A stretch of DNA of 64,000 nt, taken from Cafeteria roenbergensis (Eukaryota > Sar > Bigyra > Bicosoecida > Cafeteriaceae). The notes under the pieces were generated by a model. The model saw only the letters and a program-made list of their open reading frames with translations, searched no databases and was not told the origin of the DNA. This document shows positions 1 to 64,000 of the stretch, piece after piece. Within the stretch, counting starts at the first letter, position 1. Every line of letters begins with the position of its first letter. A program made the position numbers and the translations under genes. The stretch covers positions 868,001 to 932,000 of the forward strand of contig VLTN01000003.1 in the NCBI GenBank assembly GCA_008330645.1, read 5' to 3'.

Positions 1-473
1 CATGGCGGGGCACGTACGAGGTGCAGCGAGCGAGCATTGCGCTGGGACCTTGAGGGGCGGGTGGGTGTCGGAGGCTGGCGTGCAGGAGCCGGCCGGCGCC
101 GCCCAAGGCAGTCAGGCCGAGGCCGGAGAGCCAAAGGCAGAGCCGCAAGTCGGCGGGGAAAGTCCGGCAGGCCGCACCCCCCCGCGAGCGCGGGCAGGAC
201 CTTGCACCGCAGCGCGGGCGAATCGCTCGGCACAGCGACCCTCGACAAGTCTGGGGCTGGGGCCGAGGCTCGAGACGGAGGAGGAGCTGCGTTTGGCTCG
301 AATTAGCCAACCAACACCCTCTGACGTGCGGTGCGCCTCCGATCTGAGCGTTCCCGGCCTGCGCTGCCCTGCAGCTGCTCAAGGCCCCCGCGAAAGTGCT
401 CTCCGGGAGAAGCCCGGCGCCGCCCGTCGTCCCGGCGTGCGCCAGTCCCCTCGGAGCTGCGGCACAGGGCGCC
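1..473. other. Left-edge region upstream of first gene
   Basis: No gene could be supported here. Frames are open on both strands, as expected from the high GC, including one from an ATG at base 2. The translations are arginine/alanine/proline-rich without recognisable domains. The stretch probably holds the 5' UTR and promoter of the gene at 474, or the end of a gene outside the window. Confidence 0.4.
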
Positions 474-1766
474 ATGAGCGCCGATCCGAGCCGAATGGCA
501 TCTGAGGACGTGGCCGCTTTCACCGGGACTGCTGCGGCCGACGTTGGGCCCGAGGGCGCCGCGCTGCCCGAAGACCATTCCGTTGGTCCGGTCGAGCGCT
601 CTCCGTTGCGGTCCCGGCGGCGGGCCTCCGCTGCGGCGCTGAAGGCTGTCGTGCAGCTTCTCGTGCAGGGGCTGGTGCGCCGCGGAGCCGCCCAGGCGGA
701 GGAGACGCTGCTCCTCGCGCTAGAGATGATCGCGTGCGACCCGCTGCTTCCAGAACTGGTGCACGCGGCGCAGGCCTCGTTGCGGGTGGAGCCGGCGGTG
801 CTGACAGCGGCTGGCGACGCGCTCGGGCTTGACTTGCCCGTCGCCCGGCGCCGCTGCTGTGAGGCCTTTGCGCTCGCATGGGCGCGCTGCGAGCTCAAGC
901 CCGGCGGAGCAGTACACCTGTCAGTGGTGGCCCGCTCCCTTTCGGGCAGTGCGGCGAGGGCCATGGTGCGAGTTGGGCTGCGATGCGACATCCCGGCCGG
1001 CCGCGCCCCGCGCGCGCTGGCCAGGCTTGTTACCGCAGGGCTGGCCTTTGGCGAGGAGGCCGCGCATGCCGCTGCGGTTGCGGGCATGTTCGGCCAGCAG
1101 CCCCCTCTGCAGCCGCCGTCGCTGGCCTGCCAGTCGGACCAGTTCGCTGGCACGGCCAGGGTGTCCCGCCGGGGACTCCCCCCCTCCGTAGGGATCGTGT
1201 CCGCGTACAGCATCACGAGCAGCGGGTCGGGGCAGCAGCGCAGCCGGGGCGGCAGCTTCGAGTCCCACTTCGGTGGGCTTCCCGCCATCGACGCCACGGC
1301 GGCGGCCGCAGCAGCAGCGCTTGCTGCGGCCGGGATCGACCCTCGCGTCCCACCTCTGGAGGTGATGGGGTCCGAAGCAGCCGCGGGGGTGCCGCGCTGG
1401 CCGCTGGCCTCGGGCAACGTCGAGGAAGGCAGGGCGGCGGGCGACACAGGGTGCGGCAGCGCCGGCGACGTCGGGACCACCAGCGCACCCCGGCACAGGG
1501 GCGATGCCTCCGCCTCAGCGGCGGGGTCCGCGTCCCCGGCAGATGCCACAGGCGTGTCCTTTGCCGCCGCCCCGACAGCGGGCCCGCTCGGGCGCGGCCG
1601 GCGGCTGGAGGGACACCTGCGGAAGGCATCCGACGCCTCAGTGACGTCGGCCGACGGGCCAGCCGCCCACATCGGCGGGCATGCCGATTCGGCGGGGCAA
1701 CGCAGCAACAGCAGCCCGCGCCGTGTGAGGCCGCTGCAGTCCGTGGCGGCGAACTCGCCACCCTAG
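474..1766 (+). CDS. Hypothetical helical protein with disordered C-terminus
   Basis: I do not recognise this 430-residue protein. The first ATG of the open frame is at 474 and a second is at 495; the frame is open further upstream but without an ATG. Residues about 45-200 are leucine/alanine-rich and look like a bundle of amphipathic helices (a core around LKAVVQLLVQGLV and EETLLLALEMIA), with an 'LPVARRRCCEAFALAW' segment. From about residue 215 it turns into low-complexity Gly/Ser/Ala sequence with a basic patch near 'GRGRRLEGHLRK', probably disordered. No intron is needed. It converges on the ATP-grasp gene that ends at 2321. The long open frame, domain-like N-terminal half and fit to the alternating gene order support it as real; function is unknown. 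Confidence 0.6.
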   Translation: MSADPSRMASEDVAAFTGTAAADVGPEGAALPEDHSVGPVERSPLRSRRRASAAALKAVVQLLVQGLVRRGAAQAEETLLLALEMIACDPLLPELVHAAQASLRVEPAVLTAAGDALGLDLPVARRRCCEAFALAWARCELKPGGAVHLSVVARSLSGSAARAMVRVGLRCDIPAGRAPRALARLVTAGLAFGEEAAHAAAVAGMFGQQPPLQPPSLACQSDQFAGTARVSRRGLPPSVGIVSAYSITSSGSGQQRSRGGSFESHFGGLPAIDATAAAAAAALAAAGIDPRVPPLEVMGSEAAAGVPRWPLASGNVEEGRAAGDTGCGSAGDVGTTSAPRHRGDASASAAGSASPADATGVSFAAAPTAGPLGRGRRLEGHLRKASDASVTSADGPAAHIGGHADSAGQRSNSSPRRVRPLQSVAANSPP

Positions 1767-2320
1767 CATCCCTTCCGCCTTGAGAAGGCAGCAGCAAGTG
1801 GCCGCTGCAGGAGCCTTGACGGAGCGAGCGCCTCTGAGGCTGAGAGGGGGCGAGAGAGGGAGAGTGCGAGGGGGACAGGGAGCGGGGCTTGGGCGAGGGA
1901 CATGCGCCCAGTGGGGACACTCCCGGCAATTGCCGGTTCCAGTGGGGGGCAGGTCCCTTTTTTTGGGGGGGGAACCCCCAGCCTTGCAGCCGGCGCGCTT
2001 GTTCCAGCGGCCTCGCGACCCGGCTCGCCTGTTCCGCGAGCGAGCAGGGGCGATCCGCAGAGACAGCGCGACGCGCCGTGGCAGTGGGCATTGTGAGTGA
2101 TTGGTCCATGCGGCTCGACAGGAGGTGGCCACATTGCGGATCTGCCAGGCTTGCGCCAGGCGCCCCACGCACCCGCACAAAGGGCGCACTGCCAAGGACG
2201 CGGCCGCTCCACACACGTCATGCACCCACTCGGTACGAACAGGCTGGCATACGCATCCGTGCAGGAATCACAAGGGCAAAAAAACACAGGAGGGGGGGGG
2301 CGGACCACACAACGTCGCGG
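1767..2320. other. Convergent intergenic region
   Basis: This 554-base gap lies between two convergent genes. It contains a purine-rich tract around 1835-1890, a T-run followed directly by a G-run at about 1960-1972, and another G-run near 2291-2301. No gene or RNA gene was seen; it probably holds two 3' UTRs. Confidence 0.5.
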
Positions 2321-4180
2321 CTACGTCGACTTGGTCTTGGCAGCCGGCGCCCGGCCGTTGGCCGCGGCAGGCGCGCCACCTCCGCCGCCCGTCTTGGCCG
2401 ACGAGGCGGCGCCAGGCCCGCCCTCCGCCTCCAGCTGCACGCGCTCGAGGTCGAGGAAGTACTGCTCCACGAGCCGGAAGTAGCGAGTCTTGTCGAAGCG
2501 CGCGCGGAAGAAGTTGCAGGAGAGGTTCACCTCCAGCAGCACCACCCCGTGGCGGGCGGTGAGGGCCACGTCCCACCCGACGAGCGGCACCCTCGGCAGG
2601 AGGCGGCGGTGCGCGTCACAGACGAGCTTGCGGATGCCGGCCATGTCCGGAATGGTCACGCCCGCGATGGGCTTGCCGCAGTCCGGGTGGTGGGTCACGT
2701 CGTGCTCCGACGTCCACGGCGTGCTCAGAGCCTTTGCGAGCCCGAGCTGGTACCAGTGCGCGGAGGTGGTGCCCCGCCTGACCTCTCCGGTCTCGACGTT
2801 GACGTCGAACTGAATGGAGGAGTGGTCGGTGACGGCTCCGGCTCTGCCGGCCCGGAAGGCGCACGAGAGCGCCTGGATGTCGTCTCCGGAGGCGTCCTTC
2901 CGAGCCTCGGGCGACAGGCCCAGCGTGGACGCGGTGACGACGCGCAAGGTGGACAGCGGCGCGTCGGCCGGCAGGAGGGCAGCCAGCGCCGGGGCGTTGT
3001 CGATGCGCTCCTGGATGATCCAGTCTCCGCCCGCCGACGCGCTGGAGAAGCTCTGCAGGCCCAGCCCGCCCTCTTCGTTGCGGTGCTTGACAATGATGCC
3101 CTTGCACCGCAGGCTGGGGTTGACCGGCACGCCAGCTGCAGCGCACGCCTCGAGGAAGGTGAACTTGTCCTCCAGCGCGTACCCCTCGTCCTTGGTGATG
3201 GCGGCGTGATGGGTGGCCAGCCGGCAGTTGAGGCGCCAGAAGCTGAACCAGTCCTGCGGGGCCAGCAGCAGCTCCCTGAAGGCCCGGGCGGCCCCGGCCA
3301 TGTCCCCCTTTTGGCGGGCCACGTAGAACGCGAACACGAGGCATGCCAGCGGGTTCACCACCGCCACGGCGGCCCAGGCCAGGAACACGTGCAGCCCAAA
3401 CACGCTCAGCGGCACACCGGTGCCCGGAATGGCCACGTTGCGCAGGTTGAGCCTTGCGTCCTCCCCGAAGGACCCGTGGCGGTAGTGCGGCTGGTCCCAC
3501 ATGCGGTGGACGAGAGCGAGGCTGAAGAGGTGCGTGCGCGTTTGCCGCAGCGTTGCCTCCGACATGAGGGGGTCAGCGTCAGCGTCTGCCTCGGACGGCC
3601 CGGCAGACGCGTCTGGCTGGAAGTACGGGCAGTCCCTCAGAGACCCACCGGCCACAAAGTACCAGAGCGTGCGGTAGTAGCCCCAGAGGCTGGCGAGCGC
3701 TGCGGCCCATTCCCGGCGCGCGGCCGGCGTGTTGGCCGACACGACCACAAGCCCGCCCAGCCCGATGCAGGCAAGAGCCAGCCCCACGTTCACCGCCACC
3801 AGGGCGTAGTAGCCCGTCACCACCAGCATGGACGCGGCTGCGTTGAGCTGGCCTGGCAAACGCGCCAGAATCGATCCCGCCGGCCCGGTCTTGCTGGGCG
3901 CGGCACCCGTGTCCGCCGCGAGCACTGCCGCGGCAAGCGAGCTGGCAACCTGCACGCAGCGGCGATCAGAAATATGGTCGAGCGGGGGCGCGGACACAGC
4001 AGGAAATGGAGGTGGCGAGCTCTGCCGGAGCGCATCGCGGTTCGCGACGACAGCGGGGCAGAGGGCAGACGAAGACAAGTCTGGGCGCAGCGCCCGGGTC
4101 CGTGGCAGGGGAGGGGGGGCGCCTTGAGAGCAGGAAGCCTCCCCCTGCTCCCCCCTCCTACTCGTCCACCCGGCACGCAT
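2321..4180 (-). CDS. Membrane-anchored ATP-grasp protein (sugar-transfer-associated type)
   Basis: This is a 619-residue frame from the ATG at 4180. A downstream ATG at 3829 would give 502 residues and place the first hydrophobic segment (LVVTGYYALVAVNVGLAL) at the very N-terminus. A second hydrophobic stretch (FLAWAAVAVVNPLACLVFAF) follows, then an ATP-grasp domain in the C-terminal half. Visible motifs are DKFTFLEACAAAGVPVNPSL, the nucleotide-loop-like GIIVKHRNEEGGLGLQSF, WIIQERIDN then STLRVVT, and LVGWDVALT followed by VLLEVNLSCNFF with the metal-binding Glu and Asn. The set matches, from memory, the sugar-transfer-associated ATP-grasp family (ATPgrasp_ST), known mainly from bacterial polysaccharide gene clusters. 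The likely role is ATP-dependent ligation at a membrane; the substrate is unknown. The N-terminal 110 residues may be UTR or include a spliced exon. Confidence 0.75.
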   Translation of the reverse strand: MRAGWTSRRGEQGEASCSQGAPPPLPRTRALRPDLSSSALCPAVVANRDALRQSSPPPFPAVSAPPLDHISDRRCVQVASSLAAAVLAADTGAAPSKTGPAGSILARLPGQLNAAASMLVVTGYYALVAVNVGLALACIGLGGLVVVSANTPAARREWAAALASLWGYYRTLWYFVAGGSLRDCPYFQPDASAGPSEADADADPLMSEATLRQTRTHLFSLALVHRMWDQPHYRHGSFGEDARLNLRNVAIPGTGVPLSVFGLHVFLAWAAVAVVNPLACLVFAFYVARQKGDMAGAARAFRELLLAPQDWFSFWRLNCRLATHHAAITKDEGYALEDKFTFLEACAAAGVPVNPSLRCKGIIVKHRNEEGGLGLQSFSSASAGGDWIIQERIDNAPALAALLPADAPLSTLRVVTASTLGLSPEARKDASGDDIQALSCAFRAGRAGAVTDHSSIQFDVNVETGEVRRGTTSAHWYQLGLAKALSTPWTSEHDVTHHPDCGKPIAGVTIPDMAGIRKLVCDAHRRLLPRVPLVGWDVALTARHGVVLLEVNLSCNFFRARFDKTRYFRLVEQYFLDLERVQLEAEGGPGAASSAKTGGGGGAPAAANGRAPAAKTKST

Positions 4181-5322
4181 CCCCGCGCGGCGTGCTGGTC
4201 GCTGGGCAAGTGCCAGGCGCGAGTTAGGGCTGCTTCGCTACGTCACAGCAGCCATCGCCAAAGTCCGTTCGCTCGGAGTCACCTCGGCCGGCTCCTTGAC
4301 CCCTCAGTGGCGCAGCGGGGGCCCGCAGTGCTGCAACAAAGGCGCTGCCGGGCGCCCCTCTGGGGAGGAGGGGCGCCGTGGCGACGGCGGGCGAAGCGCG
4401 CGCAGCTGTCGTTCGCCTGAACCAGGACGGGCAGATGCGAGCGCCACCCTGGCCTCACCAGCGCGGTCGCGGCGGCCCAAGTGGCGCGGCTCCACGAGAA
4501 CATGGCCTCTTGATAATCCTGGCGGCTCGGGGGTCACGACTGGCCGCCCGAGAGCGGCTGCTGGGTCGCAAGAGTGGTGTGACGGGCCGCGCCGAGCGGG
4601 GCCAGTGGTTGCCAGAACGCGATGACAAGTCGCGGCAGGCGCGGGTCGTGACCTGTCTTGCGATCGCGGCGCGCCGCGCACTCAAGGGGCAGCAGCGCGA
4701 GCACTCGCCCCACGGCTTCCCGGGGGCACGGCCGGGGCTTGGCAGCCGGTCCGGGTGTTGCTCAAGGCGGAAGGCTTCGCGAGATTGCCAGACAGTTGCT
4801 GCCTCGGGCGGCTGATGCTCCGCCGCCTGAGCAGAGCGGAATCCACCTGTTCCGCAGCCAGCGGGCCACTGCGCTCGGCCGCGCGCACGAAGCATCTCCC
4901 CCCTTCACTGGGATCGGCGCGGCGGGGGCGGCCTCCCTCCGCGCGCGAGCCCGAGCGTTGCTGGCCTCACACGCTGCAGCGCGATCGTCGCCACACCCAA
5001 ATCCGCACGAACGCCTGACCGAAGGTCCGTGGGGCAGGAGCGGGAACGCGAGCTCGCTCCGCCAACTTGAGCTTTGCTCTCTCTCTCAGCATGGCCAACC
5101 CGTTCGCATTCGGATGGCTGCCGCTGTTGGCACTCTCGCTGACTGCCGCACCCCCGGCCAATGTTGAGCGCCCCGAGGAATATTGTTCGCGGGCTGCGCG
5201 TCGCAGGCGCCACGAGGCGCACTCGCCGCCGAAAGCACAACCGCCCCCCTTGCCGCGGGCGAGGCACTGCGCGCCCCGCTTTCCTGCGGCTCGTCGGGTC
5301 GGAGCGCGGCGAAAGGACGGCC
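4181..5322. other. Long divergent intergenic region
   Basis: About 1.1 kb separates the ATP-grasp gene (leftward) from the gene starting at 5323 (rightward). Several frames stay open, but none shows a domain or consistent coding features. A ctctctctctcag pyrimidine tract ending near 5089 resembles a 3' splice site, so a 5' non-coding exon of the rightward gene is possible. No RNA gene was found. Confidence 0.4.
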
Positions 5323-6893
5323 ATGCAGCAGCCTGCGTTTGCCGTGGACGTGGACCACGCCTGCGCCTGGGCCTTGGACGCCAAGCGAGCGCCTGCTGGC
5401 TGGGAGGCCCAGGTTGAGGCCATCAGAAGCGACCTTCTCAAGGCCCTGGGCGGGCTGCGTGGGTCTCCAGCGGCGGCCGCGTGCGAGTGTCTGCGCACGG
5501 ACGCTGAGGCTTGCGCGCTGCTGGCGGAGCTCGACTGCAGCTGGGGGGCCTGTTTGCGCGAGATGACGGCCAAGGGGCTCGCATCGCGCACAATAACGGG
5601 GGATTTGTCCGACGCGGCGCTCGCGGAGGTCGAGCGCGCCGTGGCTCGTGGCCGGCGCCTGGCTCTCGCTGAGTGCGCGACGACGCTCATGGCAGGCGTG
5701 GCTGTGGAGCTTCCAGCTCTGGGGGCAGCCTACTCGGCCGCGAGCTCGCGGGCCCTGGAGCTGGGAGGCGCTCGGGCAGACGCGGAGCGGCTCGCGGGGG
5801 AGGCGCGGCGGCGGGCGGCCAGGGAGGCGCAGCTGCTCGGAGTGAGCCTCAGCGAGGCGGCGGCACCCGCGGCCAAGGCCCTGCGCGAATGCGGCGCCCC
5901 AGGGTCGGCCGCGGCCGCCGAGGCCGAGTCGGCAGCTGCCTTGTCAACGGGCGGCGCGTCTGTCTGCGCCAGCCCCGGCGCAGAGGCAGTTGCCAAGGCT
6001 GTGGCATCGCCAGCCGTACGCGCAGCGGCTGCGTTCGCGCGCAGCCGGGCGCTCGCGGTGCACGGGCCAGCAGGCGCAGCGGCGGTGGCAGTACCGGCGC
6101 TGGACGAGGTATTCGCCGACGCGGACTCCAGCTCCGAGGGTCGCTTCGAGCGCCTGCTCGAGCCCGGCCGCCGCACCTCGGTGACAGAGGACCTGCAGGT
6201 GCTGGCTTCGTTCCTCCTCGCCTCGGAGCAGGACGTGGCTGCGATGGAGGCCGACCGCAAGGCTGCCGGCCGGGACGGTGGCCCTCCGCTTGCGCCGCTC
6301 GGCGCAGCCCCGCGTGAGTCTGGCAAGTGCGAACACGCTTTTGCGCCAGGGGGTGGTGCTGCACAGGGCCGCCCGCTGTCCCCGCCGCTGCACTGCGCAC
6401 GCCCCGCAGCGTGGGGGCGCCCTTCCCCCCCCCCGCGAGCCGCTGCCTACCCTGCTCCCGCTGCCCCCCCCCCCCCCCCAACCCTTACACCCGCGCAGCT
6501 GCAGTCGCGTCGGCCACACGGCAGGACGTCGCCGCGCACCGAGCTGCCGTGGTCACCGCCATCGCAGCCCTCACGTCAGTGCACGCCGCTGCGGCAGGCA
6601 TGCGAGTCGCGCGCACGGGCGAGGCGGAGGAGGGCGGCCCCCTGTGGCTCGGCACCGTGCCCCAGAGCCTGCAGGCGAGCTACCTGCTGGCCTTCCGGGC
6701 GTCGCAAGCGGGCAAGGCCGCAGCCAGCGCCAAAGCCGAGGCCGCCTCCACGGAGGAGGCAGCTGCCACGGTCATCGGCCGCGCGCGGCAGGCCAGAGCG
6801 ATGTTGCAGGAGGGCATGAGTGCCGTGCTCGGCCGGCGCGTTGTGCTGCGGGGCCGCGAGGGGGAGCTTGGCATCCCGGAGGAGGACGTCTAG
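5323..6893 (+). CDS. Hypothetical alanine-rich helical protein (2 exons)
   Basis: This is a predicted 461-residue protein joined from 5323-6313 and 6499-6893. The 185-nt intron has donor GTGAGT at 6314 and acceptor gcgcag at 6498; the phase-1 junction keeps the frame, and the intron's pyrimidine tract includes 16 consecutive C (6464-6479). The protein is almost wholly alpha-helical and Ala/Glu/Arg-rich, with probable coiled-coil stretches (for example DAERLAGEARRRAAREAQLL) and an acidic C-terminus ending GIPEEDV. The ATG at 5161 is in frame and would add 54 arginine-rich residues, which could act as a targeting sequence; 5323 was chosen because the acidic/helical protein begins there (MQQPAFAVDVDHA). 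No family is recognised. It could be a subunit of a coiled-coil complex, but that is a guess. Confidence 0.6.
6464..6479 (+). repeat. C16 homopolymer in intron polypyrimidine tract
   Basis: Sixteen consecutive cytosines lie about 20 bases before the acceptor at 6498 of the intron 6314-6498. This shows that pyrimidine tracts here are made of C rather than T. Confidence 0.85.
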
Positions 6894-7121
6894 GGGCCGC
6901 GCGCGGCGCTTTCGCCAATGCCGACTCTGCCAGAGTCCACAGTGCTCGGGGAGGCTGTGTGGACGTGCGGGCGAAGCGAGTTAGCTGCCAGGCATGCAAG
7001 CAAGATTGCCCCGCCAACCGGCCCAAGACCGCACGCACGAAACAGCATGGCACGGTGCACTGCCACTCGCCACACCCGGCTGGCTTGACGCGCGGCCACA
7101 CGCGCGTTGGCAAGAACGGAA

Positions 7122-9107
7122 TCAAATTACGCCAGCCATGCCCTTCTTGCTCTTGCCCTTGCGCTTCTTCTTGCTGGCCTTGGGGCTGGGGGCAGGCGCG
7201 ACCGCCGATTTCGCTCCCACGGCGGGCTCATCCGCCTCCCCCGCCGCCTTGGCCGCCGAACAGGAGGAGGAGGAGGAGGACGAAGAAGAAGACGACGACG
7301 ACGACGACGACGACGACGGCGCAGGCGCCTGGGCACCAGGGGCCGCTGCGGTCAGCTGGTCCAAAAGGCCGGCGTCGTCGTCGTCTTCGTCTTCGTCTGC
7401 GTCTTGGTCACGGTCAGCGCTGGCCGGCGCGGGCTTGGCGGCGTCCACAGACCGCCTGGCCCAGGCGCCGTCCTCGGCATCAGCAGCGGACGCTGCGGGG
7501 CTTGCACCCCACACGCTGGAAGCGAGCCCCGCCGCCCCCTCCCCCGCGCGCATGCGGGCAACGGACCTCTGCAGCAGGGCGTCGCGGACGCCGGCGTAGG
7601 GGCCGGAGCTCGGCCCCTCGCTGCGGGGAAGCGCCGCCGGGCCCTCCGCGCGCTCCGCGGCCAGGGCGGCCTCCACCGCGAGGGTGGGCATGCCCTCCAC
7701 GCGCTGGGCCGCCGCGTGCTTCCGGGTGTCGAGTCGCTGCTGCTCGGCCTCGGCCCGCTTCAGCGCCGCGTCCAGGGCCTCGCACAGGCCCTTTCCTTGG
7801 TCGATCGCTGCCCCAGTGCACGCCATGAGCTCGTCCACCGTCATGGGGGCCCCGCCCACCTTGTGGAGGCCGCAGACCTCACCGTGCGCGTTCACGGCGG
7901 CCACAACCACGCCGTCCGAGGCCACCTCCTCTCGCGTCTCCGGGTCGGCCACGGGAAGCACCGCCAGCATGGACGACGAAGCGGCGGCCGAGACCGCTCC
8001 CGATGACGTCACACCTCCAGCGGCAGCGCGCGCCACGGCCGAGGCCGTCTCGGCGGCCGCGCCGCCCGCACCGCTGTCCTTGGCGTCGTCGGCTTCCGGC
8101 GCATCGCCCGCCGCGGCAATCTTTGCCAGAGACGGGCCGAACAGCGCGAAGGACACGCACACGGGCGAGTGGTGGAGGCTGAGGGGCACAGGGGCGCGCT
8201 CGTCGTACCCGTACACCACGACGGAGCCCCCCTCGACACCCACGTCTGCCCGGCGGAAGTGGCGCAGGCACGCCACGGCCGCGAGCACGCACACGTCGGC
8301 TAGCGACCCGGCGTCGTCGAGCACCGTCACGTGCGTGCGCACGTCCCACACGCGGTCGCCGGCCGCAATGCACAGCGCCTCCACATCCACAGCGCGGGCC
8401 TCGCGCAGCACGCGCTCGAGCAAGCGAGCCAGCTCCACTGCGCGCGGGTGCTGGCGGTTCGGCTGCGCGGGAAGGTTGGGCGGGCAAGGCGGGTTGAGCG
8501 AGGGAGTTGCGGGGAATCGCGCAAAGTCCAGCCCGCTGCACACGCAGACAAGTGCCGGCCGCGCGTGCCGTCGGCCCCAGTGAGGGCAGACGCGGCAGGG
8601 GTGCGCGGGCGCCCTCGGCGGGGTGCACGGCGAGCAGCGGGCCTCACCTCGACTGCCACACTGCTCATGGGCGAGAGGTCAACGTCGACGTGAAGAAAGC
8701 CCTCGGCGGGCCTGTCTGGGAATGGCGACACCACGGTGGCCGTCGTCACGGCAATGGCCCGGGTTTGGCCCACCGATACTTCCGCGAGGGCCCTTCCTGC
8801 CGTGCGCTCGAACCGAAACGTGGTCTGCGAGAGCGGGCAGCGCCAGCAAGGTGGGAATCGTTTGGCACAGCGAAGGCTCGGCTCTCCCAGGCCGAGCAAG
8901 CTCCCAGCCAGAGTCTGCACTTTGCGGGCACCCCCGCGTAAGCGGAATCGGCTTGTGACCGCGCCGTGAGGGCTGCGCGGCGATGCTGCTCACTGGGCGG
9001 CGCTCCATCAAGCGGCGGCCGTCCTCGCGAACGCCCTCGGCAACGGCGCGCAGGATAAAGTCCGTCTCCAGGGTCGAGATGACGTCCATCCACGGCTGCA
9101 TTGCCAT
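7122..9107 (-). CDS. EXOSC9: Exosome complex component RRP45 (EXOSC9), 3 exons
   Basis: The product is an RNase PH-like ring subunit of the RNA exosome, which processes and degrades RNA in nucleus and cytoplasm. The coding sequence joins 9107-8994, 8824-8648 and 8462-7122 (introns of 169 and 185 nt, donors GTGAGC and GTGAGG, acceptors cgcag, all phase 0), giving 543 residues. Exon 1 carries DFILRAVAEGVREDGRRL, equivalent to the human FLLRAIEEKKRLDGR segment. Exon 2 carries FRFERTAGRALAEVSVGQTR and FLHVDVDLSPM. Exon 3 carries ALCIAAGDRVWDVRTHV, LRHFRRADVGVEG and the hallmark VPLSLHHSPVCVSFALF. The core resembles human EXOSC9 throughout. The C-terminal tail adds an acidic stretch, an uninterrupted run of about 19 serines and a lysine-rich end (KASKKKRKGKSKKG), perhaps a nuclear or RNA-binding tail. 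It is divergent from the fusion gene at 9263, 155 bp away. Confidence 0.92.
7262..7320 (-). repeat. Triplet microsatellite coding for poly-Ser
   Basis: GAG/GAC/GAA triplets on the plus strand read as about 19 consecutive serine codons (mostly TCG/TCC) in the EXOSC9 C-terminal tail. Such tracts mutate by slippage and suggest an unstructured linker. Confidence 0.85.
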
Positions 9108-9262
9108 GGCGGCGGGCGGCGCGGCGCGGGCTCGACGGCGCCGGGTGGGCATCACAAGAAAAGACGCCTCTGCTGCCCCGGGGCGCGGCTCTGCCGGCGG
9201 GCTGCAGAGTTGGCACGCGCTGCGGCAGCCTCGCAGCGGCGCGCGTGCAGCACCCGGAAGCC
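9108..9262. promoter_or_regulatory. Short bidirectional promoter region (EXOSC9 / fusion enzyme)
   Basis: Only 155 bases separate the start codons of EXOSC9 (leftward) and the phosphorylase-deaminase fusion (rightward), so both promoters must overlap here or extend into the first exons. No TATA-like sequence is visible; the stretch is GC-rich. Confidence 0.5.
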
Positions 9263-11983
9263 ATGGCAGAATCCGCAGTATGCTTCGGCATCATCGGGGG
9301 CTCCGGCCTCATGAAGAGCAAGCTGCCCATGTTCGCTGACATGCGTCGCGAAGAGGTGCACACCCCGTCGGGGTCGGTGCTGCTCCGCAAGGCCACGCTT
9401 CCCTCCGGCGCGACCCTGGTCTTCGTGCAGCGGCACAAGGCCTCGCCCAGCGAGTCCTACGCCCAGCCCAGCGACATCAACTTCGCGGCGATCGCGCAGG
9501 CGCTCCAGGCTGCGGTGAGCCAGCAAGGGCCGCGCGCGCGGCGACAGCGCAATCCGGGCCCGAAGCGCTTCGTTGGCTGAAGCGACCTCAGTCGGCACCT
9601 GCTCCCCGCTCGCCGAGGAGCGTGCGTCCGGTGTGAACTGCAGGCGCCCCGCAACCGATGCGTCCTGCGCGCTGTGTTGCGGAGCGCCGCTGCGCCCCCG
9701 CCCCCTGCCACGGTGCGACCAATCCGCGCGCGCGCCCGTCGCGTTCGCAACGTCGCAGGGCTGCCAATGCGTCGTCGGCGTGTACTCGGTCGGCTCCCTG
9801 ACCACCAGCATCCCGGTGGGCGCGTTTGTCGTGGCCGACGACTGGTTCTGCCCCCATGACGTGCGCCGCGTCAGCACGGGCTACTCCGCCCATTTCATGC
9901 CCACGGTCGACGAGGAGATGCGGGCCGCGCTCATCGCTTCGGTGAAGGAGGCCGGCATTACCCCCGTCGTGAGTGTGTTGCCTCGAGAGTGCTCCCTGCG
10001 CCCACCCGCCTTTTCGTCGCGTGTGCGCGCCCAAGCCGGGCCTCAAGTTTGTTGCTTGCCACCCAGTCCCCTCGACTGCCCTCGCACTGCCCACACCCCT
10101 CCTCGTGTCCCTTTGCGCAGACGGCAGGCACCTACGTCAATGCCAGCGGGCCCCGCTTCGAGACCAAGGCGGAGATCCGCTCGTTTGCGCTCTCCGGCCA
10201 GGTGCTCGGCATGACCGCGGCTCACGAGGCCACGGCCTGCGGCGAGCTCGGGCTCAAGTTCGGCATGCTCTGCGCCGTCGACAACATGTGCCACGGCATC
10301 GGTGCGCCCTTTGACCTGGACGCCTTCCACGCCGCCCAGGACGCCAACCGCGGCGCCCTGGAGCGCACCATCGCCAAGGCCCTCCCGGCCATCGAGGCCG
10401 TCGCCCGCCGTGCCGGCCCCGCAGTGGCGCCCGCCGACATGGACGAGAGCGTCACCCCCAAGGCCTCAACCTCCTCCTCTTCTTCCTCCTCCTCTTCCTC
10501 CTCCACTGCCGCCGCGTCCGCGGCGGAGCCCAGCGCCAAGACTGGCGCTGCTGCTGCTGCTGCTGCTGCCGCCACGGACGCTGTCGCCGCGGGAGGCAAG
10601 GCCGCCGCGGACATGGTCATCCACGCTCGCTGGATCGTTCCCGTTGAGCCCACGGACGTGGTGTACGAGCACCACGCCGTCGTTGTCCGCGACGGGCTCA
10701 TCCTCGCCATCATGCCCTCCCACGAGGCCACCGCCAGGTTCGAGGCCTCGACCGTGGTCCGCAAGCCGCACCACGCCATCATGCCCGGCTTCGTCAACGC
10801 TCACACCCACCTCGGCATGACCGCCCTTCGCGGCCTCGGCGACGACAAGCCCCTCTTCGAGTGGCTCACCACCGCCATCTGGCCCACAGAGGGCCGCCTC
10901 ATGTCCGCGGAGTACGTTCGCGCTGGCGTGCGCATCGGCCTCGCCGAGATGATCCGCGGAGGCACCACCTGTGTCAACGACATGTACTTCTTCCCGAACA
11001 TCCTCGCGGAGGAGCTCATCCGCTCCGGCATGCGCGGCTGCATCGGCCCCCCGATCATGGAGTTCCCCTCCGCCTGGGCCGGCGGCGCCGATGACTACCT
11101 CGCCAAGGCAGAGGAGGCCATCACGGCCTCGCGCGCGAAGGACCCCCTCCGCCTTCTCTCCCACTCCATCGCCCCACACGCCCCCTACACTGTCAAGGAC
11201 GCCACCTTCACCAAGTGCCTCGCCGCCGCCGAGCGCCTGGACGTGCGCCTGCACGTGCACCTGCACGAGACCAAGGCCGAGGTCGACGACTCCGTGCACG
11301 GCTCCGACACCCCGAACCGCCACCTCAGCGCCAACAAGTGCTCTCCCGTCACCAACCTCCTCCGCCTGGGCGTTCTTTCTTCGCGCACCATTGCCGTGCA
11401 CATGGCAAACCTCACCGACGAGCACATCGAGGAGGCCGCGGCCTCCGGCGCCCACGTCGTGCACTGCCCGCACTCCAACATGAAGCTGGCCTCTGGCTTC
11501 TGCCGCGTCCTCGACCTGCAAAAGGCCGGCGTCAACGTGGCCATCGGCACCGACTCGTGCGCCTCCAACAACAAGCTCGACATGATGGCAGAGATGCGCA
11601 CCACCGCCCTCCTCGCCAAGGTCGTGGCCTCGGACCCAACTGCCGTCGGGGCAACGACCGCCCTCCGCATGGCCACTCTCAACGGCGCCAAGGCCATCGG
11701 CCAGGAAGATCGCACCGGCTCCCTGGTGCCTGGCAAGAGCGCCGACTTTATCACCGTGGACATGTCCTCCATCGAGGCGCTGCCCATGTACGACGTGCAG
11801 TCCCACCTCGTGTACGTGTCCGACCGCAGCCACGTCACCGACGTCTGGGTTCACGGCCGCCGCCTCATGGCCGACCGGAAGCTCACCTCCATCGACTACG
11901 ACGCCGCCGTCGCCTCTGCGCACGCTTGGGCTGTGCGCGTCAAGCCCACTTGCGAGACCGAGGGCGACGACGAGGACGCCTGA
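9263..11983 (+). CDS. Fusion: methylthioinosine phosphorylase-like + MTA/SAH deaminase-like
   Basis: The predicted protein has 774 residues, joined from 9263-9514, 9759-9968 and 10121-11983 (introns of 244 and 152 nt, GT-AG, phase 0). Residues 1-245 form an MTAP/PNP-family phosphorylase domain with phosphate loop IIGGSG (10-15), QRH (56-58), YSVGSL, GPRFETKAE (164-172) and MTAAHE (185-190). The purine-contact region reads CAVDNMCHGI instead of the ATDYDCW of human MTAP. A Ser/Ala-rich linker covers about 265-317. Residues 318 to about 765 form an amidohydrolase of the MtaD/TRZ-ATZ type with HTH (382-384), HLHE (534-537), AVHMANL, VVHCPHSNMKL and GTDSCASNNKLDMMAEMR, so the metal ligands and catalytic Glu/Asp appear present. 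Inferred role: deaminate 5'-methylthioadenosine to methylthioinosine, then phosphorolyse it to hypoxanthine and methylthioribose-1-phosphate, in one polypeptide. Splice joins are supported by continuous homology to MTAP. Confidence 0.88.
10460..10600 (+). repeat. TCC/GCT triplet tracts coding for interdomain linker
   Basis: A TCC/TCT tract (about 10470-10506, encoding roughly 12 serines) and a GCT tract (about 10546-10570, poly-Ala) make the flexible linker between the phosphorylase and deaminase domains of the fusion enzyme. Confidence 0.8.
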
Positions 11984-12474
11984 GCTCCGCCATGCCCCTT
12001 GAGCCCCGTTGAGCCTCACACAGCTACTACCCTAGCGGCGTGTTGTGCTGCGCGCCGAGCGCGGCGCGGCGTCACTGCCTCCGCAGCGTGCTCGTGCTGT
12101 CTCGCTGGCCCGCCCCATCGCCTTGCAGCAACTACCCCCTGCGCACCGCCGCACCCGTTCCGACTTGCATTTTTTGGGTTGACTGAGTGTGGAGCGCGAC
12201 TGCAGGCGGCTCGTGTGGGCAATCCTGCTGCGAGTGCCAGTGCCAGGCCGCTGCTGTGGCGCTTTCATCGGCACAGCAGCCGCAGATCCACAGACCACCG
12301 CGATGCGCCCTGACACACAACAAGGAGCCCGGCACCCTGGAGCCGCGCCCCGCATCGCACCGCGATTGTCCTGCCCCGCAACGCACCAGGCGTGCGCGTC
12401 TGCTCACCCAGGCACCGGCGCTGCGCTCAGCCACGCCTCGCCGCCGAGGCGACTCCCCTCCACGACTGCCCAGC
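11984..12474. other. Convergent intergenic region
   Basis: These 491 bases lie between the fusion gene and the giant minus-strand gene. No domain-bearing frame, RNA gene or repeat was seen; probably two 3' UTRs. Confidence 0.45.
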
Positions 12475-15400
12475 TCATTCGCCACTGAGCAGTTTTTGCC
12501 GAGAGCCGACCACGGACAGCCCAGGCGGCGCCACCGACAGCGTGGACTTGATCGACCAGCCCGAAGTGCCGCCTAGGCCCTTGATCACCGAGCTCCCCTG
12601 GCCATCGCCCGACGCCCTCTGCGACACCCTGCTGGAAGTGCTGCGGACGCGCCGCCGCTGCCCGCGCGTGCTGCCGTCGGGGCCATGGGACCGGCCGTCA
12701 TGGGGCTGGGTGTCGGCCTGAAACGCGCGGCCGAGGTCCGCCACCAGCCCAAGCGCCGTCTCCCGAAGCGAAACATCGCTGGCACGTCCAGCAGTGTCGT
12801 CGTCGGCGGCGCCGCCGGCGGCGGCGGCGGCGCCGCTGCTGCGCATCGCGAACGTATCGCTGGATTCAGCGCCGCTTCCCAGCCTTGCCGCCCTGTCTGA
12901 GGGCCGCCTGCTCGCCATGCGAATCAGCGGCGTGGCGGGGACAGCCCCCGAAGCTGCCGCAGAGGGTTCGGCCTCGCCGCGCAGCGCCTCGGCGGGGCCA
13001 GCTCGCCCACCAGAAGCCGCGTCGCCCACCTGCAGATCCGCCACAGCGAAGCCGGCGTCTTCCCTGCGCGGATGCCGGTTGCGGCCTCTCTGGGCTGCGG
13101 CCGCCGGCCCTGCATCGCTCGGCGTGTTGGGGCGAGTGACGTCCCAAGCCGACGGCGGCCGTGATGCGGGGCGGCTCAGAGCGCTACTGGGGCGGGTCGG
13201 CACGGCTGCTCCGGCCGATGGCGGCGACTGCTGCGGGGGCGCAGCCAGGGGCTGAGGCGCCGTCTTGAGGCTGCCGCGACCAGCCTGCCGCCTCCCAGCG
13301 TCGATCGGCGCAGTGGGGGGAATGTCCCGGGCCCAGGACGGGACCTCTGGCTCGCTGTCCTGGAGCAAGGGCCGGGCGGGCCGCAGCCGCTCCAGCAGCA
13401 CGCTCTGCGTCGGTCTCGCCCGCCCTCCTGCGCGCGCGTGCAAGGTCTCGGCCTTGCTTGTCCCGGCGGACCGGGCGCTCGGAGCAACAGCGCGGCCCGA
13501 CGGCGCCAGGGTGAGGTCAGGCGGCTGCGCCGCGCTCAAGGCCTGGGGCGGTTGCGACTGCGCCACCCTCATGGCCGAGACTTGGACCGGTCCCCCGGCG
13601 CGCAGCCCGCCCTTGAAGGCCGAGAGAGGGCGCTCTGTCGCGCCCCGGGGCAGCGCCATGCCCACCGCGAGCGCCTGCTGCAGGGCGGCGCTGGAGTCGC
13701 GCCTGCCAGCCGACGCGTGGGCTGCCGACGCGTCGGCTGGCCGCCTCGCCCTGTCCCCGCCTGGCAGGCTGGCGCCGAAGACACCATGTTCCTGCCCCTC
13801 CTGCTGGCCGAGCACCGGCTGCTGGCGGTGTCTGGCAAGCCGCGGCCTGGCGTGCCTCGCGAGCTCCCGCCTGGACAGCCCGATGGCTTGCTCCTCTGCC
13901 CTAGAGAGGCCTGGCGGCCGGTACGCTCCCTGCCCCGCGGCAGAGGCCGTCCCCGAAGTGGCGGTCGTGCCAGCGCCCGCGACGCCAGGCCGCATGGGCG
14001 AGGCGGTGATGGAGTGCCTTCGCGCCTGGCTGGGAGCGGCGAGGCCAGCAGCCTCCTCCGGGACTGCCAAGCGTGGCCTCGGCGCGCGGGCGGCTGCCAT
14101 CGCGGCAAGAGAAGCGGCAAGGTCCGCCTCGCCCGGCGTCTGAGAGACCCCCTTCAGCGCCAGGAGCGGCGCAGACACCGCCGTGGCAGGGGAAGGCAGC
14201 GGGCGCGGCGGGCCGTGGTCTGAAGCTTCGCCATGCCCGCCCTCCGCCGCTCCCGCCTGCCCAGCGAAGGCAGGCAGCCCGTCTGCCTGCTCCCAGGGCG
14301 AGGTGCTTGCCTCCAGGAAGGCTGCCGTCGGGGAGAGCCTGGCGGGACCGGGGGTGCTGCTCGCGACCCAGTCGTCGAACCGGAGGCGCCGCTCGGCCTC
14401 GGCCTTGGCGCTCGTTGCCGTGGCAGCCGCCCACCACGGATCGAGCGAGCCGTCCCCGCCGGCGCCGCCGTTGCCTGCCGCAGAATGCGCCCGCGTGGCG
14501 GCGAGCAGCTCTGCGGCAACGCCGGGGCGCCGGCCCTTGGTGCGCGGGTGGGGCGCCCGTAGGATGGCCTCCGCGGCTGCGGCCGCAGCTGCGGCCTGCG
14601 AGCCCCCTGCCGCAGCAGCGTGCGCAATCGCTGCTCGAGCTCCCGCGGTCAGGCTGAGCGACGTGCCAGGGCGCGCGGGAGTCGGAGCCCCTGCTGCCTC
14701 AGCTGCCGCAGCCCCGACCGCGAACGCAATTGCGAGCTTGGACGTCAGCCCGCCATCCGCCGCGGCCGAGTGCGGGGCGAGGTGGGCCGCGCGCAGCAGC
14801 GACGGCGTCGTGGCCTTGAGGAGCACGGGCCAGTCGTCGTCGGCGTAGGCTGGCCGGAACGGGCGGAACGCCTCGTCCTCCAGAGCGCGCCATCGCTCCA
14901 TTTGCTCCCGCTCGAACAGCTCGCGGGCGGAGGAGTGGCGGTCCTCGGCCTCCAGCCCTGCTGTCTCGCGCGCCTGGTTGTTGAGCTCCTGGGTGATGCG
15001 CTGCAGCCGCTCGGCCCCGCGCGCAGCGGCCAGCGTGGCCGATTTCCGGTAGCGGCGCAGCCACTCTGCCCGGGCCGCCGCTTCAGCCTCGGCCGCCTTG
15101 CGCAGGCGCTCCTCCTCCGCCAGCTTCTGGCGCCGGGCAAGCTCCCGCGCCTTCGCGAGCGCCTCCTCCCGCGCCCGCCGCTCCTCGGCAGTGAGTCCGT
15201 CCGGGTCGGCGGCGCGCTCCGCCGCCTCGCGCCGGCGCTGCGCCTCCTCCTCGCGAATGCGGGCTTCCTCGGCGCGCTTGGCGGCAAGGTCTTCGTCGTC
15301 CAGCTCGTCCTCCTGAGCGCGACGGCGGGCGATGGCTTCGCCCCAGTCCCGCCGAGACTTGTTTCGTTCCTCTTCGGCAGCTGCCGCGGCTGCAGCACGG

Positions 15401-18400
15401 GCCTCGTCTGTCAGGTCCTGCGCCCCGGTTTGATGCCCGTCGCGAGGCGTGGCCTGGGCGCTGGCTGCAGGGGTGCCGCCCAGCGACCCGAGGGGCGACG
15501 CGGGGGAGCGTGTCCCGCTGCCGGGCGACGCGGCGCCGCTCATGCCCCCGAAGCGCAGCAGATCGCCCCCGTCACCGTCCTCGTCGTCGCCGTGGCCGTG
15601 ATCGCTGCGCTCGTCGTCGTCCTCCTCGTTTCTCGCCGGCTGCGGAGCAGGCGCCGCCTTCGGAGCCGCCTTTCCCTTCCTCTTCGTCTGCTTGCTGCCC
15701 CTGCCGCTGCCGGGCTTGCGGCTCGACCGCCCGCTCCCCTTGCTGCTCGGCATCGGCGAGGCGCGGCCTTGCGAGTCGGCGGGCCCCTGGGCAGCGGCCG
15801 ATGCCGGCTTGCTTCGCTTGCGCCTGCGCTCGGCCTTGGCGCGGCGCCGCTCCTCGCGCGCGGCGGCTCTGGCCGCCAACGCTGCGGGCAGCGCGCCTTC
15901 CATCGTGCGCGTCGTCGACTCGTCCACGGCAAAGAGGTCCACCCTGGACGCCCCGACGTCGCGCCGCACTGCCTCGCTTGCCGCGACGTCGTCGGGCATG
16001 GGGAAGGGCGCGTCTGCTTGCGACCCAGCGGCCTTCCACTGGTCGACGGCTACGACTCGCACGGACGTGGCGGCCGAGGCTGCTTCGCGCGGCGACAGCG
16101 CGCTGGCAATGGCCCACGCTGGCAGCGGCTCGGCGTGACCGGGCGGCGCAGCGGCCGGGTCCCCAGCCCCTGCGGCTCCGCGTGGGAGCTCGACCGCCGG
16201 CACAGGAGGGTGCAAGGCCGTGGTCTCGCCAAAGCCAGCGGGCCGCTTGGACGACCTGCTGCTTCCGGGCCGGCGCCTTCCGCCCGCGCGCCTCGCGCTC
16301 TGGCTCGAGTGGGTGTCCCGCCGCATGCTCTTGCCAAGCGGGCCGGCAGACGGCTTCGAGCCAGAGCTGCCTCCGGAAGCGCTGTCCGCGCCGGCGTTGC
16401 CCGGGACCGCGTCTGAGGAGAGCACGTCCAGCTCAAGGCTGTGCGTCACCCCTCCCCCGCCCCCCATGCCGCCCGCGGTGACCAGCGCCGGGTCGCCGGT
16501 GCGCGACCCGGGCGTTGAGACGGCCAGGCGTGCCCCTGCCGGGAGGAACTCTGCCGAGAGCCTGGCCTTGGCGGGGCGGGAGGCGGCCGGCTCTCCCTCG
16601 GTGCCCTCGGAGCCAGCGGGGCGGCCCGCGTCGCTGGCGCCTCCTTCTGCTCCTCCGTCTTGCGTCGCGGCCGCACCCTTTTCGTCGCCGGGAGAGCTGT
16701 CCGAGTCGCCGTCGTCGCTTGCTCCGCCGTCAAGCTCGACCGAGAACTCTGCGGCGCCCTTCCACCCGCGGCACCACCGCAAGGCCTGCGCGGCCCGGCG
16801 CCTCAAGAACCGGGCGCGCACCTGCTGGGCCCCCACGCTCTGGTACCACCGGCGGAACGCAACCCAGCGGCGCCAGGCCACGTGCGCCGCCCTCTCAAAG
16901 TCGTCGTGCACCCTGTCGTCATCCTCGACCTGCGCCTGGGAGAGGGACGTGGTGGTCGCGCCCGCGCGCTGCTGCATGTACTGCCGCATCTCTTGCGCCG
17001 CGCCCTTGACCGTGACGAGCCCGGCAGCCACTCGCAGCAGGGGGTCCTCCCACCGCCGCTCCCAGCCCTCCAGGTCGCCCAGCAGGCGCGCCAGGCGGTT
17101 TGAGGTCCCGCCCACTGGCAGGGCGGTGGCGGAAGAGGCCCCAAGCTTGTCGGCTTCGGCAGCCGGGGCCGCAGCGTCGCCGTCGTCCGCCGCCGTGCTC
17201 TTGCCGTCCATGGCAGCCAGGGCGGCCTCGGCCACTCGTCTGACCGCGACGTCGGCCGCGGCTGCAAAGAGCTCGCGGCTCAGGAACGCCGCCCGAGCCG
17301 TGGCACCGTCGCCACTGGGGGTTGCATACCACTGCACGAAGGCGTCGAGCCGCCGGGAGGCCGCGGCGTGGCCTTCCGACGCCTGGCTGAACTTGCCTGC
17401 CGCGGCCACATCCGCCTCCGTCAGAGCCCCGTCGCCTCCAATGTCGGCCGAGCCAGGCGGAGCGCCCGCTGCCCTGCCTCCAGCGCGGCGCATCCACCTG
17501 GCGTCCTCGGGGCACGGCACGGAGATTCCGGCCGCCACGGCGGCGTCCCTGACGCGCCTGTCGAGCGCCGCAGCGGAGGCCTCAACCAGCTGCAGCGCGT
17601 TCGCCTGCTTCGCCCAGCTGACCCCCTCGTAGTGGGCGCGCAACGCCCCCTCGCCCGCCTTGGCCCTGTCTCGCCTCCAGAGCCGCACCTTGACCAGGAA
17701 GGACTGCATGACCCGGTTCGCCGCCTCGTTGCGCCGCCGGACAAAGTGCGCCGACTTGAGGGCCTTGTTCTCCTTCATGAAGCCGCGCAGAGCGCGCGTG
17801 CGGGACGAGCGGGTGACTGCGCCTCGCAGGGCCGCCGCGTCCTCTCTGCGGCTCAGAACCTCGGGCTTGACCAGCCGGTGGTCCGACTGCGACTCGAAGA
17901 GGCCGTGGCCGCTGCTGGACGGGTCGTCGAAGCGAGGGTGCGGGATGGAGGGGGCGGACATGCGGTGCAGCGCGCTGGAGCCCTCGCCGGGCCACCGCGT
18001 CGAGGAGGACCCGCCCATCGGCTCGAGCCGATCGCGCCGCTCTGCAGAATCGGCGTCGTCGTCCTCGTCGCTGTTGGACAGCGCAGCGTCGGTGGCCTGC
18101 GAGCCGGGAGTGAGGAACTGAACGGACGGCAGGCTCAGGAGTCCGTCGGGGCTCATCGCGCCCGCTCTGGAGCCGGGGGAGAGAACCGACGTGCCCGCGA
18201 GCACGGGCGTCCCTCTGGCCGCCCAGGGGCCCTTCGAGGACGCGACCGACATGCGGCGGTCCGGGGGGTCGTCGCCGTCCAAGGGTTCTTCACTGGGGTA
18301 CTCTCGGGCGTCAGTGGCATCGTAGCCTTGGGACGGAGGGGTGCTGGGCGCCTGGGTCATGTCTCGCCGGGCATCCGAGGCGGCAGAGCCAATCCCACGG

Positions 18401-21400
18401 TGTGAGACCTCCGACGCACTCTCGCCGGCCGACACCGCGCCTGGGCGCCGGTTGTGCCACTCGCCCATGCTGCCTCGCGACGTCCCCGGGCTGGGCGTGC
18501 GGTCGACGCGTTCCCGCATGCCGGGCGGGGAAGAGGCGCCTCCCGCTGCGTCTCTAGCCGACGCTGGGGACGGCGGGCGGGGCGGCGGGCGCACCTCTGC
18601 CGAGGGCGATGGCGCGCCGCCAGCGACGGGCGCTTCGGGGCCCCGCCCGTCGGTCTCGTCGCTGGCGCCGTCCTCGTCGTCCTCGCTCGCGGCTGCCTCG
18701 GCAAGACAGCGCCCCAGGAACGGCCTGCGCACGTCATGCGCTTCGTCCAGGAACCTGACGAAGCCCGCGAGCGCCTCTGCGAGGTCGTCGGCCTCAGCGG
18801 AGCCAGGGGGGGCCGCAAGCAAGGCCTCCAGCTCAGCGAGGGTGGGAATGCTCTGCCCGGCCTCCTCGGCGCCCCTCCTGACCTCTGCGTCTTCCAGGGC
18901 TTCGGCGGCCAGGTCGGCGCGCGTTGCGAGATCGCACTGCTTCCAGAAGGCGTCGGCGACGCCGGCGTCCTGCAGCGACGCTGCCTCGGCCTCGCGGCTG
19001 AACCGGCTGCGCGCCTGCACGGCGTCAGGCAGGCGGCTGAAGTACCAAGCCGCAAAGGGCAGCACGATTGCCCGCGCAATGCGGCTCGGTGCCGTGATCA
19101 GCATGGGGCGCGGCACGACGAGCTCTCGTGCCAACGCCGCCCGCTTGACCGCCGCGTTCTGCACGCAGGCCGCCAGCTCGAGCGCGCAATCGGGGTCGTC
19201 GAGGAACGCGAGGGCCTCCGCGTCGCTCAGGAGCGCAGGCTCCGCATCTTCCGGTTGGCGAGGGGCCTTCCGACGCACGTCAGCCGCGTCGCCGGCAGGC
19301 GAGGCCTCGGCCGAAGCGGCGTCCTTGGCCCACGCGTCCGTGTCGACCTCCACGACGAGCCCGTCGCTGGCCATGACGACGGCGTTCCCGCGGCTGCGAG
19401 CCCGCAGGCAGCACAGCATCAGGGGCACCGGCCCGTCCACCGCAGCCTCGATCACCGAGCAGCGGAGCAGCATGCGCCCCAGCGCGGCCTGTCCCTGGCC
19501 CCTCGCCTGCAGGGCCGCCCGGCGCAGCGCCGCGCGGGTGGCGTCGGCGCCGTGCTTTGCCGCGGCGCTCAGCTGCGACAGCAAGGCCTCCTCCTCGGGT
19601 GAGAGGTTGGGCCTGGCGAGGCCGACGCCCACCATGCCGCCCGCGTGCGCCGTGCCCACCGAGCGGCCCAGGGGTGCCACCAGCGTGGCCTGTGGACTTG
19701 CCAGCGGCCCGTTGCGGAGCACAGCCGCCCTCGCAGCCGCGCGCCTAGCCTTGGCCTCTGCCGCCAGCTCTGCCGCGGACTTGCGCGCCCCCACGCGGAG
19801 GGCGTCGAGCCCCGGGGCCAGGGCAAGGCGCAGGGTGGACGCCCGGCTAGGGCCGCGGTCGAAAGGTGCCGATCCCGTGGCGCCGCCGGGCGGCAGCGAG
19901 TCTGCGGTCCGCCGGCCGGGGGCGGGCCCCGCTGTGGCTGCCATGCGCGCGTTGGGGGCGGCGAGCCGCGTCGACGGGTCGGACAGCCCCAGGTCCGCCG
20001 CGAGGCCGGGGTGCTGGAACGGGCGCGCCGTGGCCGCTCGCCTGGCCGCATCGGCTGCCGCCACCCCGCCCCCGCGCCTCGCACCCTTGGATCGGGCACG
20101 GTCCCGCCCCGAAGCGGCGGTCGCTGCGCTGAAGGCGACAGTGCGCCGCCCCGCCCCCACAGGCGACTGCGCTGGGCCGAGCCTGCGAGCGGGCTTTGCC
20201 GACACGGGCGAAAACGGCACCGGCGAGCCGCTAACGCTGGGCATGGTCGACCTGGGAGTGCCCACTGGCGATGCCGGGGGCCGAGCGGAGGCTGCCGGCG
20301 CAAGGCTGCCCAGCGCGGATGGCCGCCGCCGCCCGGCGGCAGGCTCGCCTGGCTGACGCTGCAGACCCGCCGCCCTGCCCGGCGACCCCGCAGAGGACGG
20401 GCCGAATCCCGGACGGGCGCCGGAGCTCGAGAGGACCGTCGGTGACCCGGACCCGGGCGCCTCGACCACGAGCGGCGCGCCTGGGCGCCGTGTGGAGTGG
20501 TTCAGCACGAGGCGGCCGCTGGCGCCACCTGCAGCGCCCATGCTCGCAGTGGCTGCTGCCGCGACGGGCCTGCCGGCCCCGGAAGGGGGGGCACCGCCGC
20601 GCCCGCTTGCGCCAGCGGCGGGCGCGCGGCCACCGGACGTCGCCCCTGCGGCACTGGCCCCGCTGCTGGCGACTGTCCGCCCAGTCCTCTGCGCGAGTGA
20701 GGACGCGGCGGCGCGCAGCGGCGTGGTGGCGGCCAGCGACCCAGCATCCCTCCTGCGGCCCTGGAGCCCCCCGCTGCGGGACCGCGAGAGGCCTGCGCCG
20801 GCGGCAGCGCCCGCGGGCCAGGACCCGTCGCCCCACGCCTGCGTGGGGTCGGTCGCAGGCCTCCGTGCCTGGGACGCGGCGCCGTCGTGCGCGGACTGCG
20901 GCAGGCCGGGAAGCGAGCTGGAGAGAGAGAGCACTGCAGAGGCAGCCTTGCCGCCGTGCACGACCCGCCGGCGGGAGCGCGACCGCTGGACGGAGGCAGC
21001 GTCCACTGCCGCGGTCATCGCGGCGTCGCCCTTCTCTTGCGCCCTGGACGCGGCCGCAGCCGCGGCGCGGAATCGCTCCACCTCCTCGTCCAGCCGCTGC
21101 GGAGCGCCAAGCTCCAGCGCCATCCCCGGGTCCAGCAGCGCTGACCTGAGCTGCACCCCTGCCCCTGGAGCGAGCGCTTCCTTGGTCTCAGAGGGGGGGC
21201 TTGCAGCTTTCCGCCTCCTCGGCAACGTCGACGCGCTGTCGGTTGCGCGCGGTTTCGCCGGCAGCAGGTCGGCCCCTGCAGAGGCAGCCCTGCTAGCGCC
21301 TCCCGACGACGCGGACGGCCCGATTCCGGGCTTGCTAGCCGCCTCCATGGCGGTCGCTGCGCCGGGCGGCAGCGGGAGCTCCGGCAGCAGCGCCTGGCCG

Positions 21401-22083
21401 AGCCTCCGGGGTCCGAACTCGGGGCTCAGACCGCCTCCGCCGGGAGAGGCCTCCCGAGCCCACGGCGACCCCTTGGGCCGTGTGCCGCGGTCGGTGTCGA
21501 AGCCCGCTCGCAGCGAGGACGGCGCCTTGGAGCGGGCCCCTCGCCGGCTGGCCGAATGGTGCGTCGTTGCGGCGCTGTGCGGCCGCTCCGCCCCGACCCC
21601 GGCGGAGGAACCGCGGCCCTCGGGGACCGCGCCGGGGCCTTCCGGCGGGATCTCAACAAGGACGGGGGGCTGCACAGGCAGCGCGTCAACGGCGGCGCGA
21701 AGCCGCGCGACTTGCAGCCGCTGCGACGAGGGCATCTGCAATCGCGGCAGCTCGCCCTCCACGGACCGGCTTGCAGTCGAGGCTGACGCCCTGTGCCCGA
21801 ACTGGAACTCGCTGACGTTTGCGGACGCATGCATGGGTCCCAGGTGCGCCGAGCCGGAGACGGAGGCCAGAGCTTTCGCGCTCGTCGGTGTGTTGTCGTG
21901 AGCGTTGGGCCTCAGTTCCGGAACGCACGCCTTCCGCTCCCCGCTCCCCAGCGTGCTCACAGGCCCAGCTGAGCTGGCGTCGGTATACCTGCTGTCGTCG
22001 TGCAGGCTGGCGGACGGGTGCTGCAGCTCGGCCAGCACGGCGCTTTGCCTCAACTGTCGGCCGGACCCGCCGGACGCCCGCAT
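12475..22083 (-). CDS. Giant hypothetical protein, coiled-coil and disordered
   Basis: A single uninterrupted frame of 3202 residues runs from the ATG at 22083; a frame this long cannot arise by chance. I do not recognise it. Residues 1 to about 760 are low-complexity Ser/Pro/Ala/Arg. About 760-1130 is a folded-looking helical region (containing PLMLCCLRARSRGNAVVMA). About 1430-1535 holds a basic helical segment (ANRVMQSFLVKVRLWRRDR). About 1728-1785 has spaced Trp residues (AWRRWVAFRRWYQ, then ALRWCRGWK) reminiscent of a few Sfi1/IQ-like helices. About 2235-2445 is a highly charged Glu/Arg/Ala coiled coil. The rest is disordered. This organisation suits a cytoskeletal or basal-body scaffold, consistent with the Sfi1-like neighbours, but that is inference. 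It is divergent from ARPC3, with start codons about 235 bp apart. Confidence 0.75.
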   Translation of the reverse strand: MRASGGSGRQLRQSAVLAELQHPSASLHDDSRYTDASSAGPVSTLGSGERKACVPELRPNAHDNTPTSAKALASVSGSAHLGPMHASANVSEFQFGHRASASTASRSVEGELPRLQMPSSQRLQVARLRAAVDALPVQPPVLVEIPPEGPGAVPEGRGSSAGVGAERPHSAATTHHSASRRGARSKAPSSLRAGFDTDRGTRPKGSPWAREASPGGGGLSPEFGPRRLGQALLPELPLPPGAATAMEAASKPGIGPSASSGGASRAASAGADLLPAKPRATDSASTLPRRRKAASPPSETKEALAPGAGVQLRSALLDPGMALELGAPQRLDEEVERFRAAAAAASRAQEKGDAAMTAAVDAASVQRSRSRRRVVHGGKAASAVLSLSSSLPGLPQSAHDGAASQARRPATDPTQAWGDGSWPAGAAAGAGLSRSRSGGLQGRRRDAGSLAATTPLRAAASSLAQRTGRTVASSGASAAGATSGGRAPAAGASGRGGAPPSGAGRPVAAAATASMGAAGGASGRLVLNHSTRRPGAPLVVEAPGSGSPTVLSSSGARPGFGPSSAGSPGRAAGLQRQPGEPAAGRRRPSALGSLAPAASARPPASPVGTPRSTMPSVSGSPVPFSPVSAKPARRLGPAQSPVGAGRRTVAFSAATAASGRDRARSKGARRGGGVAAADAARRAATARPFQHPGLAADLGLSDPSTRLAAPNARMAATAGPAPGRRTADSLPPGGATGSAPFDRGPSRASTLRLALAPGLDALRVGARKSAAELAAEAKARRAAARAAVLRNGPLASPQATLVAPLGRSVGTAHAGGMVGVGLARPNLSPEEEALLSQLSAAAKHGADATRAALRRAALQARGQGQAALGRMLLRCSVIEAAVDGPVPLMLCCLRARSRGNAVVMASDGLVVEVDTDAWAKDAASAEASPAGDAADVRRKAPRQPEDAEPALLSDAEALAFLDDPDCALELAACVQNAAVKRAALARELVVPRPMLITAPSRIARAIVLPFAAWYFSRLPDAVQARSRFSREAEAASLQDAGVADAFWKQCDLATRADLAAEALEDAEVRRGAEEAGQSIPTLAELEALLAAPPGSAEADDLAEALAGFVRFLDEAHDVRRPFLGRCLAEAAASEDDEDGASDETDGRGPEAPVAGGAPSPSAEVRPPPRPPSPASARDAAGGASSPPGMRERVDRTPSPGTSRGSMGEWHNRRPGAVSAGESASEVSHRGIGSAASDARRDMTQAPSTPPSQGYDATDAREYPSEEPLDGDDPPDRRMSVASSKGPWAARGTPVLAGTSVLSPGSRAGAMSPDGLLSLPSVQFLTPGSQATDAALSNSDEDDDADSAERRDRLEPMGGSSSTRWPGEGSSALHRMSAPSIPHPRFDDPSSSGHGLFESQSDHRLVKPEVLSRREDAAALRGAVTRSSRTRALRGFMKENKALKSAHFVRRRNEAANRVMQSFLVKVRLWRRDRAKAGEGALRAHYEGVSWAKQANALQLVEASAAALDRRVRDAAVAAGISVPCPEDARWMRRAGGRAAGAPPGSADIGGDGALTEADVAAAGKFSQASEGHAAASRRLDAFVQWYATPSGDGATARAAFLSRELFAAAADVAVRRVAEAALAAMDGKSTAADDGDAAAPAAEADKLGASSATALPVGGTSNRLARLLGDLEGWERRWEDPLLRVAAGLVTVKGAAQEMRQYMQQRAGATTTSLSQAQVEDDDRVHDDFERAAHVAWRRWVAFRRWYQSVGAQQVRARFLRRRAAQALRWCRGWKGAAEFSVELDGGASDDGDSDSSPGDEKGAAATQDGGAEGGASDAGRPAGSEGTEGEPAASRPAKARLSAEFLPAGARLAVSTPGSRTGDPALVTAGGMGGGGGVTHSLELDVLSSDAVPGNAGADSASGGSSGSKPSAGPLGKSMRRDTHSSQSARRAGGRRRPGSSRSSKRPAGFGETTALHPPVPAVELPRGAAGAGDPAAAPPGHAEPLPAWAIASALSPREAASAATSVRVVAVDQWKAAGSQADAPFPMPDDVAASEAVRRDVGASRVDLFAVDESTTRTMEGALPAALAARAAAREERRRAKAERRRKRSKPASAAAQGPADSQGRASPMPSSKGSGRSSRKPGSGRGSKQTKRKGKAAPKAAPAPQPARNEEDDDERSDHGHGDDEDGDGGDLLRFGGMSGAASPGSGTRSPASPLGSLGGTPAASAQATPRDGHQTGAQDLTDEARAAAAAAAEEERNKSRRDWGEAIARRRAQEDELDDEDLAAKRAEEARIREEEAQRRREAAERAADPDGLTAEERRAREEALAKARELARRQKLAEEERLRKAAEAEAAARAEWLRRYRKSATLAAARGAERLQRITQELNNQARETAGLEAEDRHSSARELFEREQMERWRALEDEAFRPFRPAYADDDWPVLLKATTPSLLRAAHLAPHSAAADGGLTSKLAIAFAVGAAAAEAAGAPTPARPGTSLSLTAGARAAIAHAAAAGGSQAAAAAAAAEAILRAPHPRTKGRRPGVAAELLAATRAHSAAGNGGAGGDGSLDPWWAAATATSAKAEAERRLRFDDWVASSTPGPARLSPTAAFLEASTSPWEQADGLPAFAGQAGAAEGGHGEASDHGPPRPLPSPATAVSAPLLALKGVSQTPGEADLAASLAAMAAARAPRPRLAVPEEAAGLAAPSQARRHSITASPMRPGVAGAGTTATSGTASAAGQGAYRPPGLSRAEEQAIGLSRRELARHARPRLARHRQQPVLGQQEGQEHGVFGASLPGGDRARRPADASAAHASAGRRDSSAALQQALAVGMALPRGATERPLSAFKGGLRAGGPVQVSAMRVAQSQPPQALSAAQPPDLTLAPSGRAVAPSARSAGTSKAETLHARAGGRARPTQSVLLERLRPARPLLQDSEPEVPSWARDIPPTAPIDAGRRQAGRGSLKTAPQPLAAPPQQSPPSAGAAVPTRPSSALSRPASRPPSAWDVTRPNTPSDAGPAAAAQRGRNRHPRREDAGFAVADLQVGDAASGGRAGPAEALRGEAEPSAAASGAVPATPLIRMASRRPSDRAARLGSGAESSDTFAMRSSGAAAAAGGAADDDTAGRASDVSLRETALGLVADLGRAFQADTQPHDGRSHGPDGSTRGQRRRVRSTSSRVSQRASGDGQGSSVIKGLGGTSGWSIKSTLSVAPPGLSVVGSRQKLLSGE

Positions 22084-22316
22084 GGCGCACGCCCCTGAGC
22101 GCTTGCTGCTCCGCCGGCGCCAGGCTCGCCGGGCTGGCGAAAGGCTAGGCTGGGGGCAGAGGGGCGCGGCCGGGCAGCCGTGGCGTTGCTGCGCCGCTGG
22201 CGGAGTGCCGCAGTCGAGGGCTCGCGCTGTGAATCTGGCGAGTCAGTTCCGCTCCAAATCATGAAAGACCTCGCAAGACAAACAGGCATCACTGGCACTT
22301 GCAGCGCCCGCAAGCG
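22084..22316. promoter_or_regulatory. Divergent promoter region (giant protein / ARPC3)
   Basis: A 233-base region lies between the start codons of the leftward giant gene and rightward ARPC3. No TATA box is obvious. It must contain both 5' UTRs and core promoters. Confidence 0.45.
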
Positions 22317-23213
22317 ATGGTGAGGCTCGCCCCCGCGCCCGCGGACGCGTCGCCGCAAGTCCAAGGCGGCGCGCAGCATGCAGGCCTTGGGGAGGACTTT
22401 GTGCTGCTGCTCGCTGCCTGCGCCGCAAGGCTCGAGGCGGCCGTGCTGGCCGGCTTGCTGCCATCGCCAGGCGCTCGTGCCCTCGTCCCCGCGCCCGCAG
22501 CCCGCGTACCACTCCGAGTACAACGAGGCCGCCGGGGCTACCCTCGGCGGGTGCCTCGTGCTCCCCCTGAAGAGCGGCCCGACCGGCCCGGCCGCCATTA
22601 GCCCGGAAGGTGAGGCGGCAAGCACGCGCAGATTTTGCTTCAATGACGGAATCGGAGTGCCGCTTGGCGCGGATTTGCGCCCGCCCCGCCCGGCGCTCGC
22701 TGCCGCTTCGCGCGCTGGCCCGGGGCTCGTGCGAGTCACACTGCCGCGCGGGTGGGCACCGCTTCCGCTTGCCGTGCGCCCGCAGAGTTCGGCTCCAGCC
22801 GCGACTTGGTGGACGAGGCCATCTACTATTTCCGCAGCAACGTTTTCTTCTCCTCGTTCGAGCTCAAGGGCCCGGCCGATCTCGTGCTGGTGTACTTGAC
22901 GGTGTTCATGCAGCAGTGCCTCGTCCGCGCCGCCGGCGACTCGGCCAAGACCAAGGCCAGCATCTCGTCGGCGCTCCACGCGCTGACGCTCACAGCACCC
23001 GCCATCCCGGGCGAGGCCGGCTTCCTCGTGCCGGGCCCCTTCTATGCTGCTCCCGCCATGGCAGAGCGCGAGCCCATGCGCACGTACCTCAAGCAACTGC
23101 GCGTCACCCTCGTGCAGCGCCTGGTGGCAATCATCTTCGACGACGAGGACAAGCTCAGCAAGTGGTGGAAGCCATTCGCCAAGCGCCGGTTCATGAAGAT
23201 CGAGGTCTCGTGA
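22317..23213 (+). CDS. ARPC3: Actin-related protein 2/3 complex subunit 3 (ARPC3), 3 exons
   Basis: The product is the 21-kDa subunit of the Arp2/3 complex, which nucleates branched actin. The model joins 22317-22319, 22501-22609 and 22786-23213 (introns of 181 and 176 nt, GTGAGG donors, cgcag acceptors) into 179 residues; human ARPC3 has 178. The first coding exon is just the ATG, and exon 2 then begins PAYHSEYNEAAG, matching the human start MPAYHSSLMD. Exon 3 begins by completing a Glu codon and reads DLVDEAIYYFRSNVFFSSFE, then FPIPGEPGF-like APAIPGEAGF, MRTYLKQLR, and ends SKWWKPFAKRRFMKIEVS, the ARPC3 signature C-terminus. The separate start codon is supported by three agreeing facts: the family's first residues, an acceptor exactly before CCC, and an ATG followed directly by a GTGAGG donor. 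Confidence 0.93.
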
Positions 23214-23605
23214 GGAAGGAGCCTCCTTCGCTGATGGGGAGAAAATGGGGTGGAAAGCGGGGCGGCGTTGGGTCGCGGAAGCAGGGCAGGCGCCACACCC
23301 GCCCCGGCCTGCGTGACGCTCCCCCACACCGCTTTCCGCGCTCGCCTCACCCCTCGGCCTGCTTTGCGTGTGACACTGCTCTTGCGTGTTCGTGCACCCA
23401 CCCATGCTGAATGGGCCTCTGCCTGGCTCCCAGGCCTCGCGCACACTGCACCCGCCCTCATGCTGCGATGTTCTCGTTCGATTGCTTGCGGGGTCGCGCG
23501 CTGGCATCGCTACCGCACGGAAATTAGCAGTGCGCGCTGCAAACGCAGACGCACAGACCAGCGAACCAACGAGGCCTGTCCGCGGCCGACGCGGAATCCC
23601 ACAAG
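23214..23605. other. Convergent intergenic region
   Basis: These 392 bases lie between ARPC3 and the RPEL-kelch gene. No gene or RNA gene was seen. The part around 23460-23600 is less GC-rich than its surroundings, as expected of 3' ends. Confidence 0.45.
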
Positions 23606-26600
23606 TCACTCCGCCGACGCCCCGCCCGCACACGCCAGCTTGAGGGCTCTGATGCGCCCGATGCTGGCCTCGCGGGCTGCCTCGAGGTCCCTCCTGAGCG
23701 CGCCGAACCGTTCCTCCTCCTCGCGCTCGAGCGCCTCCAGCGCGGCCCGCAGCGACTCCTGCGACCCCGCGTCGCTGGCGAGACGCTCTGCCTCGGAGGC
23801 CACGCTCGATCCGGCCGCGATCCCCGCAGAGAGCGCCTTGGCCGCAGCCCCGTAAGCCGCGTCCGCTGCTTCTGCCACGCCCTCTGGCAGCAGACGGGGT
23901 GGCGATGGCGACGCAGCTTCTGCCGCAGCGGCCGAAGCAGCAGCAGCCGCGCCACGGCTTGCGCCGGCTGAGCCGGGGCTGACAGCGTTGGCAGGGGCAA
24001 AGCGCGAAGCAGCAAAGCGGCTGTGGGACGGCGACGCCGGAGACATCGCCAGGGTTGAGCGGCGCGCGTTGGTGGGCAGGGCCGGGGCGCTGCAGCGGCG
24101 GCGGAGCTCCTCGGAGGAAGCAGCGACAGGAGCTGCGGTGCCAGCAGCGGCGGCGGCAGCGGCCGGCAACGCCGCGGTGCCGGGGCTTGGCGGCGAGAAG
24201 AAGGCAGGGACCTCTTGCGAGGGCCCGGGGGGTGCGCAGCCGCGGCCCGAGCTGTTGTTGGCGGTGCTTGCGCTGCTGCCGCCAGACACCGCCCTGCTCC
24301 TTGCGGCGCCTGCGCCGCCCGGCGCCGGGGCGTCGAGCGCCAAGACCAGTGGCGCGGTCGAAAGAATGCGCGTATCGATGGCCTCTCGCCGCTGCAGGCG
24401 CAGAGAGCTGTCTGCGGGAGCCGCCTCGCCGGGCAACGCGGCGCGTCGGAGCCCCGTGAAGCGTGCTCCCACGTCGGCGTCCGTGCTTGCCCGAGGGCGG
24501 GACGATGCGGGCGGGGCGCTCTTGCGGTGGGCCCAGGCCCTGGAGGGAGGTGCTCCGGCCCCCGCCGCTCCGCCAGCAGCAGCAGTCGATGCCGCCGTCG
24601 CGCCGACGGACGACGGCAGCGGCGAGGGGTGCGCCAGCCCAGTGCCCCCAAGGGGCGTCCTCACCGCCGAAGCAGAGCCTTCCGAGTCCGACCCGCCCTC
24701 AGCGACGGGCTCCCTGACCGGCGCGAGGGCCGGTGCCGGGGCGCGCGCGCCGACCGGCGCACCGTCGCTCTCGGCGCAGTCGCTCTCAGCGTCGTCCTCC
24801 TCGCGCGCGCCGCCGTCGGTCCACAGCCCGATGTCTGACGCGTCCAGGCTGTAGAGGTCCCCGAAGGCGTCGCTGTCGTGGTTGGTTCCTCCGAAGACGA
24901 CCATGGCAGAGCCAACCGCCGCAACTGCGTGCGCCACACGAGGGCGCGGCACGCCTCCCATGTCCGCCACGCGCTCCCAGCGCCACGGCCAGGCCTCGGT
25001 GTTGAGGCAGTGGAGGTCGTTGAACACCCGCGTGGCCTGGCCACCCCCGAACACGAGCACGCGCGACCCGACGGCAGCCGACCCATGGCCAGTGCGGGCG
25101 AGAGGCGCGCTGCCAGCGACGCGGGGGCGGTCCCACGAGCAGCTGACGGGGTCAAACGCCCAGATCTCGCCGCTGGTGCGCGCCCCGTCGCCCACGTTGC
25201 CGCCGAACACCACCATGCGCGGCGAGCGCTCCAGCGCCGTTCCTCGGCGCGCTCTGCCGCCAGAGGCGTCCGCAGAGGGCGCGCCCTGCTCGCCCGCGCG
25301 CGGCTGCCCGTCTCCTGGCCGCGCCCCCTCCTTGCCAGCCGCGCCTTGACCGGGCCTGGGTGCGGAGCGAAGCACCTGGCACTCGAGCGCCACGGCAGAG
25401 TGCCCCGTTCTGGCGCTTGGCCCGTCCGCGCCGCCTCCAGCGCAGAGCTGCCGCCACGACAGCGTGTCGACGTCGAACGACCAGACGTCGCTCATGCGAG
25501 CACCCCCGTTGTTGCCGCCGAACACCACCACGCGACCCCCGATGACCACGGCTGCGTGGCCGGCTCGGGGGGCGGGCGCGGCGCCCTCGCCCGCCACAAC
25601 CACGTCCTGGTCGTAGCTTGGCGTGGGCACGGGTGCCGAGCCGGTTGCAGGAGCAGCTGCTGCCGCCGCCACCGCAGATGAGGAGGAGGAAGACGAGGGC
25701 GCCGCCGCCGCCGCCGCTGCTGCCGGGGCCGGAGCTTGCTCCGCCCCCGCACGATTCAGCGGATGGGAGTAGGAGGCGCGCCCCTCCACTAGGCAGGTCC
25801 ACTGCACCGGGTTCCCCGCGGTGTGCAGCAGCCATACGTCGGAAAGCCAGCCGCCTGCGCCGAACCCGCCGAACATGAGCACGGAGTCCGGCGACACGGC
25901 GACGGCGGCGTGGGCGTACCTGGCGCAGGGGACGGCGGGGGGGTTGTGACCCGGGGGGAGGCCGGCGAGGCCGGCCGCGGGGAGCACGCCGATGGCTCCG
26001 GGGCAGGCCGGGGCCGGCGAGGATGGCATGATGTGCGGCACGGTCCAGGTGGAGGAGTCGATGTCGAGGACGTCGACGCTGCAGTCCGGCCCGGTGGGCA
26101 CGGGGCTGTGGCCGCCGAGGAGAACCAGCCGGCGGCCGGCGAGGACCAGGGCGGCGCCGGAGCGCGGCACCGGGGGCTGCGCGCAGCTCGGCTCGAGCCG
26201 GGACCACCACATGGGGGTGTCGAGGTGCAGCGTCGTGGCCACCTGCCGAGGGGAGGGTCGGCGCGATATCTTCGAGGCGATGGCCTCCGCGGCAGCCTTG
26301 CGAGAGCCAAGCATCTCCGTCGCTGCGGGAAGCGGAGGCGGGGCAAGCGGGAGGGGCGGGGGGGGCGGGGGGAGGGTCGGGGCAAGCAGCGGGGGGGGGC
26401 GTCGCGGCCGGAGACGCGAGGCAGGGCTCGAGCGCGCACCGAGGGGCTGGGGGGCGCCGCCAAGGCCTTTGTGGCAAGCCAGTGAGCACGGCGAGACTCA
26501 CTCTTGAGGATGTTCGCTTCGGTGAGCTTCTCGGGCGACGGCCGGTTCTTCAGCCATCGGCTCAGGCTGTCCAGCTCCAGCTGCTTGGACACGCGAGACC

Positions 26601-27053
26601 GCACTGCCAACAATGAGGCGTCCACGTGCTTCCCGCTGGCGAGGCCGTGGCTCGCGTCAAGGAGGATGCCCGCGGCGCGGAGGGTGTCTCGCGATGGCCG
26701 GTCCTTCAGGCTCTCGGCCAGGAGGACAACGGCTTCTGCGGGGGAACGGGGCAGAAACGCACGAGCAAGCGAGCGCACCAGCTGAACGGGTGGAGGGCCG
26801 GGCGGGGGCGAGGGGTGCGGAGGGGGCGAGCTGGGCTCGGGTGCGCGCCCCCTTGTCTCGCGCGCGCAAGGCGCGTCCTGTCGTCGCGGGTGCGGGTCCG
26901 AAGCGCAGCACGGCGGCCACACCCGCGCCAGAAGCGGCCGCTACCAGCGTTTGATTGTGCTCGCTCAACCGTGGCCGTGGAAACGGGCCACGGGGGCGGC
27001 GAGGCCAAGGCGCGGGCAAGGGGGAAACACGCCAGGCTCACGTGCCAGGTCAT
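23606..27053 (-). CDS. RPEL-kelch protein, putative actin-binding (3 exons)
   Basis: The model joins 27053-27042 (MTWH), 26781-26502 and 26322-23606 into 1002 residues; introns are 260 and 179 nt with GTGAGC/GTGAGT donors, and all phases agree. The second intron is well supported, and the four-codon first exon is a reasoned guess because the second exon lacks an ATG. The N-terminus has three RPEL-type motifs: LKDRPSRDTLRAAGIL (RP at 32), LKNRPSPEKLTEANILK (RP at 84) and ISRRPSPRQVATTLHL (RP at 119, weaker). RPEL motifs bind G-actin in MRTF and Phactr proteins. Residues about 130-570 hold kelch repeats (FGGFGAGGWLSDVW, VFGGNNGGARMSDVWSFD, VVFGGNVGDGARTSGEIWAF, LVFGGGQATRVFNDLHCL, VVFGGTNHDSDAFGDLYSLD). 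A long disordered stretch and a C-terminal coiled coil (LEALEREEEERFGALRRDLE) follow. It converges on ARPC3. Confidence 0.8.
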
Positions 27054-27680
27054 CCGGGGTGCTGCTTTGCGAATCGGACCTTGCGCGCCTCGGACGGTGC
27101 CTCCTGCCGCCGCTGCCGCGGTTCTTGCGCCTCCTTCGGGAAGCAGACGCTGTGTCTGACACTGCGGCCGCTAGCAACATGTGAAGCACGCAGCAATCGG
27201 CATGGCTTGGGGGCGCTGCAAGCCTACGGAGGAGCGGCAGCCACCGACTCCCTGACCTGCAACCCGAGGGCTCTCGGCCCGCGCCCGCCCCGGGGGCCCC
27301 GCCCAACACGGCACGACACCAGCATCTCGCACGTTGACGAGCCCCGCCGGCCTGCACACGCAGCGCTCACCGTCAGCCGAATGCTCGGATCCGGAAGGGG
27401 AAGGGCTCTGGCGCGCACTGGCGGGCACGCCAGGCCCAGCCTCGGCTGCGGCAGCCATTTCCGGCGACTCGGGCCGACCGTGGCTGTCCCTGGGGGTGGG
27501 GTCCATTTCCCCGAGTGGGGCGGGCAGGTGGCGGTGTGGGCACGGGCAGGCCGGAAATTTGCGGTGCGCAAGCAGTTGCTCCGCGGGACTTCGGATGACG
27601 CAGGCGTCGCATGCAAACACAACAATTCAGCCTGGCGCGACAACCCCCCCGGCACAGCCCCCCGCGCCGGGCTGCACCGC
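27054..27680. other. Intergenic region between two leftward genes
   Basis: These 627 bases lie between the 3' end of the short Sfi1-like gene and the start of the RPEL-kelch gene, the only tandem pair in the window. A minus-strand frame (27171-27620) begins plausibly but has no domain; it could be 5' exon material of the kelch gene, though the phase of its GTGAGC near 27366 does not fit the next exon. No RNA gene was seen. Confidence 0.4.
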
Positions 27681-30600
27681 TCACTGCTGCCCCAGCGCCC
27701 GACGCAGCGCCTCGACCTGGTCGCGAGCGGGGCCGAGCTTCGGGCCGAGCTCGTCGAGGCGGGCAACGATGGGCTCGATGACAGAGGCCGGCGCCCCGGC
27801 CTGCCGCAGCGCAGCAACCGCAGTAGTGAGACTCTTGGCCTCCGCCAGCTGTTGCTCGGCAGCCGCGCTCGCCTCTCGCAGGCGAAGGAGCTGCACCTGC
27901 CTTGCGGCGGCTTCATGGAGCTCTCGCAGCCGGGCTGCCTGCACTGACGTTCGCGCCGCTCCCCGAGGCCCGCTCGAGCCAGCACTCCCCGACTGCCCCA
28001 TCCACCCGGGAACGCGTGGCGCCCGCCTGGGGGCGCTCGGTGTCGCAGAGGGAGAGCTTTGGGCTGCGCCGTCGCCAGCGGGCGCTCCCTCTCCAGCAGC
28101 AGCAGCAGCAGCAGCTGCAGCAGTTGACGTTTCCGTGCATCGGCCGGGAACGCTCTCGGCCAGCGCCGCGGCAGAGACCCGGCCGGCCTCCACGCCCGCC
28201 TCTGTTTGCAGTCGCCCCCTGGCTGTTGCTGGGGGGTGCTGCGCGGTGGGGCGCTGTTGCTCAGCGCCGAAGCTCGGCAATTGCCGCGCCGCGCGCCAGC
28301 GGCTGCGGCTGCTCCCGACAGAAGCCACAGGCGCCACGCTCCGCGGGCTGGCACGACGGCCCCAGCCCGCCACACCCGACTGGAAGTCGGCTTGCGCGGC
28401 GCCCTCGCGGTGCGTGCCCAGGCTTTCCACTGCTTCGTCAATCGCGCGAAGCGCAGCGTCGAACCGGCTCCCAGCGGCGCATGACGACGACGTGGACGGC
28501 GGCGGCGCTGCCGGCTGCAGCAGCGGCGACGGCGGCAGCGCTGGCCGCGAGAACGACGACAGTGTCGCGCCGCCGCCTGCCTCGCAGCCTTCGCCTGCCG
28601 GGCGCCCATCGAGCGGATTCGGTGCTGGACGACTGTCCTGCGGCAGCTCGAAGCCGTCGCCGCCGCGCAAGTTGCGCAAATCGCGCGGACTTGCCGCCAC
28701 CGCGCCGCACTCTCCGCCGCGCGCTCTGGCGCCGGACGCGGCAGCGCCGGCCACAGGCCCGCATCCGGCCTCAGGGCACCTCTGCGCCGCGCCGCGCTCA
28801 GCCTGAAGGAAGGCCTGGGCCCACCTCTGCGCGCGCGCCCGGCGACTGAGCGCTGCGGCGGCCCATGCGGACAGGGCCCGCCGCTGCAGCGACGAGTCGC
28901 GAAACCGCTGAGCAAGGGTTCCCCGCTCCCGCCGCCGGCGCAGCGCCCGCGCCATCTCGCGCCAGGCCGCAATGGCGGCGAGACAGCGCCGGGCAAAATC
29001 GAAGCGCGCAGCTCTCAGGCTGGACAGACGGGCGCGCCTCCGCGCCGCGGCGCACTGACGCCATCGGCGCACTGCGCGACACACGACAAGCTGCCGCAGC
29101 GCCGCAGTCGCAGCGCCGGCCTGGCGTCGCCGCCCCTCCGCGCGCTCTGCCGCAGCCCTCCAGCGGTCCAGCGCTCGCTTGCACGCTCCCGAGCGCCACC
29201 GCGCCGCCACGGCCCTGCGGGCAAGGGCCCTTGACTGCCTGCCGTCCCGCAGCATGGCCGCGCGCAGCGCCCACGCGCGCAGCAAAGCCCGCCCCTTGGC
29301 CCGGAGCACGGCCGCCCGCATGCGGGCGTCGCGCTTGCGAGCCGCCACCGCGAGCCCAAGCCGCCTCAGGGCTCGTCGCTTTCTCGCGGCGCGGCCCAAA
29401 GCCCCTGCCCGGCTCCACAGCGGGCTCCGGTGGGCGAGCGCGCGCCACCTGCGCAGCGCACGCGCCGCCCGAATCAGCCGCAGTCTGCGCGCCGCCCCGG
29501 CCTCCCGCTGCGCCCAGTGGCGCCCCTGCAGGGCGCGCCTGCGCCACCAGCGCAGCGCCCTGAACTGCAGCGAGTGGCAGTGAAACGAGCAGGCCAGCTC
29601 CTCACCGCGATTCTGGCGGGCCGCTGCGGGCGTTCCGGCAGCCCACGCCCCGAACAGCTGCCGCAGCCGGCGCTGGCGGGCGGCCGCCCCTGCGGCCAGC
29701 GCCACGGCCCGCTGCGCGACCCGCCTGTCGCGCTCAGCGCGCCAGCAGCGCAACGCCGCCGCGAGCACGCCGCGTCGCTGGCGGAGGCGCAGCCTGGTGC
29801 GTGCGACGCTCCGCCAGCGACGCAAGCAACACCGAGCCCGCCTCGACTCCAGCGCGCCGGCAGCGGCAAGCGCACAACAACGCAGGCGGCGGCGGTGGGC
29901 GGCGGCCGCTGCCCACCGCCGGACCGCAGCCGATACCCTGCCAAGCCGAATCGCGTCCGCCGCCTGCGCCGCAACTTCCCGCAATGAGCGACGCTGAGCG
30001 ACCACCGCGCGCCATCGCCTCGCCGCCAGACGGACACGCAGCGCGCCCACTGCGGCCGCAGCCCTCTGCCTCTGTCGCTCCCACAGCCTGGCGCGGCAAG
30101 CCTCGCTGTGCCATTGCTGAAGCGCCGCGGAGAGGCGGCGCCGCCGGCGCTGCGCCGAAACCGCCTGGCCTGCCCGATGCCGCGTCGCCTCCAACGCCGC
30201 CCGCGCCCGCCACCGGCGCAGCCCCCGGGCCAGGAGCGCACGGTGCCGCGCGGCCTCGGCCGCGCTCGCTGCCTGACGCAGCTGCCCCTGCTGCCTGGAC
30301 CGCCGCCGCCACAGCTGCAGCGACGCGCGTAGCTGCAGCCGCCGCCCCACCGGCCGCGTCACGCACGCCGCCTCCCGCAGGCGGTGGCTGCCTTCCACGC
30401 GGTCGCGCCACCGGGCCAACGCCGCCGCGCAGCGGCGGGAGGCGACGCGAGCTCGGCACTGACGCTCACGGGAGCGCAGCGTCGCGCTGGCGGCCGCCGC
30501 CACTGCCCAGCGCACAACGCCGGACTGCAAGCGGCCAAGACGCCAGTGCTCATCTGCCACGCCGCAGAGGCGGCGCTCCTCGCGCTCGGCCGTGCAGCCG

Positions 30601-30701
30601 CCTCTGAGCGCGGCGAACGCCTTGCTCAGCAGCGCGTGCCGGTGCCATCCCGCAGCGAGGACCTCGTGGTCCCACCCTTGGCCCCAAGTGCCCACCTCCA
30701 T
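27681..30701 (-). CDS. Sfi1-like centrin-binding repeat protein (short)
   Basis: The protein has 1006 residues from the ATG at 30701, without introns. From about residue 20 to 640 it repeats a helical unit of 33 residues with a Trp anchor in patterns such as LRRWR, ALQQWHSEA, CLRRWRSVA and ALRRWRALA; spacing measured between two adjacent Trp is 33. That is the Sfi1 repeat pattern, known to bind centrin along a long helix at spindle poles, centrioles and basal bodies. About 18-19 repeats fit. The stretch 650-900 is Ser/Ala/Pro-rich and disordered, including a poly-Ala run. Residues about 917-1006 form a leucine-rich coiled coil (VQLLRLREASAAAEQQLAEA), possibly for dimerisation. The composition is extremely Arg/Ala-rich. 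It is divergent from the long Sfi1-like gene. An additional upstream exon cannot be excluded. Confidence 0.75.
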   Translation of the reverse strand: MEVGTWGQGWDHEVLAAGWHRHALLSKAFAALRGGCTAEREERRLCGVADEHWRLGRLQSGVVRWAVAAAASATLRSRERQCRARVASRRCAAALARWRDRVEGSHRLREAACVTRPVGRRLQLRASLQLWRRRSRQQGQLRQAASAAEAARHRALLARGLRRWRARAALEATRHRAGQAVSAQRRRRRLSAALQQWHSEACRARLWERQRQRAAAAVGALRVRLAARRWRAVVAQRRSLREVAAQAADAIRLGRVSAAVRRWAAAAAHRRRLRCCALAAAGALESRRARCCLRRWRSVARTRLRLRQRRGVLAAALRCWRAERDRRVAQRAVALAAGAAARQRRLRQLFGAWAAGTPAAARQNRGEELACSFHCHSLQFRALRWWRRRALQGRHWAQREAGAARRLRLIRAARALRRWRALAHRSPLWSRAGALGRAARKRRALRRLGLAVAARKRDARMRAAVLRAKGRALLRAWALRAAMLRDGRQSRALARRAVAARWRSGACKRALDRWRAAAERAEGRRRQAGAATAALRQLVVCRAVRRWRQCAAARRRARLSSLRAARFDFARRCLAAIAAWREMARALRRRRERGTLAQRFRDSSLQRRALSAWAAAALSRRARAQRWAQAFLQAERGAAQRCPEAGCGPVAGAAASGARARGGECGAVAASPRDLRNLRGGDGFELPQDSRPAPNPLDGRPAGEGCEAGGGATLSSFSRPALPPSPLLQPAAPPPSTSSSCAAGSRFDAALRAIDEAVESLGTHREGAAQADFQSGVAGWGRRASPRSVAPVASVGSSRSRWRAARQLPSFGAEQQRPTAQHPPATARGRLQTEAGVEAGRVSAAALAESVPGRCTETSTAAAAAAAAAGEGAPAGDGAAQSSPSATPSAPRRAPRVPGWMGQSGSAGSSGPRGAARTSVQAARLRELHEAAARQVQLLRLREASAAAEQQLAEAKSLTTAVAALRQAGAPASVIEPIVARLDELGPKLGPARDQVEALRRALGQQ
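28850..30640 (-). repeat. Degenerate 99-bp coding repeat array (Sfi1 type)
   Basis: DNA coding for about 18-19 Sfi1-type repeats of 33 residues in the short protein. Units are diverged and recognised by Trp spacing rather than DNA identity. Confidence 0.7.
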
Positions 30702-31287
30702 TGGGGCGCGCGAGCCGGATCCGGCCAGCGCCTAGGAGAGCGCCAGAGCGCTCGGGCTTGGTGCCCCCCCCCCCCCCAATGCTCCCCTCCTCCCCCCCCG
30801 CTCCACTCGGAAAACGCGCGGCCCTGCAACCGCGGCTGGCGCGCGCGGACCTCCGAGCCCCTCGCGCCCCCTGCACGCATGCACGGGGCCGGGATGCGCC
30901 GAGTGGCGGAAGGGCCACCGTTTCCAGCGGTGCAGGCCGCGCGAGCGCCCGGATGGCCGCGGGAGGGCGGGCGGCCACGCCAACACTCAGTTCAAGCCGC
31001 GGGCTCTGCAGCCGGAGCCGCGGCAGAGCCACGATCTGGCGGCCGTTGCCTTGCCGGACGACGGAGGGGCGAGCGTCTCCGCAACTGGGCGCGGCAGCCG
31101 GCTCGCGGCAGCGCAGCACCCGCGCCCCCCCGGCCCGCTGGCTCCGCAGCCGCGGCTGCTGGACGCTCCGCCCCTGCTGCCGGTGTCGAGTGGCCACGGG
31201 CGCCAGTGAGAGGGCGAGGCCGAGCACTGCGGCACGCACCACTTGCCCAACTGCTGCTCCGCCCGCCAGCCCGCGCGCCGCTCTCGC
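30702..31287. promoter_or_regulatory. Divergent promoter region between two Sfi1-like genes
   Basis: A 586-base interval lies between the two start codons. It contains a pyrimidine-rich block with C-runs at about 30764-30810 and is otherwise GC-rich. Shared regulation of the two related genes is plausible but not shown by any recognised site. Confidence 0.45.
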
Positions 31288-34200
31288 ATGGACGTCGCGG
31301 CCGAAGCTGCGGCCCTCGCGGGCGCCGGCGAGGCAGCTGCGCCATTCTCGGGCAGCGAGCTGCGCCTGCTCGGAGAGATCGTGCGCGATGCCTACAAGCG
31401 GCAGGGGCCGAGATCACCTCTGTCGCCCAGCGACCCGTCCGCTTCGGGCCGCGCGGCCGGCCCTCCCGGCCCGGGAGGGGAGCTGCTGCTCCTGACCGTG
31501 CTCCGAAGCTACGCGGCAGTGCTTGCGCGGCACGGCCTGGACGCCAGCCAGGACACCTTCTTTTACAAGACAATCTTGGAGCTCTCGTTGCGGCCCGAGA
31601 CTGACTGGTGGCACAGGCTCGACGCCGAGGCCAAGCGGCGTTCAGAGCTGATGTCAGGAACGCCCTTGCTGCAGGACAAGGCCCGCCGGGGCGGCCGCGG
31701 CTCTGTGGCAAGCGGCCCGAGCGCCCAGCCCTGGCTGCACTCGCCGGCGGCCCCTCCAGGCGTGCACGGACCAGCGACGCGCAGCCGCAGCGCCAGCGGG
31801 GCCGGCAGCAGCGCCGATGCGGCTGGAGCGAGCCCCCACCCCGCCCGAGCCCCGCACGCTGCTGCAGGCTTGCACGCGACAGAGCGGCTCCTGCTCTCGC
31901 ACCTGGAGGCCGCCTCGCTCAGGGACACCGGCACATCGATGACGCCTCTCCCGGGCGACGAGGCTGAGGGACAGGCCCCCGAGTCGCTGGCGGCATCTGT
32001 TGCTGCCGGCCGGCCGCCGCGCCCGCCTGCCGGCTCGGGCCCGACGCGTGGCGTGGCTGCCAGCGCCCCCAACAGCCATCACCACCACCACCACCAAGAC
32101 CGACATGCCGACCCAGACGCCTTTACCCCGGGCAGGGCGGCCGGCAGCGCGGGTCACGACTGGGCCGCGGACTGGCAGCGCTCCGGCACCGACCCATCGT
32201 CGGCCGCCATGTCGACCCCTGGCGCGTCCCTGCAGCCCCCGGCGCTGCCTGCCAGCCGCCACGACGCCGATGACCACGCCGACCCCCGCCTCACCCCGTC
32301 CCGCGGCCCCAGCGGTGCCGTGAGCCTCTCGGACCCTCGAAACTACCCCGAGATCCGCGTGGCGTCCCGCGCCTTCAGGGCGTGGCGCAGGGCGGCGGCG
32401 CGCGGGAGGGAGGCACGCCTGGCAGCCGAGCGGCTGGTCCAGCAACGCTTCGACTCCTACTTCCAGGTGCAGCGCGCCCGCCGCACCCGGGCCGTCTTCG
32501 ACGCCTGGGCCGACGCCGCCGCCGAGAACACTCTGGCCCGGCGGCGCGTCGCTCGCGCGCTCATGTTCTGGCAGAACCGCACCGTTGCCAGGGCGTTTGA
32601 GGCCTGGCACGGCGCCGCCGCGAGCCGGGCGAGACCGTCGCTGGAGGCGCCCGCGCAGGTGCGCACCCTGCTGCGGTGGATCGCGGTGTCGCTGCCGGAC
32701 AAGGGGGAGCGCTGGATGGCGACGAGGCTGAAGGACGTGCTCGGCGTGGGGGGCGACAGGGACGGGGCCGAGAGCGGGTCGGAAGACAGCGAGGCCGGAG
32801 GCGCGAGCTCCATGGCCGGCCCGCAGCCCGGGAGGGCAGCGTCGGTGCTCCGCGGGGGCGGAAGCATCGCCGCCTCCCGCGCAGGCTCGGTGCGCGGCGG
32901 CGGCGGGGGGCGCTCCCTGCCCGTCGCTCGTGGGTCCGGGTCGGCCAGCCCGTGGGCAGCCCTCGGGCTGGACCCGGAGGCGGCGCGGCGCGTGGAGCAC
33001 CTCCGCTGCTCCGTCCTGCGCCGCATCATGCCCCTGCCCCACCGCCTGCCCCTGCTTCAGCAGGCCACCGCTGTCCTCGACTCCCACACCCTCGTGTCCG
33101 TGTGGGCGGCGTGGAAGCGAGACGCGCAGCGCACCGCCATGGCCCGCCGCCACGCCCGCCGCACGGCCCTGGGCCGGGCCTTTGCCCACATGCGCGCGCG
33201 GACGGAGGTCTCGCGGACGATCAAGGAGCGCTTCGCCGAGGCGGTCGGGTTCGCGGACGCCGGGCTCAAGGCGCGCATGCTCCGAAAGTGGGCCAGGGCC
33301 ACGTTGCTGGGACGCTCGGACAAGGAGCTGCGCAGCCGCCTGGCCAAGCGCACTACAGCGCGGGTGCTGGTCTCCTGGCACCGCGCCTACGTGGTGCGCC
33401 ACGCGGCGCGCATCTCCTTCGGCCGCATGATCTCGCTCCGCTTCTTCAGGCGATGGGCCGTCGTGGCGCACGAGCAGCACGTTCTCAAGCGCGTCACCGC
33501 TGCGTGGACCAGCCGCCGCGCCGCCGCTGCCCTCCGCTCGTGGCAGGCCGGCATGGCGGCGGCCAGGGAGCGCGACGCCTTCCTGGCGACCAAGGTGGCG
33601 ACGCTGCGCAGGCGGTCCGTGTTCCGCCGCTGGACGACGGCCCTGGAGCAGCAGCGCAAGATCCGCCGCTGCATCGTCATGCTTCGCTGGCGCACGGGCG
33701 CGCGCGTGTTTGCGGCGTGGAAGGGCGAGACGGAGGGCGCGCGCCGCCTGCGCAAGCTCGAGGCGACCCAGGAGGCCCGGCGGAACAAGTTCGCCGCCGT
33801 GAGGGCCCTTCGGGCGTGGAAGGTCGCGTATGCCCGCCGAGTGGGCGGCCGGCGCATCATGGCGCGCTGGACCATGCGGACGGCAACCCAAGCCATGACC
33901 TCTTGGAAGGCCTTCACCGCTGCGCAGAGGGCCCACAAGCAGGGGATCGCCCTGGCGGTCGCCCGCATGCGCAACCTCCGCCTCGCCAGCGCCTTCGCCG
34001 GCTTCGCTGCGCGCGTGGAGGAGCACCGCCAGGCGAGGCTGGCAATGCAGCGCGCGCTGGCGTTCATCACGCAGCGCTCCAAGGCATCGGCATTCGCGTC
34101 CTGGGCAGACTTTGCGGCCGACAGCAAGCGGGCGCGTGAGGCCGGGGAGCGCGCCGTGAGGCGCTGGCGCAACGCCTCGCTGCTCCGCGCCCTCAAGCGC

Positions 34201-37200
34201 TGGCGGGAGTCGGCAGCGCAGGCCAGGCACTCGCGCCACCTCGCCGCCCGCTTCCTCGCCGTGTGGAACAACGCCGCCGCGGCCGCGTGCTTCCGCTCCT
34301 GGACGGCGTACACGCGCCAGGCCCTGGAGGAGAAGGCGCTGATCCTGCGCTGCGTCAAGCGGATCCAGTCCGCCCGCTCGGGCGCGGCACTGCGCACGTG
34401 GGTCGCGTGGGCCCGGGCTCGCGCCGAGCGCCGCCGCCGCCTCCGCATCGTCGTCGCCCGCATTCGCAACTCCACGCTCGTTACCGTGTGGAACGCATGG
34501 CGCAGCGACGCCCGCGAGAGCAAGAACCTGCGGAACAGGACGGCGGCCCTCGCGGCACGGTTCCGCAACGCAAGGGCGTACGCGTCGCTCCTGCGCTGGC
34601 GCGACGTGGCGCAGTCCCGAAGCCAGGCCCGCCGCGCGATGTTTCGCGCCGTTTCCGCGTTCCGGAACCAGCGCTTGTCCGGCGGCCTGAGGGCCTGGCG
34701 AGAGGCCACGGCCGAGCGCCGCGGCATTCGGGAGAGAGCCCGGAGGCTCGTGGCCCGTTGGCGAGGGGCCCGCCAGCTGTCTGCGCTGCAGCAGTGGGTG
34801 CACTGGTCGCGCTCGCGGGTCCACCGCCGCGAGGCTGCCCGTGTGGTCGTGCGCCGCATGCAGCAGGCCAACGTAGCCGCGGGCCTCCGCCGGTGGGTCG
34901 AGTTTGCGGAGCGCCGTCGGGAGACGCGGGAGCGAATGCGCGGAGTGGTGCGCCGGCTGCGGCTGGCGCAGGCCGGGATGGCCATCGCTCGCTGGCGCGC
35001 CGTGTGCGACGAGCGGCACCGCCAGCGGGAGGTGCTGCGCTCCGCTGCCTTTCGCATGCTGCACATTCGCACGGGCATGGCCCTGCGAACCTGGCTCGAC
35101 GTGGTCGCGTCCCGCCGGGAGGCGCGCGAGCGGCTCCGCTCCATGGCACGCACCCTCTTGCATGCCAAGTCGGCCATGGCCCTCCGCACCTGGAGGCAGA
35201 CCACCCGCGACCGCATCGCCAACCGCGAGCAGCTGCGCGTCGTGGTCCGCCGCATGCAGGCGGCCGGCGCGGTGCGGGCACTTCGGCGCTGGCGCAACGC
35301 TGCGCACGAGCGCATCGCGACGAAGGAGTCGCTGCGCCGCGTCGTTGCCGCCTTCCGCTCCGGGAAGGTGCTTCGGGCCATCAGGCGCTGGCGCGATGCC
35401 ACGGAGGAGGCGGCGGCGACTCGCGGCCGCCTCATGGCCGTTGCGCTGCGCCTGCGAAACGCAAGGGCGTCGCGAGCCGTGACGCACTGGCGCACCATCG
35501 CCCGCGGAGCCGCCCACCAGCGGTCCATGGTGCGCGTGGCCGTTGCGCGGTTCCGCATGGCCACCGCGGGCCGGGCGTTCGACACGTGGCGCTCCAACCT
35601 GTCCGAGCTGAAGGAGCAGCGCCTGGTCCTCTCGCGCGCCGCCGCCTTTCTGCGGAACCGCACGGCCGCCTCGGCCTTCCGCACGTGGAAGTTCGTCGTC
35701 CGCGACACGGTCCACCAGCGGGAGGTCGCGCACCGCGTGGGCGCTCGCCTGCTCAACTGGCGAGCGGCCAGGGGCCTCTCCACGTGGCGGCAGCGAGTGG
35801 CGGACAAGGTTGCTCGCCGGAACGCGGCGCGGCGAGTGATGGTCCGCTGGCAGAACCAGCGCGTCGTCGGGGCCATCGCGACGTGGCGCGAGCGGGCAAC
35901 CCACCGAAGGCACGTCCGAGAGGTTGTCGCTCGCTGCATGCGTCGCTTGCGCATGCGCACTGCGGCGAGCGCCTTTGCGAGCTGGGCTGCGACCGCGAAG
36001 GAGGGCGCCAGGCGCAAGGAGCTCGCTGACCGCTTCGTGAGGCGGGCGCTCAACGCGCGGCTCACCGCGGCGCTCGTCAGGTGGCACGAGCGCGTGCAGG
36101 CGATCCAGCACAACCGCAGCATCATGGCCGCCTCCGTCCGGCGGTTCACGATGCACGCGCAGGGGCGGGCTCTGCGGCGCTGGATTGAGGTGCTGGAGGA
36201 GCGCAAGGAGGCCCGACGCAACGCACGGGTCGCCCTGCAGTGGTGGACCGGCAGCTCGCTTCGCCGCTGCTTCGCGGCGCTCGCGCAGAACCGCACCCAC
36301 GGGCTGCAGCTGCGCCTCCGCATGCACGCCGCGGTTGCTCGCTTCCGCAACGCCGCCGCGGCCAGGGCCTTTGCGACGTGGCGCTGCAACGCCCAGGAGG
36401 CCAAGCGCCGACGGGAGGGCATGGCGCGGGCGCTGGCGCGCTGGCAAATGATCACCATCGCCGCCTCCTTCAGCCGGTGGACGGCTCACGTGGAGGCGCG
36501 GCGCCGCGCCCGCCTCATCATCCACCGCATGCGAGTCGCGAGGCAGGCCGCTGCCTGGGAGCAGTGGCGCGCAGCAACGGCGCAGCACCGCGAGGCCGAG
36601 GAGGCAGCGCAGCAGCGCGCCGCGCGGGCGCTGGCCTTCTGGACCAACGGGCACCTCGCCCGCGTGTTCGGGGCGTGGCGCGCGCATACGGAGCACCGCC
36701 GCTCGCTCCTGGACCGGGGCAACGCCGTGGCGGCGATGCGCTCCCGCCGCCTGGGCAGCCGCGCCTGGCGCGGGTGGCGCATCGCCTGCCACACGGAGGC
36801 GCTTCACCGCGCCGCGCTGCTGCGGCGGCTGCTGCGGGAGTGGCGCGCCGGGGCCAGGATGGAGGCCAAGGACCGCCACGACGTGGCGGTGTTCGACGCC
36901 CGCGTGGAGGCTGCCGGCGCCGGGGCCTTCCCGCTCGTCCGCGCGGCTGGGATGCGCTGGGCCAACCTCGAGGCCGGCAGAGCGTTCAGCTCCCTGGCCC
37001 TCTTCGCCCGGATGCGCCGCGTCAGGCAAATCAAGAACCTCATGGCGCGCCACCACCACCACCGCGCGGTGGCCGCCTCGGCCTGGGCGGGCTGGAAGCG
37101 GTTCGTCCTCCTGCGGCGCGAGGCCCGCGCCGCCCGCCACTACTACTACGAGCGGCTTCGCGACCGGACCTTCCGAAACTGGCACCGCGTGGCGGTCGGC

Positions 37201-40200
37201 CAGCGGTGCGAGCGGGAGCGCTTCGCCGTGTTGGAGCAGTCCGCCGCGCTCGAGGCGCTGCGCCGGCTGCGCCAGCGCGCCTTCGTCGCCTGGGCCGGGC
37301 ACTACGTCAGGACCAAGGTGGCCAGGGCCCACGCCGCGGAGCGAATCTTGCGGGCGGACTCCGCACTCATGAGGGACGTCCTCCTCGCCTGGAGCCGGGC
37401 GGCTTCGGACGAGCGGCGCAGGCGCGCAGGGGTGGAGGCGATACTCGGCCGGTCGCAGTCGGCCAACCTGGCGCTGCGCTTCCGCTTCTGGAGGGACCGT
37501 GCTCGGGAGGCGAAGAGGCACCGCGTGCTTGCAAACTCCTTCTTCGCGACGAGCGCTCGTTCCCGCGCCCTCTCCCACTGGCGCATGACGACGCGCGTGC
37601 GCCGCTGGACCCGCGACTCGGCCGCCAAGGTGAAGATGCTCCGGGCGGCGCTGTCGAGCAAGTCGGTGGGGCGCGTCTTCGCCGAGTGGCGCGAATACGC
37701 TCGCAAGCGCGCGGCGGCCGAGAGGCTGCGCCGCACCCTCCTCGTGCGCAACCTGCAGCCAGCAGTGTTCCGGGCGTGGCGAGCGCAGGCGCACCGCTCC
37801 AGGCTGAGCAAGAGCGAAGCCGTCGCCTTCGCCGCCCGCCTGGTCATGGGCTCGAAGCGGCGGTGCTTCGAGGCGCTGCGGGAGCACGCGGCCGAAGAGC
37901 GGCGGATTCGCGGGGCCATGGAGACGGTGGTCAGGCGCTGGCAGCAGCGCCGCCTCACGGCGGGCATCGCGCGGTGGAGGGAGCGCGCCCAGGAGCGCGC
38001 CGAGCGGCGCCAACTGCTGATGAGGGCGGTGGTGCGCATGCGCCGCGCGAGCGCAGTGCGCGCCCTCACCCGCTGGCGGCAGTGGAGCGCCACGCGCGCC
38101 GAGCGCAGGAACGTCGCGATCGGCTTCCTTCGCCGTCTCCGGCACGCCAAGGCGCACGCCGCGATCCTTCGCTGGCAGGCGCAGGCGCAGTCGGTGGCCC
38201 TCAACCGGCGAGCCCTCGCGCGCGCCGTGCAGCGCATGCGCCAGGCCAAGGCCGTGCAGTCGCTGGTGCGGTGGCGCGAGTGGTCATCTTCCCGCCGCGC
38301 CCGCAGGGTCGCCGCGACTCGCGTTGTGCAGCGCTTTCGCAACGGGTGCCTCGCCGCGGGCCTCAGCCGATGGAGGGAGGAGGCCGCCGCTCGCAAGCTC
38401 GCCCGCCAGCGCATGGCCCGCGCAGTGCAGCGCATGCTCCATTCGGGCGCCGTCAGGGCGCTGCGCGTGTGGAAGGAGCGGGCAGCGGAGGCGGCCGGGC
38501 AGCGCCAGGCGGCCATGCGCGTCGTCCTCCGCATGCGGCACCAGCAGACGGGCAGAGCACTGCGCCGGTGGCTGGACGTGACCAAGCAGCGCATCGCCCA
38601 CCGGGATGCCGTGCGTCGCGCCGTCGCCGTGTGGCGCCAGAGCCTCGTCGCGCGAGCGTTCGCCACCCTGCGCTCCGGCTGCATCGCGCAGCAGGAGGAG
38701 CAGGCGCGGGCGCTGCGCCGCCAGGAGGCCGTTGAGCAGCTCCTCAAGCGGGCTCTTGGCAACACGCTGCAGTCTGCGTTCGGCTCGTGGAAGACCGGCT
38801 TCGAGTGGCGCAAGCGGGTGAAGACCTCTCTCGGGCGGATCGTGGCCGTCATGCGGGGCCACACCGCGGCCAAGACCTTCTACGCGCTGCGGGACCACGC
38901 CAAGGAGCAACAGGCGGAGCGGCGCGCCCACCACTTCGCGGCGCGCTTGCTGTACGGCAAGGCATTCGCTCGTATGCGGGAGCACGCGAGGGTGCGCCGG
39001 CTTGCACGCAGGGCCGCGGCCCGCATCCGCTCCGTGCGTCTGTGGCGCGGCCTCTCGGAGTGGAGGCGCTTCCGCGTGGCCAAGCGCGTTGCCCGCATGA
39101 TCAGAGGCCGCGACAGCGACCGGGCAGTCATGGCCTTCCAGCAGTGGCGGAGCAACGCGCACTTCGCCAAGCGCCTCCGGGTCTGCAAGCTGCGCGCCGC
39201 CCAGCGGCTGACCAACGGCACGCTGACGCACGCCTTCCTGCGCTGGAGCGCGGCCGTGCAAGTCCGCAAGGCGATCCAGGCGCTGGCGGGCAGGTCTCGG
39301 GGGCAGATCCTGCAGGAGCGGTTCACGCTGTGGAAGCGCCACGCGGACCGGAGCCGCACCCTGCGAACCGCCGCCGACCTCGTGCGAACCAGCATGGGCG
39401 CCATGACGACGCGGTCCGCCTGGGGCCGCTGGCGAAAGGCCTTCATTGCTACCCGCCGGGGCCGCGCTGTGGTGCTGTCGCGCGCACTCAGCGCGCTGCG
39501 GGGCAACGCCCTCGCCGAGCGCGCCGAGCGGCACAGGGGCGCGGTCGCGGCGGCCCACGTCCTCAGGGGCCAGTACCACCGCGCCTTCCTGGGCTGGGCG
39601 GCCTACGCGAGCCGCGCAAGGCTCTACCGGCTCGAGCTGCGCAGGGAGCAAATGGTGCGGCTGCACATCGCCCGGCGGCAGGAGCGCGCGAGGGAGCGCG
39701 CCATCAGCTCGACCTTTGCCGTGTGGAAGCTGCGAGTCTCGCTTGCAGTGCGTTGCCGGGGGCTGGCCCGCCGCTGCTCCATCGCCGGGGTGGGCCGCCG
39801 GTGCTTCGCCGCCCTGGCCGCCAACCGCCGGGAGTCGCTGGCACGCAAGGCCCGCGCTCTCGAGGCTGCTCGCCGCGGAGACTTGGCGACGCAGCGCCGG
39901 GCCCTCGCGTCCTGGTCGCGAGCGGTGCGCGTGATCCGCATCCAGCGCGACGCGCTTGGCCGAGGCGACCGCTCGCTCATGAAGCGTGTCTGGGCGCGGT
40001 GGGCCCAGGCGGCCCACTTTGACGCGGATGCGAGGCAGAAGGCTGAGCCGGTGGTGCGGCGTCTGGCTGCGCTCAGCTCCTCACGCCGCAAGGCGGAGCT
40101 CTTCGCTCGTTGGAAGCAGCACGTTGCCGTGTCAGTCGCTGTCCGCGACGCGCCCCATCGTGCCGCGCGCCGCCTCCTCCGCCGCTGGCACGCCACCGCC

Positions 40201-42123
40201 GGGGCGAGCGTGTCGGCTCGCCGCGCTGCCGCCCGTGCCGACGACTTTCACGCTGACCGGCTCACGCGCCTGGTCTTCGCGGGCTGGCGCGGCCTTTGCT
40301 TCTCCCTCAGCGCGCGCGACGCGCTGCGGGCGGGCGGCAGGGACGTCGTTGCCGAGGGCGCGATGTTCCAGCAAGAGCCATACCACGTTGACGCCGGCCG
40401 TCGCGGCTGGGGCGGTGGTGCTGCCGGCGGCCCTTCCTCCGGCGGCGACCTTGGCGCGTCCATGTCGTCGCGCGGGACCGCGGTGCCTGCTGGCTCGTTT
40501 GCGCAGGGCGGCCAGCGGTGGGAACCTAGGGCAGCAGCGCTCGCTGGTGGCCTCGACTTGCACGGCAGCAGGAGTGGCAGCAGCGGCGGCGTCCCGGCAG
40601 ACCCTGCCGGTCCGTCATACGGGCACCCGTTCGAGCGGGGCCCCATCCCGTCGCGGGCAAGCCCGTACGCCTCTGCGGGGCCGCGGGCCCTGCACCCGCT
40701 GCCGCCGCCGCCGCCGCCGCCGCCGTCTTCTGACCAGCATCGCCCGGCGCTGGCTCAGCGCCGCGGCTACCCTCCCAGCTGGTACGCGCAACCCGATGGC
40801 GCGTTCTTGCCGTCGCCGCCCGTGGGCTCGACCCGCCCCGAGCAGCCGTGGCGGCAGGGAAGCGAATCGCTCGCCTCCTCCGCGCGCTTCGCCCCGGGCG
40901 GCGCCGGCGTCGGCCTCTCCGGCGCCGGCGAGCCCGCGTACGGCCACCAGGAGCACATTGACGAGCGCCACTGGCTGGCACCGGAAGCCACTGGCCTGGA
41001 GGGCTATCCGGCGTCCTCGCGCGCAGAATCGGTGTCTGGGCGGCGCCGCTACCACGACAGGGAGCGCAGGCCGTCGGCAGCCAGCGGCGGGTCGTGGGCG
41101 TCGCCCCCTGCAGCTGCGGCGCGAGGCCGGCTTGACGTGACGGAATACGTGCCGCAGCGAGCCGGCCGCGACCTCGACGAGTTTGCCCTGTCCGGTCGCT
41201 CCAACCCTGGCCGCAGCCCGGCCGGGGCCCGTCCCTACTTTGCTCGTCGGGCTGCGGCCATGCAGCAGGAGAGCTCGGGCGCAGGCCGCTCGGAGGCCCT
41301 GGCCCGTCGCCGCGCCGCCGAGGCCCGTCGCCGAATCGACCGCGCCCGCGCGAGCGTCTCCCCGCAGGGACCGCCGCTCGGCCCGGATGGCCTGGCGGCT
41401 GCTGGCGCTGTGGCTCGCCAGCGCTTCAGTGACGACTCCAGCTCGCCCGGCTCCTCCGGCGGAAGCCGCCACCGCAGCCACGCCAGTCCAGGCGCAAGCT
41501 CGGGGCGTCGCTCCCCCCTCGCAGCGCTCGGGAGCCTCGCGGACGGCAGGCGCCGCGGGCCCCGCCGGCAGGGAGCGCCCTCGCATGGCGGGAGCCCAGA
41601 GCACCTGCGGCAAGAGGCCCCTGCCCCGGCCAGCATGGCGTCCCCCGGATGGCTTGCGCCTGCGGCTCCTATGGGCAGCCCTGCTGACGCCGCGGCGCTC
41701 GCTGGCCTGGCCGAGGCGAGGCTGCGCCGCGGGCTGCCCGCGGGCAGAACGGGAGACCGGCGGCCAGCCGCCGCTGGGCCGCTGGGCCGGCTGGCTGCCG
41801 CCGCCGCTTCCCCTGCCGCCGGGCACACACCGCGCCGCTTGGCGGCGTCGCTGCTCGCCAACCCGGGCGAGGACATCGACCTGGACGCGCTGGGCCGGTC
41901 GCTGGGCATGAACATGTCCGGCGTTGCGTCCAGGGAGGGCCGCATCGCCGCTGTGGAGGCGTCCATGTCGCGGTCTGCGGCGGGGTCGGGCGAGCAGCCT
42001 GGCCGGCGTCAAGGTAGCGCAGCCGCGCGCGGCGGGCTCCGTGTCAGCGATCTGGGCCGCGATCGCGCTGGCCCGTCTGCATCCGCGCTCGCCGCCGGCG
42101 TGCGCAACATTCTGCGACAGTGA
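31288..42123 (+). CDS. Giant Sfi1-like centrin-binding repeat protein
   Basis: One uninterrupted frame of 3611 residues from the ATG at 31288 (the frame opens slightly earlier without an ATG). Residues about 1-115 form a small folded-looking domain (ELRLLGEIVRDAYKR, LLLLTVLRSYAAVLARHGLD, FFYKTILELSL) that I cannot name. A disordered stretch with a natural six-histidine run (near 32080) follows. From about residue 351 to 3000 a 33-residue unit recurs, about 80 times, with the form A..R.R......A...W, for example GALRAWREA, ALRRWRNAA, AFRTWKF; successive Trp measured at 34,700-34,900 are exactly 33 residues apart. This is the Sfi1 repeat, expected to form a continuous helix loaded with centrins. 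At about 1.8 A rise per repeat residue the helix could be very long. The last 600 residues are disordered, with a poly-Pro run (about 40700-40728). Confidence 0.85.
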   Translation: MDVAAEAAALAGAGEAAAPFSGSELRLLGEIVRDAYKRQGPRSPLSPSDPSASGRAAGPPGPGGELLLLTVLRSYAAVLARHGLDASQDTFFYKTILELSLRPETDWWHRLDAEAKRRSELMSGTPLLQDKARRGGRGSVASGPSAQPWLHSPAAPPGVHGPATRSRSASGAGSSADAAGASPHPARAPHAAAGLHATERLLLSHLEAASLRDTGTSMTPLPGDEAEGQAPESLAASVAAGRPPRPPAGSGPTRGVAASAPNSHHHHHHQDRHADPDAFTPGRAAGSAGHDWAADWQRSGTDPSSAAMSTPGASLQPPALPASRHDADDHADPRLTPSRGPSGAVSLSDPRNYPEIRVASRAFRAWRRAAARGREARLAAERLVQQRFDSYFQVQRARRTRAVFDAWADAAAENTLARRRVARALMFWQNRTVARAFEAWHGAAASRARPSLEAPAQVRTLLRWIAVSLPDKGERWMATRLKDVLGVGGDRDGAESGSEDSEAGGASSMAGPQPGRAASVLRGGGSIAASRAGSVRGGGGGRSLPVARGSGSASPWAALGLDPEAARRVEHLRCSVLRRIMPLPHRLPLLQQATAVLDSHTLVSVWAAWKRDAQRTAMARRHARRTALGRAFAHMRARTEVSRTIKERFAEAVGFADAGLKARMLRKWARATLLGRSDKELRSRLAKRTTARVLVSWHRAYVVRHAARISFGRMISLRFFRRWAVVAHEQHVLKRVTAAWTSRRAAAALRSWQAGMAAARERDAFLATKVATLRRRSVFRRWTTALEQQRKIRRCIVMLRWRTGARVFAAWKGETEGARRLRKLEATQEARRNKFAAVRALRAWKVAYARRVGGRRIMARWTMRTATQAMTSWKAFTAAQRAHKQGIALAVARMRNLRLASAFAGFAARVEEHRQARLAMQRALAFITQRSKASAFASWADFAADSKRAREAGERAVRRWRNASLLRALKRWRESAAQARHSRHLAARFLAVWNNAAAAACFRSWTAYTRQALEEKALILRCVKRIQSARSGAALRTWVAWARARAERRRRLRIVVARIRNSTLVTVWNAWRSDARESKNLRNRTAALAARFRNARAYASLLRWRDVAQSRSQARRAMFRAVSAFRNQRLSGGLRAWREATAERRGIRERARRLVARWRGARQLSALQQWVHWSRSRVHRREAARVVVRRMQQANVAAGLRRWVEFAERRRETRERMRGVVRRLRLAQAGMAIARWRAVCDERHRQREVLRSAAFRMLHIRTGMALRTWLDVVASRREARERLRSMARTLLHAKSAMALRTWRQTTRDRIANREQLRVVVRRMQAAGAVRALRRWRNAAHERIATKESLRRVVAAFRSGKVLRAIRRWRDATEEAAATRGRLMAVALRLRNARASRAVTHWRTIARGAAHQRSMVRVAVARFRMATAGRAFDTWRSNLSELKEQRLVLSRAAAFLRNRTAASAFRTWKFVVRDTVHQREVAHRVGARLLNWRAARGLSTWRQRVADKVARRNAARRVMVRWQNQRVVGAIATWRERATHRRHVREVVARCMRRLRMRTAASAFASWAATAKEGARRKELADRFVRRALNARLTAALVRWHERVQAIQHNRSIMAASVRRFTMHAQGRALRRWIEVLEERKEARRNARVALQWWTGSSLRRCFAALAQNRTHGLQLRLRMHAAVARFRNAAAARAFATWRCNAQEAKRRREGMARALARWQMITIAASFSRWTAHVEARRRARLIIHRMRVARQAAAWEQWRAATAQHREAEEAAQQRAARALAFWTNGHLARVFGAWRAHTEHRRSLLDRGNAVAAMRSRRLGSRAWRGWRIACHTEALHRAALLRRLLREWRAGARMEAKDRHDVAVFDARVEAAGAGAFPLVRAAGMRWANLEAGRAFSSLALFARMRRVRQIKNLMARHHHHRAVAASAWAGWKRFVLLRREARAARHYYYERLRDRTFRNWHRVAVGQRCERERFAVLEQSAALEALRRLRQRAFVAWAGHYVRTKVARAHAAERILRADSALMRDVLLAWSRAASDERRRRAGVEAILGRSQSANLALRFRFWRDRAREAKRHRVLANSFFATSARSRALSHWRMTTRVRRWTRDSAAKVKMLRAALSSKSVGRVFAEWREYARKRAAAERLRRTLLVRNLQPAVFRAWRAQAHRSRLSKSEAVAFAARLVMGSKRRCFEALREHAAEERRIRGAMETVVRRWQQRRLTAGIARWRERAQERAERRQLLMRAVVRMRRASAVRALTRWRQWSATRAERRNVAIGFLRRLRHAKAHAAILRWQAQAQSVALNRRALARAVQRMRQAKAVQSLVRWREWSSSRRARRVAATRVVQRFRNGCLAAGLSRWREEAAARKLARQRMARAVQRMLHSGAVRALRVWKERAAEAAGQRQAAMRVVLRMRHQQTGRALRRWLDVTKQRIAHRDAVRRAVAVWRQSLVARAFATLRSGCIAQQEEQARALRRQEAVEQLLKRALGNTLQSAFGSWKTGFEWRKRVKTSLGRIVAVMRGHTAAKTFYALRDHAKEQQAERRAHHFAARLLYGKAFARMREHARVRRLARRAAARIRSVRLWRGLSEWRRFRVAKRVARMIRGRDSDRAVMAFQQWRSNAHFAKRLRVCKLRAAQRLTNGTLTHAFLRWSAAVQVRKAIQALAGRSRGQILQERFTLWKRHADRSRTLRTAADLVRTSMGAMTTRSAWGRWRKAFIATRRGRAVVLSRALSALRGNALAERAERHRGAVAAAHVLRGQYHRAFLGWAAYASRARLYRLELRREQMVRLHIARRQERARERAISSTFAVWKLRVSLAVRCRGLARRCSIAGVGRRCFAALAANRRESLARKARALEAARRGDLATQRRALASWSRAVRVIRIQRDALGRGDRSLMKRVWARWAQAAHFDADARQKAEPVVRRLAALSSSRRKAELFARWKQHVAVSVAVRDAPHRAARRLLRRWHATAGASVSARRAAARADDFHADRLTRLVFAGWRGLCFSLSARDALRAGGRDVVAEGAMFQQEPYHVDAGRRGWGGGAAGGPSSGGDLGASMSSRGTAVPAGSFAQGGQRWEPRAAALAGGLDLHGSRSGSSGGVPADPAGPSYGHPFERGPIPSRASPYASAGPRALHPLPPPPPPPPSSDQHRPALAQRRGYPPSWYAQPDGAFLPSPPVGSTRPEQPWRQGSESLASSARFAPGGAGVGLSGAGEPAYGHQEHIDERHWLAPEATGLEGYPASSRAESVSGRRRYHDRERRPSAASGGSWASPPAAAARGRLDVTEYVPQRAGRDLDEFALSGRSNPGRSPAGARPYFARRAAAMQQESSGAGRSEALARRRAAEARRRIDRARASVSPQGPPLGPDGLAAAGAVARQRFSDDSSSPGSSGGSRHRSHASPGASSGRRSPLAALGSLADGRRRGPRRQGAPSHGGSPEHLRQEAPAPASMASPGWLAPAAPMGSPADAAALAGLAEARLRRGLPAGRTGDRRPAAAGPLGRLAAAAASPAAGHTPRRLAASLLANPGEDIDLDALGRSLGMNMSGVASREGRIAAVEASMSRSAAGSGEQPGRRQGSAAARGGLRVSDLGRDRAGPSASALAAGVRNILRQ
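32341..40290 (+). repeat. About 80 degenerate 99-bp coding repeats (Sfi1 type)
   Basis: The 33-residue Sfi1 unit recurs as a 99-bp period for about 7.9 kb. Two blocks look more self-similar than the rest, about 34,800-35,650 (RRMQ/VVRRM..ALRRW type) and 37,900-38,650 (AVQRMR..ALxxWR type), as if expanded by later tandem duplication. Confidence 0.75.
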
Positions 42124-42182
42124 ACGAATCTCAGCGACCCCATTGCCTCGCTTGCAACCAAACTCTCCCCAATGTGCTTCAC

Positions 42183-42206
42183 ACGGCTCGCGTCAGCGCG
42201 AGCCGT
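42183..42206. other. Perfect 10-bp hairpin with 4-nt loop
   Basis: ACGGCTCGCG, loop TCAG, CGCGAGCCGT: a fully paired inverted repeat 60 bases after the stop codon of the long Sfi1-like gene, followed by a pyrimidine-rich CCTTTTGCC. It could fold in the 3' UTR; its role is unknown. Confidence 0.7.
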
Positions 42207-42316
42207 CCTTTTGCCACTTCGTGCGTGAGGCCCTGCCTGTGATTTAGCTCTCCTGCTCGTGGCGGCTTCGCTGGCCTCGACTCTCGCGGCTGCACGGCCA
42301 AAGGCCCTCATAGGCT

Positions 42317-42368
42317 GTGCGTGCGTGTGTGCGTGAGTGTGCGCGCGCGCGCGCTCGCTCGCGCGCGA
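42317..42368. repeat. GTGC/GC dinucleotide-type microsatellite
   Basis: Alternating purine-pyrimidine sequence (GTGCGTGTGTGCGTGAG, then a run of GC and CTCG units) of about 50 bases. It is a low-complexity tract with Z-DNA potential between convergent genes. Confidence 0.75.
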
Positions 42369-42462
42369 ACGCAGTCAGGCATGAGCGCCCCGCCGCCTGC
42401 AACACAGGCACAGCGCAAACGCGCGGGTGGCACCGCTTCCGGCCCGCCCGAACTCCCGGGGC

Positions 42463-44270
42463 TCAGCCCTTGACAACCGCGACTGGCCGAAGTTTGACGG
42501 CCTTGTTGGAGATTCCCGCAGCGTGGCACGTGTCCACCACGGCGCTGACGTCCTTGTACGACTCGGGTGCCTCCTCCATGACCAGCTTGGGGGAGGCGAC
42601 GCGGATGGAGATGTTCTTGCGGCTGAGCGAGTCGAGGACCCCCTCGTAAGAGAGCACTCGCCGAGACTTGGCGCGCGACGCTGCGCGGCCGGCCCCGTGG
42701 CAGGTGGAGCCGAACGTCTCGGCCATGCCCTTGTCGGTGCCGGTGAGGACGTAGGAGCAGGTTCCCATGGAGCCGCCGATGAGGATGGGCTGGCCGATGA
42801 GCTGGTAGTCGACGGGAATGAGGGGGTGGTGGGGCCCGAAGGCGCGGGTCGCGCCCTTGCGGTGCACGAGGAGGCGGCGAGGGCGGCCGTCAACGAGGTG
42901 CTCCTCCACCTTGGCGATGTTGTGGCTGACGTCGTAGATGGTGGCCATGTCCAAGTCGTCGGGCGTGGACCCGAACTGCTTGGCAAAGGCCTGGCGGGCC
43001 AGGAAGGCCATGGACGCGCGATTGACGAAGGCGTAGTTGGCGGCCGCTGCCATGCTTGCCAGGTAGTCCCGGCCCTCGGGCGAGCCGATGCGGGCGCAAG
43101 CAAGCTGCCTGTCGTTGGTCGCAATGCCGTCGCGGGCCATGCTGCCCTCCATCGACGACAGGGCGTCCGTGGCCACCTGGTGGCCCAGGCCGCGCGACCC
43201 CGAGTGGATCATGACGCAGATCTGGCCCTCCGCCTCCAGCCCCATCCTCGAGGCGGCGGTCTTGTCGAAGATCTCGTCCACCACCTGGATCTCGGCGTAG
43301 TGGTTTCCGGCGCCCAGCGTTCCCAGCTGCGGGAGCCCGCGCTTCTTCGCGCGCTTGCTCACCTTGGCGGGGTCCGCCGAGAGGAGGCGGCCGTACTCCT
43401 CACAGTGCTCCTTGTCCTCCGCCCAGGCGTAGCCCTCTCTCACGGACCAGTCCAGCCCCATCTCCAGGGCGGCCTCGAGGCCCGCCTCCGTGGTGGGAAG
43501 GATGCCCTTGCTGCCCACTCCCACCGGGATGTGGTCGAAGAGCCTCTGCGCCAGCTCCTCCTGCACAGGCCTCACGTCGCTCTCGAACAGGTTCGTGCGC
43601 AGCAAGCGCACCCCGCAGTTGATGTCGAAGCCCACGCCGCCCGGCGACACGACGGCGGCGGGGTCGTCCATGTCAAACGCGGCCACGTTTCCGATGGCGA
43701 ACCCGTAGCCGGAGTGGATGTCGGGCATGCCGATGGAGGCGCCGACGATGCCGGGGAGCGCCGCCACGTTGGCCAGCTGCTTCACGGCCGGCAAAAAGCC
43801 GCCAAAGCCCTTGCTGGTGGTGTGCTGCTTGATCTCGTCGAACAGCAGGGAGCGCAGCGAGTGGTTGACGAAGAAGCGCCCGGGCACCTGCGTCGCAAGC
43901 GGGCTCGGAAGACGGCACACCACACGGTCGCGAGGCGGGGGCAGCGCAGTGCGCCGCCAGCCGCAGCCCCCGCGGCGCGCGCGGTCCATGGCGCTGACCC
44001 TGGTGCGGTCTTGTGCGAGGGTGCGGCGGCTTGGGGCGCGAGCTGGCCGCTCGCACAGGGCCACAATGGCGGCTGAAAAATCCGAGAGCTGGTTCCCAAG
44101 CGGCTCGCGTGCGCGGCGCCGGCACTCACTCGCATGTTGGGCACGAAGCCCTTGCGGATGTGATACTCGTGGTCCGACACCTGCGTGATGTACCCGAGCT
44201 CCTCCTCGTACGAGCGCCCGCGACCGGAGCCCGAGGACGCGCCTGACGACGCGGCCGCGGACGCAGCCAT
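42463..44270 (-). CDS. RTCB: RNA-splicing ligase RtcB homolog (2 exons)
   Basis: GTP/Mn-dependent RNA ligase that joins 2',3'-cyclic phosphate and 5'-OH ends in tRNA splicing and in unfolded-protein-response mRNA splicing. The model joins 44270-44130 and 43887-42463 (intron 242 nt, donor GTGAGT, acceptor gacgcag, phase 0) into 521 residues; human RTCB has 505. The join restores [15 protein letters not shown], equivalent to human GFVPNMQVEGVFYVN. Key motifs are present: [30 protein letters not shown] with the metal-binding Cys, [52 protein letters not shown] and STCHGAGRA with the His that takes GMP. The C-terminus ends [12 protein letters not shown] like the human protein. The extra length is an Ala/Ser/Gly N-terminal leader before [10 protein letters not shown]. 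It is divergent from the AP2-like giant gene. Confidence 0.95.
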
Positions 44271-44646
44271 TGGCGGTTCTCGAAGCGCGTGTCTCGCGGC
44301 GTGAGAAACCGACGGCCGGGGCCTCAGACAGCGCCCGATGTTCACTCGGCGAGCTCGGCCTCCCCGGCTGCGGCTGCGCAGGGCGCTGCTGTGCGCTGGC
44401 GCACGCGTCCGCACGCTTCAATCGAACTCCATATTTGCGACTATTTCAATATTTGGAGGAATCTGCGCCCCGTAGTTGGGGGCGGCGGCGAATCCGGAGA
44501 CTTGCAGCCCGAATTCAGCGGTTGCTTTGCCCGCAATCGACTCAAGGACAGCCAGTCACGCGGCGAGCACAGGCCGTGGCGAGGCCGGCTCCTGCACGCC
44601 CCGGCCGGCTCCCGTCGGATTCGACGAGCTTGTGGCCGCGTGGGAC
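44271..44646. promoter_or_regulatory. Divergent promoter region (RtcB / AP2-like giant)
   Basis: A 376-base interval between start codons. The giant's reading frame is open from about 44476 but has no ATG before 44647, so part may be 5' UTR. It contains a notably AT-rich island at 44429-44456, the most AT-rich short stretch noticed in any intergenic region here. Confidence 0.5.
44429..44456. promoter_or_regulatory. Pair of CArG-like boxes
   Basis: CCATATTTGC (44429-44438) and CAATATTTGG (44447-44456) each match the MADS/SRF consensus CC(A/T)6GG at nine of ten positions, spaced 18 bases centre to centre. In a genome this GC-rich an AT island with two such sites is notable; factor binding is inference. 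Confidence 0.35.
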
Positions 44647-47600
44647 ATGGCCACGCGCGTTCGCCCCCAACCGGGCTCGCCCGAGCGACTCGGCAGCGAC
44701 TCGAAAAGCGCCGCTGCCGCCGCCCGGACTCGCAGGCCCGCGGTGCCCCGGAGGGGCCCCGCCCCCCCGGCACGCGAATCTGGACGCAGCGCGGCGCACA
44801 CGCGCGCAGCCGGGACTGCGGTCGGTGAGGGAGCGCCGGCTGCCTCGAGCAGCGGTGCGGTTGCGACTGGAGCGTCGCCTTTGTCGCCCGGCGAGGCCTC
44901 GGGCTCTGGTGCTGGCGGCAAGCCAAGCGCACGGGGCGTTGCGCCGGTGTCGCTGCCCTTGACGCCGGGCCGTGAGGCGGGGTCTCCGCGGTCGAGCTCG
45001 AGCGGCTCCAGTGCGGGAGCGGTGTCGCCGGACAAGGCCGCGCTGGAGCAGGACCGCGCCAAGCCCCTTCCCCTGGCCGAGCGCGCCCCCGATGGCGTCA
45101 AGTACTGGCCGTGGCGAGACTCGTCCTCGAGCGGAAAGCAGCAGCGCAAGCCGCAGTGGCGAGGCGGGCTCGCAGCGAGGAGCGGCGTGTTTGGCTCGTC
45201 AGCGGACCTGCGCGCCGCCGAGCTGAGCCTGCGGGAGCGCGAGCTCGCCGAGGCAAGGCTTCGCGAGGCGCACGAGGTGGCCACGCGCGAGCAGATCCCA
45301 ATCGAGCGGCTCCTGCTGCAAACGCCTCGGTCCGGCTGGGGCCCGCTCGGTTCCTGGCAGGAGCTGGCCGGGCAAGCGCATGCGAGCGAAGCAGGGTGGG
45401 CCGTGGGTGACGGCAGCGGCGGCGCTAGCGCCGAGGCCAAGCCTCGCAGGCGGGGCGAGCGGGAGGCGGGCGAGCAGGGGCGCCGTAAGCGCCGCGAGCG
45501 CTCCGATGTAACGGCCGGGTCGCGCCTGGCACTGGAGCGCACCGACGCCGCGGCTGGCTCTGCTGCGTCGGCGACGGCAGCCGCGAGGCAGGTGGGACCG
45601 GCCGGTGGCGCGCAAGCGCTACCGCCGGGGGGCATGTCGCCGGGGGGCATGTCGCCGCCGCTGCCGGCCGGATCCTCGTCGACGTGCTCCACTCCCGTTG
45701 CTGAGGCTTCTGCTGCGTTTGGCGATGGCGCCTCGGCGGCTGCCGCCGCCGGGGCCGACACAGCAGTGCGAGAGCCCCGGCGCGGCGCGGGCGCGAGCCA
45801 TCGGGCCCTCAAACGAGGCCTCTCGCTGGACCCGGCGGCCTCCCCGCTTGGAGGCGGGGACGGGTCTGCAGACGCCGGGCGGTTCGGGTTCGAGGTCGCG
45901 CCCGCCCCGGCCGCGTCTAGCTTCGCCAGGCCGGACAGCGGCGGGGACGGTCCCTTTGAGCGCGCGAGCGCGTTTGACGAGGACAACAGCAGGCTCTCCT
46001 CCCCTGCAAGCGGCTCGTCTCGCAGCAGCGACGGACCGGTGACTGAGCTGACGGCGGCGGGGAACTTTGACCTAGCCGCGCCCGGTGCTGCCACTGCGGC
46101 TGAGGCTTCGCCTGAACGCCGGCGGGCCGGAGACCAACACGACGCCGGCGCCTCGCACGACCCCAGCCCTTGGGCGGAGTTCGACGCAACCAGCCCCCGC
46201 CAGCACAGCCCCTCCAACATCCCCGTTACGCCCTCCCGGCGCGGCCACGACGCGATCCCGCTCAGCCCCTCCTCCGGCCCCCACCGGCCGGCCACGGGCG
46301 CTGACCAGCGCTCCAAGCAGGCCAGCGACGCAGGCAGCCCGACTGCGGCGCTCAGCGCCCTGGCTGCCGCCGCGCTCGCAGGCCGGCGAGGCTCCACCGG
46401 CACGGCCGTGGGCAGGGGCCCGGCAGCGGACGGCGTGGCCAGCGCGCTGCGTGCCAAGGCGCGCGAGCGGCAGCAGCAGCGTAATGCCATGCGGGCGCAG
46501 TCCTTCAAGCGGGCGACTGCGGCGGGGGGCGACCTTGCAGGCGCGACCGACCCGGTCGCGCGCGGGGCGGCCGCCGGCATCGAGGGCAAGGGCGCAGACG
46601 CGAGCCGCCTGGTGTCGCAGGGGTCTGCCGGCAGCGAGCTGACAGGGACCGAGGACACCGGGTCCGACGGCGCCGCTGTCGACGCCGCGTCCTTGGCAGC
46701 AGACGTCGTCGCCGGGCAGGACCCCAGGGACGCCGGTTTCGTCGCGCCTCCCTCGGCGCGGGGCTACCTGGCCAGGCTGGTGCGGCGCCCCGCCGACGTG
46801 GCCCCGGACGGGAACCTCACGTTTCAGGCTCGGCGGCGGCGGGCCCGCTGGCTCCGCCGCGTGTCCGTCGGGCCAGGCCACATCCAGGCGCTGGTGGCGC
46901 TGCAGCGGTCTGCTGAGCGAGAGGCCAAGGACGCGGGCTTGCACACCGCGGTGAAGTACAAGCACAGGCACTTGCTCGGAGGGGCGGTGCGCAGCGCCCG
47001 GGCAGCCGCCGATGTCGCCACGGAGGAAGAGCTTCGGCGAGCGGGGAAGCGAGCGGCGAGGCGCCAGAGGGAGGTGGCGCGAGTCGTCGAGCGGCAAAAG
47101 GCCGCCGAGCTGGCGGCGGCCATGGCCCGCGGAGACTCGTCTGCGATGAGGGCCGTGACCCCGGCGGCAGAGCGTGCCAGGAGGGCGGAGGCGCGGGCCG
47201 TGGCGGCTGCCATGGCGGCGGCCGGCAAGGCGGAGCATGCGGCAGACGGGCTTGCAGGGCGCTCGGAGGAGCTGATGGACCGGGAGACCAGCTCGGCCGT
47301 CGGCTTTGACCTGGGAGACGTCGGTGGCCCAGGCGAGGGAGGATCCTCGATGTGGGGCGGCGCGGACAGCAGCGCGCCGGGAGGCGCCGGCGCCAGCTCC
47401 GGCGCAGGCGGCCGGCTGGGCACAGCTGGGGGACAGAGCGAGCCCGGGCTGGTGGGGGACCCCGCCGCCCCCTCCTCCGATTACCAGCTGCCCCCTGCGG
47501 CGCAGCCGGCGAAGAGCGTGCCGCTGAGGCGCGTCGTGCCGTACCAGGCGCAGGGGGACCTGTCTTGGTACGCCCTCGACAAGCTCCTGCTGCGGCGAAA

Positions 47601-50600
47601 GCTGCGGGACGAGGCCCCGGTCCAGCGCGCGCTTCGGCGCTACTGGCGGGCCTTTTCGAGGTACGAGGGGGGCTCGCGGGTCGTTTCCAGGAGCACCTAC
47701 ATCAGCCTCATGTCGCGAGCCTATCTCATCCTAGTCCCCGACGCTGGCGCGCTCGCCCGGGCAGCGGGCAGCGGCGTCATCGCCCCGCGTGGCGCCAACG
47801 CGACGGAGGAGGCGCAGGCGGAGGCCGAAGCCGTGGCCCGCTTCGAGTGGGAGCGGGACACGTGGCGGGGCGACGACGAGGACCCCCTCCGTTCGCTGGA
47901 CGAGCCCGGCCTCGCTCGCTCCCTCTTCGAGCTGGCGGACATGTGGTGCGAAACCGCCACCGCGCGCGAGTACACCCAGATGCTTCTCTGGCTTCTGGCT
48001 CGGATCTCGCCTCGCCACGCCGGCTGCGACGGGAAGCGCGGCTCCCCCAAGCCGCCTGCCCCCGGGTCGCGGTGGCAGGACTTCGAGCACCCGTCGCTCC
48101 CCGCCGCGCCGGTGGGGGAGGCCCTCGCCGTGGCCAGGTGCGGCACCGCTGAGAGCGGCGAGCGGGGCGGGGGGATGCCCCGCCGGTTCGACGCCCCCGC
48201 CATCGCGCTGCCGCTCGGCAACGAGCAGTTTCGGCCCAGGGCGGAGGGCGGCGTCCCGCTCGGCGCGGCCCAGCAGCTGGGGCAGAGCCTCTTCGCGGGG
48301 TCGGGCGCCGCGGGCTCCGCAGGGTCCAGCGTCGTCGGCGCCGCCGTCGCATCGGCGGGCGGTTCCCTCGCCGCCGGGAGGTGGGAGCGTGACGACTCCG
48401 GCGCCTGGTTCAACACCACGGTGGATTCCGCCATTCGGCAGGCTCGGTCTGCGATTGCGGCAGAGGAGGCTCTCCAGCAGGCCAAGGCAAGCGCCATTGC
48501 GGCCGCGGCAGCCCAGGCGCTGGACGAAGCCTCGGTGTCGGCTCGCCGCAAGGCCGCCGAGGCCCGGCTGCAGCAGCAACGAGCGAGGCGCAACCAGGCG
48601 GGCGCAGGCGAAGGCAAGCCCACTCGCGTGAAGCGGGGCTCGCTGCTCGGCGCCAAGCTCCGCGCCGCCGTGCGAACGGTGCAGGAGTCGGGGCCCCCGT
48701 CAACGCCGAGCGACGCAGTGTCGGACGACGAGACCGGGGCAAGCTCTGCGGAGGACGTCGGCCGGACCTCCCGCCAGAGCGCGCAGCTGGGGGCGGGTGC
48801 AGACGCCGTTGCGTCCGAGGGCCAGGGAGCGTCCGCGGGCGGCGGCAAGGGGACCCTCTCTCAGGTGCTGGCGGTCAAGGTGCCGCTGGGCATCGGCCCG
48901 CGCCGACGGCCCCGCCTTTGGGAGCTTTACGGCGTGCGGCCGGTCCGCGTGGCCGTGAGGGGCGCGGAGAGCTTCGGAGGGCACCTGGTCCCAGGCGTTG
49001 GCCCTGGGCGGAACGTTGCGGCGGGGGGCAGGGGCGGAGCCCGGCGCCTCGGCGACAGCTTGGGCGCCCAGGCTGCTGCCGCGTCGGCGTCCGTGCAGCG
49101 CCGCCGTGACATTGCCGTTGCCACCGGTGTAGGAAGCAGCCTGATGGGGCGACTAGGCCCTGCGGAGGAGGCGTTTGCGCTGCAGCTCGAGCAGGAGGCT
49201 GCGCAGGCGTCGGCGTCGGGTCGGGCGGGGCTGGCCCAGGCGGATGCCCCGGCCGAGGGACCCCGCGGGTTCGGCAGCGGGTCGCTGGGGCCGGCGAACG
49301 CGGCTCTGCGGCGCGCGGCTGGCGATGTGCTTGGCGTGGGGGGCGGGCCCAAGGGCGCGCAAAGGCAGGAGGACGGTTCCGCAGGCGCCAGCAGCGCCAG
49401 CCTGAGGCGGCGCCGGGGGCAGATGCGCAGGGCGGCCCGAGCGGCCGCACTGCTGGCCGGCGGCAGCCGCCGCAGCGGACGAGTGCCGGACCGCCGCGCA
49501 CGGGCGTCGGTTCGCCGGCCGAAGCTCCGCCCCGGGAACGGAGCGGGGCCAGGATCGGACGCCGACGCCGAGAGGAGCGACGACGCAGGGGGGGCGGCGA
49601 GAGCCAGGCGGGAGGCGCGGCGCCGAACTGCAGCGCGACGGGACTCCGTGGCGCGCAAGGCTCGGCGCGCCAGCGTGGCAGGCCGGGAGGAGAGTGCTGC
49701 ACCCAAGAGGGGGGCAAGCCTCTGCGCGGAGGGGGACGGGGACTCCGAGGGCTCGGGGGCGGCGAGCGCGGGCTCGCTGTCCAGCGTTGAGGCCTTGTTT
49801 GAGCTGCGGTACGCTGGCGGCGCAGCCGCTGCTGCCGCGCGGCCGTGGGCTGACCGTTACGCGCCTGATGACAGCAGCGAGGACAGCGACTCGCGCCCCC
49901 AGGAACGGGCTCGGGCGCTGCTTCGGGCCCCCAGCGCCGCACAGCGCCTCCGCGCGGTGGACGAGCGCATTCGGCATCTGTTCGTGGACCCTGCCTGCCT
50001 GCTCACCAGCGGCCTGCCCGGCGAGGGGCAGGCGTCTCCGGACAACGCCGGGCCCGCCGCCAGCGCTGACGCAAGCGAGGGGAAGGGGCCGCGCTCGGCC
50101 TCAGCGCTGTTCCAACTCGTGCGCGCCTCCGCCGCCGACAGAGAGGCGTTCGCGGCGGCCTCCCAGGAGGCAGGGGCCGCCGTGCCCGGCTGGCCTCCCC
50201 GGCCCCACGACGCCAGTGAGAGGATGCGCCCCTCGTCGACTGGGGTCGTGCCTCTGAGCGACGCAACGTCCGGCAGTGAGGCGGCCGGCTCGGGCGAGGA
50301 CTCCACGGAGGGCGAGCCTGCGCTTCCCGGCGCCGCAGACGGCCGGGCAACTCCCCTGGCAGGGGGGCGACGAGGCGACTGGAGCTGCCCCACCGGGGCC
50401 GTGGGGCCGGCGGGCGTCAAGGATGCCGGGACGGGCGTCCAGGCATTCGTGGCCGACGGAGTCACAAGGCTGGGGAGCCGCAAGCGCCTGTGGGTGGGGC
50501 CGAGGGAGCGCGGCTGGGAGTGGGAAGCGTTCCTGACTCCAGAGGGCGGCGGCGAGATTGTGATCGGCCGCTTCCCGGACCAGGCCTCCGCGGCGGTGGC

Positions 50601-53600
50601 CCATGACGTTGCGATGGCGGCCACGCGGCTTCCCGGGCCGAGGAACTTCGACATTGCCGGCCGCCTGCTGGAGCCTTCCGAGGAGGAGATCGCGGCGCGG
50701 CCCAGGGTGTTCTGGCCGGCCAGCAGCCGGCCGGGGGCGTGGCGCGCAGCCCGATCGGCTGGGGCCGCGATGCGAGCGCCTTGGCGCTCCAGAGCGCCAC
50801 AGGCAGGCCTCGGCGCCGGCACAAGCTCCTTCGTGCCCGAAGGGGTGTCTGGGGAGGAGTCGTCCGACGACGCGGACACGTGGGCCGCGGAGCTGCAGCG
50901 TCGGCGGCAGGCGGAAGAGGTCCACCGGAAGCAGGCCGAGCAGCGCAGCGCGTGGGCCCGGCGCCAGGTCAAGGCTGCTCCGGGGCAGTCGGGGAGCGCG
51001 GGCGGGCCCCGGCCCGCGGCGGACGAGCCCCTCGCGTCGATCAGCACGCCGCTTCCCACGGGCGTGCTGGCGGGCGCCGAGGCGGAGCCTGGCCTGTGCG
51101 TGTTGGCAAGCACGGGACCGGGCGCCGAGCCCGGGTCGGAGGCTGCCCCCGAGGTGCGCGAGTGGGCAGAGGCGACGCTCAACCCAAAGGCAGCCGACCC
51201 GCTCGTGAACCAGCCCCAGCTCATCGTCGAGAGCGGGACGCGGGTGCCCTTTGAGGGCGTGGCCAAAGAGGGAGGGGATGCCGCACACCCGGCCCGCGAC
51301 CCCGGGGCGGAAGCGCCATCTCCCTCTGCGACGACAGCGGGAAGGCCGCGCGCGGCAGTCACGCCGAAGCTCAAGCCTGGGCACGCAGGTGGTCCGCCGG
51401 CGGGCACTCCCGAGTCGGCAGCGCGGCGCAGGCCCGACGCGACCCCGCACGGGCCCTCTGTCGACGCGCTCTCGGCGACGGGAAGCCGCTCTGTGACTTC
51501 AAGTGCCACCGCCGGCCCCCTGGACGGCGCTGTTGGCGTGGCAAGAGCAGCTGCGGCGCCGCCAGCTGCCGCCTCGCGGGCGACGATGGACAGCGAGAGC
51601 GTGGCCCCAAACCACCCAGCCCTGAGCACCTACGCAGTGGCCCCGTCTGCAGGCGTGAGCAGGGGCGGCTTCCGGTTCCTGGCCACGGGGGGGCTCAAGG
51701 TCGCCTCCGAGGGGATCGACGGAGCAGGGCCTGTCGGCATGATCGGCATGGATCCGCTCACCAAGGTGCGCCGGACCCCGTTCAGCGGGGGCGACCTTGG
51801 ACGCTTGGTCCCGCTGCCTCCCCCCCAGGCTGTGCACCTGCACTCGTCGAGCAGCGCGGGGGCGGGAACGGCGGAGTCGATGCTTGGCTCCGTTGGCCAG
51901 CTCGTGAGCTGCAGCGACGCTGTGGTTGCCGTCAAGATGGGCGACAGGAGCCGTGCACAGGCGCCGGCCAGGCCCGGCCGGGGCAGGGACTGGGGTCGGA
52001 GAGAGTGGACTCCCCGCGTTGCGGCTGCCGTCGCCGATGCGCTGGCGAGCGCTGGAGGCGCGGGTGGGCTTGCCCCAGAGGAGGCCAGCGAGGTTGTGCG
52101 CGCCACGCTGGCGGCAAGCGCGGGGGGCGTCTCCCCGGCCCCGCGTAGCAAGGGCGGGGCGGAGGACGCCCCCGACAAATGGGGGGCTGCGAGCGTGCGG
52201 ACGGCCAAGAGCGCCGGCGGGACGGAGGCGTCTCTCCACGTGGCGGGGGGAGCGGGCGGGGCCGGCTGGGGCGTCGCCGCCCCTCTGATGCCGTCGGCAC
52301 TGTCTGGCTGGGTGGAGAGCAGCCTTGCGTCGGGCCACGGCGGCGACCCGGAGCACGTTCCCGCGGGAGAGGCCCACCCCTGGGCGTGGGGCGAGTCTGG
52401 AAGCAACGCGGGGCTGCTGGCGCAGCTGGCAGCCGCGGCTGGGCTGGCACGGGTCCGGTATGCGGGCGCCTCCGCTCGCAAGGGCTGGCTGGCAATGATG
52501 CTCGGCCAAGGGGCCACGCAGGCTGCGGAGGCCGACGACTCTGACGTGGAGTCGGCGCTCTCGAGCGAGGACGAGGGGCAGGTGTTGGCGGCCGCTCGCC
52601 CTGGGCTACCAGGGGGCAAGACCAAGGCCAAGAAGCAGCGCGCTGGCACCCCGACGATGGCGGCACAGGAGAGCCGGGTCGAGCAGGCCCGCGCCAAGCT
52701 CAAGACGTTTGCCAAACTGCAGGCCAGCGCCGCGAGGGAGCGGCGCGAGCTGCTGGGACAAACGGGCCCCAAGCCCAAAACGCCCTCGGGCGCGTTTGCG
52801 GAGCTGAGCGCGGCGCTTGGCATCGACCTGACGTCCGCCCTGGCCAAGCTGGACGCGGAGGCGGAAGCCAAGGCCAAGGCTCGCCGGGCTGCGATGCCGC
52901 GCCGGCAGCGCGAGAGGATGCCGTCCCCGCCGCCGTCGGAGGATGAGCGAGCCTCGGCAGCCAAGCTGGGCGGCCGGGAGGACGCAGGCGGCACCGGCAG
53001 CCAGTCCCCTGGCATGCGCGCCCCGCCAACGGCTCAGGGGGAGGCTGGGCAGCTTCCGGCAGCCCAACCCCAGGGCGCAGTGGCCGGCCAAGCTGGAAGC
53101 CCCGGCCCAGGCGAGGCCGGGCCGCGGCCACCGCTCGCCTCGGGCGCAGGACCGTCGCCTGCCGCTCGTGGAACGGGTGGTCCGGCCGGCGCGCCAGGCG
53201 GCTCGGTGGGGGTGGCAGCTGGCACGGCCAGGCAGATCCGTGCGCGCGTCGCTGACGCTGCACGCGCAGCCGCGGGCGGCGTCAGCCCGCTGAGTACGAC
53301 GAACGGAAGGGGCGCCAAGGCGCCCGCAGCCCCTGCGAACCCGCAGAGCGTTGCTGCAGAGCTTGCGGACCTGGCCAAGAGCCTGGAGGCGGAGCGTGAG
53401 CGCCTGAAAGCGCAGAGGGCCGCGCAGGCGCTGCTCGGCGAGGGAGGACAGTCTCCCCTGGAGGGCCGATCGGAAGAGAGCCAAGATGCACCCGGCGGCG
53501 CGGGTCCGGCGGAACGCGATGCCGACGACGGGGCCACGGGCGGAGGGCGTCTCGAGCTTGCGGATGGGAGCGCCAAGGTCGGGGGTGGCAGCGGCTCTCA

Positions 53601-56600
53601 CCCATCCCGCGAACCTGGTGCCATCGAGCGCGGCGAGCGCGGTGGTGGTGGCGGTGGTGGTGGCGGTGGCGGTGGCGGTGGCGCCGCCGCCCAGGACGGA
53701 GCTGCTTCCACGGGGGTCGCTGTTGACGGCGGCCAAGGCAGCAAGGCTGAGCGCTCTCAAGAGGCTACTGCTGCTGCTGCTGCTGCTGCTGTGGCGGACC
53801 GGGTTGAGAGGCGCGAGCTCGCGGCGTCCAAGGCGCTGGAGCGGCAGCTGCGCGTGAGGCAGGCGGCTGACCGGTCCGAGGAGCTTCACACGAGGGCCAG
53901 GTTTGTGCTCAGCAGGGCGCGCAAGGCCATGGTCGCGGCCACTGCAGCCAAGGCAAAGCGGCTCGGAGGCGGCGCCAAGGCCAGCATGGCCGAAGTCGCC
54001 GAGACCGTGAGGCTCGAGCAGCGAGCGAGCAAGCTTCGGGAAGAGGCGCTTCGTCTCAAAGCCGAGGCAGACGAGCTCGCGGCGCAGGTTGAGGGGGCCA
54101 TTCGCGACAGACGCACGCGGAGGGCGCGCGACAAGTCTGCCGCCGAGGCAGCCGACGAGGCGACGGCCCACGGGCGGCGCAGGCTCGCCGCTATCGATGC
54201 AACCGAGGTCAGGAGCCGGCTGCGGTTCCGAAGCTGGATCGGGGACGCGCTCGAGGCCGACGCCCAGGAGCGGGCAAGGCTGGGTGGGCGCCCAGGCTCC
54301 GGCAGGGACGCATCGGACGCTGCAGGCGGACCGCACGTTGCAGGCGGACCGGAACGCACCGCAGGGCGGGGCGCGGCTTCTGCGGACGTTGCTGATGGCA
54401 GCTCTGTGGGGGGGGCGCGCGCGTCTCGCGACCGTCTGGTCCCGCATGCGGGAACGTCTGCGAGCGCGGCCGGGCCGTCGTCGGCGCGGGGGCCTGCTTC
54501 AGTCTCGGGGGCTCCGGCCGTCGCACTGCCATCTCCGGCGGGAGGCGTGGCGCAGAGCGCGACAACTCCACTTTCGGACGAGCTGCCGCTTCACCGAGGC
54601 ACCGCCGCCTTCGACGACGGCAGGACAGCGGACGAGGAAGGCGCTGGCGGCCTGCCACGCAAGGGCCCAGCAGCTGCGCCCGGTGCTGTGGGGTCAGCTC
54701 GGACGGCACAGGGTGGTGGTGGTGTTGATGCAGACCAGCAACCCGACGGCCCTCGCAGCCCGCGTCCCGCTGCTGCAGCTGTGGAAACGTTCGCGGGCCA
54801 CGCTGTCGGAACGCTCCCGCTGCGGCCGAGGAGCCGCCCATCGCGCGGCAGGACGGAGCCTGCTCAGGAGCGCCTTGCGGGCGCGGGAGAGGGGCATTCT
54901 CAGGCCCGGGCTGCCGTCACCGGCTCAGGCGACACGCCAGCATCGCCCTCGCGAACGGGAAGCTTCTGGTGGCTGAAGACTCCACCTGCGCACTCGTCGG
55001 CTGGGACAAGCGATGCGCGCCAGCCGCCGGATGCCGAGACGTCCCATCGTGTGGACGATGGTGGCGACGGTGGCGACCACGAGCGGCACGGCGGCCCGAC
55101 AACGGCTGCGGCGGACGAGGCGTCTGGGGCGGCCCCGCAGTCTGCGCGCGGTCCGGTCGTCCCTGCAGAGGAATCCGAGGCTCCAGCGGCCGTGCCCTCC
55201 CCCCGTGGCACAGAGGGCCCTGCTCAATCGCCTGCGAAGCTTGCTGGTGTCTCGCAAGGGTCTGACGTGGCGTTGGACCTGGGCGACTGGCGGCGCGCCG
55301 GCGGCAGCGCCGACGGGAAGCAGCGGTTCCGGTCCAAGGAAGAGTCCGAGGAGATCGACAGGCTGCTCAAGCGCACCGACGGGCGAAGGGCGAGCATGCC
55401 GGCGGACATGTCAGCGGCGCGCAAGCGGCTGGCTCGGGCAAGGCGGCTGCTGGCGCTGCTCAGGCCCGTGCTGCAGCGGAACCAGCCGGTATCTGGTGCA
55501 GCCGCGGCCTTTGTGTGGCGCCATTGGGTGGACAAGCAGGGCCGCCGGCGGGACGGTGCAGCGGTGGGCGAGCAGGCCAAGGCCGCCCTGGGGCAGGCAG
55601 CCAGGCTCCGATCCGCGGTGGTTGTCGCGTCCTCGGACGGCGAGGCCGCAGGCGGAGCTTCGCGAGAGCCCCTGCTCCGGCTGAGGGGGACGCCCAGGGC
55701 GAAGATGTACGACGACGAGCCCCTGCGCGGCGCATCGGCTTCCGCGTCGGAGCGCCGGCCCTCTGTTCTCCTGGCAAGGGAGTCCGCCCAGGCAGGCACC
55801 GGTCCGGCCGCTGTGCCGTCCAGGCGCGCCTCTGTCGGCACCGCACAGCGCCGCTCCCAGCGCCCCATTGTGTACGACGACTCGGTGCTCTTGGCATCCG
55901 GGAGCGCCGGCGTCGACGCTCCTCCCCGCCCCCAGAGCGCGCACAGCGGCGCTCGCCACGAGCGCCCGTTGCAACTGGCAGCAGCTCCTCCGCACCCTGA
56001 CGGCGTTCTGCTGCAGATACGCGAGACCGGGCAGCTGGTGAGGCTCCCTCGCGAAGCCGCGATGCCCCTCGTAGCGGAGGGCTTGGGGATTCTCGTCATG
56101 CGCGCTTCGGACTCGCTCGCTCGGCGACCGGCGCCGGCGCAGGAGCGAGTAAGCGAACCGCTTCGGCAGTCGACATCGCGCGCTGGCCGAAGCGCCGGGA
56201 GCTCGCGCCCGGCAGCGACTCCCACTGTGGACCCTGGCCGAGTTGCAGCAGCGATGGCAGCCGAGCTGGCGGAAGGGGAGGAGGCCTCGGACCCTGGCCG
56301 CGCTCGGGCACGCAGCCCTCAGGTGCCTCGTCGACCCATGCGGTCGCCGAAGCCGCTCGTGGTGCGACGCGCCATGTCGCCTGCGCTCAAGGCTCGAGAG
56401 GCGGGGTCCAGAGGGTCCAGCCGTCACTCGCAGCAGCACCAGCACCAGCTCCAGCAGCAGCGGGGGCGGCAGCGAGGCGCAAGCGACGAGCCCCTCGCGC
56501 TGGAGGGGATGTCGGCTGTGGGGGGCCTGTCTGCCAGCGGGCTCGGCAAGCAGGTCGTGGCGGCGAGCGCGGAGGAGGCGCAACGCGTGGCGGACGAGGT

Positions 56601-59600
56601 GGCTGGCCGCACCCCCGCCCAAGTGCAGCTGCTGGCCGCGTGGGCGCGGTCCCGCGGCATCGAGTTGCCGGAGGAGACGCTGATGGTGGCGGCGAGCACT
56701 GGCGCTGGCCACATCGTGGTGGAAGAGCGCAGGCGTCGGGCGCGCAGCCGCAGCCCGGGGTCGGTGTCCTCGGACGACGACGCCGCAGGACCAGAGGACG
56801 GCGCAAGCGACACGGAGCGAGGCATTCGCCGCACGCCGGCTGGTGGTGGTCGTGAGCCCGGGATGCGGTCAATCCGCTCGCCGCTGCAGCGCTCAGTGAG
56901 GCCGCTTCGGTCAGCTGACCACCTGGGGCTCGAGCGTGTGGCTGAGCCACAGGCTGTTGGCGGCGCCACAACCCTCCGGCCGCACCGCCCCGCGGCCGCT
57001 GACGCCAAGAAGCCAGTGCGCGCGCCATGGTCGTCGATGCAGACGATCCCAGTGGCGCGGCCTGCCGAGGCAAGCACTGCTGCCGAGGCCACGACCGCCT
57101 CCCCATCTGCCACGAGGGCGTCGGTCAAAGCAAGCCCACGCGCGTCGCCGCCTCCAAGCGCTTCGGGCGCCGCCTCGTCGCCTTGCGTGGCCCTGCGCGG
57201 CGTGGGGACGGGCGCCCCTGCGGGGGCAGCCAGCCTGGAGCTGAACGACGACGAGGACGACGTCGAGATCGCTCTGGGAGACGAAAGACTTGTCACGGAG
57301 CGGCACGCCGCCGAGGCAGACGACGGGCCTTTGCCTCGCGGCGCAATGGGGCTGGATGACCGCACCACTGCGGTGGTCGAGCCGCTGAGCGAGCGCGTGA
57401 CCTACCCGCGACCGCGCACGCGCGGCGCCGCATCAAGGCTCGCCGGCGGGCCCAAGCCACCGGCCTCGGTGCGCGTGGTTCCCGAAACGGGGGCAGTCCG
57501 CCAGTCGACTCCGTCGTCCGTTCGGGCGGAGCTGATGGCTCCGTGCGCTGACTGGAGCGCGGCGGACTGGGCCCGGGCCGCTCGCGCAGAGGCTGCCGCG
57601 GACGGCCCTCCAGTTTCGCTCCGCCCGGTGCCAGCGGAGCCGGCTGCAGGCCCGGGGAGAGACCAGCCCAGCCATGCGCCGCGGGCGCCGGCCTCGCCCT
57701 CGAGGGCCGCCTTCCGGCTCGCGTCGCCACTGCCAGCGTCCGCGGCTGGCGGCGGGTCCGACAGCGAATCGGGAGCGGAGGGCCCGAAGCGGCGCTGGGA
57801 CGCTGCCAGCCGGTCAACGATCAAGGGCGGGTTCACCGACTACAGCAGCGATGAGGGCAGGCGCAGCAACAGCTCCCCGCTCCGGGTCCACCGCCCGCGG
57901 CAGCCGGCCTCAAAGCCGGCTGGCGGCGCCGACCGCCTGAGCCCGGAGCCCGGCCACGAGCAGCCTGTGCAGCTGTCCGTTGCGCTGCCGCCTCGGGACC
58001 CTCATGGCTCGCCGGACCAGCTTCTCGCTTCGCCGGTTGAGTCGGCTGCTGCTCGGGGCAGGGCTCTCGCGCTGACTCGCTCGGCGCAGAGCGTGCCCAT
58101 GCTGGACCTGACAACGGTTCCCCTCGTCGCAACTGGCAGCGAGGAGGCAGACCTGCGGGCCCCCAGTGCTGACCTTGCGGCCGTCGTCCCGAGGCGGCCG
58201 GCAGGGCGACCCCGCCGCGCCGCGGGTCACCAGTCCGCCAGAGCTCATGGAGGCTCGCTCGCGAGCAGGCGCGACCGCGTGGGGCCCTCGGCCTTTGGTT
58301 CGTTCACCGCGCGCGCCGTGCCGATGCGATGGACTGGACCTGACCGCTCGGCTGCGGACTTGCGCGACCCGGCGGCTTCGCCGGTGGTGGCTGGGCCCCG
58401 TCGCCAAGGCATGCCGTCTCGAGCCGCCTTTGTGGCCGCGAAGCCAAGAGCGCCTCGGGCGCGGCGGCCTCAGCCGTCGCAGACGCTGCAGCACCGGCCC
58501 CAGCCAGCGCTGCAAGCCGGAAGCGACGTGCGGGGCCGCGACGGCGCAGCCCTCGCTGTGCATCCCACCGCTGCTAGCCGGGAACCGGGCCGCCACAGTG
58601 CAGCAGCCGAGGTGCCGTCGGGGGTCGTGGGAGGCTCGAGAGCCGCTGCGGGCGTGTCGAATCACAGGCGCATGATCCTGGCGCACTCATCCACGGCTGT
58701 GCGTCAGTCAGCGCGGCGGGAGCTGGAGCAGGCGCAGGCGCAGGCAGGGCTGGCGCAGGGTCGCCCCGTGCACGTGCAGGACGGCGCAGCCGGCGTGCAA
58801 GCTGCGATCTCCGCCTCTGAGAGGCGGCGCCGTGAGGCCGCAGAAAGCCAGGCCGCCTTGACGGCCGCGGCCATTCTCCGCAAGCCCCCCGGCCCTGCCG
58901 CAGATTCGAAAGGGCGGGCATTGCGATCGCCTGAAGCAGCTCCTCTCCCAGCGGCGGCCTCGTCTGCAAGCTCCCACTCTGGCGGCGCTGACGGCCCAGA
59001 CATGGTTGAAGTGGCTCTGCAGCGCCTGAGCAACATCGTGTCGGCCAGTCGTGGACCCCCCACGGGGCGGCAGCCCGGGCGTCAGCCGCTGTACCGAAGC
59101 AGGACTGCAGCAGCCGCTGCTTCCGCTCGCAGCGGACCTGCTGCGGTGGCTGCCGCATCGCCGGTGGGGCCCGCGGTCGGTGCCGCTTCTCCCGACGCCG
59201 CGCTCCGGCAGCAGACGACTGTGCTTGCGGCAAGCGCAGATGCGTGGCTGGCGCCTGGCCCTTCGAGCTACCGAGCCGCTGCAGGTGCGGCTGCGGCCTC
59301 GCGCGAAGGCGCTGAGTCAGCGCGTTCGAGGGCGCCCCACGTGCCTGCCGGGGTCGGCCCCTCCGCCGTGCTGAGCGCAAGCGGAGCGCCGCAGCGCTCT
59401 CGCCACGGCGGCGGTCACCACCGCCCAGCGCCCACGCTGACCGACCTGGGCCTGCTGGACAACGCGGCGGCGTCGCCGTGGCAGCGGCAGTGGCCGGCCA
59501 CCGCTGGCACAGGGACGGCGGCTGGAGCCAGGTCCGCTCGAGGCGACGACGGGTCCCGATTGGCCGTGCAGAGCGGCATCAGCCCGCGCAACGCTGCCAC

Positions 59601-59940
59601 GGCCTCGTCGGGCGCAGGCGGATCCCTGGGGCTGCTGAGCTCGCGGCACGGCGGGGAGGCCAGCCGACGGCGCCGCCGCCGCAAGAAGCGCGGACGCGGG
59701 AAGCACAGTGGCGGTCGCAAGGCGGCGAGGGAATTTGCTCGCCTGCTCGCCGCGCCCCAGGCACGGGCGGCCGACGGATCAGAGCCCCGTAAGGCGTGCA
59801 CGCCCGCCGAGTCGTCTGCCAGGTCGTCCGATGTTTGGGACGCGGCCGGCGACGGCGACGCAGAGGCTGGCGACGGCTCGAGCGCGGACGATGACTCAGT
59901 GGGAGGCGGAACCCACGGCAGCGACAGCGAGGCCGCGTGA
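44647..59940 (+). CDS. Giant disordered protein with single AP2/ERF-like domain
   Basis: One uninterrupted frame, 5097 residues from its first ATG at 44647; the frame is open from about 44476, and PVGFDELVAAWD just before the ATG looks protein-like, so a short 5' exon is possible. Most of the chain is low-complexity Ser/Ala/Gly/Arg. Residues about 960-1125 form a folded helical region (DLSWYALDKLLLRRKLRDE, YWRAFSRYEGGS, LFELADMWCETATAREYTQM). Residues about 1943-2008 resemble an AP2/ERF DNA-binding domain: KRLWVGPRERGWEWEAFLT, IVIGRFPDQASAAVAHDVA, then LPGPRNFDI, following the W-x-E/A strands, the helix with AAxAxDxA and the terminal NF. Residues about 3049-3215 are a charged coiled coil, preceded by poly-Gly and poly-Ala runs. 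Near the end is a strongly basic cluster (RRRRRRKKRGRGKHSGG) that could be a nuclear signal. A chromatin or transcription role is inferred only from the AP2-like segment. Confidence 0.75.
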   Translation: MATRVRPQPGSPERLGSDSKSAAAAARTRRPAVPRRGPAPPARESGRSAAHTRAAGTAVGEGAPAASSSGAVATGASPLSPGEASGSGAGGKPSARGVAPVSLPLTPGREAGSPRSSSSGSSAGAVSPDKAALEQDRAKPLPLAERAPDGVKYWPWRDSSSSGKQQRKPQWRGGLAARSGVFGSSADLRAAELSLRERELAEARLREAHEVATREQIPIERLLLQTPRSGWGPLGSWQELAGQAHASEAGWAVGDGSGGASAEAKPRRRGEREAGEQGRRKRRERSDVTAGSRLALERTDAAAGSAASATAAARQVGPAGGAQALPPGGMSPGGMSPPLPAGSSSTCSTPVAEASAAFGDGASAAAAAGADTAVREPRRGAGASHRALKRGLSLDPAASPLGGGDGSADAGRFGFEVAPAPAASSFARPDSGGDGPFERASAFDEDNSRLSSPASGSSRSSDGPVTELTAAGNFDLAAPGAATAAEASPERRRAGDQHDAGASHDPSPWAEFDATSPRQHSPSNIPVTPSRRGHDAIPLSPSSGPHRPATGADQRSKQASDAGSPTAALSALAAAALAGRRGSTGTAVGRGPAADGVASALRAKARERQQQRNAMRAQSFKRATAAGGDLAGATDPVARGAAAGIEGKGADASRLVSQGSAGSELTGTEDTGSDGAAVDAASLAADVVAGQDPRDAGFVAPPSARGYLARLVRRPADVAPDGNLTFQARRRRARWLRRVSVGPGHIQALVALQRSAEREAKDAGLHTAVKYKHRHLLGGAVRSARAAADVATEEELRRAGKRAARRQREVARVVERQKAAELAAAMARGDSSAMRAVTPAAERARRAEARAVAAAMAAAGKAEHAADGLAGRSEELMDRETSSAVGFDLGDVGGPGEGGSSMWGGADSSAPGGAGASSGAGGRLGTAGGQSEPGLVGDPAAPSSDYQLPPAAQPAKSVPLRRVVPYQAQGDLSWYALDKLLLRRKLRDEAPVQRALRRYWRAFSRYEGGSRVVSRSTYISLMSRAYLILVPDAGALARAAGSGVIAPRGANATEEAQAEAEAVARFEWERDTWRGDDEDPLRSLDEPGLARSLFELADMWCETATAREYTQMLLWLLARISPRHAGCDGKRGSPKPPAPGSRWQDFEHPSLPAAPVGEALAVARCGTAESGERGGGMPRRFDAPAIALPLGNEQFRPRAEGGVPLGAAQQLGQSLFAGSGAAGSAGSSVVGAAVASAGGSLAAGRWERDDSGAWFNTTVDSAIRQARSAIAAEEALQQAKASAIAAAAAQALDEASVSARRKAAEARLQQQRARRNQAGAGEGKPTRVKRGSLLGAKLRAAVRTVQESGPPSTPSDAVSDDETGASSAEDVGRTSRQSAQLGAGADAVASEGQGASAGGGKGTLSQVLAVKVPLGIGPRRRPRLWELYGVRPVRVAVRGAESFGGHLVPGVGPGRNVAAGGRGGARRLGDSLGAQAAAASASVQRRRDIAVATGVGSSLMGRLGPAEEAFALQLEQEAAQASASGRAGLAQADAPAEGPRGFGSGSLGPANAALRRAAGDVLGVGGGPKGAQRQEDGSAGASSASLRRRRGQMRRAARAAALLAGGSRRSGRVPDRRARASVRRPKLRPGNGAGPGSDADAERSDDAGGAARARREARRRTAARRDSVARKARRASVAGREESAAPKRGASLCAEGDGDSEGSGAASAGSLSSVEALFELRYAGGAAAAAARPWADRYAPDDSSEDSDSRPQERARALLRAPSAAQRLRAVDERIRHLFVDPACLLTSGLPGEGQASPDNAGPAASADASEGKGPRSASALFQLVRASAADREAFAAASQEAGAAVPGWPPRPHDASERMRPSSTGVVPLSDATSGSEAAGSGEDSTEGEPALPGAADGRATPLAGGRRGDWSCPTGAVGPAGVKDAGTGVQAFVADGVTRLGSRKRLWVGPRERGWEWEAFLTPEGGGEIVIGRFPDQASAAVAHDVAMAATRLPGPRNFDIAGRLLEPSEEEIAARPRVFWPASSRPGAWRAARSAGAAMRAPWRSRAPQAGLGAGTSSFVPEGVSGEESSDDADTWAAELQRRRQAEEVHRKQAEQRSAWARRQVKAAPGQSGSAGGPRPAADEPLASISTPLPTGVLAGAEAEPGLCVLASTGPGAEPGSEAAPEVREWAEATLNPKAADPLVNQPQLIVESGTRVPFEGVAKEGGDAAHPARDPGAEAPSPSATTAGRPRAAVTPKLKPGHAGGPPAGTPESAARRRPDATPHGPSVDALSATGSRSVTSSATAGPLDGAVGVARAAAAPPAAASRATMDSESVAPNHPALSTYAVAPSAGVSRGGFRFLATGGLKVASEGIDGAGPVGMIGMDPLTKVRRTPFSGGDLGRLVPLPPPQAVHLHSSSSAGAGTAESMLGSVGQLVSCSDAVVAVKMGDRSRAQAPARPGRGRDWGRREWTPRVAAAVADALASAGGAGGLAPEEASEVVRATLAASAGGVSPAPRSKGGAEDAPDKWGAASVRTAKSAGGTEASLHVAGGAGGAGWGVAAPLMPSALSGWVESSLASGHGGDPEHVPAGEAHPWAWGESGSNAGLLAQLAAAAGLARVRYAGASARKGWLAMMLGQGATQAAEADDSDVESALSSEDEGQVLAAARPGLPGGKTKAKKQRAGTPTMAAQESRVEQARAKLKTFAKLQASAARERRELLGQTGPKPKTPSGAFAELSAALGIDLTSALAKLDAEAEAKAKARRAAMPRRQRERMPSPPPSEDERASAAKLGGREDAGGTGSQSPGMRAPPTAQGEAGQLPAAQPQGAVAGQAGSPGPGEAGPRPPLASGAGPSPAARGTGGPAGAPGGSVGVAAGTARQIRARVADAARAAAGGVSPLSTTNGRGAKAPAAPANPQSVAAELADLAKSLEAERERLKAQRAAQALLGEGGQSPLEGRSEESQDAPGGAGPAERDADDGATGGGRLELADGSAKVGGGSGSHPSREPGAIERGERGGGGGGGGGGGGGGAAAQDGAASTGVAVDGGQGSKAERSQEATAAAAAAAVADRVERRELAASKALERQLRVRQAADRSEELHTRARFVLSRARKAMVAATAAKAKRLGGGAKASMAEVAETVRLEQRASKLREEALRLKAEADELAAQVEGAIRDRRTRRARDKSAAEAADEATAHGRRRLAAIDATEVRSRLRFRSWIGDALEADAQERARLGGRPGSGRDASDAAGGPHVAGGPERTAGRGAASADVADGSSVGGARASRDRLVPHAGTSASAAGPSSARGPASVSGAPAVALPSPAGGVAQSATTPLSDELPLHRGTAAFDDGRTADEEGAGGLPRKGPAAAPGAVGSARTAQGGGGVDADQQPDGPRSPRPAAAAVETFAGHAVGTLPLRPRSRPSRGRTEPAQERLAGAGEGHSQARAAVTGSGDTPASPSRTGSFWWLKTPPAHSSAGTSDARQPPDAETSHRVDDGGDGGDHERHGGPTTAAADEASGAAPQSARGPVVPAEESEAPAAVPSPRGTEGPAQSPAKLAGVSQGSDVALDLGDWRRAGGSADGKQRFRSKEESEEIDRLLKRTDGRRASMPADMSAARKRLARARRLLALLRPVLQRNQPVSGAAAAFVWRHWVDKQGRRRDGAAVGEQAKAALGQAARLRSAVVVASSDGEAAGGASREPLLRLRGTPRAKMYDDEPLRGASASASERRPSVLLARESAQAGTGPAAVPSRRASVGTAQRRSQRPIVYDDSVLLASGSAGVDAPPRPQSAHSGARHERPLQLAAAPPHPDGVLLQIRETGQLVRLPREAAMPLVAEGLGILVMRASDSLARRPAPAQERVSEPLRQSTSRAGRSAGSSRPAATPTVDPGRVAAAMAAELAEGEEASDPGRARARSPQVPRRPMRSPKPLVVRRAMSPALKAREAGSRGSSRHSQQHQHQLQQQRGRQRGASDEPLALEGMSAVGGLSASGLGKQVVAASAEEAQRVADEVAGRTPAQVQLLAAWARSRGIELPEETLMVAASTGAGHIVVEERRRRARSRSPGSVSSDDDAAGPEDGASDTERGIRRTPAGGGREPGMRSIRSPLQRSVRPLRSADHLGLERVAEPQAVGGATTLRPHRPAAADAKKPVRAPWSSMQTIPVARPAEASTAAEATTASPSATRASVKASPRASPPPSASGAASSPCVALRGVGTGAPAGAASLELNDDEDDVEIALGDERLVTERHAAEADDGPLPRGAMGLDDRTTAVVEPLSERVTYPRPRTRGAASRLAGGPKPPASVRVVPETGAVRQSTPSSVRAELMAPCADWSAADWARAARAEAAADGPPVSLRPVPAEPAAGPGRDQPSHAPRAPASPSRAAFRLASPLPASAAGGGSDSESGAEGPKRRWDAASRSTIKGGFTDYSSDEGRRSNSSPLRVHRPRQPASKPAGGADRLSPEPGHEQPVQLSVALPPRDPHGSPDQLLASPVESAAARGRALALTRSAQSVPMLDLTTVPLVATGSEEADLRAPSADLAAVVPRRPAGRPRRAAGHQSARAHGGSLASRRDRVGPSAFGSFTARAVPMRWTGPDRSAADLRDPAASPVVAGPRRQGMPSRAAFVAAKPRAPRARRPQPSQTLQHRPQPALQAGSDVRGRDGAALAVHPTAASREPGRHSAAAEVPSGVVGGSRAAAGVSNHRRMILAHSSTAVRQSARRELEQAQAQAGLAQGRPVHVQDGAAGVQAAISASERRRREAAESQAALTAAAILRKPPGPAADSKGRALRSPEAAPLPAAASSASSHSGGADGPDMVEVALQRLSNIVSASRGPPTGRQPGRQPLYRSRTAAAAASARSGPAAVAAASPVGPAVGAASPDAALRQQTTVLAASADAWLAPGPSSYRAAAGAAAASREGAESARSRAPHVPAGVGPSAVLSASGAPQRSRHGGGHHRPAPTLTDLGLLDNAAASPWQRQWPATAGTGTAAGARSARGDDGSRLAVQSGISPRNAATASSGAGGSLGLLSSRHGGEASRRRRRRKKRGRGKHSGGRKAAREFARLLAAPQARAADGSEPRKACTPAESSARSSDVWDAAGDGDAEAGDGSSADDDSVGGGTHGSDSEAA
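53640..53692 (+). repeat. GGT/GGC triplet run coding for poly-Gly
   Basis: Triplets GGT and GGC encode about 14 glycines in the AP2-like giant, followed at about 53767-53790 by a CTG/GCT run encoding poly-Ala. Both are slippage-prone low-complexity tracts. Confidence 0.85.
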
Positions 59941-60296
59941 CCTCCTGCTGGGCGCGCGTGCCATACATTGTAGCGAGGGTGATGAACGAGGGAGGGGGGG
60001 GGGGGGGGGGGGGGGTGACTGGTTTTGTTTTTGTGAGTGTGCAGGACGTGTCGTGGCTTCTTCCGCTGAGTCTCGGCCGCCTCACTGGCGCGCAGGGTAA
60101 TGAAACGTGTTGTGGCCGCTCGTCGCTATCGCCGCGTCACCACGCGTAGCTCTTGGCATCACGAAACTTCGCGGCATTGCGCAACGTGGTCACAGCGTCC
60201 CGAGTGGTGCCGTACCAGAGCAACCGGGGTCGGGGCGCCGTGACAAGCACTCGTCACTCGGCGATCAGCGCCCGCTCTGGACTCAGGCACCAGCGC
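59941..60296. other. Convergent intergenic region
   Basis: These 356 bases lie between the AP2-like giant and the TBC gene. They contain a G22 homopolymer and a relatively T/G-rich stretch after it (GTTTTGTTTTTGTGAG), plausibly 3'-end processing sequence of the rightward gene. No gene or RNA gene was found. Confidence 0.5.
59994..60015 (+). repeat. G22 homopolymer
   Basis: Twenty-two consecutive guanines about 55 bases after the stop codon of the AP2-like giant. The exact length may be a sequencing artefact; it could form a G-quadruplex in the 3' UTR. Confidence 0.8.
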
Positions 60297-63200
60297 TCAG
60301 CGCTCGGCGCCGTCCTCGGCAGTTGCCTGGCGAATGGCATCAGCGCACAGCGCCTGCCAGTGGGCCAGCAGCTCCTTCTGCTCGGCCTCCTGGCCTGCGG
60401 CAGTGAGCCGCGCCAGCTGGTCCTGCAGCGCGGCCCGAGACTGGGACAGCTCCTCCAGCCGCGTGTCGGTCATGGTGTGCCGCCAGACCGCTTGCTCCCA
60501 CCTCTCCATGGCTGCCTTGCAGCGGGCGTCCAGCGCGGGGATGAGCCGCCGGGCTCGGACCACCGCTGCGCTCGTCTCCACCACCGCCTCCTCCTGCCCC
60601 GCCGCGTCGCAGTGCATGCCACGGTCCATTGCAGCGAAGATCCCGCGCTTGGCGGCGGCGAGCTGCTCGCGCGACTCCTGCACCTCGGCCTCCGCCTCCT
60701 GGCGCTCGATGTGAGAATCGACGTAGGCCTGCTTGGCCACAGGCCACGTGGCGACGAGCACTCGAATTTTGCGCATGATGGCCTCAGCGTCCGACCGGGT
60801 CGACCCCGACAGCTCCGAGAGCCGGAGCCCGATGCGCCTGAGCAGGTCGGGAGGCGGAGGAGGCAGCGCGCCCGCCATAGCACGAGTGGAGCCGTCGGCC
60901 GCTGCCTCACCCTCTCCCGCTGCGCGGGTGCCCCTGCCGGCGCTGGCGGACACAGTGGCCTGCAGCGTGGCGCTTCCGGCCACTGCTCGCTGGAGCGCCG
61001 CCTTGCGCGTCGCAGGGCTTGCGACGGCGGGACTGGACCCCCAGGCGCCGTCCTCGGCCCGGCAACCGCCCGCGAACCGCTCCAGCTGGCGAACGCGCCC
61101 GCCTGGCCGACGCCGCTCGGGCGTACTGGGCGGCGATGTCGTCTCTGGAGCAGTGCCTGTGCCGGCCACGCTGTCGCCACCCCTGGCCACCGCGGCCTCC
61201 GATGGTGCCTCGGACTCGCCGTAGGCCGGCTGAAACTGCGGCGCGGCGTTGGCTGCCTCGATCGCTCGCGACGCTGCCGAGCGCTCCGCCCTGGCTGTGC
61301 GCTCCGAGGAAACCGCGTCCCGCCCGAGCAGTGCCAAGATTCCGGCGCCGCTCGATGCTGCCGCAGCAGCGCCGGCAGCCTGCTGGCCCGCTGTCGCCGG
61401 CTGGTCTCGGCCAGCCGTGCCCGATGACGCGGTGGAGGCAAAGGATCCGGCTCTGTTGGCAGAGCCGAGGGACGCACGCGACGCGGGCGACGAGCTGGCT
61501 GAAGTCGGCGCTGGCGCAACGCGCGAGGCTGCCGCAGCGACGGCGGCGGCAGAGCCAGCGGGCGATGGCAGGGCGCTCGGCTGGACGTCCCACCCCGCGG
61601 ACACAGCCTGCGCCAAGAGCGCAAGCCGCTGCTCGGCCGACGCTGTGTCTTGCGCCCCCGGCGACGGAGCGAGGGCGCAGTCCTCACGCGCTTCCAGCGG
61701 GCAGCGCAGCACCGCCGCCCGGGGCGCAGGCTGGGGAGCGAGCAGGGGCCGGGGGAGCTCGGCGCGCTGGCGCGTTGCTGCTGCGGACCAGCCGCCGCTC
61801 CCTCGCGGCAGCTCCGCCGGCCCCGTGTGCCCAGCCGACCTGGCGACCAGCTGCCGAAGCGCGGCCAGCGCGTACCCCTCCTCCTGCTCCCTGAGCGAGG
61901 CCGCCGTCACTGGCACCGTGGCGGCCCGCTGCAGGAGGCCGGTGTGGTCGAACAGGTGCCACAGAGGCACGATCGCGACTTCGGCGCCGTCCAAAGGCGG
62001 CCCTAGCTCGTGGCGACCGGGCGCTGCCCCGCCAACGACGGCAGGGACCCCGTCCGCAGTCCCGGCGCCTCGCTCTTCTGCCACCAACTCTGCGAGCTGC
62101 AAGCTCATCCTGGCCTCCTGCGGCTCTGCCACGTCGTCCTGGACCACGCTGAGGCAAGCCAGGGTGTCCAAAACGGACGTGGCCAAGCCTTGCGCGGAGG
62201 GAGCGGCGCCGTCCCCGCCTCCTCCAGCAAGACGGCGGGCTCGCCCCAGCGCAGCAGCGGCGGCGGCCGGCCGAACAGCCTTCCATGGGCACGGCACCAC
62301 GGCCGCGCCAGCTGCTCCTCGTCCACAGCCCTGCCCACCCGGGCCGGCGCCAGCTGCCGTCGCGGGTGCGCCGGCGTTTGCGATGGCGAGGCCTGCTCGT
62401 AACACGGCCAGCTCCGCCCCGCTCTTGCACGCCTCCCGCCACGCGCGCAGCAGCGCCATGGCTCCGCCCAGCCCCAGGGCACGGGCCCCCGCGCCCAGCC
62501 CCTCCGTCGCCGCGACGGCAACCCGAAACAGCGCCGGCTGGCCCTCCAGGAACAGGGCGTCGAACACTCGCACCAGCGTGTGGTGCGGCAGGGCCGTTGC
62601 GAGCAGCGGGATGAGCAGGTGAGAGGCTTGCAAGTCCGCCGTCAGCCCGTGGGCGGCCAGCCTGGCGAGGGTTGACCCTCGCCTTCCCGTCGCGCGCGTC
62701 ACCGCCGCCAGCTGGTGAGCGAGGAGGGAGAGCCCTGACAGGTCGGGCGCCCACACAGCCGCGCATCCGCTGCGATCGATCAGGGAGGCCACCAGTTGCA
62801 CTGCCCTCGCGCACGCCGCTTGCAGCCACCGGGGGAGCGGCTTGGGGATCGCTGGCCGCCCCGCGCTGATCAAGCCTGGGGGCAGGGGCGACCCTGGCAG
62901 AGCGGAGAGCGGGGGCGTGATCGGCCGCCTCCCGGCGCGGCCCGAGAGGGCCGGATGCCTGCCGCCCTGGACGCTGCTGCGGCCCGTCACCGCGCGGTCG
63001 GCTCCTTCGACGCCGCCTTCGGCATCATCGCCCCCCTCGCCGTCGGCGTCGCAGGTGTCGTCGGCGTCATCGGCGTCACCGGTGTCGTGCGCGGACTGCC
63101 TTGACGCCACGAGGGTCAAGCTTGGCGCCAGCCCGGCGGCGGGCTCCGCTGCATCGGCGTCCCAGGTGGCGCGCCGCTGGCGAGGGTCCGGCCGCCGGGG

Positions 63201-64000
63201 CGCGGGTGAAGCCAGCCGGGTGAACTCGGTGCGAGGGTCGGGGCCGTGGTCCCGCGCGCCGTGCAACGTGCCGCCGAGGGGCGAACGCTTCGCTCGAGCG
63301 GGGTCGGCACCGGTCGGCGCCGGCACCGGTTTGGGCGGCGGCGGCGGCGTCGGCAGCACGCGCCAGGAGGCGTCCCGGGCGTCGCCTGGCCACCAGCCGG
63401 CCGCCTCCTCGACCCCGGCGCGCTCGCCGCTGGCGCGCGCACTGCGAGGGACTGATGGTTCCATTGCCGCACGCTCGGCTGGGCCGGGCCCACCCCGGGG
63501 CGCCGGCCCAGGTATGCAGTAGGCATCTGCACCAGCCACAGCGAGCAGGATCGCAGCCGCCGCGAAGTTCTCTCCCTGGCAGTACCCCACGGCGGGCCTC
63601 AGCAGCGACGCGCCGCGCAGAACCGCGAACAGCGCGGACTGCCCCTCCGAGGACGACAGCCAGGGGTGGCCAGGACACGTGCGCGGAACGTCCCGCTGGA
63701 TCTCTCCGGGCAGGCCCTGCATGCTGTGGGGCCCGTCGTCGCCCTCTGCGCCGTCAAAGGAGTTCAACCACTCCTGCTCGGCTCGAGCAACTGCGTCGAC
63801 AGCAGTGCCCGACGGAACGCTCTCCAGTCGAGCACACCGCTCCCAAAACACAGGCCTCAAGTGACGCTCCACGGCACCGCTCCAAACACAGCCCTGAAGG
63901 AGCGCGCGCCGCAGTGTGGCGTCGCTGGCAAACTGCCGGGAACAGCTTGCGAGGCGCAGGGAGTCCCGAAGGCCCAGGAAGCCGCCCAGCCTGTCGCCAA
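60297..64000 (-). CDS. TBC-domain Rab GAP, 5' end outside window
   Basis: The frame is open from the window edge to the stop at 60297 (about 1233 residues visible), with no start ATG inside, so the N-terminus lies beyond base 64000. The first visible residues, LGGFLGLRDSLRLASCSRQF, resemble an F-box. A TBC domain follows: RHLRPVFWERC, GEIQRDVPRTCPGHPW with the arginine finger (IxxDxxR), GQSALFAVL, VGYCQGENF with the glutamine finger, then after an insert of about 220 low-complexity residues the C-terminal part (SHLLIPLLATALPHHTLVRVFDALFLEG, PALFRVAVA). Both catalytic fingers are present, so GTP hydrolysis by a Rab is likely stimulated. A long disordered middle and a C-terminal coiled coil (EEAVVETSAAVVRARR, LEELSQSRAALQDQLARL) complete it. 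It would act in membrane traffic; the partner Rab is unknown. Confidence 0.8.
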   Translation of the reverse strand, partial: GDRLGGFLGLRDSLRLASCSRQFASDATLRRALLQGCVWSGAVERHLRPVFWERCARLESVPSGTAVDAVARAEQEWLNSFDGAEGDDGPHSMQGLPGEIQRDVPRTCPGHPWLSSSEGQSALFAVLRGASLLRPAVGYCQGENFAAAAILLAVAGADAYCIPGPAPRGGPGPAERAAMEPSVPRSARASGERAGVEEAAGWWPGDARDASWRVLPTPPPPPKPVPAPTGADPARAKRSPLGGTLHGARDHGPDPRTEFTRLASPAPRRPDPRQRRATWDADAAEPAAGLAPSLTLVASRQSAHDTGDADDADDTCDADGEGGDDAEGGVEGADRAVTGRSSVQGGRHPALSGRAGRRPITPPLSALPGSPLPPGLISAGRPAIPKPLPRWLQAACARAVQLVASLIDRSGCAAVWAPDLSGLSLLAHQLAAVTRATGRRGSTLARLAAHGLTADLQASHLLIPLLATALPHHTLVRVFDALFLEGQPALFRVAVAATEGLGAGARALGLGGAMALLRAWREACKSGAELAVLRAGLAIANAGAPATAAGAGPGGQGCGRGAAGAAVVPCPWKAVRPAAAAAALGRARRLAGGGGDGAAPSAQGLATSVLDTLACLSVVQDDVAEPQEARMSLQLAELVAEERGAGTADGVPAVVGGAAPGRHELGPPLDGAEVAIVPLWHLFDHTGLLQRAATVPVTAASLREQEEGYALAALRQLVARSAGHTGPAELPRGSGGWSAAATRQRAELPRPLLAPQPAPRAAVLRCPLEAREDCALAPSPGAQDTASAEQRLALLAQAVSAGWDVQPSALPSPAGSAAAVAAAASRVAPAPTSASSSPASRASLGSANRAGSFASTASSGTAGRDQPATAGQQAAGAAAAASSGAGILALLGRDAVSSERTARAERSAASRAIEAANAAPQFQPAYGESEAPSEAAVARGGDSVAGTGTAPETTSPPSTPERRRPGGRVRQLERFAGGCRAEDGAWGSSPAVASPATRKAALQRAVAGSATLQATVSASAGRGTRAAGEGEAAADGSTRAMAGALPPPPPDLLRRIGLRLSELSGSTRSDAEAIMRKIRVLVATWPVAKQAYVDSHIERQEAEAEVQESREQLAAAKRGIFAAMDRGMHCDAAGQEEAVVETSAAVVRARRLIPALDARCKAAMERWEQAVWRHTMTDTRLEELSQSRAALQDQLARLTAAGQEAEQKELLAHWQALCADAIRQATAEDGAER

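Follow-up and report, generated by a model that had tools for sequence, protein, structure and literature searches.

A single gene of the protist Cafeteria roenbergensis encodes a nucleoside phosphorylase and a complete amidohydrolase in one polypeptide. The gene lies in a stretch of 64,000 nucleotides from contig VLTN01000003.1, which was analyzed as a whole and is referred to here as the window. 5'-Methylthioadenosine (MTA) is a by-product of polyamine synthesis. Most eukaryotes recycle it with a single enzyme, MTA phosphorylase (MTAP), and some bacteria and archaea use two enzymes in succession. The gene product is likely a bifunctional MTA deaminase/5'-methylthioinosine (MTI) phosphorylase that replaces MTAP in this protist; we infer its substrates, reaction order and physiological role from the sequence.

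In the proposed pathway, the C-terminal amidohydrolase would deaminate MTA to MTI, and the N-terminal phosphorylase would convert MTI and phosphate to hypoxanthine and 5-methylthioribose-1-phosphate. Hypoxanthine would then be used by HGPRT and methylthioribose-1-phosphate by MtnA. The tether between the two domains probably ensures an equal dose of both enzymes and their proximity. The fusion has perhaps replaced MTAP in other carriers too, such as the labyrinthulomycete Hondaea, the search for MTAP having covered the Cafeteria genome only.

Gene structure

The 774-amino acid protein is encoded by one forward-strand gene (window 9263–11983) with three exons, according to a predicted splice model and its translation (Table 1). 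An earlier note, made from the letters of the window, had described one three-exon gene for both domains, and the single frame given by the splice model bears this out. Both GT-AG introns are in phase 0, with 9759 as the first base of residue 85 and 10121 as the first base of residue 155. The ATG at 9263 is the sole Met codon from the upstream in-frame stop to the phosphorylase fold. An intron-like, unrelated stretch ending in Q precedes the residue at the exon 1/2 acceptor in seven predicted proteins (P0007, P0010, P0059, P0157, P0193, P0219, and P0234). A similar stretch ending in Q precedes the residue at the exon 2/3 acceptor in P0012 and P0017, besides P0006, which is the unspliced frame of the window gene itself. 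These stretches in the relatives look like read-through of introns ending in CAG and thus support the exon model. Furthermore, a single uninterrupted open frame (9860–11983) holds the end of the phosphorylase domain together with the linker and all of the deaminase, which makes the joining of the two enzymes independent of the splice model.

Table 1 Features of the fusion gene, in window coordinates.
Feature	Position	Strand	Description
Exon 1	9263..9514	+	Residues 1–84; gene start and first third of the phosphorylase domain; contains IIGGSG
Intron 1	9515..9758	+	244 nt, GTGAGC...CGCAG, phase 0
Exon 2	9759..9968	+	Residues 85–154; middle of the phosphorylase domain
Intron 2	9969..10120	+	152 nt, GTGAGT...CGCAG, phase 0
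Exon 3	10121..11983	+	C-terminal part of the phosphorylase, linker, entire deaminase, stop codon
Phosphorylase domain (MTAP/MTIP fold)	9263..10396, split by both introns	+	Residues 1–246
Asn209 codon	10283..10285	+	Purine-base residue; Asp in MTAP
Linker, Ser/Ala-rich	10397..10603	+	69 aa: 26 Ala, 15 Ser
Amidohydrolase (MTA deaminase-like) domain	10604..11953; Pfam core 10778–11863	+	Residues 316–765

Two neighbors lie on the opposite strand. Upstream of the fusion gene, an RNase PH/exosome-subunit-like gene (7125–8678) contains both RNase_PH domains. A 3255-residue open frame with a high content of Ala, Ser, Arg, and Pro (12478–22242) is convergent with the fusion gene and gave no match in a Pfam search.

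Salvage genes in the Cafeteria genome

A separate MTAP gene, whose existence the earlier note had raised as a question, did not emerge: the MTAP model gave nothing above its cut-off in the genome, and its five partial matches fell in the fusion, C89 and C84. Pfam PNP_UDP_1 gave eight matches in five genes, namely the fusion, C89 (inosine/guanosine PNP), C11 and C20 (uridine-phosphorylase-like, C20 weakly with 24.8 bits), and C84. The last (96508–97347 of contig C84) is a divergent MTAP-like sequence within an 836-residue open frame; it scores 78 bits against MTAP and, judged by eye, does not have the Asp-x-Asp motif. For Amidohydro_1, the fusion is the sole clear full match, and C5 is a partial and weak one. 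MtnA and ARD, each split in pieces, were recovered by the same exon-by-exon search, which indicates that the search works in this genome; a genome search for MTR kinase gave no match. HGPRT, SAH hydrolase and an adenosine deaminase-family gene exceeded their cut-offs, and APRT-like and spermidine-synthase-like genes stayed below theirs. Given this context and no MTAP over the cut-off, the fusion is the best candidate in the genome for the conversion of MTA to methylthioribose-1-phosphate.

Linker and deaminase domain

The C-terminal half matches Pfam Amidohydro_1 (residues 374–735, E 3.9e-67) and contains HTH (382–384), HLHE (534–537), HCPHSN (602–607), and GTDSC (630–634) followed by ASNN, as expected from the earlier note, which had recognized a complete amidohydrolase by these motifs. 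It passes the cut-off of NCBIfam PRK09045, the MTA/adenosine deaminase branch of the TRZ/ATZ family (575.3 bits, cut-off 540, residues 315–763). H382 and H384 of the HxH motif are kept in 40/40 fusions, and H534, E537, H581, H602, and D632 in all 38 fusions that have letters at those positions; we presume that these seven residues have metal-binding or catalytic roles.

The linker is of low complexity and measures 12–89 amino acids in 37 of the 40 fusions and 3 in P0187 and P0231; the value of 272 in P0001 is the product of a split domain match. In the structural model of the Hondaea relative, pLDDT falls below 50 solely in the linker and the N-terminus. Such a variable and apparently flexible connection favors a tether over a fixed tunnel. 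The channelling of MTI proposed in the earlier note gains no support from these features.

It is improbable, in our judgment, that the fusion serves mainly another nucleoside, with MTA as a side substrate: 5'-deoxyadenosine from radical-SAM reactions, SAH or adenosine, processed via 5'-deoxyinosine, S-inosylhomocysteine or inosine. The NCBIfam 5'-deoxyadenosine deaminase model does match the deaminase half (273.9 bits, below its cut-off of 522), a member of this deaminase group has a crystal-type entry with inosine as its ligand (4f0s), and a described archaeal MtiP acts on six purine nucleosides and can process 5'-deoxyinosine (PMC6302742). However, the nearest solved kin of the Hondaea model include 4gbd and 4f0r with methylthio ligands (4f0r by its title), and the Cafeteria genome has separate genes for SAH hydrolase, an adenosine deaminase-family protein and inosine/guanosine PNP, yet no recognizable MTAP.

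Phosphorylase domain

The assignment of the N-terminal half to the MTAP/PNP family, made in the earlier note from three motifs, agrees with a Pfam PNP_UDP_1 match (residues 9–241, E 3.1e-25), and IIGGSG (10–15), GPRFETKAE (164–172) and MTAAHE (185–190) are all present. The base site is Asn209-Met-Cys211, and the Asp-x-Asp of MTAP is absent from this half. Asn is found in 40/40 fusions, followed at position +2 by Ala in 31 and Cys in 9. The MTI phosphorylase of Pseudomonas aeruginosa (3ozb) has Asn and Ala at this site, as do the 31 fusions with Ala. These residues support a base site of the MTI phosphorylase (6-oxopurine) type rather than of the MTAP type. The half scores 87.3 bits with NCBIfam PRK09136, the S-methyl-5'-thioinosine phosphorylase of P. 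aeruginosa type, which is below the cut-off of 223 and therefore does not file it in that curated family.

On an archaeal MAG contig (L023, 6001–9399), an MTI-type phosphorylase, a deaminase and a phosphorylase with Asp-Tyr-Asp at its base site lie within 3.4 kb. The last gene, used as a control, exceeds the MTAP cut-off and that of MTI phosphorylase as well, so the MTI phosphorylase model cannot separate the two types.

Prokaryotic homologs were examined at 80 loci from archaea and bacteria, mostly deltaproteobacteria, picked by likeness to an archaeal protein (the best 80 of 596 phosphorylase-profile matches). Asn occupies the base site in 80 of 81 prokaryotic phosphorylase rows. A deaminase gene lies directly downstream on the same strand in 47 of these 80 loci, which makes the pairing of phosphorylase and deaminase a recurrent link. 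The remaining 33 loci show no deaminase, with less than 1.3 kb of downstream sequence in 9 and more in 24, and a fusion of the two genes occurs in 0 of the 80.

These data bear on the possibility that the phosphorylase half is an MTAP acting on MTA itself, next to an independent deaminase for SAH or other adenine nucleosides, the fusion merely joining enzymes of related pathways. On the N-terminal half, the score of TIGR01694 (MTAP), 124.7 bits with a cut-off of 274.85, does exceed that of PRK09136, and the NCBI name of the Hondaea protein is MTAP. The fold does not discriminate between the two enzymes; the full-model fold search listed deaminase matches only, and the phosphorylase P0026 was therefore folded on its own. 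However, the replacement of Asp-x-Asp by Asn-x-Ala/Cys in every fusion, and the position of prokaryotic homologs with the same signature beside deaminase genes, speak for MTI phosphorylase and leave an MTAP function highly improbable.

Recurrence of the fusion

The domain pair, which the earlier note suggested seeking in other protists, recurs in at least 38 further proteins. With our own profiles, both domains were detected in 40 of 252 fetched proteins, two of which are the window's own (the spliced protein and P0006), and the phosphorylase is N-terminal to the deaminase in 40/40. A search with the phosphorylase half limited to proteins of fusion length gave 18 matches, all with both Pfam domains. 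The deaminase-half profile found 26 fusions among its best 120 rows. Since the protein searches covered the best 120 of 3575 and the best 120 of 7950 matches, fusions are undercounted. One scan of viral_contigs yielded 69 pattern matches with no relative of the fusion among them.

Hondaea fermentalgiana carries the fusion (P0140), and most other carriers are metagenome proteins. Hondaea belongs to Labyrinthulomycetes and Cafeteria to Bicosoecida, both of which are contained in Bigyra. Three transcriptome ORFs with both domains are labeled complete (P0008 and P0139 from MMETSP, and P0163 from a GECG transcript record in EukProt), indicating that single transcripts cover both domains in relatives. 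An annotation or assembly artefact in which two neighboring genes are read as one is barely credible: the genome is rich in GC with abundant long open frames, and transcript support comes from relatives and none from the window species, yet the junction lies inside one uninterrupted frame and the domain order is the same in the 38 further proteins, which include three transcriptome ORFs.

The transcriptome proteins P0221 and P0145 combine the same deaminase with an extra N-terminal stretch, which contains a PF11717 domain in P0221, and represent a second kind of deaminase fusion. In oomycetes, as we take the named genera to be, the phosphorylase (P0029–P0037, P0039, and P0040) and the deaminase (P0142, P0146, P0180, P0230, and P0233) are separate proteins.

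Phylogenetic analysis and origin of the fusion

In the phosphorylase tree (rows with fewer than 215 profile positions left out, prokaryotic loci thinned to 18), 13 of 14 fusions and seven partial rows form one group with a support of 92. Its neighbors are a 17-row group that includes the oomycetes (support 100) and a single long row, with a support of 90 for the junction. The remaining fusion, P0226, sits on a long branch outside the fusion group, and red algae, Vitrella and Balamuthia are placed farther out. P0026 and P0027, which are apparently standalone phosphorylases, are nested within the fusion group; they may have lost the deaminase half or represent genes split on short contigs.

The deaminase tree contained 80 rows, without P0006 and the short fusions P0051 and P0059 and with unnamed and prokaryotic rows thinned. 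All sampled eukaryotic rows group with gammaproteobacterial TRZ/ATZ deaminases and are split from eight operon deaminases with a support of 100. The separate clade of these eight speaks against a captured operon as the direct source of the deaminase.

Single clades were evaluated by p-AU. One clade of deaminase halves was rejected at first, at 6e-5 with 37 fusions, at 3e-5 with a 33-member core, and at 1e-5 with fusions plus oomycetes. P0143, a 438-amino acid protein on a 1357-nt contig, had been scored as not fused; it branches as the sister of fusion P0153 with a support of 100 and is possibly a piece of a fusion protein. When P0143 was removed, a choice made after seeing the tree, one deaminase clade was no longer rejected, with a p-AU of 0.10 and a log-likelihood lower by 25.7; values were 0.22 for fusions plus oomycetes and 0.51 for P0223 together with every eukaryotic deaminase of the set. 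One clade of phosphorylase halves (14 fusions and 7 partial rows) was not rejected (p-AU 0.65). Grouping the phosphorylase halves with the sampled prokaryotic rows gave a p-AU of 3e-42, a value that carries no information on a captured operon as source of this half, since standalone proteins (unnamed and archaeal) nested there were left outside the constrained group.

Other observations count against one origin. In the quick deaminase tree, P0013, P0179, P0226, and P0229 fall outside the two main fusion blocks, which themselves stay separate; the fusion label costs six changes in each quick tree (deaminase and phosphorylase). On these sequences, a single origin is possible. A more specific history is conceivable, if rather doubtful: a single ancestral fusion in the line of Bigyra (bicosoecids and labyrinthulomycetes) would have created an MTA deaminase/MTI phosphorylase and displaced MTAP. 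It would pass MTI between its active sites with little free MTI and no adenine released, and would repeat the archaeal and deltaproteobacterial gene pairing in one polypeptide with a deaminase of gammaproteobacterial type.

Comparison with known systems

The fusion is real, recurrent and apparently undescribed; both of its enzymes and the route they serve were known before. No description of a deaminase-phosphorylase fusion was found in the literature searched, which covers few subscription papers. This agrees with the earlier note, whose author knew of no such fusion, but the proteins were already in databases under one-sided names: S-methyl-5'-thioadenosine phosphorylase for Hondaea, and 5-methylthioadenosine/S-adenosylhomocysteine deaminase at JGI. 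Recognition of both domains corrects such names. The finding suggests that one eukaryotic lineage uses a fused deaminase-phosphorylase in place of the ordinary MTAP step, hypoxanthine rather than adenine being the purine product. If true, models of methionine and purine salvage change for thraustochytrids and bicosoecid grazers. The fusion is also a natural construct for asking whether joining the enzymes channels MTI.

The MTA deaminase (4dyk/4gbd, which we take to be PA3170) and MTI phosphorylase (3ozb) of P. aeruginosa are two proteins, presumably from genes that lie apart, whereas they are one polypeptide in Cafeteria. The ADA and PNP of Plasmodium are presumably also two unfused chains. 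These enzymes convert MTA via MTI to hypoxanthine, so that Plasmodium is a eukaryote with the same two steps as proposed here, but they are of other kinds than those of the fusion, an ADA together with an E. coli-like PNP that forms hexamers (PMC3885546). The two-step route that the earlier note assigned to Cafeteria is consistent with two complete halves, an MTI-type base site and no MTAP over the cut-off, but as a eukaryotic route it was already known from Plasmodium.

The two-step route has been described in P. aeruginosa, as have archaeal MtiP and 5'-deoxyadenosine deaminase (PMC6302742). MtiP and 5'-deoxyadenosine deaminase of M. jannaschii are the same enzyme pair encoded by separate genes, in contrast to the Cafeteria fusion. 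The same source includes the fused methionine-salvage enzymes MtnAK and MtnBD of the protist Tetrahymena, which are other enzymes and act in later steps of the pathway (PMC6302742).

Oomycetes such as Saprolegnia diclina (P0032 and P0146) have two proteins instead of one polypeptide. Their phosphorylases adjoin the fusions in the phosphorylase tree, and their deaminases belong to the same family, P0146 being above the PRK09045 cut-off. The archaeal and deltaproteobacterial pairs consist of separate genes, and their operon deaminases (eight sampled) form their own clade, unlike the gammaproteobacterial-type deaminase half of the single fused gene in Cafeteria. These pairs share with the eukaryotic fusion the phosphorylase in first position and the Asn signature of its base site.
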